Positions 1 through 31,281 of a DNA stretch of 31,281 nt are shown here, in pieces. Origin of the DNA: Chrysochromulina tobinii (lineage: Eukaryota; Haptophyta; Prymnesiales; Chrysochromulinaceae); contig JWZX01002820.1 in the NCBI GenBank assembly GCA_001275005.1, forward strand, positions 1 to 31,281, given 5' to 3'. A model generated the notes under the pieces. It was not told where the DNA came from. It searched no databases and was given only the letters and a program-made list of their open reading frames with translations. The position numbers were made by a program, and so were the translations under genes. Every line of letters starts with the position of its first letter. The first letter of the stretch is position 1.

Positions 1-3000
1 GGGCGACGTGTCCTCAAGCTGCCGGGCACGCTTGGCGTTGCGCGTGGACGAATCCCGCGCTTCCCCACAGGACTCACGCGCTTCCCCGCTGCCCTCTTCT
101 GCTGTGGACGTCTCAGCCTTAGCGCCCTTGGCCTTACCACCCTCGGCCTCACCGCCCTCGTCCATGCCGTCCGTCTCCCCTCGACCCCCTTGCCGGCGCT
201 GCAGGCGCGCCGCGCGCACTGCCTGGGCCTCGGCGACGGACATCTCCATCGCAAGCTGACGAGCACAGGAGCAGAGGATGCTCAGTAGGAACTCCATGCA
301 ATCAACGACCATCAAGGGCCATCAATGGCCATCAAGGGCACTCGCCTTGAGCATCATCTGCTCTTCCCCACTCGCGCCCGCCGCCGCCGCGGTCGTCCAA
401 GAGCTAATGTTGGCCGCGCGCCGTCTTGGGCGCATGGGTGGGGCTGCGGCTGTCCCCCCACCGTCACCGCCACCGTCGCCCCCCCCACCCTTACCGCCTG
501 CACCGCCCCAGCCCCGGCTGCCACGCACGAGCTCACGGGCCGCCGAGACGTTCGCGTGCAGCCGGCTTTGCTCGAGAAGCATCAGGACAGCGCGCCCCAC
601 GTCCATTTGGTTCGCCTCGAGCGCCACCGCCGCTTGCTCCGCGCCAAACCCCATCGCCTCGATTTCCGTTATGGCCGCGGATCTCGCGGCGTCACCGCCA
701 CCGCTACTGCTGCTGCTGCCACCACCACCGCTGCTGCTGCCTCCACCACCGCTGCTGCTGCCTCTACCACCGCTGCTGCTGCTGCCTCTACCACCGCTGC
801 TGCTGCCTCTACCACCGCTGCTGCTGCTGCCATTTGCACCCTCAGCGCCCTGGACGGCAGGTCTGGCGATAGCGGTGGGCTCGGCGGCGGCGGTGGCGCG
901 CGGTGCGGCTGAGCCCGCGCCTGGCCCCTTCCGAGGCACCCCGCCATCTTTTCGGAGAGCGCCGGTCGCTCCTCGTCCGATCTCGAGTGCATCTCCGGTC
1001 GCTCCTCGTCCGATCTCGAGTGCAAGCTGCCTCTCGGCCATCTCCTTGGCGGCTTCGGCTGCGGCCATCAGGTCGGCCGCTCGCTGAGCGGCCTCGGTGG
1101 CCTCCCTCTCCGCCTCGATGGACGCGGCCTCGGCCGCCTCGGCCGCCGCCGCCGCCATCACCGCCTCCGCCGCCGCCAGCGCCACAAATTTCGGATGCTT
1201 GCGAGCGTTGCCTCTGCCTGCCGCCAAATTAGGCAATGACAGTGCCATATTAGGCAAGGACAGTGCCATATCATTATACGGCACGGCCGTGCCTGCGCCC
1301 GGCTCGGCGCCCGCTGCGGCCACCGCCACCGCAGCATCGTTAGCATCGGCAGTATCCGGGGCGGACAAGGCCGCCGATGTCGCCGCTGCCCTTGCTTTGG
1401 CGGCGGCCGCCGCGCCTTTCACAGAGCCTCGACGTGCTCTGCCCGCCGCATTGGGAACCGACTGCGCCGCCCCACCCTTGGGGTTCGTCATCTCTCTTGG
1501 ACTAGCTTCCTTATTGGGACTACCTTCCTCGACCTTGAGGCCACCGGCGCCGCTGCCGGCGCCGCTGCCGACGGCGCTGCCGGCGGCGCTCCGGCGTGTA
1601 GGCTGACCCTCGGCGGCCTTTGGGATGAGTTCGTGCCGCTTCAAGTCACCAAAGAGGACATAGGGGCCCGGCGGCATGCGATTGAACAGGCATTGCCACA
1701 CGGGCGGACCTCGACGTCCAGAGCCCTCCTCCGCTGCCTCCACCTCCTCCTCCTCGTCCTCGTCCTCCTCCTCGTCCTCGTCCTCGTCCTCCTCGTCCTC
1801 GTCCTCGTCTCCACCCACATCTTCATGGTGCGATCTCCTCCGCTTGCCGCGCTGGGCGCTCAAGGCGGCCGCGGAGGCGGCGGGCGCGCTGCCCAGGGAA
1901 GCAGAGACTGGGGACGGGGCTGGGGCGAGCGCCGCCAGCGCCGCCAGCGCCGCCAGCGGCCTGTGCGCCGGCGGCGGCGGCGGCGCGGGCGGCGGCGGCG
2001 GCTTGCCCGCCTCAATGTCGAGCAACGCTGCGATGCCGTCGGCCAAGCACACCTTGCTTCCACGTAGCGTCCACAACTGATGAGACTTGGCAGCCTCCCG
2101 AGTCAGGCAGTCCCGTGCCGCCCCGCGAGCACGATCCCACTGTGGCCACTCCGCTTGCACGGTGTCGACGATGAGCTCACGCGCGACGGCGCCGCTAGGG
2201 CCGCCGAGGGTGTGCGTCGCGCGCACGATGAAGCCGCGCACGCTGTCGCGCGGTGGGATCTGGGAGGCGGCACTCGGGTGCCCAAACATTTGGGTGCCGC
2301 CTCTCGATAGCGTGTGGGGGGGGGGAGGCGCCGACTCGTATTGGGCACCCGAGTCGGCGCCGTGTTGGGCGTCCGCGTTGGCGCCGTATTGGGCACACGA
2401 GCCAGCGCTGGCTTCCTCGGTCGCGCAAGTGAAGGTGGCGGCGGCGGTCGACAATGCTCCCGAGGTCGCGGCGCCGTCGTGGGCAGAGGTGCGTAGCGTC
2501 AGACCGGCGCTGTCGTGGGCATTGGAGGTGACAGGGCCCTTGCGCACACGGCGCTGTGCGGGGGAGCGCCGGCCGCTCGGCTTACCGGTGCCGTTGCCAC
2601 CCTTGCGCGCGCCGCCGGCGCCGCCGCTGCCGCCACTGCCGCCATCCTCATCCGCCTCGTCGTCGTCGTCGCCCGCCCCGTCGCCTGAGACGGCGCCCGC
2701 GACGGCGCCCGCGACGGCGCCCCGCGACGGCGCCCCGCGCTCGGACCGCCGCTACTGCCGCCCATACGGCGCCCGACACGGCGCCCCGCGCCCTTGGTTC
2801 CAATAGAACGCCAGTCAGCCTCGCCGCTCTCATCGTCAGATGCCTCCCCGCACGCTCCCGGCGTCCACCCCATCTCAAACCGGCGCATGTCGATGACGCA
2901 CACGTCGTCCCCGCCAATGGCGCAGCAGCATCGCGTGGCCGCGTGCCCAAACGGCAACCAGAGCGGCAGCGCAAAGTTGGTCGACTCGGCGCAGTTGAGC

Positions 3001-4392
3001 CCCAAGTTGAAGCCGAAGTGGTAGGCCTGGGGCAGCTCGATCACAGCAAGGTTGTGCGCTCACAATCAAGGGCCATCGACGGAGAGCAAGCGCAATCAAG
3101 AGCCATCAAGGGAGATCCCACCTTGGGAAGCGTGATCACAAACTCGCCCGCGTACTGGCGCAGTGTCGAGCACCGAACTCCATTCTGCGCGAAGACGCCC
3201 GGCGCGATGAGGGTCGTCTTGTGCCGCAGGAATTCAGCGCACTTGGCGTGCTCGTCGGGCATGAGCTGCGCGCCGAGATCGAGCGAGATCGATCAGAGGG
3301 ACCAAAAGACGAGACTTGAGGGCGCCATCAAGGGGTCATCAAGGGCCATCACGAGAGCTCGTCGGAGATCTCGCAGCGAGATCACGGGAGCTCGTCGGAG
3401 ATCTCACCTGGGCGGCGAGCAGCTCGATCATCGTGGCGCACGTGGACGAGGCGCCGTACCACTGCTTGGGGGCACCGTAGTGCAGCTGCGGGTGCGCGCA
3501 CGATCGAGTGCACCGAGTGCACCGAGAGCACCGAGCAAGGGTTAGGGGCAGCGGCCGCAGCAAAGCAACAGCAGATCAGCAGCAGCAGCAGGAGCAGCAG
3601 CGGCAGTGCAATCAAGGCCAATCAAGGCCAATCACACGCAATCGAGGCCAATCAACGGGCGCACATAGTTGATCGAGAGCAGGTCCATATCCTCATCAAG
3701 GCCAATCAAGGCCCATCACACGCAATCAACGGGCGCACATAGTTGATCGAGAGCAGGTCCATATCCTCGACATGCAAGCCGAAGAGGGCGCGGTACGCGC
3801 CAAAGTAGAGCATGGGTGTGTTGATGCCGTTCATCGGCTTGGAGATTGCGCCGTCGCCGCGCCGGAGCAGGTCCGGAAGGTTGTTCAGGTTCCACGGCTT
3901 CACGTCAGGAGCAAAGCGCGTGCCGTCGAGGTCGGCGCCGTACAGCGCAGGGCGTGCGAAGGCAAGCTCGGCCCAAAACTTGTCTTCGAGGTCGTCGAGC
4001 GTGTGCTCGTTGCGCACCTGCTCGCGCGACGCGTACGCCGTCGACTCGCGCTCGAAGCGCTCGAAGCTCATCGCCGGCCGCGTCTCGTGCATCAGCGCGT
4101 AGAGGCCCGATGCGTTGCCAGACGGCACAACGTGCTGCGCGATGGCGCCCGCGAGCCTGTACGTGGGCGGCGGCGGCACCTGCGGCGGACCCTGCCAGCT
4201 CTGCGGCGGCACAATCTTCGCGATGCCGCTCGGCCCGATCTGGCTGGCGATGGACGTCACATACGCCGCAAAGTTGGAGAACTCGTCGTCAGTAGGATGG
4301 AAGATGGGAGCGGCGAATGCCTCGCCGCCGCGCAATCCGACCGGACGCCACCGAGGGCGCAGCTCACGGTCCGACTCCTGCGGCTCCGCCAT
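1..4392 (-). CDS. KDM4/JMJD2-like JmjN-JmjC histone lysine demethylase with long disordered tail and UBA domain (3' end off window)
   Basis: Predicted Fe(II)/2-oxoglutarate histone demethylase acting on chromatin. Exons: 4392-3739, 3485-3408, 3265-3122, 3026-2768, 2684-346, 255-<1; all phases agree. Start is ATG at 4392 (MAEPQESDRE). A JmjN motif (APIFHPTDDEFSNF) is followed by the JmjC core: INTPMLYFG, then the iron-binding HxE in LFGLHVEDMDLLSINY, the YGAPKQWYG segment with the 2OG lysine, then AGEFVITLPK joined by splicing to AYHFGFNLGLNCAES, which carries the distal histidine. After the JmjC domain come acidic runs, a possible winged-helix-like segment (about 2260-2040), Ser/Gly-rich trinucleotide repeats (about 700-830) and a UBA-like helix bundle (AITEIEAMGFGAEQAAVALE, about 680-570). 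The JmjC assignment is strong. Joining it to the UBA part depends on the 2767-2685 intron, which restores the frame, so two genes remain possible. Confidence 0.78.
256..345 (-). other. KDM4-like gene intron 5, possible GC-AG intron
   Basis: Donor AAG|GCGAGTG is a typical non-canonical GC donor. The intron holds three TTGATGGCC-type repeats and ends CTCGTCAG. Phase 0; the downstream frame stays open to position 1. An alternative acceptor at 292 (GCATGGAG) also keeps phase. Confidence 0.5.
2685..2767 (-). other. KDM4-like gene intron 4 (proposed, GC-rich, frame-restoring)
   Basis: GTATGGGC ... CCGTCTCAG, 83 bp, phase 1. The region is a GGCGCCGTC tandem repeat with one 13-bp unit among 12-bp units. 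Removing this segment joins the JmjC frame to the long downstream frame. A one-base indel in the repeat would be an alternative explanation. Confidence 0.5.
3027..3121 (-). other. KDM4-like gene intron 3
   Basis: GTGGGATC ... CTGCCCCAG, phase 0. Splicing gives ITLPKAYHFGFN, matching the family's ITFPRAYHSGFN; read-through does not. Confidence 0.85.
3266..3407 (-). other. KDM4-like gene intron 2
   Basis: GTGAGATCT ... GGCGCGCAG, phase 0. Joins MIELLAAQ to LMPDEHAKCAEF, as expected for JmjC. Contains repeated GATCTCCGACGAGCTC blocks and TTGATGGCC-type repeats. Confidence 0.8.
3486..3738 (-). other. KDM4-like gene intron 1, with tandem copy of exon end
   Basis: Donor GTGCGCCC follows the codons for LLSINY; acceptor GCACCCGCAG precedes LHYGAPK. 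The intron holds a second copy of the exon end plus donor: 3650-3694 repeats 3724-3768 (45 identical bp, offset 74). Two donors are therefore available. The upstream one gives a correct JmjC join. Confidence 0.75.
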
Positions 4393-4814
4393 CGCGCGAG
4401 GCGCGCAACGCGTCGATGAGATGGGTCCGCTTTCCCGAGCGCGTGTCCGACACGCGAATGCTGATCCGAGTCTCGCGTCTCACGCAACTTCCGCGACTTA
4501 TCGTTACAGTTACAGAACTTGTACCCCTTCCCAAGTTTGCCAAAGCATGCCACAGAACCTAGCCAATCAAAGGTACATGTACGCCAAGGCACCTCCACCG
4601 CTGGCTCAGAGAGCACACTCCAGCGGGTTCCACTGAGACTGGGAGCGTGTGTCGTTCATGTGGTCAACAGAATTCCCGCGGCGCTGGTGGTGGCTGGATA
4701 GTGTTGTCACCCCTTGTCCCACCCGTTAACAACTGTCCATTAAACTCAGCACAACCAGCATGCATTTCTCTCCTGGCTGTTACAGAACTTTCGTTTGTGG
4801 CCGCTATAAGGCGC
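4393..4814. promoter_or_regulatory. Divergent promoter region
   Basis: This 422-bp gap lies between the ATGs of the (-) demethylase gene and the (+) EF-hand gene. It is less GC-rich than the genes. I see no long frame of coding character and no clear TATA box other than a weak CTATAAGG just before the (+) start. A bidirectional promoter is inferred from layout only. Confidence 0.4.
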
Positions 4815-7800
4815 ATGCCGAGAGCTCGGCTGCCGACCTCAACGTTGGTCGCCGCGCTGCTCGAGCAGAAGAACACCAAGAGGAGGATCCTGCGGATCCT
4901 GACGCACAAGTACCACGATCCAACGGAGCAGATCTCGCGCGATGCCTTCGCCGAGCTCGTCGCCAATGCCCTCGCCGAGGACTGCGCCTTTAGCCACGAC
5001 GAGCTGATCGCCGCCGCCCGAGACGTCTTTGACACCAAGATCTTGGCTTCAAAGACGCTCGCAGTGAGCCCCCGCGACTCGGTGAGCGCACGAGAGATCC
5101 TCTCCCTCTATCGCTTCGGGTTCACTGCGGCAGCGGGCCTGCCCGAGCCCATCGGGCTGCCGCAGAGCGTTAGCGTTCAGAGAATCGAGCTCGTGACGTC
5201 TCTGCGCGATGCGGCACGCATCTACGAGCGCGGAGGGCTGATGTCGCCGCGCATCGCACGCAGCCACGGCGATGCCGCCCTCTCTCCTAGCGCCGACGCG
5301 CCCTCTCCCCTCGCGCTCATCACGGCGCTGCCAACCGAAGCCGACGGCCTGGTTGGCCCTTACGATCGTAACGGCCTGGTTGGCCGTTACGATGGGCTCA
5401 ACGCGAAGACCAAAGTCGGCAGCGCCGAAGAGGAAGGCGGCGCGCCGGTCGACGGTGCGGCGGGGCGTCGCTCGCCGTCGGGCCCGCCCTCGACTGAGAC
5501 GCTGCTGCGGCTGGTCCAGGCGCGTCTGCGCACACAAGCCGCCCGGCTACGCGTGAAGCTCGAGAAGCTCTCAATCGACCGACACGGCGCGGCTCCCATC
5601 GACGAGATGATTCGAACCGTTCGGGAGATTGGATCTCGCGCGCACCCGCCGCTGCTGGTCGTGGGGGCGGCAGAGGCAGCGCTGCGTGAGCTCGCATGGA
5701 GCGTGGGCGATGGGCGCCGAGATGGGCGCGGGGCGGCAGAGGAGTGGGGCGAGCAGGACGCGGATGTGGGCGATGGTGACGAGGTGGAGCAAGGCGAGAA
5801 TGTGACGCTGACGGGTGGAGTGAAGAAGGAGGCAACTGACGATGAGGGGATGCGTGGCGAGGAGGACGGCAGCAGTGGTGGCGATGACGTCGGCGGCAAC
5901 GAGGCTCCGCAGCGGGTGCATTTGCTACCCTCGCTTCCTGATTTGGCAACGCGGCGGGTGCATGTTCGCCGTTTCGCCGCGGCGCTGTGGACAGTCCCCG
6001 GTCACCAACCGCCAAGCTTACCGCCGTTACCCGTGCCCAAGGGCGGTGCGATCACTTCTGGGAGCGCCGTGGTAAGCACTTGCATGCAGATCTCTTCTGG
6101 GATCGCCGGCCTCCGGCACAGCGCCAGCAGCCCGGCCGTCGCTAGCCTGCGGGCACCGGCCCGGGCCATTCGTCGGAAGTCGCTACCTAATTTGGCACTG
6201 CCATCACTACCTAATATGGAACAACCCTTTCCTCGGAAGCCGGAAGCCGCCGCCGCCGCCCAGGGCGGAGCAAGGAAGCCGATCACGCAATACGAGATCA
6301 TGATCGGCACCGCGAGTGGCAGACGGCACGGCGGCGGCGGCGGCTGGGGCGATGGCGGCGGCAGCGTCGTCGTCGTTGTTGGCGGCGGCGATGACGGTTG
6401 TCTTCCTCCGATGAAGACTCCGGGCTCCAGCACCGCGTCCTCCCTGACAAAACCCCGCGCTGCTGTCGATACATCCGCGCTGCCCAGCTTATCGCCCTCC
6501 TCCTCCGCCGCCGCCGTCGCCGCGGCCTCCCCGGGGCTCAACGCGTTTGGAAGCGTCACGCGTAGTGCGATGCCGAAGGCGACGCCCCTAGTAGGCGCCG
6601 ATGCAGCAGGCGAGGAGTTTCGTCAACCATGTGATGCGGATGTTGCAAGGAGGTCGAATGTGCGCCGTCACCTGCAGCAAGGCATCTCGTTAGCTGGGAG
6701 CAACGCGATGCTCCTCAAGCTTCGCACCAGGGTCCGCGAATGGTCATTGCATGCCGTCAGCCAGGTGCAGGTGCAGCAGGTGCAGCAGGTGCAGCAGGTG
6801 CAGCAGCGACAGCTGCAGCAAAACGCAGCAAAGCGCGCGGCAGACGCGCAGGCGGTCGGTCCTATAAGCGTGACCGCGTACTTGGATGAGGTCTTCCATC
6901 AGGTCGCCGGCGACGACGATCTTGCCGCCGAAGCCGCCGCCGATGCAGCGGCAGCCAAAGCAGCCGCCAAGACAGCCGCACGAAAAGCGGCGCGCGGCAG
7001 ACGGCCGGGGATCTTGGGAGATTTCGATCTGGACGAAGAGCCAGGTGCTCCGCCGATTGTCGACCAGGTGAGTGAGGCATGACCACTGACGACCACTGAT
7101 GGCCACTTAATGACCACTGATGACCACTGATGACCACTGATGACCACTGATGACCACTTGATGACCACTGATGATCACTGATGACCACTGATGACCACTG
7201 ACGACCACTGATGGCCACTTAATGACCACTGATGATCACCGACACACCGAGCCTCATTGATGACCCCATTGAGAGGCGTAACGATCAACGCTCTGCCGAT
7301 CGCCGAGCAGATCAAGAGGGCCCTGCAGCTGAACGCGACGAGAGTGATGGACCTGTTCCGAAGCTGGGATGAGAATGGCGACGGGCAGGTGTCATGCGCC
7401 GAGTTCCATCACGCGATGGCCGTCCTGGGACTCGAGGTGCCCGCAGAGAGCATCGACGAGCTGTTCGCCAGCTGGGATGCCGATGGCGGTGGCACGCTCG
7501 AGTTCTACGAGCTCTCCAAGATCCTGCGCGGCCCTGTCGCTGACCTCCCTACCAAGACAGCGCTCCCGGCCATCTCGGCCAAGGTACAGAAGACCTTCTC
7601 GCGCTTCGACGTGAATCACAACGGGTACCTCGAAATCCAGGAGCTGCGCAAGGCGCTCGAGCACCACGGCCTCGACTTAAGCACCGCCGAGGCCGGGCGC
7701 ATCCTGAGCGTGTACGACGACAAGCCCAACGGCAAGCTGGACCTGAGCGAGTTTGCGCAGGTCATCCACGACCTGAGCGCCACTGCTTCCAAGGTCAAGC

Positions 7801-9257
7801 TGACCTTCTCGCGCTTCGATGCAAATGACAGCGGGTACCTCGAAATCCAGGAGCTGCGCAAGGCGCTCGAGCACCACGGCCTCGACTTAAGCACTGCCGA
7901 GGCCGGACGAATCATGAGCGTGTACGACGGCAATCCCAACGGCAAGCTGGACCTGAGCGAGTTTGCGCAGGTCATTCATGACCTGAGCGCCTCCCTACTG
8001 CACCCTACTGTGCAGCCGACGGCCAGCAAGGGGGCCACCCCACCCCCGACGGAGATTAATCGCAAGGCGTACCAACGGGCGATGGCCGAATTTGGGATGG
8101 ATTTGGGCGCGGGCGAGGAAGGTGAGGCTGATGATGACCTCTGATGACCGCTGATGACCCCTGATGGCCGAATTTGGGATGGATTTGGGCGCTGGCGAGG
8201 AAGGTGAGGCTGATGATGACCACACTGATAATGACCCCTGATTGTTCCGTGGCTTGCATGCTGATTGAAGCTGATGGGCTCCCTCATCAGGCGAGGTCCT
8301 TTTCCAAGCCCTGGACGTCAAGGGGGAGGGTACGATCTCCATGAGTGATCTCCAGGCCGCGATCAAGTTCATCCTAGATCCACGGCACGAGACGGACCCG
8401 ACAGGTCTGCTTCCACTGATGACCGCTGATGACCGCTTATGGCCACTGATGACCACTGATGACCTCTGACGATCCTCGGCACGAGGCAGACCCGTCCGGT
8501 CTTCTTCCACAGCTTGACCTCGAGGCCATTGCCTGCTGATGACTGCATGATGACTGCATGCTGATTTCATGATGACTGCATGACGACTGAAAGCTGACTG
8601 CATGAGGATTGCCTCCCTGATCAGGTCTGCTCCGCGACTCGGCCTCGCTGCCCGCTGGCCTCCTTAAGCTCTTCCAAATCGAGCACCGGTCCACGCTGGC
8701 CAATCCCTCGCCGACTTCGGCCAAGACGAAGACCTCGGCCAAGAAATCGGCCAATCCCACCGAACAGCTCCGGGCATCCCTCGTGGCGAGGGGGGAACGG
8801 GTGGTGGGCCTGTTCCGGCGGTGGGATCTCAACGGCGATGGCATCATCTCGAAGGAGGAGGTGATCTGCAACATGATTGCGCCGGATTGCTCCACATCAT
8901 CAGAGGCGAATAGTTCTCATGAGAGGCTTCTTCCCATCCCCCCCCCCCTCACCCACCCCCTCCTTTTGGGCGCGGTGCGCACAGTTCCGGGCGGCTCTTC
9001 CCGAGCTCGGCCTGATCTCGATCTTGGTCGGCCAGGCGGACGATCTTTTTGATCAATTCGACACGGACAGCTCGGGCGAAATCTCCTTCCACGAGCTCCA
9101 TGCGATGCTTCGCAAGCCACCCCCCGCCGTGCGCCAGCCGCCGGCCCGTCGCGTGCAGATTGCCATCCTCGAAATCGAGCCGCTTCGCGAGCAGACGCGA
9201 CGCAAGCTGCTCGAGATGAACATGCGCGCGACCATGCAGGACAACCTGCTGACCTGA
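4815..9257 (+). CDS. Large protein with about nine EF-hands after a disordered N-terminal half
   Basis: Predicted calcium-binding protein of 1228 aa. Exons: 4815-7067, 7311-8121, 8291-8404, 8625-8860, 8985-9257; phases agree. Start is the first in-frame ATG (MPRARLPTST). The first 750 residues are mostly low-complexity, with a folded-looking stretch near the start (LVAALLEQKNTKRRILRILT) and a VQQ repeat at 6764-6806. EF loops follow: DENGDGQVSCAEF, DADGGGTLEFYEL, DVNHNGYLEIQEL, DDKPNGKLDLSEF, DANDSGYLEIQEL, DGNPNGKLDLSEF, DVKGEGTISMSDL, DLNGDGIISKEEF, DTDSSGEISFHEL. Hands three-four and five-six are a recent 210-bp tandem copy. The loops beginning DDKPNGK and DGNPNGK deviate from canonical ligand spacing and may bind calcium weakly. 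There is no kinase or membrane segment, so this is not a CDPK. The role is unknown beyond calcium sensing. Confidence 0.85.
5344..5397 (+). repeat. 27-bp tandem duplication in coding sequence
   Basis: Two copies of ACGGCCTGGTTGGCC-(C/G)TTACGAT encode GLVGPYD and GLVGRYD in the EF-hand protein. The unit is in frame. Confidence 0.8.
6050..6107 (-). mobile_element. Inverted type II introner-like core inside an exon, flanked by 19-bp direct repeat
   Basis: GATCACTTCTGGGAGCGCC at 6050-6068 and GATCTCTTCTGGGATCGCC at 6089-6107 (two mismatches) flank about 20 bp. Reverse-complemented, that spacer and the adjoining bases read TGCATGCAAGTGCTTACC, matching the core of the intron at 23988-24072. The offset is 39 bp, so the insertion is in frame and appears translated. 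Confidence 0.65.
6764..6806 (+). repeat. GTGCAGCAG microsatellite coding VQQ repeats
   Basis: About four 9-bp units GTGCAGCAG in frame, encoding VQVQQVQQVQQVQQ in the EF-hand protein. Confidence 0.85.
7068..7310 (+). other. EF-hand gene intron 1, TGATGACCAC repeats
   Basis: Donor CAG|GTGAGTGA, acceptor CGCCGAGCAG before ATCAAG, phase 0. The interior is a run of about fifteen 10-11-bp units of TGATGACCAC type. Splicing joins PPIVDQ to IKRALQLNATRVMDLFRSWD. Confidence 0.7.
7593..7994 (+). repeat. 210-bp tandem duplication of an EF-hand pair
   Basis: 7593-7784 and 7803-7994 are nearly identical, with differences concentrated in the loop codons. Each copy encodes two EF-hands. Confidence 0.9.
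8122..8290 (+). other. EF-hand gene intron 2, CTCATCAG type with 82-bp-offset duplication
   Basis: Donor G|GTGAGG, acceptor CCCTCATCAG, next exon GCGAGG, phase 1. 8163-8221 repeats 8081-8139, so exon end plus donor occur twice. Ends in TGCATGCTGATTG repeats. Confidence 0.8.
8405..8624 (+). other. EF-hand gene intron 3, flanked by GTCTGCTyC duplication
   Basis: Intron starts GTCTGCTTCC; next exon starts GTCTGCTCCG after CCCTGATCAG. Phase 1. It contains a diverged copy of the upstream exon end (GATCCTCGGCACGAGG ...) near 8470-8510, followed by TGACTGCATGA repeats. Confidence 0.8.
8861..8984 (+). other. EF-hand gene intron 4
   Basis: GTGATCTG ... GTGCGCACAG, phase 0. Splicing gives ISKEEFRAALPELGL, a natural EF-hand continuation. 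There is a C-rich tract before the acceptor. It lacks the repeat cores. Confidence 0.8.
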
Positions 9258-9390
9258 TAGTATGAAGGGCACGGATATGGTACCACGTGTTGACATACAC
9301 CTTCAGTTCAAGCATTCTCCGACTTGACTTGAAGTTCGTGAAAACGGTTTGTCGATCTATTTGCGGAAAGACGAAACCCAGTTCGCAGCC

Positions 9391-10551
9391 ATGCACCAGG
9401 CTCCTGGTGGACCGTGCGTCCTGCTGCCCTTCGCACAGCGGGTCGCACTCCTCATCCTATGCCCGCTCGAATTCATCAACTCCAAACTCTGGTCGGCTAG
9501 TCCCTTACTCGAGGCACTTTTCGGCGCGTCTGCCGAGAAAATGAGCGAGCACGATGCAGGCCGACGCGTGCTGTCTCCGACACGTGCGACCCGCCTCGCT
9601 GGTGCACTAGGCTGGTCGTCGAAGGCGGGTGTGCGGCGCGCAAAGTTCAATGTTCAAGAAGCTGAGCACGTGAGCAGGCGTTGCGAACGCGCAACTGCAC
9701 CGTGCTCAGCTGGCGCGGCCAGTGTTGCGGAGCGCGTGCTGCGCACGAACGCGGCCACGTTTTCGGGCGCGCTGCTGGGCGAGGACGATGTGGACGTGCT
9801 CGAATTCATGCGTGGCTGCCGGGAGTTCCGCGACACGATCTTGGTGCGGCTCGGCTCATTCAGTCGGCCCGCGGCCAAGCAGGTGACCGACAATCTTGCC
9901 AAGATCGAGGCCACTTACGCCCTGAACCCTCGACGCTTCGGCTCGATGCATGCGCTGCTCGAGGAGGAGGCGCGCTCGCAGATGCATGCGCGCATGCGCA
10001 CGAGAGGCCTCGCCGACCCGTCCGCCGCGATGGGTCTCCTTTGGGCGCGCCGCGGCCTACAGTATTGGATTTGTCTGTTTAGGCCGCTGCTAGAGGCCGG
10101 GCTGGACGGGAGGACTGCCCGTCTGCCCAATCATGAGGACGCGAAGGCCGCGCATGGGGAGAGCCTTGGGCCGTATACAGGGTGATCGCCTCGGATAGCT
10201 TCGGATAGCTTCGGATTGCCTCGGCGTGCCTCGGATTTCCGCCGATTGGCTTCCTGTGATGGCCCCGGATTGCGCCGCTCGGATCGCATGATCAACTGAT
10301 CAACAGGACGACGATGCACATGCTGAGGGTAGATGCCGATTGCCTCCCTCATCAGGTGGATGATGAACAACATCACGACGATGGCGACGCGCTTGACACC
10401 CAATGGCCACGGTCTCTCGCGCCTCGCCCCGGGACACAACGAGCTGCTCGAGGACATGCGGATTTGGTCCGAATGCATAAGTTTGGTGCTTGCGCGGGCG
10501 CGGCGACTACACGAGGCGCTCGGTTTAGAGGATCAGACGAAGACCATTTGA
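9391..10551 (+). CDS. Glycolipid transfer protein (GLTP) domain protein
   Basis: Predicted cytosolic lipid-transfer protein of 328 aa. Exons 9391-10181 and 10356-10551; phase 2 join. Start is the first ATG (MHQAPGG). An N-terminal extension of about 125 residues precedes a GLTP fold: VLEFMRGCREFRDTILVRLG, DNLAKIEATY, RFGSMHALLEEEA, MGLLWARRGLQYW and, across the splice, ESLGPYT|GWMMNNI. Of the GLTP headgroup-site residues, the Asn and Lys (NxxK) and the Trp in LLWARR are present. The usual Asp four residues before the Asn is Gln, and the His of the PYHxW motif is Thr. Family is clear; ligand may differ from canonical glycolipids, or the protein may have lost transfer activity. Confidence 0.8.
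10182..10355 (+). other. GLTP gene intron, CTCATCAG type
   Basis: Starts GTGATCG, ends CCCTCATCAG, next exon GTGGATG. The interior has repeated TCGGATAGCTTCGGAT and CTCGGAT-type units. Splicing restores PYTGWMMN. Confidence 0.85.
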
Positions 10552-10957
10552 CGGTTTAAACGCGGAAGGGGGCTCCGAAACATGCCGAAACTCAAATGCC
10601 CATCCGTGGGCGCTTTTGGGCTTTCGTGATAAGTGTGAGACTGTGTGACCCACCTCCTCCTGTGGTGAAGAAGAGATAGACGACATAGTGTTGTCCTTTG
10701 ACAGAAGAGGGGTAAGTTGACAAACCCGCGCAGCACTACAATAGTACTCGCGGCGCTTTGCACCGCACCGGTACGACGCGACACATACACACAAAGGTCT
10801 AGCGGTACTGTACGAAACAGTTCGAGAAACAGTACAGTAAATCGACACCGGCTAGAGCTAGAGAGGGAGGGGGCGCGGGGGCGCTCGCTTTTCGGCACAT
10901 CGGCAGGCACTGTCGGCATTCACTGTCGGCCGATACGCGAGGTCAGTCACGGTTTTC
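10552..10957. other. Intergenic region between GLTP and methyltransferase genes
   Basis: This 406-bp stretch probably holds the 3' UTR of the GLTP gene and the promoter of the methyltransferase gene. GTACTGTAC-type inverted elements occur around 10804-10835. No gene is supported. Confidence 0.4.
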
Positions 10958-11722
10958 ATGATCGGTCTGCGAGGCCGACCAGCCAGAGCCGTCGTCGTGG
11001 GCCTTGCAGCTCGTGGCTGCAGCAGCATGGCCGCGCATGCGGGTGCCAGCCCGCACTGGGAGCAGCTATGGACGCAGAACGGAGGTCTCCCACAGGGCTC
11101 TCGCTTCGACGTTGCGGGCGTGTCGCTGCCGCTGACCGCCGAGCTTGCGAGGCGGTCCCTGGTCTCACGCGCAGGCATGACTGCATTCGTGCCCGGCTGC
11201 GGCCGTGCGTATGACGCGCTGGCTCTCGCTGAGCACGGCTTCGGCTCCATCGTCGCACTCGATCTCTCGCCGACGGCGTGTGAGGCGGCTCGGGAGGAAA
11301 TTGCAAGGTCGAGCTCGTCGGCAGCCATCAAAGCGCGCGTGGCCGTCGAATGTGGCGACTTCTTCGAGATGCCGAGCCGACGATTCGACTTCATTTGGGA
11401 CTGCACCTTCCTGTGCGCTCTCGAGCCTGCCGTGCGAGAGCGCTGGGCTCAGCAGATGAGCCAGCTGCTTGCCGATGATGGCGAGCTGCTCACGTGCATC
11501 TTCCCGATCGGCACTCATGAGGGCGGCCCGCCGTTTGCCCTGTCGGTCGAGCTCGTGCGCTCACTCTTGGAGCCCGCCGGGTTCGAGGCGACGCTCGTGC
11601 AGGACCAGCTGCCGCTCGAGGTGCAGCATCGCTTTCTGTCCGATCCCATCGAGAGTGTGCGCTCGAGAGGCACCGCGCTCGTCTCGTGGCGGCTGCGGCG
11701 GAAGGCGCCTGTCTCAAGATAG
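10958..11722 (+). CDS. TPMT-family SAM-dependent methyltransferase, halide/thiol methyltransferase (HOL)-like
   Basis: Single-exon enzyme of 254 aa, the normal family length plus a short N-terminal extension of about 27 residues (MIGLRGRPARAVVVG) that could be a targeting peptide. Family marks: HWEQLWTQNGGLPQG at the start of the domain, the SAM-binding loop AFVPGCGRAYDALAL, the acidic end of the next strand IVALDLSPTACEAA, CGDFFEMP, and FDFIWDCTFLCALEPAVRE, which resembles the DYTFFCA motif of plant and algal methyl-halide/thiol methyltransferases. Members of this family methylate iodide, bromide, chloride, bisulfide or small thiols. Substrate cannot be told from sequence. Neighbours give no pathway clue. 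Confidence 0.85.
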   Translation: MIGLRGRPARAVVVGLAARGCSSMAAHAGASPHWEQLWTQNGGLPQGSRFDVAGVSLPLTAELARRSLVSRAGMTAFVPGCGRAYDALALAEHGFGSIVALDLSPTACEAAREEIARSSSSAAIKARVAVECGDFFEMPSRRFDFIWDCTFLCALEPAVRERWAQQMSQLLADDGELLTCIFPIGTHEGGPPFALSVELVRSLLEPAGFEATLVQDQLPLEVQHRFLSDPIESVRSRGTALVSWRLRRKAPVSR

Positions 11723-12284
11723 CACCTGGTGTACTCAGCCAGGGATGATGGCGGTGGCAGGCTGGGCAAACGCGTTCGCGCGGCGGCAGGGCCCCACCCA
11801 CCTCTGCATCACGATTGTCCTCTGGCCTCTGGCCGTGGCATCCGCACTGATGCGTGGAGAGCCGCGTTGACGAGGCGCGATTGGTTTGGGACCGGTGAGG
11901 GTCTTGGGTCCGCGGCCGCCCTTGTGGCAGGTACGCGTGTCGGTCGTTCTCTGTGTCTGTGTCTGCGTCCACACGTTCCCACCCGAAGATGACGTGTACC
12001 GGTGTGTGGGCCTCCAGGGGCTTGCCGGTGCACCGAGGGCGGTGAGGGACGGAGGACGCAGCGCGGCCGTGGGGGGTTCCCCGCGGCCGCCTCGGCACGG
12101 CAGTGCTTGTGGGCACGTACGTATTGCGATGCAGCCGTCGCGTGGGCGATAGATCGGCGCCGGCTCGCAGGGAGCGCGGCACGCTCGCTCCAGCAACGTT
12201 TAACGGATCGGTAAGTGTTTTAGGAATGAACACTCTCAGCTACTAAACCAGTCAACAACGTGTCAACGACCCAGTCACCCACTC
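11723..12284. other. Intergenic region between convergent genes
   Basis: Between the stop codons of the methyltransferase gene (+) and the coiled-coil gene (-). It contains a short GT-rich tract near 11948-11975 and GC-rich sequence. Frames here on both strands lack family similarity and codon character. It probably holds both 3' UTRs. Confidence 0.45.
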
Positions 12285-13625
12285 TCATCGCTTGGGCTTA
12301 TTACTTGGAGATCCTTTGGGCGGAAGACTGGACGACGCTGCTCCTGGACCAACGCCGCCCCCAACGACCACCGCCTTGCCGCCGCTCTTGGCCTTTGCCT
12401 CAGTGCCCACAGCCTTGTTCGCGGCCATGTTCGCTGCCTTGACCTTGGCAGCTTCCGCCTCGGCTCGCTCGATGATGGCCGCACGTCGGGCGGCCGCCTC
12501 CTTCGCCGCCGCCTTCGTTTCCGCCGCCCTCCGAGCCTCGGCGGCCTTGGCTGCAGCGACTTCCTCCCGGGTCGGTCGCTTCGCCTTCGGCGCAATCTCC
12601 GACGCAATCTCCGACGCCGCCTCCTCCTCCATTGTCCGCTCCGTTGGCTCTTCCTCGGCCGCTCCGGCGTCGACATCGGACGACACGGTAATGAGCTCTG
12701 TCATCATCGACTTGATCATCGACGACTCGTCCACCTTGAGTGGGACACGTAGCGCGATGACGAGTTCGCCACACCCCTTCCCATCAAGCACAGGTACTCG
12801 TAGCTCCACGGAAAGCTCCCTCGCCGCCGCCGCCGCTGCCGCCGCCGCCGCCGCTGCCGCCGCCGCCGCTGCTGCCGCCGCCGCTTCTTCTGATGTACCC
12901 CCTCCCTTGAATCCCTTCCCGCGCCGAGCTGGTGCCATCAAGCTGCCGCCGATGGACCGCGGTGATGCCCATTTGTCCTCTGCCCTGGATTTGTCCTCTC
13001 CCCTTTGCTCCCGAACCTTGTCCCGAGCCAGCTCCCGAATCTTGTCCCGAGCCTCTCCCAGTGCGCTGGTGAGGCCAGCCACCTTCTCCTCGAGGACACT
13101 CACCCGCGCGCGCCACTGATGACGCTCCTCATCCATGCGTGCAGCCGACTCCTCGGCGTCCAGCGCCCGGCGCTCTGCCGCTTCAAGCTGCGTGCGCATC
13201 TGATGGGCGAGGCGTGCGTGCTCGCGCAGCAGGCCGAGGTGCCGGCGTTCGAGCTCGTCCGCGTTCTGCTTGTGACGCTCCGCTTCCGCGCGGCTTCCGT
13301 GCTCCTCCAGCCGATGCCTACTCAGCACGGCGACCTGCGACTGCGCGGCGTGCAGCCATGCGTGCAGCACGTTGGAGTCCGCCTCGTTCTGCATCGCCCA
13401 GGATTCCTGGTCGCTGGTCGCCATCGCCTCTGATTGTATGGCCGGCAATTCCGGCGTTGGTTGATCCAGCAAGAAGCTCACCCCCTTCTTGGGCTGCGCT
13501 TCCGAGAGCGAGGGCTCAACCGACGCAGTGAGTGCTTCAAGCTTGTCCCAGAGTTTGTGCGCGTGCGATGAGACGGCAGCCGTTGCGCCGGCCGAGAGGT
13601 GCCGTGACGACTTTGCCTTGGGCAT
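12285..13625 (-). CDS. Coiled-coil protein with polyalanine tract, function unknown
   Basis: Single-exon protein of 446 aa starting MPKAKSSRHLSA. I do not recognise a family. Residues about 95-225 are heptad-rich and charged (RLEEHGSRAEAERHKQNADE, LEAAERRALDAEESAARMDE), typical of a long coiled coil. A run of about 22 alanines (about 12820-12890) follows, encoded by GCN repeats. Next is a short ordered segment (ELSVELRVPVLDGKGCGELV ... VALRVPLKVDESS), then a second charged, Ala/Glu/Lys-rich helix and a basic low-complexity tail. No signal peptide or membrane segment. It lies divergent from the small EF-hand gene, sharing a 171-bp promoter. A structural or scaffold role is a guess only. Confidence 0.7.
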   Translation of the reverse strand: MPKAKSSRHLSAGATAAVSSHAHKLWDKLEALTASVEPSLSEAQPKKGVSFLLDQPTPELPAIQSEAMATSDQESWAMQNEADSNVLHAWLHAAQSQVAVLSRHRLEEHGSRAEAERHKQNADELERRHLGLLREHARLAHQMRTQLEAAERRALDAEESAARMDEERHQWRARVSVLEEKVAGLTSALGEARDKIRELARDKVREQRGEDKSRAEDKWASPRSIGGSLMAPARRGKGFKGGGTSEEAAAAAAAAAAAAAAAAAAAAARELSVELRVPVLDGKGCGELVIALRVPLKVDESSMIKSMMTELITVSSDVDAGAAEEEPTERTMEEEAASEIASEIAPKAKRPTREEVAAAKAAEARRAAETKAAAKEAAARRAAIIERAEAEAAKVKAANMAANKAVGTEAKAKSGGKAVVVGGGVGPGAASSSLPPKGSPSNKPKR

Positions 13626-13796
13626 GACTGCGAAGGACGTTCCCAAAAACAAAAAGTTTCACAAGAAGCATGCATGCGCAGCATGAAAAACTTCGATGCG
13701 ATGGCTCAATCGCAAACGCCGCATTTTCCAAGTTTCGGTTTCGGCGTATCGCAACTATTTGGAGAAACTTCCGCATATGTTTTTCCGCAACTCAGC
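13626..13796. promoter_or_regulatory. Short divergent promoter
   Basis: 171 bp between the two chosen ATGs, with TTCCCAAAAACAAAAAG and TTTTCCAAGTTTCGG, more AT-rich than its surroundings. No TATA box. In-frame ATGs for the (+) gene also occur at 13674 and shortly after, so part of this stretch could be coding. Confidence 0.4.
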
Positions 13797-14701
13797 ATGG
13801 CTGAGGCTTCCACTGCCCCATCTCCAGTGACCCCGACTAGGTCGCCGAAGTTGAGCATGAAGGGCGCGGAGTTTCAGGCACAGCTGCGCGCCGTCTTTAA
13901 TGAATTTGACGCGGACGGCTCGGGCTCTGTGGACACCGCTGAGATCCAGGCCATGACAGCAAAACTGGGCATGACCTTTTCGACGGAGGAGATCGAGGCG
14001 ATGGTGCGCGACGCGGACACCAATGGCAACGGCGTGCTTGAGTTCGATGAGTTCGAGCAGGTGATCAAGGCACACTTGGGAAAGGGAGCGTCGGCCAACG
14101 GACTCGGTGCGTGCCGCAGCCGCAGTCGCGCATGCCGAAGCCGCAGTCGTGTACACCCGCGCCCTGCGATGTCCCCTCGCTCTGCGGGCTCACGTGCGAG
14201 GGTGTGCGCATGTGCCGACGGCCCGCGCAGGCTCCATCTTCGCCTCTCGCGCCAGTAGCATGTTCGGTGCGGCCTGGAGCAGCATCGTCAGCATAACTGA
14301 TGCCTTCGAGTCCGAGCCGCTGAAGCTCCGACAGGGCATAGCCTACGAGAGGCCGCCCATGCAGTGGCCGCCTCCTGGGATGGAGAATAAACCTCGCGGT
14401 CCACCCAAGCCGCCGAGGCCCAAATCGCCGACGCCGTGGTTCCGTGGAGGAGGCCGCGCTGGCGCCGCGGCCGCCCTCGCCGCCCGAGCTGCACGTGATC
14501 GCACACGTGGACGTGCATAAGAAGGAGCACACGCCCACGGCCGAGGAGATGCGCCTTCGTGCCCAAGCGTACAAACCGCCCAATAACCTTCTGAAGGGGG
14601 TGCCGAAGGCGAAATTCGACGACCAGTTCCAGGCGCGCACCTTCTTTTCGAATCAGCGTGTCTCGAGCGGCACTTCGAGGATCGACCCCGTGCAGGTATG
14701 A
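13797..14701 (+). CDS. Two-EF-hand calmodulin-like protein with C-terminal extension and apparent frameshift
   Basis: Calcium-binding protein. Exons 13797-14106 and 14231-14701, phase 1. Two canonical EF loops (DADGSGSVDTAEI and DTNGNGVLEFDEF) match one calmodulin lobe. Exon 2 reads GSIFASRASSMFGAAWSSIV ... IAYERPPMQWPPPGMENKP, then about 14440-14446 the good frame shifts by one base to EEAALAPRPPSPPELHVIAH ... KGVPKAKFDDQFQARTFFSN, ending at TGA 14699-14701. Both halves look coding and no intron fits in the gap, so this is a sequencing indel or a real mutation. If real, the protein ends after about 200 residues. Earlier ATGs at 13674 are possible starts. Confidence 0.65.
14107..14230 (+). 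other. Small EF-hand gene intron
   Basis: GTGCGTGCC ... GCCCGCGCAG, 124 bp, phase 1. GC-rich with a duplicated GCCGCAGTCG unit. It lacks the CTCATCAG core. Confidence 0.7.
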
Positions 14702-15094
14702 GGACCGAGCCGCGCCGCCGTACCGCGCCACAGTTGTTCACAGTTGTGGAGCTCCAGGAGCTTGGCTTCAGTCATGGCTTCTCTGATTATCTCAGCCGGT
14801 CTATCAACTATCATGGACTATCAGACAGTCCCCAGGAGGAATGTACAATGTTACTCTGTGTGTGTCCCACCGCAGACCGCACCCGTTGTGCGCTTTGCGA
14901 GGTCAGAGACGTTCCAGTATGAGAGCCGTTCGTGTGTGCAACACGTTCAGTACCTTGCATCGTGAACTCAGGAACGAGACGAACACCCCCGGGGTTTTTT
15001 GGACGAGGACGAAACGGCGAGAAAGCCGATTGGAAACACCTCCGATCCGCGGCCGTTGCAGGACGTCGCCAACGGCTCATCACTTCGCCCGGAC
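14702..15094. other. Intergenic region upstream of the Myb gene
   Basis: 393 bp, less GC-rich than its neighbours. The Myb frame stays open upstream of the chosen ATG to about 14990 but without an ATG, so an upstream exon is possible. No promoter motif is obvious. Confidence 0.35.
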
Positions 15095-16815
15095 ATGGAC
15101 GACCTCGCTGTGGTGACCGCGCTGCAGGAGATGTCGAGTTCGCCTCATCGCATGATGGCGAAGCCCGTGTCCAGCAGGTGCTTCGATCTCAACAACCAGC
15201 GAGTGCGCGATTCGCTCTCGCGCATCGCGCGTCCCGCTGCCGAGAGCGCAGGGACGGAGTCACACATGACGACCTCAGCATCGGTCGACTCGAATGCGGT
15301 CTCCGAGACGGACACGAGCGACATATGGGCCGCTCCGACCGCTCAGCAGCACGACGGATCCGGCCGTCGCGGAGCCGCCGCCCCGAGCACGCGCGGCGGC
15401 TCTGTGGACTCTGGGGCCGGTGGAGCCGTGGCTACTGCCCTCGTCACGGTGCCCAGCCCAGGGAAGCTGCAGCGGTCCAGCGCCGAGCGCAAGCGCGGCC
15501 GGCAACAGGGTCGACGGGCCGGCAAGGCTGCAGAGGGCGCCTCGACCGTGACGGGCAGCGATGCCGGAGAGGACGAGAGCGGCGGCAGCGGTGACGAGCG
15601 GGAGAGGAAGCAGGCAGCGACGCTCGCAGCGGCGGTGGCCGCATCTCACGCGCTGATTGCTGCCGGTGGCGATGGTGGCGCCATGGCCGCGGCTGGCAAG
15701 GGCCTCGACGCATCGGAAGCTTTGGCAGAGGTGGACTGCGAATCAGACCACGGGACGGGAGAGAGTGGTGAAGACGGCAACGAGAGCACCTCGGCGGCAG
15801 CCAAGGCGCCGGGCGACGCGAAGGGGAAGCCGACGCGCCGCTCGTCGCAGCCTTGGACCGTTGAGGAAGACACAGCGCTGCACCACGCAGTCCTGCGCCT
15901 CGGTGCGAAGCGCTGGTCCGCTATCGCTACGGAGGTCAGTGCCACTCCGATTGCCGCTGATTGCCACCTGGTTCCCTCTGATTGCCGCTGATTGCCACCT
16001 GGTTCCCTCTGATTGCCGCTGATTGCCACCTGGTTCCCTCTGATTGCCGCTATCGCTACGGAGGTCAGTGCCACTGAGTGCCACTGATGACACCTGACGG
16101 AGCGATCGAATCACGCGCTGTGCTGGGCAGGTCGTCGGCCGCTCTGGCAAGCAGTGCCGTCTGCGATGGTGCAAACTTAATTGGACCCGGCCGTTCGTGA
16201 TTGCAAGCTGATTGGAAACTGATTGGAAACTGATTGGATGCTGATTATGCTCTGAGGACCTTCCTCATCAGGTGCAACCAACTTGACCCAGCCATCCGGC
16301 ACGACGCGTGGACAGAGCAAGAGGATACAATCATCTTACGAGCGTATGCGACGCTCGGATCTCGCTGGACGGAGATCGCGAAGCTCATGCCCGGGCGCAC
16401 CGACAATTCGATCAAGAACCGTTGGAACGGTACTGATGACCACTGATGACCTCTGATGACCACTGATGACCTCTGATGACCACCCACAATTCGATCAAGA
16501 ACCGTTGGAACGGTTCCCTCTTTCGTACCTGTGGGGAACCGGCACCCCGATCAAGGTGCTCACCACGGCGCCACGCTCCCCACAGGTACCCTCTTTCGCA
16601 AGCTGAGCACGGACCTGACCAGTGTGGGGAACCGCATCCCGATCAAAGCCGCCGCGCTCTGCCTCGCCGCCGACGTGGCCAACGACGCGTTTGCCGACGC
16701 GGGCGCGCTCAGCACGGCGCTGGTCCTGAGCCGCGGAGGAGATTCAGCGAGCTCCTCGACGTCCTTGGCGGACTCGGCAGAAATTGCTATCGCGGAGGTC
16801 GCGGCGCTCGAGTAG
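15095..16815 (+). CDS. R2R3-type Myb DNA-binding protein
   Basis: Predicted nuclear transcription factor. Exons 15095-15934, 16131-16168, 16272-16429, 16586-16815; phases 0, 2, 1. The N-terminal 250 residues are disordered, acidic and Ala-rich. Repeat one: [51 protein letters not shown]. Repeat two: [50 protein letters not shown]. The spaced tryptophans are in place, and the join NRWNGTLFRKL matches the usual Myb NHWNSTxRRK ending. Start is the first in-frame ATG ([10 protein letters not shown]). The C-terminal 60 residues are Ala/Ser-rich, and the stop lies inside a tandem repeat. Three introns within about 400 bp of Myb-domain coding are all of the duplicated-flank kind. Confidence 0.88.
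15935..16130 (+). other. Myb intron 1, with second copy of exon end
   Basis: Donor GAG|GTCAGTGCC, acceptor GCTGGGCAG, next exon GTCGTCGG. CCGCTATCGCTACGGAGGTC at about 15918 recurs at about 16047 (offset 129), so exon end and donor are present twice. The interior has three near-identical TGATTGCCACCTGGTTCCCTC units. Confidence 0.85.
16169..16271 (+). other. Myb intron 2, flanked by GTGCAA duplication
   Basis: Intron begins GTGCAAACTTAATTGGACCC; next exon begins GTGCAACCAACTTGACCCAG, a diverged duplication of about 20 bp. Ends TTCCTCATCAG with TGATTGGAAAC repeats. Confidence 0.85.
16430..16585 (+). other. Myb intron 3, composite of both introner-like cores and a copy of the exon junction
   Basis: Starts GTACTGATGACC; next exon starts GTACCCTC. 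16486-16514 repeats the exon end 16403-16431 exactly (29 bp) and runs straight into a shortened copy of the next exon's start, i.e. a copy of the uninterrupted gene. The last 30 bp (16556-16585) are the type II core GTGCTCACCACGGCGCC ... CCCCACAG. Confidence 0.8.
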
Positions 16816-16964
16816 ACGAAACTGGAGATTGCTATCTCGATCTCGGAGGTCGCGGCGCTCGAGTAGACGAAACTGGAGATTGCTATCTAGGAGGTCGCAG
16901 CGCTCGAGTAGACGAAACTGGAGATTGCTATCTCGGAGCTCGCGGCGCTCGAGTTTGACGAAAC
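16780..16964 (+). repeat. Tandem repeat of 45-51-bp units spanning the Myb stop codon
   Basis: Four units at 16780-16824, 16825-16875, 16876-16920 and 16921-16964, each holding GAGATTGCTATC (or GAAATT...) and GCGCTCGAGTAGACGAAAC. The first TAG is the Myb stop. The last unit has TTTGAC in place of TAGAC. Complete units are multiples of three. Confidence 0.85.
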
Positions 16965-17178
16965 CCTTCTTTGGACGAGGCTCTATGCTGGTGGCGTGGC
17001 TGGTGGCCTGGACACAACCCTTCACACCTCTGGACGAAACCCTTCACATCTCGGAGCGCCGTGGTGGGCAGGTGGAGCCGCCGTGAGAGACGGGGGCTTA
17101 TTATGGCCCATGACCAGGCGCGAGGCGGGAGGCCGGCTGGGCGCCATGGTGGGCGCCATCTATAGTGGGCCACTGGCA

Positions 17179-17218
17179 CCTAATTTGGGCGGGCGGCGCC
17201 TAATTTGGGCGGGCGGCA
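17179..17218. repeat. 20-bp tandem repeat
   Basis: Two direct copies of CCTAATTTGGGCGGGCGGC plus one base, upstream of the TATA box. Confidence 0.8.
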
Positions 17219-17349
17219 CCAAGTGAGATCGATGCATGCACTCGACGTGCGTGGAGAGAGAAGTGCACCGCGGCACCAACTGGGCGGTCTCTCTCTCTCG
17301 CGCGGCACGCCGGCTGTGGAGGTGGGCGTATCCCTTTTTCCCCACCACG

Positions 17350-17357
17350 TATAAATA
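17350..17357 (+). promoter_or_regulatory. TATA box
   Basis: TATAAATA in a GC-rich context, 169 bp before the ATG of the FkbM-type gene. It is the only perfect TATA box noticed near a start in this window. Transcription would begin about 17380. Confidence 0.55.
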
Positions 17358-17525
17358 GCCGCGCAGCTGAGAATACGAATGACATGAGGGTGAGGAGGAA
17401 TACGAGAACACAAGGTGTTCAGGTGAATCTTGGCGCATGCATACGGGTACGTTTAAGTGTCAGTCTAATGGAAGTGCCGAATAGCGTTACGTTTTGTAAA
17501 AGGCTCACCACGACGCCGTGCTCGC

Positions 17526-18568
17526 ATGCACGGCCTCGACGATGCGATCGCGCTGCCAGGCTGCAAGCGCCTCCTCATCGACGGCGGCAGCAACGACGGC
17601 GACAGCGTGCGCGCCTTCATATCCGGCCACTTCTTCGGTTGCGCGCTCAACGGGCCGGCGCGACTGTATTCTACGTCGTGGCAACGGCTACCAGTGCGTG
17701 AGCGGCGGCGGCGGATGGAACCGCTCTTATCGCCCGCAGAGTGGTGCGTCCGGAGCTTCGAGGCGAACGCGGCGCTGCTTCCGGCTTTGCGCGAGCAGGA
17801 GGCTGAGCATCGGCGAGCGGGCTACGACGTGCGCTTCATCGACGGGGCGCTCTCCAACGTGACGGCGCCACAGGCACCGCGCACGATCACGACGTTTGCG
17901 CGCAACAAGTGGGGCAGCATGGCGACGTATTTGCCATTCGCTGACATCTTTCCCAACTCGAACCCTCCCGTGCTCTCCACGCGCGTCGAGCGCGGTCCCA
18001 GCTTCGCCGTCGAGCAGATTCTCGAGCGCGCGGTGGCTCTCAACTCATCGAGCGTGCTCGCGCTGCGGCTCGACGTCGAGGGGGCTGAGGAGTGGTTGAT
18101 GGAGTCGCTCTCGCGCCGTCCTGAGCTCGTGTGCGCGCTCTCGTACCTCTTCGTCGAGTTCCACCACCTACCTGGGCAGCGTGCGAATCTGACGCGTTGG
18201 GGCTTGCCCGAGGATCTGTACGAGATCGTCAAGGGGCGCGTGCATACGGCGATGGAGGAGCGGCCCGGGTGCAAGCTACAGGTCTACTGGCGCTCGTTTT
18301 GGGCCGCGTGCGGCGACAAGCAGCGCTTCGAGTGGCTGAGCGCGCCGCAGGTGACCATTGATGACCATCGATTGCCACATAGACTGCCATTGAAAGGCCA
18401 CCGATTGCTAAGTGCCACTCGAAGCCAGCCTTTGATTTGCCTCCCCCTCATCTTCAGGTGACCGATCGGACGGTTGAGGAGCAGGCCGCCCTTGACAAGG
18501 AGCGCGCGAACAGGGGCCGACGCAGCCGCGGCCGGCGTGGCAAGCGGAAGCTACTCACAGAGATGTAG
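17526..18568 (+). CDS. FkbM-type SAM-dependent methyltransferase
   Basis: Predicted 311-aa methyltransferase of the FkbM (Methyltransf_21) family, which usually O-methylates sugars or polyketides. Exons 17526-18350 and 18458-18568, phase 0. SAM-fold marks: RLLIDGGSNDGDSVRAFISG (glycine-rich loop), CVRSFEANAALLPALREQEA (acidic end of strand two), VRFIDGALSN, and LALRLDVEGAEEWLMESLSR, the family's DxEGxE signature. The C-terminus after the intron is very basic (RANRGRRSRGRRGKRKLL). The ATG at 17526 begins close to the SAM fold, so an upstream targeting exon could be missing. Substrate unknown; a second FkbM-type gene lies at 26405-27663 but is not a close copy. Confidence 0.8.
18351..18457 (+). 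other. FkbM-type gene intron, flanked by GTGACC duplication
   Basis: Starts GTGACCATTGATGACC; next exon starts GTGACCGATCGG. Ends CCCCTCATCTTCAG. Phase 0. Interior has TGCCAT/GATTGC repeats. Confidence 0.85.
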
Positions 18569-18811
18569 AGGTGATCTAATTCGGTCCTGGCTGCCGCTTT
18601 GGACGCCCCCCCGCCCTGAGGAACCATCATGTCTGATGTCGGCGGCCATACATGCATCTGTAGAGGTAATGTGCTTTCGGATAGCGTTGTACCAAACCGG
18701 TGCGTGTCATCTGCGTACTGTGTGCACGGAAAGGTCGTCACGAAGGTGACACACATTCACACTTCCACATTCACGAGTGTTTCACAGCCAAAGGCCAAAT
18801 TCGTCACCAGA

Positions 18812-21800
18812 ATGCCGAGCCGATCGCAACGCTTGACCATCCTGCTCTTGAGCTGGCTCGTCACCAGCACTGCTCAGATCCCTTCTCTGCCACCTCCTTC
18901 GCTGCCACCACCCCCTCAGTTGCCCCCCTCGCCGCCACCGCCCTCGCCCTCGCCGCCGCCGCCATCGTTACCGCCACCATCACCTCCACCACCGTCGCCA
19001 TCACCGCCGCCACCATCGCCCTCGCCACCGCCGCCGTCGGTGCCGCCATCCCCGCCGCAGCCACCTAGAACTCCGCCGCCGCCCTCGCGGCCGCCGCCGC
19101 CGCCGCCAAAGCCGCCCGCTGTGCCGCCCTATCCGCCACCGGTGGACTTTGCCTATTTCTGCCCTCCGGACACGATCGATGTCGGTTACAACACGTCCCG
19201 GCTCGGCTACGAACCTTCGAGCGGCTTCGTGCGCGCGCTGCACAACTCGACGCGTGACGGACGGATGGTCGGACTCCCGCCTGCGATGCTGCCCGTCACG
19301 GCGGCTCCCACCCATTACGGAGGGCTCGTGCCCCCTGTAAGCAACACGTCGTTTGCGAACCTGGCGCCCTACCTGGCGCCCAGTCTCACCTGCGAGTGGG
19401 GCAACATTGGCCTTCGCGTCAACTTGCATCTGCCTGATGATCGGTGAAGGCCACCGATGGCCTCCGATTGCGTCTGATTGCGTCTGATTGCCCTCCGATG
19501 GCGTCTGATTTCGTCTGATGGCGTCTGATGGCGTCTGATTGCGTCTGATTGCGTCTGATTGCCCTCCGATGGCGTCTGATTGCGTCTGATTGCGTCTGAT
19601 TGCCCTCCGGTGGCCTCCGACTGGCCTCCGATTGCCACTGACTCTCATTGACCCGTACTTTGGCACCAACCAGGCTGTACGAGTTGTACGGGCGCTTGAT
19701 CTGCGTCCCGTTGGTGACGGCGGACGGCGTACTGCGTATGCTCACCCTACAAATGCAGCCTGTCTCGACGACGACGCTGATGGTGCGCCACTGCTGATGA
19801 TCACTGATGGCACCACTGCTGATGATCACTGATGGCGCTTGCTTGCATCCTGAGTGCTTCGGATGGTTGGCCTCATCAGGTGCGAACTGCCTTTTGCGAG
19901 CGCTGGCTGCCGCCGCCTATGGCGCCGCCGCCCTCGCCACCGCCCGAGCTGCGCCCCACGCGCTATCTCGCCATTGAGCTCCACTTCAGCCCGGGCGTTG
20001 TGCCGATCGAGTCGGCCAACCTGACGACCGCGCTCGCAACGGCGCTCCAAGTGCGCTCCTGACGGCCTCTGAGTGCCTTTTCGAGTGCCACGGAGACTGC
20101 CACTGATCGATCGCGCTCGCGACGGCGCCCCAGTCGGTCGTGCTCACGAGATTACGCGGCGTGTCACCCCCGACGTTCAACTCGACGGTGGACGTGAGCC
20201 TCTCGCAGCGCATCGGCGGCCAGACGCTCCTCTCGGGGCGTGTGGGGACTATGCCACCCGCGCCGTGGCCCTGGCTCACGCATGCTCTCCTCTATGCACT
20301 GCCCGGGTGCGTGGACAGCAGCACAAACTCGCAGGATTTCGTCGGGTACGTGCCCCTCTGCGTCGTGCGCACGCTCAGCCTCACACTGCTTGCCGCCAGG
20401 CCGCCGCCGCCGCCGCCGCCGAGCGCGGGCCGCCGCCGTGCCTCTGATGAGGGAGGTCATCAGCATGCGATGCGCATGCAATCAGCGCAACTGCCGGCGA
20501 GCCGCCGCCGTGCCTCCGTCGCTTTCCAGGAGGCCGCCGGCACTGGGGAATCAATTGCAATTGAGGACGCGAGTGCCATTGAGGGAATTGGGGCGGCAAT
20601 TAAGGAATCGAGTGCAATTAAGGAATCGAGTGCAATTAAGGAATCGAGTGCAATTAAGGAATCGAGTGCAATTAAGGAATCGAGTGCAATTGAGGACGCG
20701 ACTGCACTTGAGAGGATTTGGGCGGCAATCAAGGGGATTGGGGCGGCGTCCTCTATCCACGAGCGACCGGGCCGCCGCCTGCAGTCCGCCTTCGCACCTT
20801 TCCCGCCGCCCTCGCGCCCGCCACCCTCACCGCCCGTCCCGCCGTGCTCGCCCCCGCCGCGCGCCCCGCCCCCCCTACCGGCTGCTCCGTTCCTCTACCC
20901 TCGTCGCGAGATGATCAGCGCCTTTGACATCACTCTGCCCTTCGCGTTCGTCACCAACAATCCCCTCACCTGGCGTCGCTCGGTGTGAATCCCCCCCCAC
21001 CCACCTGGCGTCGCTCGGTGTGAATCACACCGAGGCGGAGCGCGCTTATGTATGCTGTCCGAACGACCCTGCGCTGAATGCATGCTGATTGCCTCCGTCA
21101 TCAGGTGAATCATACCAGGGGGCGCATGCTCGCCACGACGCTTCGCTCCACCCTCACCACCCTATCAGCCAACTCGGTGGGTGGCTGGCAGGCGCTCACC
21201 ACGGCGCTGACAGTGGCGGCTGGTCCAAACAGTTCGCTCCAATTTGGGCAGCGGCTTCAGGTGCTGATTGCATGCGGATTGCATGCGGATTGCATGCGGA
21301 TTGCATGCGGATTGCATGCGGATTGCATGCTGATTGCAGGCTGATTGCATGCTGATTGCATGCTGATGGCCTCATCAGGTCCCTATCGAAAGCCGAGCAC
21401 GCGAGGTGAGCATGCCTAGCGTGCAGACGGTCGGTCAGATTACCGTTGCCCTCTTCCAAAACGAGGAAGTCTACCGGCAAGAGGTGGCGCAGGCCGAGGC
21501 GGGCTCGCTGCCCGCTGCTTCGATTGGCGTCACCACGGCGGACCTCAATGGAATCTATGCGGCCATGGCGGCCGCGCTCTCCAATACCAGTGCACTCGAC
21601 CTCGCCCTCACTGCCGCCGCCTCCAACGTCACCCGGGTGACCCTCAATAGCACAGCGCTTACGGTGGCGCAAGTGACCGAGACATCGCTGTTTGAGCCTC
21701 CAATGGCGCCGCCGCCCTCGTCGCCGCCGCCCTCGCAGCCGCCCTCGCCGCCGCCCAAGCCGCCACCCAAGCCGCCGCCCTTGCCGCCGCCGCCGCGGCC

Positions 21801-22302
21801 GCCGCCCCCCTCGCCTCCCGTGCCGCCCGCCCCGCCGCCACCCTTCCCCCCGACGCCGCCGCCCGCAGCCCCGCCGCCGCCGCCTCCCATTTCAGCAACG
21901 ACCGTGGCTGGGGTCATCATCGCCGGCGCTCTCGTAGCGTGCTTCTGCGCCCGCGGTCTGTGCCGCCTCTACCTGCGCCGTGTGCGCCGGCTGCGGCGCG
22001 CGCATGCCTACAAGATCGCAACGCCCGGGGTGCTCGACGACGATGGGACTGAGGACGTGCTGCCGCCCGGTATCTTGATGGCCGCACGCGCGCACTCGGC
22101 CGCCGCGTCCAGGCTCACGTACGTGCCAGATCGGTACCTCGACGACGGGAAGAGATTTGTGGGTGCCCGATACAGCGCCTCGTCCCCCGACCACAAGCGT
22201 TCCAAGGCGCTCTCGTCCCCCGACCGGCCCGGGTTCAAATCTCCCGCGTTCAAACGCTCCGGCAGCCCTTCGAAGGGGGAGCCCAGGCAAGTGCAGTCCT
22301 AA
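18812..22302 (+). CDS. Single-pass membrane protein with extensin-like proline-rich linkers, probable cell-surface glycoprotein
   Basis: Predicted 946-aa type I surface protein. Exons 18812-19443, 19674-19782, 19880-20050, 20134-20982, 21105-21260, 21379-22302; phases agree. A signal peptide (RLTILLLSWLVTSTAQ) leads into Pro-rich stretches with PPSPPPPSP repeats at about 18890-19140, 19905-19950, 20800-20890 and 21700-21890. They separate globular modules rich in NxS/T sites (NTS, NST, NSS, NHT) and with recurring ALxxAL helices (ANLTTALATALQ, WQALTTALTVAAG). One membrane helix (TTVAGVIIAGALVACFCARG, residues about 812-835) precedes a basic, roughly 110-residue cytoplasmic tail. The architecture recalls algal pherophorin/extensin-type wall proteins, but I do not recognise the globular domains. 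Exon 4 contains an in-frame repeat-rich insertion. Confidence 0.75.
19444..19673 (+). other. Surface-protein intron 1, GCGTCTGATT repeats
   Basis: Donor CG|GTGAAGG, acceptor CACCAACCAG, phase 2. About fifteen units of the GCGTCTGATTG / CCTCCGATGG type. It has no CTCATCAG ending and no flank duplication that I can see. Confidence 0.75.
19783..19879 (+). other. Surface-protein intron 2, CTCATCAG type
   Basis: Starts GTGCGCCACTGCTG; next exon starts GTGCGAACTGCC, giving a flank duplication of about 11 bp with one gap. Ends GGCCTCATCAG. Phase 0. Confidence 0.85.
20051..20133 (+). other. Surface-protein intron 3, intron equals one tandem-duplication unit
   Basis: The exon end at 20026-20050 (GACCGCGCTCGCAACGGCG...) recurs at 20109-20133 with offset 83, exactly the intron length. 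The copy ends CCCCAG where the exon has CTCCAA, so the acceptor AG appears to be a mutated copy of exon sequence. Phase 0. Confidence 0.75.
20429..20516 (-). mobile_element. Inverted type I introner-like insertion within an exon, flanked by 16-bp direct repeat
   Basis: GCCGCCGCCGTGCCTC at 20429-20444 and again at 20501-20516. Between them, on the minus strand, lies TGCATGCTGATGACCTCCCT followed by CATCAG, the core found at intron 3' ends. Offset is 72 bp, so the reading frame is kept and the insertion is probably translated. Confidence 0.7.
20596..20685 (+). repeat. 18-bp tandem repeat, five copies, in frame
   Basis: Five direct copies of GCAATTAAGGAATCGAGT encode repeated IKESSA. Related longer units (GAGGACGCGA(G/C)TGC) flank it on both sides. 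The low-complexity region could be exon or an unrecognised intron. Confidence 0.8.
20983..21104 (+). other. Surface-protein intron 4, CATCAG type with duplicated exon end
   Basis: Donor TCG|GTGTGAATC; next exon GTGAATCATACC after CCGTCATCAG. CACCTGGCGTCGCTCGGTGT recurs inside the intron at about 21001, followed by GTGAATCACACC, which pairs with the next exon start. Splicing gives TWRRSVNHTRGR. Confidence 0.8.
21261..21378 (+). other. Surface-protein intron 5, pure TGATTGCATGC repeat
   Basis: GTGCTGATTGCATGCGG ... GGCCTCATCAG, phase 0. Eight to nine 11-bp units GATTGCATGCG/T in tandem. Flank identity is only GT. Confidence 0.9.
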
Positions 22303-22330
22303 GTCAAGTCAAGGCAAGTGCAGTCCTAAG
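22285..22330 (+). repeat. 19-bp direct repeat over the stop codon
   Basis: AGGCAAGTGCAGTCCTAAG at 22285-22303 recurs at 22312-22330 with an 8-bp spacer. The stop TAA of the surface protein is in the first copy. Confidence 0.85.
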
Positions 22331-22497
22331 GCGCCAAGCGAGCCGCGCGTCTGGTTTCTGATCGATCATACTGTACATAGCTGAAGTGCCGTGTAGCCCT
22401 AGTCAACTGTTGCCGAGGTTTAGCCGAGGTGCCGCGCCCCGCCGGGGCAACCTCGTGTCCGCGCCCCGCCCCCGGCTGGTCGCTGTGTCAGACTTGC

Positions 22498-25400
22498 ATG
22501 CCTGATGTGGGATCCGCTCATGATCTATGGGCCTTTTTCGCATTGATATCGTCAGACGAGATCAAGGGGACAGACGTAACGAAGTGCGACGCACGCGTGC
22601 GCCCAATTGAGCTTCACATCAACGTGTCGGCACCGCGCCCGACATGGCGCCTTCGCTTTCACACGATGGAGGCGCTGCTCACGGGCGAGGCGCTGCTCGG
22701 CCTGCTACGCCGACGAGGCGATGAGCTCAACGGGGTGTGCGAGCGTTGCGTCGCTGCCACAGGTGCACATCTACGCCGCCCACTGCTCGACCGGCTGCAC
22801 GGTCGCAGCACAACGTGGCCTGAAGCGCCAAAGGCTCTGCGGGTGGAAGTCGCTCGCCTCTGGACGCAGATTGGTCTCGATATTCACACGTACGCCAAGG
22901 GCCTTGCCGAGGGCCAGCGTGCCGCCAACGGCAGCCTCGACGATTACAGCGGCTACCTCACTCGCGTAGTGCTCGCACGCGTGACGCTCGAGGACACGAC
23001 GGACCCCTCGGCACTGGCCATGGAAGTCGTGCGGCCGTGGCAACACAGCCAGCTTCTCACCGCAGCGGACGCTCCGACGCTCGTGAGCGCCGGTGACGTC
23101 GCACGGCTCGAGGCGGACGGTTTCGTGCTGCTGCGCACGCGCCTGGACCCGCGGCTCGCGCGTGAGTTTGCGCTCCTGCACCGTCACGGCGTCATCTCCC
23201 CGACCAACTCTTCGTGCAACCCGGGCGCACACGGCGTGATGCTGCGCTGCGGCACCGCCGAGGAGCGTGAGCAGTTTGTACGCCAGGGCACGCCTGCACT
23301 GCTCGGGGCCATCGAGTTGCTTCGCGCCATGCCTCAGCAGCTGCTTCGGGCGGGCTACCGGTACCGGCCGCCGCCGCCATCGGACAGCCATCAGCATGCG
23401 AGGCCATTGGTAACGGCGGCGGCGGTATCGGCGGGGAGCGCTGCGCCGTCGACCGCCAAAGACGGCGCGGGCGCCGCCTTGCGCCTGCAGGTGCCACAAT
23501 ACTTTCCACAAGTCCCGCCTGGCTGAATACATGATGATTGCATGCTGATTGCATGATGATTGCACATCGATGACGTCCCTCATCAGGTGCCGCACACCGT
23601 ACTCGTGTCCGCCTACCCACCGGGCGACGCACGCTACCAACGGCACCTCGACTGCTATGGCGACGACAACGCGCGCGCTCTCACGCTGATCTTGTATGAT
23701 TGCAGGCTGATTGCATGCTGATTGCATGCTGATTGCGCGCGCTCACGCTGATCTTGTATGATTGCAGGCTGATTGCATGCTGATTGCGCGCTCTCACGCT
23801 GATCTTGTATGCATGATGATTGCATGCTGATGGTGGCGTGATGAGGACGGTTGGGAAATTGGGATGTGTCTCGCCATTGCATGCTGAGTGCATGCTGATT
23901 GTGCCCCTCATCAGGTATGCGAATGAGGACGATTGGGATGTGTCTCGGAATGGCGGGGCGCTCGTCGCGCGCGTGGGCGGCGAGGAGGTCGTGGTTACGC
24001 CTCGAAGAGGCCGGCGCGTGGACGCTTGCATGCAAGTGCTCACCACGGCGCCCCGCTCCCCTTTCCCCACAGGTCGTGGTTACGCCTCGAGGAGGCCAGA
24101 TGGTTATCTTTGACAGCAAGAGGATCTGGCATGAGGTGAGGCCTGATTGCATGCTGATTGCAAGCTGATTGGATTGCATGCTGATTGGATTGCATGCTGA
24201 TGATCTCCCTCATCAGGTGAGGCCCTCGAGTCGCCTTCGCTTCGCATTGACGCTGTGGGTGTATGGCGTCGAGCCGCTGAGCAAGATGGCGGGTGAGGAG
24301 GCAGCCAGCCAGGCAGAGGTGGGGGGGGTGGCCAGCCAGGCAGAGGTGGGGGTGGCTAAGCAGGCAGAAGTGGGGGTGGCTAGGCAGGCAGAGGAAGTAG
24401 ACGCAGTGGTCCATACTACTATGAGGGCGTCGATGGGCGTCGTGGCGGGCGGTCTTTTGCACCTCGAGCGCGATGGTCGTGGGCTCTACCGGTGGGTGAT
24501 GCACGGCGGCGCCCACGACGGCGCTCATGACGGCGCCCAGGACGGCGCCCACGAAGGCGCCCAAGACGTGGCGGTGCCGTTGCAGGAGAGCCCCCCCTGG
24601 ATTGGTGCCGACACTTGGTACTAGCACTGTGATTGCATGCTGATTGATTCCCTCATCAGGAGAGCCCCCCCTGGATTGGTGCCGACACTTGGTACTAGCA
24701 CTGTGATTGCATGCTGATTGAATCCCTCATCAGAAGCCATCGATGTCCTCAGGTACTCCTTCGAGCAAACACTATGCTGATTGCATGCTGATTGACTCCC
24801 TCATCAGAAATCATCGATGTCCTCAGGTACTCCTTCGAGCATTCGAATGGCTTCTGGAACGCTCGCACAGGAGTCATGTGCGACAGTGCACCCGATGGGC
24901 TTCATCCCGACGGGCGGACGCGAAGGAGGTGAGTGCATGCTGATTGCATGATGAGTGCATGATGAGTGCATGCTGAGTGCCTGCTGATTGCCTTCTGATT
25001 GCATGCTGATGATCTCCCTAATCAGGTCCGCGGCGATCACGGGACCATGGGCCGTTCCTTTTGGAGCACAGCCACCACCAAAGCTGCAAGGGCTCGCGCC
25101 GCCGCCACTGCCGTCCGACCGGTCGATGATTGTGCCCGAGGTCGAGTGCTTTGGCCTAGGGGACAGCTCGGTGCCCGGCCCGGTCTTCACAGCTCCGCAC
25201 TCAATCTGCGTGGCGCGCGACGGGTGCGCCGACCACCTGCCCTCTGAGGACCTCGGATGACCTCGGATGACCTCTGAGGACCTCGCCCAAACTTGTGGCA
25301 GGTGCGACGACCACCTACCCGAAGACTTTACAAGCTTCCTCGCGCGCAGCTGGGCATACGTGGCCGCTGGAGATTCGATCACGTGGGGCAGAGAAGCGCA

Positions 25401-26246
25401 CACTCTGGCCGATGCGCTCGCTGTGAAGGGGAGCGGTGTGAACGGGCAGCCGGTGCCCGTGCCTGGCGCACGCGACCCGAGCTATCTGCATGCCGGGGAG
25501 GAGCATGCATGGGTCGAAGCATTGCGCGGCCTCCTTCCAAATAAGGATGAAGGCCTTCAGTCGAGGGTTGCTGGGCGCCGTCCCGAGCTCTTGCATGCGA
25601 GCAGGCTCCACTTCGACCTGCACGGCAAGCGCGACACCCTCGGGGAGGGGGACTGCGACATCGGGGTGGGCGCCTGCCGCGCTGCCTTGGGGGACGCGGC
25701 CGCCGAGGCGCTCGCCACGACGCTCTCTCGCGCGTTGCAAGCGGCGCTGCCAGACGGTTTCATCGTCGATCCAAATCCGAGGCTGCAGGTTTGCATGCTG
25801 ATTGCATGCTGATTGCATGCTGATTGCATCCTGATTGCATCCAAATCCGAGGCTGCAGGTTTGCATGCTGATTGCATGCTGATTGCATGCTGATTGCATG
25901 CTGATTGCATGCTGACTGCATGCTGATTGCATGCTGATTGCATACTGATTGCATGCTGATTGCATGCTGATTGCATCCAAATCCGAGGCTGCAGGGTTGC
26001 TTTCGTAGCGTGCCTCGGCACACATTGACGCAGTCGGCCATGTCTCTAGGCTTTGTGCCCGTGCAGCTCGAACTAGGCTATCGGTTACGCCGCACGCTGG
26101 CTCGCGACTGGGAGCTCTGCCGTCGGCTGGGCGACGCTTTGGGAGCGAGCGCGCCCTCCTGCCTCGAGGCAGTCCAACTGCAGTGCGAAGCACGCCGGGA
26201 CGCCGTACTAGCTGGGTCGCAGTATAGAGCGGTTGTAGAGCGGTGA
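22498..26246 (+). CDS. PHD/EGLN-type prolyl hydroxylase joined to N-formylglutamate-amidohydrolase-like domain
   Basis: Predicted 891-aa protein. Exons 22498-23490, 23587-23693, 23915-23987, 24073-24135, 24217-24617, 24827-24928, 25026-25223, 25302-25788, 25995-26246; every phase agrees. After a non-descript N-terminus, exons 1-5 carry a 2OG-Fe(II) oxygenase like HIF prolyl hydroxylases: VARLEADGFVLLR, iron ligands HxD in RYQRHLDCYGDD, ALTLILYANEDDWD, GGQMVIFDSKRIWHEV with the distal His, and SRLRFALTLW with the 2OG Arg. Repeats follow (SQAEVGVA; HDGA/QDGA). Exons 7-9 resemble N-formylglutamate amidohydrolases: VFTAPHSICVARDG, SRLHFDLHG, CDIGVGACRAALG, VPVQLELGYRLRRTL. The hydroxylase call is strong, the amidohydrolase call tentative. 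A split into two genes near 24900-25030 cannot be excluded. Confidence 0.78.
23491..23586 (+). other. Prolyl-hydroxylase intron 1, CTCATCAG type
   Basis: Starts GTGCCACAATAC; next exon starts GTGCCGCACACC. Ends GTCCCTCATCAG with TGATTGCATGC repeats. Phase 0. Confidence 0.9.
23694..23914 (+). other. Prolyl-hydroxylase intron 2, nested copies of both flanking exons
   Basis: Starts GTATGATTGCAG; next exon GTATGCGAATG. The exon end CTCACGCTGATCTTGTAT (23680-23697) recurs at 23742-23759 and 23793-23810. A diverged copy of the next exon start lies at about 23840-23877. Ends CCCCTCATCAG. Phase 2; splicing gives LTLILYANEDDWD. Confidence 0.9.
23988..24072 (+). other. Prolyl-hydroxylase intron 3, type II core with 25-bp flank duplication
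   Basis: GTCGTGGTTACGCCTCGA plus seven more bases starts both the intron (23988-24012) and the next exon (24073-24097), with one mismatch. The core TTGCATGCAAGTGCTCACC starts at 24026 and the intron ends CTTTCCCCACAG. Phase 0. Confidence 0.88.
24136..24216 (+). other. Prolyl-hydroxylase intron 4, GTGAGGCC duplication
   Basis: 81 bp. GTGAGGCC starts both the intron and the next exon. Ends ATCTCCCTCATCAG with four TGATTG-type units. Splicing gives RIWHEVRPSSRLRFALTLW. Confidence 0.93.
24618..24826 (+). other. Prolyl-hydroxylase intron 5, 74-bp unit array
   Basis: Starts GTACTAGC; next exon GTACTCC. 24586-24659 (exon end plus intron to CATCAG) is copied at 24660-24733 with one mismatch; a third 74-bp unit (24734-24807) carries a copy of the downstream exon start. 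Each ends CCCTCATCAG. Phase 2; gives ADTWYSFEHSNGFW. Confidence 0.8.
24929..25025 (+). other. Prolyl-hydroxylase intron 6
   Basis: GTGAGTGCATGCTGATTG ... CTCCCTAATCAG, phase 2. Seven to eight 11-bp units. Flank identity is GT only. Confidence 0.75.
25224..25301 (+). other. Prolyl-hydroxylase intron 7, 19-bp flank duplication
   Basis: GTGCG(C/A)CGACCACCT(G/A)CCC starts both the intron (25224-25242) and the next exon (25302-25320). 78 bp, with GGACCTCGGATGACCTC repeats, ending CTTGTGGCAG. Phase 2. Confidence 0.85.
25789..25994 (+). other. Prolyl-hydroxylase intron 8, three copies of exon end
   Basis: ATCCAAATCCGAGGCTGCAG at 25769, 25839 and 25975 (offsets 70 and 136). Between copies lie runs of TGATTGCATGC. 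The last copy supplies the acceptor GCTGCAG. Intron length 206 equals the outer offset. Phase 0. Confidence 0.85.
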
Positions 26247-26404
26247 CAACTAGAAGTACGGTCTCACGTCAGTCATAGAGATTGGCGGCGCCTCGACCGG
26301 AGCCGGACTCAGAGACGAATAGAAATACGAATTCACAGTGCTCCAATTCTTCACACATGATCTCCGAACGTACGGGAAAGGAGTGCGCCGCCCAACGCGG
26401 CGCG

Positions 26405-27663
26405 TCATCGAGCAGCGAGTGCCTGCAGCGCGGCCACGATTGGTGGCGCGTGCGCGCAAACCGCATTGCCAAATGCACCCGCGTGTCGAGTCGCAAAGGT
26501 CCAATTGCATGCTAAAACGTCGCGCACGTGGACCAAGCGCCCCTCCTGCTGCGCCACGGCCATCGGGATTGCGCGCCCCAAATTAGGGTGCCTCAGCGTC
26601 GTACTGGGCGTACTGGTAGTAGCTGCCGGCGACGGCGCCTTCGGCCGGCGGCCGCTCTGCCAAAAGCACGTGTACCCAACCTCCGTGAGCCAGCTCAGTA
26701 GCTCGCGTACCTGATGAAGGAGGCAATCAGAGGTCATCAGAGGCAATCAGAGCCAGCTCAGTAGCTCGCGTACCTGATGAAGGAGGCCATCAGAGGTCAT
26801 CAGAGGCAATCAGAGCCGGCTCAGTAGCTCGCGTACCTGATGAGGGAGGTGCTCAGCATGCCGTCAGCACGCAAGCAGCCTACACTCAGCCCGCAATCAA
26901 CCAGCAATCAGCCCGCAATCACCATCGCAATCATCGCCTGCGCGCGCACCGGCTCGCGGCTGACCCACGACTTAGCCGAGTACTCAAACTCGAGGATGCC
27001 GATCCGACGGTTGCGGAGCATGTGAGCCCCGCCGCGAATGATGAGGCCGTCCCATCCTTCGGCGTCCAGCGTCACCCAATCGAGCTGCTGGAGCCCCGCT
27101 CGACTCGCGTACGCGTCGATGCTCGTGGTCGGGATCGAGAGGTGCTGCTTCAGCGGCTCGGTGGACGCCGCGACGTTCTCCTGGCCGGTCCTAGTGATCA
27201 AGGGCGCCCAGAGGGTGCCAGTGGAGTTGGAAAGGGCGACCGCGTGCACCTCTCCGGGCACGTGCAGCCGCTGAAAGAGCAGCTGGAGCAGCTTCTGGTT
27301 GCCCGCGAGCAGCTCAAAGGCGTGGATTCTCACCGGCACGCGGTGCTGCGAGCGCGGCATGCCGGATCTGCAGTCGTTGCAATATCCGCAAGCAAGCATG
27401 GTGTTCTTCTTGATGTCCGTGATGTTGTTGTACCAGGCCAGCATGCAGCCATTTGGCCCGCAGTCCTGCCGGTGGAATCGAGCTAAAAACTCGGCAACCG
27501 CAAACCCCTTGTTGGCACCAGCGTTGAGAAACGACATCGATTGGGCCATGCCGCCGACGAGAAGAGGCGCAATGGCATCCTTCCAATGGCTGGATGGGCA
27601 GCTGCCCCGCAGCGCCACCGACAGTAGATTCGGGTCACATCGCGCCGGCAGCGCGAGCGCCAT
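26405..27663 (-). CDS. FkbM-type SAM-dependent methyltransferase (second)
   Basis: Predicted 339-aa methyltransferase-like protein. Exons 27663-26950 and 26710-26405, phase 0. SAM-fold marks: SMSFLNAGANKGFAVAEFLA (glycine loop), VRIHAFELLAGNQKLLQLLF, VHAVALSNSTGTLWAP, and the family signature LDWVTLDAEGWDGLIIRGGA. A Cys-rich insert (CGYCNDCRSGMPRSQ) lies between the loop and strand two. Splicing joins SWVSREP to VRELLSWLTEVGYTCFWQSG; the C-terminal 100 residues end in an Ala-rich segment. No clear signal peptide. It is divergent from the transporter gene with 172 bp between starts. Substrate is unknown. Its best similarity is to eukaryotic FkbM-domain proteins rather than to its neighbour at 17526. 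Confidence 0.8.
26711..26949 (-). other. Second FkbM-type gene intron, three 63-bp CATCAG units
   Basis: Minus strand: donor CCG|GTGCGCG, next exon GTACGCG. The 24-bp exon start (GTACGCGAGCTACTGAGC...) begins at 26836, 26773 and 26710, each directly after C(C/T)TCATCAG and separated by TGATTGCCTCTGATGACC repeats. Using either earlier acceptor would meet an in-frame TGA, so the last is preferred. Confidence 0.82.
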
Positions 27664-27835
27664 TTTTTTCTCAGAAGTTGACCGAAGGCGTGTGAACGCG
27701 CGCGCGGGCGTCGTAACGGTACCGCGCCTCTCGAAACAATCGAATTGCGAAAGCCGCCCTGTCGCCCTGTGGGAAAAGGCGATTCCGCGACTCGTCGAAC
27801 TTGCGCGCCCCGACTTCGCGCGACACGGGAATCAT
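27664..27835. promoter_or_regulatory. Short divergent promoter
   Basis: 172 bp between the ATGs of the second FkbM-type gene (-) and the transporter gene (+). Contains TTTTTTTCTCAGAAG next to the (-) start and CGCGCGCGG repeats. No TATA box seen. Confidence 0.4.
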
Positions 27836-29478
27836 ATGGGGGACATTGTCGATGGCAAACCCGAGACTACGGTTGCGGTATCTGCATCAAAGTCACCGAC
27901 GAGCTTCTCCGACAAGATCGAGGTTCTGAACGAGAAGGTTGCGGGCCACGAGAAGGAAATCGACAAGATCGAGGTTCTGAACGAGAAGGTTGCGGGCCAC
28001 GAGAATGAAATCAAGATTGTCCTGCAGCGCCTCGACGCTCTCGAGGCCGCCGCGGCCAAGACTGCCGAGGCTGAACGCCTCCGGCTGATCGCCTCCGAGC
28101 CATCGGAGTGCCTCAAAAGTATCGGCATCCGAACCTGGGAGGAAGCTAGCAAAGTCTTGACGGTCACATGCTTTTGCTTCACCGCCAATACGATTCTGTT
28201 GCTGGGGCGGAACATCGGCGCGACCATGCTGTTGACAGGCCTCAGTGCCGACGCGCTGCCATATGTCATGGTGCTGGTGGGAGCATTCATTCTTGTGATC
28301 ATGCCCCTCACCGCGTACCTCGTGTCGCAGTCGTCCTCCAACACCGTGCTGACGGGAATGACCTTTGCCATGATCGGCATCCTGACAGGCTTCTTATTCA
28401 TGTTCCAAACGGGCGTCGCCGAGGAGTACCCGACGATCGTGTACCCCATGTTCTTCGTCGTCGAGGAGGTGGTCGACTCGGTACTCATGGTCCTCTTTTG
28501 GCAGATCGGCATGCTGTGCTTCACAAAGGACGAGGCCAAGCGCCTCATCGGCATCGTCAACATGGGTGCTGCACTGGCAAACCTGGCGAATGGTGTGACC
28601 GTCGCCGTCCTCATCCACTACTTCAGCGCCTTTGCCATCCTGCCGGCCCAGATGGTGCTGCTGCTCTTGCAGCTCATTCCTAACTTCATCTGCCGCCGCT
28701 GGATCCCCGATACGGAGAGCAAGAAAGAAGAGAAGAAGTCGAGCGGCCCCGTGGTCGAGAAGAAGTGTTGCGACGCCGACGCGTGGTACATGAACTCGTT
28801 CACCCAGCTGATCGGCGTGTGGCAGTTCATCACAGTGCTCATCTTCTCGACCATCGAGTTCCAATACAACTCGACGCTCGCCAATTACCTCGACGCCAAC
28901 GGCATCGCCCAAGTCACGGCGAATCTCGCCTCGGTGGCGAGCGTCGGCCAGTCATTCGTCAACCTTCTGATCACTCCTTTTCTGCTCCAGGTTGCCGGGA
29001 CGTGGGCCGCGCTGCTGGTGACCCCGATCGCGTACGTGGCGGGCGAGTTTGGCATCATGTCGGACCAGACGGTTCGGATGGTCTTCATCTGCCGCTCGAT
29101 GGACTTCATCTTCCGCTACACCGTCTCGGACAACACGAAGCAGATCCTCTACAAATCGGTCCCGCCTCATCAGCTGATCGACGCGCGCGCGTTTACTGAT
29201 GGCTCGATCAAGAAGCTCGCCCCCATGCTCCTCGGTGGCATCCTGATCGTCGTACAGGGCGTCACTGGTCTCGGGGCGTACGAGCTTGTCTTCCCCATGG
29301 CGGTCTTCGGCGTCGGTGCCTCGGGAGGCCTGATCCCCCTCGTGCTGTACCTTGCCAAAGTGAGCGAGGCGCAGCCTTACCCCCCGCAGAGATGACCTCT
29401 GATTTGTGCCTCTGATTGCATGCTGATGGCCTCCCTCATCAGGTGAGCGAGGCGCAGCCTAACCCCGAACTTCTGTAG
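27836..29478 (+). CDS. NTT (ATP/ADP translocase)-like multi-pass membrane transporter
   Basis: Predicted 519-aa carrier. Exons 27836-29359 and 29443-29478, phase 0. Start is the first ATG (MGDIVDGKPET) after the divergent promoter. Residues 25-75 form a coiled coil with a perfect internal repeat (DKIEVLNEKVAGHE twice). About ten to twelve hydrophobic helices follow, e.g. TVTCFCFTANTILLLGRNIG, LPYVMVLVGAFILVIMPLTA, MTFAMIGILTGFLFMF. Motifs resembling the nucleotide-transporter/TLC superfamily: DEAKRLIGIVNMGAALANL, ADALPYVMVLVG, and VSDNTKQILYKSVPPHQLID. Members exchange ATP/ADP or related metabolites, often in plastid or parasite membranes. There is no obvious plastid transit peptide here. Substrate and membrane are unassigned; a more general MFS relative is possible. 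Confidence 0.75.
27911..28012 (+). repeat. 51-bp tandem duplication in coding sequence
   Basis: Two copies starting GACAAGATCGAGGTTCTGAA, differing at one base near the end (AAG versus AAT). Encodes the doubled 17-residue coiled-coil unit of the transporter. Confidence 0.92.
29360..29442 (+). other. Transporter gene intron, 24-bp flank duplication
   Basis: 83 bp. GTGAGCGAGGCGCAGCCT then (T/A)ACCCC starts both intron (29360-29383) and next exon (29443-29466). Ends GGCCTCCCTCATCAG. Read-through gives VSEAQPYPPQR and stop; splicing gives VSEAQPNPELL and stop, so the protein ends almost alike either way. Confidence 0.85.
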
Positions 29479-30290
29479 GCGCTCTTCGTTCCTCGTGGAG
29501 GGCCCATCGAAATCGAGGACGGCGCACGACGATCTGGCGCGATCTGGCCCATGGTCCCAGCGCGTGTTCGCTGCCCTTCTTTCTAGCAGGCTCGCGTCAT
29601 CGTCAGCATCGAGCATCGAGACACGGCGTCCGGCGTCATGTGGCCGATTGACGAGACTCGGCGTCAGATTGACGAGACTCGGCGTCAGGTGGCCGATTGA
29701 CGAGTCTTGGCGTCAGGTGGCCGGTTGACGCTGAGCCGTGTTTGTCCGGAGTCCTAGCCCTTGCGTCCTTGGTGGGCCTCAGATCGGGACTTCGCGTGTG
29801 CTGGAAGGGACTGCGTGTTGGAGGGGACTAGTCGAGCAGGGGCGTGCGACGGGGTTGGACCTTGCCGCCCTCTGGGATTGTGGAACCGCAGTAGGAGCGA
29901 CCGTCCTCGGTCGTCGGTCGAGGGGAACCAGAACCTTCATACATGTGTACGTCTCTGTGTAAGGTATCTTTGATTCAGATTCTCTGTCACTGTGCGGTAT
30001 AGCGTATAGGTGCGTATCATTTCTAAGCCGGGGCCACCGCGCCACCCCCGGGAGCGCCGGCCGCATGCGACATACTATCGGACTTAAACTCTGACTGAGA
30101 CTCCTTCGGCGTGCATTGTGCTGTTTCGGCGTGCTGCCACACACCCAAGGAATCAAGGAAAATGGTACGTGCACGGTTGCATAACTTCATCAGAGTTGTG
30201 CCAAGCATGTATATCGCAAGACGCCCCTGGTACCCCAAAACTTCTTGCTGACCTTTTCGACTTTTTTGCTGACCTTTTCGCTCTTTGGAA
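29479..30290. other. Intergenic region upstream of the last gene
   Basis: 812 bp, with a tandem repeat at about 29641-29733 and a short direct repeat TTGCTGACCTTTTCG just before the next ATG (about 30245-30280). Frames here have no recognisable product. It probably holds the transporter 3' UTR and the next promoter. Confidence 0.45.
29641..29733. repeat. About 22-30-bp tandem repeat
   Basis: Three to four units of GATTGACGAGACTCGGCGTC, alternating with AGGTGGCC. Outside any predicted gene. Confidence 0.8.
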
Positions 30291-31281
30291 ATGCCATCGT
30301 CGATAAAGCTCAACGCCGAGTACCGTCCGCCAGAGCGTGCGCTCAAGCCCTCACGGCCGCCGGCGGCCGATGCTTTTTCCGCAATCGTCGCCGCCGCAGA
30401 GATGTTCGACTCACTCGCGGAGTCCTGCATCGGGACTCGCAACCGCTTCCTGGAGCACGCACGGTCACCGACGACGGGTTCGGCCAAGAAGCAGGCCCCC
30501 GTCTGGCTCGAGGAGATGCACTTGAGCAAGGCGCGGGAGCTCGAGCACGTGATGACGACGATCGAGCAGCTCGAGGCGGCCCTCGGGCAGCGGCAGCAGT
30601 GGCTAGCGATGCGCGGAGTCGAGGAGCTCCAGGATGAGCCCGTCGTCGGCGGGCTGCGCCTCCGCTCACGCGTGAGTGCCTCGCCGGTCGACGGCTGGCG
30701 GCCGACGGAGAGCTCACGTGTGCGCGTGGCGACGCGCGTGGAGGAGCGGCTGTTTAACGCTCACCTGGCGGCGGAGGAGGAGGCGGCTCGCGTTCGTGCA
30801 GCGCACCCGCCGCCCGCACGGCGCAAGCCGCGTGCGCTGTCGGCGGTTGAGGAGATCAACTCGGCCGTGGACGCGAGTGAGGCGGCGACGGCGGGCGCGG
30901 CGGGCGCCGCTGCGGCAGAGAAGGAGGCCGCGGCAGCGTATGAAGCTGTGATGCGGGATGCTGCCCTGGTGGCGGCGGCCAGGGCGGCCACACGCGGCGC
31001 CTCACGTGGGTCAGCACAGCCTCCATACACTGCCTTGCATGCAGGTGCTCACCACGGCGCCTCACGTGGGTTGCCACAGCCTCCATACACTGCCGGCGCG
31101 GAATTTGAGGATGAGTTCGACGAGTACGACGACGAGTACTACGACGAGATCGAATCTCCCTTTGAGCTCAGCTCGATCTCGTTCGACGACGCGCCGTCGC
31201 GGGCGCTCTCCACCCTAACGGCTCTCTCGGCCCTCGGGAAGGACGTGTCACCGCCGGCGAGGGAGGCGGCGCGGGGGGCGC
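30291..31281 (+). CDS. Coiled-coil, Ala-rich protein with acidic Tyr/Asp segment, 3' end off window
   Basis: Open frame of 330 codons from ATG 30291 (MPSSIKLNAEYRPPERALKP) to the right edge with no stop. I do not recognise a family. An early helical segment (DAFSAIVAAAEMFDSLAESC) and a second (LSKARELEHVMTTIEQLEAA) are followed by RRKPRALSAVEEINSAVDAS, an Ala/Glu coiled coil, and then a strongly acidic stretch (EFEDEFDEYDDEYYDEIESP). A 60-bp in-frame duplication with a type II core lies at 30996-31094. Codon use matches neighbouring genes, and GC-ending codons dominate. Cytoskeletal or scaffold function is possible but unsupported. Confidence 0.7.
   Translation, partial: MPSSIKLNAEYRPPERALKPSRPPAADAFSAIVAAAEMFDSLAESCIGTRNRFLEHARSPTTGSAKKQAPVWLEEMHLSKARELEHVMTTIEQLEAALGQRQQWLAMRGVEELQDEPVVGGLRLRSRVSASPVDGWRPTESSRVRVATRVEERLFNAHLAAEEEAARVRAAHPPPARRKPRALSAVEEINSAVDASEAATAGAAGAAAAEKEAAAAYEAVMRDAALVAAARAATRGASRGSAQPPYTALHAGAHHGASRGLPQPPYTAGAEFEDEFDEYDDEYYDEIESPFELSSISFDDAPSRALSTLTALSALGKDVSPPAREAARGA
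30996..31094 (+). mobile_element. Type II introner-like core between 39-bp direct repeats, in frame
   Basis: 30996-31034 and 31056-31094 are near-identical (GGCGCCTCACGTGGG ... CCATACACTGCC, few mismatches). The 21-bp spacer at 31035-31055 matches the core of the intron at 23988-24072 (TTGCATGCAGGTGCTCACC). Offset 60 bp keeps the frame. I find no convincing splice pair that removes exactly one copy. Confidence 0.7.

Follow-up and report, generated by a model that had tools for sequence, protein, structure and literature searches.

Introners are known from Micromonas, Aureococcus, Symbiodinium and Chrysochromulina (Gozashti et al. 2022, PMC9860276), and in the sections of that paper drawn on here the earlier families are given duplications of 3–9 bp, 4 bp in Symbiodinium and Chrysochromulina and 8 bp in Aureococcus. 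Amoebophrya introners are described as having direct repeats of 3–5 nt and inverted repeats of 8–20 nt, and as largely non-canonical introns (PMC7789003). Daphnia introns have been attributed to staggered double-strand breaks, with repeats of 4–12 bp (PMC4202315). Rogers and Bendich (2025, PMC11782384) report repeats of 4–30 bp (mean 11.4) at or near the borders of 213 introns and take them to record insertions at breaks; length alone therefore does not make such repeats new. According to a review, a transposed intron arrives with its donor, acceptor and branch point (PMC3443670).

We analyzed a stretch of 31,281 nucleotides from Chrysochromulina tobinii (the window) together with further loci of the same genome. 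As far as those sources describe them, the introns found here share with introners the recurrence of similar introns at numerous positions, with one splice site brought along and the target duplication providing the other; with Amoebophrya introners, direct repeats at intron borders; with Daphnia introns, an exon direct repeat of variable length at the opposite intron end; and with intron transposition or spliceosomal retrohoming, a new intron that copies another intron. Unlike the 3–9 bp of introners, duplications here span 9–46 bp, vary within a family and are accompanied by pieces of parental exon. They are longer than the 4–12 bp of Daphnia, and recurrent intron families are the source of the insert. 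In contrast to intron transposition, the 5' part of the parent is absent (4/4 pairs) and a duplicated target provides the donor. Rogers and Bendich surveyed diverse introns; here the families recur within one genome and parents have been traced.

Duplicated exon sequence at intron ends

The inserts belong to high-copy families, at least two, and are not random filler. The 19-mer end of family 1 has 438 + 441 = 879 exact occurrences genome-wide and the 17-mer core of family 2 has 334 + 334 = 668, both being counts of the motif, not of introns; the reversed-pattern control was 0 for each. Of the 38 repetitive arrays that could be called, 37 are on the coding strand. Features of the window are as follows; splicing of the inserts is predicted from frame and homology.

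8405..8624, + strand: intron, repeat GTCTGCT at 8405/8625, match 7/7
16169..16271, + strand: intron with family-1 end, 6-bp repeat GTGCAA at 16169/16272, match 6/6
16398..16514, + strand: (ACTGATGACC)n insert, 34-column flanking repeat (score 31), without CATCAG end
18351..18457, + strand: intron, 6-bp repeat GTGACC at 18351/18458, match 6/6
20444..20497, − strand: family-1 element antisense to an open frame, 19-bp repeat, spacing 72 (in frame), CATCAG end on its own strand
23491..23586, + strand: intron 1 of a prolyl-hydroxylase-like gene, array insert ending CCCTCATCAG, target repeat GTGCCACA/GTGCCGCA at 23491/23587
23694..23914, + strand: intron 2, complex, TGATTGCATGC units, ending CCCTCATCAG; removal gives LILYANEDDWD
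23988..24072, + strand: intron 3, family-2 insert, 25-bp target repeat at 23988/24073, match 24/25
24016..24072, + strand: part of intron 3 common to the C421 intron, GCGTGGACGC plus TTGCATGCAAGTGCTCACCACGGCG..CCCCACAG, 59/60 identical to L002 including the post-AG GTC
24136..24216, + strand: intron 4, family-1 insert, 8-bp target repeat at 24136/24217, match 8/8
24583..24733, + strand: tandem unit of period 74, two copies, a 44-bp exon piece plus a 30-bp family-1 element
24734..24841, + strand: 30-bp repeat CATCGATGTCCTCAGGTACTCCTTCGAGCA flanking a 40-bp insert, seeming by eye to cover an older acceptor/exon boundary
25224..25301, + strand: intron, insert end TGTGGCAG, 19-bp target repeat at 25224/25302, match 17/19
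25787..25994, + strand: intron region, TGATTGCATGC array insert, donor and acceptor both apparently (by eye) inside the repeated target (..GGCTGCAG|G..)
29360..29442, + strand: family-1 intron, 24-bp target repeat at 29360/29443, match 23/24
31001..31094, + strand: family-2 core, flanking exon repeat with spacing 60, 15 bp when exact and ~40 bp by eye when mismatches are allowed

All seven repeat pairs quoted in the earlier note were present on letter-by-letter comparison, each with AG directly before the second copy, and 23491/23587 added a further case (match 7/8). Single repeats of 6–8 bp are weak evidence each, which does not hold for the long repeats. Removing intron 1 preserves the frame, and homologs are continuous over its junction. 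Intron 2 contains nested copies, both of the end of the preceding exon and of the start of the following one; in the intron at 8405..8624, the end of the preceding exon recurs over 40 columns (8377/8471, score 22).

Recurrence of the exon sequence was measured in 108 non-identical 'CCTCATCAG' element ends from the window and loci L002–L068, by matching the sequence after AG to its own upstream sequence, with flanks swapped between loci as control. A score of at least 10 was reached by 64/108 ends and 16/518 controls, and of at least 15 by 52/108 and 3/518; swapped flanks thus do not give equal matches, the outcome that the earlier note had named as fatal to its reading. Chance matching or an assembly artefact might be suspected from the weakness of the 6–8 bp repeats and from the clear repeats at only 8/29 unselected loci, but these controls, the point differences between long copies and the single copy in protein homologs make that explanation scarcely credible.

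The rate depends on how loci are chosen. Scores of at least 10 were found for 4/15 window ends and for 4/14 ends in the contig heads L009–L028, neither picked for the element, with at least 15 in only 1/14 of the latter; pooled, this is 8/29, against 4/102 swapped and 1/29 reversed flanks. Loci chosen by similarity to the window gave 15/17 (swap control 5/70), and those chosen by exact 19-mer 41/62 (17/306). The claim that in most of these introns the first bases recur in the next exon therefore holds for young copies and not for introns at large. A same-locus control placed 60 bp downstream also scores (5/29, 6/17, 16/60), and its matches probably come from neighboring elements and tandem units. 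AG|GT was not singled out by a motif-independent repeat scan of 231 kb, where tandem arrays dominated; AG|GT-bounded scans of this kind were set aside because arrays swamp the signal, and the left-maximal rule in one of them misses events in which G is already the last exon base.

For repeat position, 34 of the 108 rows were dropped for scores below 9, 10 as tandem units and 6 as mostly array. In 36 of the 58 retained family-1 events the repeat begins at offset 0 after AG; 25 of these start with GT, 3 with GC and 8 with neither. In family 2 the target duplication supplies the splice site in 11/13. As had been proposed, then, the donor GT sits in duplicated target and the AG is brought by the insert. 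The repeats measure 9–46 bp in family 1 (36 offset-0 events, 28 loci) and 21–42 bp in family 2, which is unrelated to it. Five tandem units are still within the 36 (L058+684, L057+248, window 24659, L054-419 and L055-419, where the right copy is followed by array); without them the range is 9–43 bp with a median of 20. The family-2 list (n=15) was hand-compiled; borderline repeats, L085 and L076 among them, are left out, as is window 16556 (offset 37, length 23 bp, or ~64 bp if a deletion is allowed by eye), so that the comparison of lengths between families is indicative only. In the 36 events, no endonuclease-type motif was seen where the target repeat ends on the right.

Such variable lengths, which the earlier note had set against a fixed-stagger transposase, bear directly on cut-and-paste DNA transposons, the classic introners, whose target duplications have one fixed length. 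The many positions at which the high-copy families occur would suit them, as would a donor drawn from the target duplication, described for the introners of PMC9860276. The short fixed-length duplication is nevertheless missing, with lengths of 9–46 bp that are not alike in the two families; pieces of parental exon travel with the copies, and inspection by eye showed no terminal inverted repeat in family 2 and at most a possible CTGAT/ATCAG in family 1. A fixed-cut transposase does not fit, and we consider DNA transposons very improbable.

Simple tandem duplication of an exon segment containing AGGT draws some strength from the ~60–75 bp tandem units in the window and from introns that seem to draw both splice sites from the repeat. 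It would make the intron an exon copy along its full length; in the measured events the exon match covers the first 9–46 bp only, and the remainder is a family found elsewhere. Tandem duplication is thereby contradicted for both families and improbable as the general origin; secondary expansions may have been made in this way.

The single copy of the repeat is the ancestral state at the protein level in the two genes compared. Spliced prolyl hydroxylase has no duplicated stretch at its four junctions in comparison with EGLN structures, three paralogs from its own genome and 17/20 relatives, and spliced asparaginase likewise lacks a 7-residue duplication. At the DNA level, four of 14 joined empty sites were searched for in the genome itself as intron-less alleles and returned own-locus matches only.

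Introns paired with their sources

Four inserts contain part of the exon repeat of some other locus, fused to the intron tail of that same locus. Window intron 3 pairs with C421 as parent (59/60 identical); GCGTGGACGC lies in the parental C421 exon and is absent downstream in the child. C19 derives from C395 and carries a 24-nt piece of parental exon, C107 derives from C1396 with GAACTCC and an identical 58-nt tail, and C2049 derives from a C994-type intron (GAGATGGCATGC), its core identical and its C/T tract diverged. The child's 5' end falls within the parent's target repeat, short of the parental donor, in 4/4 pairs. Parent and child have GTC, GTACGG, GTG and GT in common after AG; matches of 2–3 nt barely exceed the donor consensus, and GTACGG alone is notable. 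Parents with exon provenance were found for only 3/11 queried inserts, the fourth pair being among another query's matches. These sequences indicate that new introns are copied from the 3' ends of older ones and sit next to a duplicated target, which provides the donor.

At the left joint, a 10-nt microhomology (CTCGTGGCTC) was found at L100/L102, and others were seen by eye against the family sequence: TCGA (L097), CCTA (L103), CCTTG (L078) and GCA (L002). Two of the four parent/child pairs (pairs 1 and 2) showed no clean left-joint microhomology.

Break repair or priming by intron RNA as possible routes

The reading we favor, to which we give an even chance, is that recently gained introner-type introns arise when repair of a staggered break copies an existing intron. 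An exon stretch of 9–46 bp is present twice with recurrent-family DNA between the copies, and in four cases that DNA is the recognizable 3' part of another locus's intron, ending at its 3' splice site. The left exon copy stands at the predicted intron start, and splicing there would restore the old frame. Copying would occur while a break left by offset nicks is repaired: a few bases of the right-hand end (top strand GT..) would anneal to an existing intron at its AG|GT boundary, extension leftward over ~30–90 nt would include the branch-point-like CTGAT or CTCAC, the copied strand would join the filled-in left end, often via microhomology, and products that splice exactly would survive.

Speaking for break repair are the variable target repeats in both families, the parent/child pairs, left-joint microhomology, the copy numbers and the coding-strand arrays; speaking against it are the low repeat rate (8/29) at loci unselected for the element, parents for 3/11 inserts, the shortness of post-AG matches, the left joints of pairs 1 and 2 and the CATCAG end of the antisense copy. 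Filling of staggered breaks, as suggested in the earlier note, agrees with the variable repeat and the single ancestral copy, but the filler is not arbitrary: it comes from high-copy families and four traced introns, which indicates intron propagation, not gap filling alone.

The main rival, possible if doubtful, is target-primed reverse transcription of intron RNA in a manner resembling spliceosomal retrohoming: a nick just before GT would prime copying that begins at the 3' OH of an excised intron, and an early stop would leave the copy truncated at its 5' end and the target duplication variable. Duplications are indeed variable, offset-0 copies end at AG in two families with unrelated ends, and child 5' ends lie inside the parental target repeat, having missed the donor, in all four pairs. 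The antisense copy (20444..20497) ends at CATCAG; it is outside splicing selection in that gene and has kept this end, so a physical RNA end fits it better. The LINE-type pattern of one fixed end, one variable end and variable duplication matches the offset-0 copies; inserts lacking the AG end depart from it. A whole intron with its own donor at an unduplicated target, the trait of reverse splicing, was not found in any of the four pairs.

Against priming from an intron end, some array inserts have target repeats and yet no AG end, and 5/33 family-2 cores have no acceptor-like end within 45 bases (one then has a second core; a sixth such core is cut by the locus edge). Inserts of both kinds fit copying from any part of an intron, as break repair would allow. 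A stop at the lariat branch as the 5' limit is ruled out for family 2, whose copies reach ~15 nt upstream of the branch-like CTCAC; in parent/child pairs they extend past this site into parental exon pieces. The genome has 26 RVT_1 matches, a point in favor of reverse transcription; of two loci inspected, one is Ty3-like and the other has RT and RNase H, and the 246 bp that follow its frame hold no matching tail. RT elements as mobilizers were set aside, with no matching end at the 2/26 loci read.

An antisense SINE-like RNA with a (GCATGCAATCA)n tail is not favored, parental exon sequence sitting on the GCATGC side of the inserts. That idea would make array-only inserts truncated copies, and a read-through transcript could carry parental exon.

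The specific claim that excised spliceosomal intron RNA integrates into exon DNA, primed at its 3' AG end, we consider unlikely. If true, it would be a natural spliceosomal counterpart of retrohoming with parent and offspring introns within one genome, and the integrated copies would be 5'-truncated introns with long, variable target duplications.

Tracing intron gain

The origin of introns is a long-standing question, and thousands of novel introns are said in a review to defy seven proposed mechanisms (PMC3443670, in the part drawn on here). Among the open-licence full texts that our searches brought up, we saw no introner family with duplications this long and this spread. Target duplication length separates intron copying from introners driven by a transposase. 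Parent and offspring introns can be paired here because the offspring keep a scrap of the parent's exon, and this pairing makes the direction of copying, the length copied, the chemistry of the joints and the choice of target measurable.

Exon repeats at intron ends

The earlier note had cited seven pairs of repeats in which exon sequence stands once at the start of an intron and again after its AG, and all seven were found in the window (contig C1662 of an assembly of 53.15 Mb in 2253 contigs; G+C 58–72% per kilobase). We surveyed the window, 20 contig-head stretches of 10 kb, chosen by number from contigs 1 to 210 irrespective of element, and small targeted stretches. For all non-identical CCTCATCAG ends with sufficient flank (n = 108), the 45 bp 3' of the AG were aligned to the 350 bp 5' of it. 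Scores of at least 10 were reached at 64 of the 108 ends, versus 16 of 518 controls with the flank swapped in from another locus. A same-locus control stretch 60 bp downstream scored too (5/29, 6/17 and 16/60), its matches probably coming from neighbouring elements there. By sample, the score was reached at 15 of 17 loci resembling the window and at 41 of 62 with an intact 19-base end; the window itself gave 4 of 15 and the contig heads 4 of 14. The exon repeats are genuine; since their rate hinges on the choice of loci, they are a hallmark of young copies and absent from most introns of a random sample. The claim that most introns carry them thus holds for young copies and fails for the random sample.

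Two insert families

Family-1 inserts are arrays of 10–11 bp units, such as TGATTGCATGC and ACTGATGACC, terminating in CCTCCCTCATCAG; most units contain CTGAT, which we take to resemble a branch-point sequence. The 19-mer TGATTGCCTCCCTCATCAG occurs exactly 879 times genome-wide (reversed control, 0), directly followed by GT in 590. The repeat began at the base after the AG (offset 0) in 36 of 58 retained events. These 36 repeats spanned 9–46 bp (median 20; 9–43 bp minus five tandem units), starting with GT in 25 (GTGCG in 7, GTACG in 7), GC in 3 and neither in 8. Mean identity between the two copies of these 36 repeats was 97%, and a scan of their right edge gave no clear motif. GC donors may serve several introns, at loci L054, L050, L009 and L020 and at window position 8290, where GC opens the repeat or the exon after AG. 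Arrays lay in sense with the coding strand in 37 of 38 callable cases (67 uncallable, 10 too short), by a codon model trained on longest open frames unverified as genes. Tandem units of repeat plus insert were common. Other arrangements and tandem repeats were as follows.

20444–20497, antisense to an open frame: element adding 72 bases, with a 19-bp repeat and an end that is still CATCAG
16398–16514, and locus L031: array inserts with repeats and no CATCAG end (read by eye)
25787–25994: both splice sites apparently from the repeat (read by eye)
Locus L009: acceptor apparently taken from the repeat (read by eye)
7592–7991: 210-bp tandem duplicate, two copies with 93% matches, within an EF-hand protein gene
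20547–20696: 18-bp tandem array in the gene of a proline-rich protein, reading in frame as KESSAI repeats

Two stretches contained retroelement-like frames, a Ty3-type retrotransposon ORF with chromodomain in L069 (C2236:12001–20000) and, in L070 (C1050:1–6000), a long ORF that encodes RT and RNase H; tandem repeats were looked for in both stretches and none was seen.

The intron at 23988 is a family-2 member, consisting of (TT)GCATGCAAGTGCTCACCACGGCGCC, a C/T-rich tract and CCCCACAG. Its family's 17-mer core had 668 exact occurrences (reversed control, 0). Six of 33 cores were excluded, 5 without an acceptor-like end within 45 bases and 1 at a locus edge; at 13 of the 27 loci with such an end the target repeat exceeded the 99% control level, and 7 of the 13 beat the top score among 515 controls. 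The 13 repeats measured 21–42 bp, with offset 0 in 11 and GT after the AG in 11. Repeat length differed between families (median 34 versus 20 in family 1, p ~0.001, with a hand-compiled family-2 list). The core GCATGCAAGTGCTCACCACGGCGCC, whole or in part, also lies at L077, L079, L093 and L007 without an acceptor-like end, and is perhaps exonic there. The palindrome GCATGC is common to both families (window 24016–24072; family-1 arrays), which are otherwise unrelated. The similar loci L089 and L101 have a common family-2 intron with identical target repeat and diverged inserts, of use for dating.

Ancestral sites and parent introns

The gene in 23491–25994 codes for an EGLN-type prolyl hydroxylase. 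Excising 23491–23586, 23694–23914, 23988–24072 and 24136–24216, segments that are presumably spliced, leaves a single open frame. Its product aligns across all four junctions with solved EGLN structures, with three own-genome paralogs without these introns, and with 17 of 20 relatives; P0001, P0018 and P0020 gave no alignment over this region, and the C-terminal stretch of P0001 resembles read-through of intron 1. Near junction 3 relatives carry small insertions of their own, and none has the repeated segment doubled. A spliced asparaginase (L029) compared with solved asparaginases showed 2 additional residues near the junction relative to the best matches; the 7-residue doubling expected of an unspliced repeat was not found in the alignment. 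DNA-level empty sites, sought in the own genome for 4 of 14 joined sites, were not found.

Parents were queried with 11 inserts, seven of them as fragments of 27–38 bases only. Three gave a parent with exon provenance, a fourth pair surfaced among another query's matches, and the L076 query returned a subfamily with ~30 bases 5' of the core common to several loci. Window intron 3 has 59 of 60 bases in common with an intron of contig C421; this stretch includes GCGTGGACGC, the end of C421's own exon repeat, which is absent from the window exon downstream of intron 3. The C19 intron contains 24 bases of C395 exon and then the C395 intron tail (identity 61/62 and 58/58), and that of C107 has GAACTCC from the C1396 exon followed by an identical 58-base tail. 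In these three pairs identity reaches the AG and 3–6 bases past it. The C2049 intron carries GAGATGGCATGC from a C994-type repeat, joined through common CTCGTGGCTC. The C/T tracts 5' of the AG differ in this pair, and its exact parent is less sure because the C994-type exon presumably resembles a protein repeat motif. All four child introns end at AG, without the parental donor. As judged from these alignments, the target was duplicated, family DNA was inserted and the donor position lies inside the duplicate; in four cases the inserted DNA corresponds to the 3' part of another intron.

Possible routes of intron copying

In published accounts, introners already draw their donor from a target duplication, of 3–9 bp in earlier families versus 9–46 bp here (PMC9860276); staggered-break repeats in Daphnia are 4–12 bp (PMC4202315); a review considers the derivation of introns from other introns under the terms intron transposition and spliceosomal retrohoming (PMC3443670); and a survey reports direct repeats of 4–30 bp near 213 introns of diverse kinds (PMC11782384). 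The combination of recurrent families, 9–46 bp duplications and traceable parents was not found in the open-licence literature searched.

A transposase with fixed stagger, plain tandem duplication and reverse splicing were each contradicted by a tested feature. Target-primed copying of intron RNA would explain why the AG end is fixed while the 5' end varies, and would also account for the antisense copy at 20444–20497; we regard it as the main rival, less likely than break repair. The route that we infer instead from the repeats and joints, and to which we give an even chance of being the origin of the new introns, is copying during repair of staggered breaks, close to the earlier note's reading of filled double-strand breaks. 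Repair would copy an existing intron into the break, and this would explain why duplications vary in length, why some joints show microhomology and why some inserts end differently; the AG/GT boundary would then be due to selection for exact splicing.
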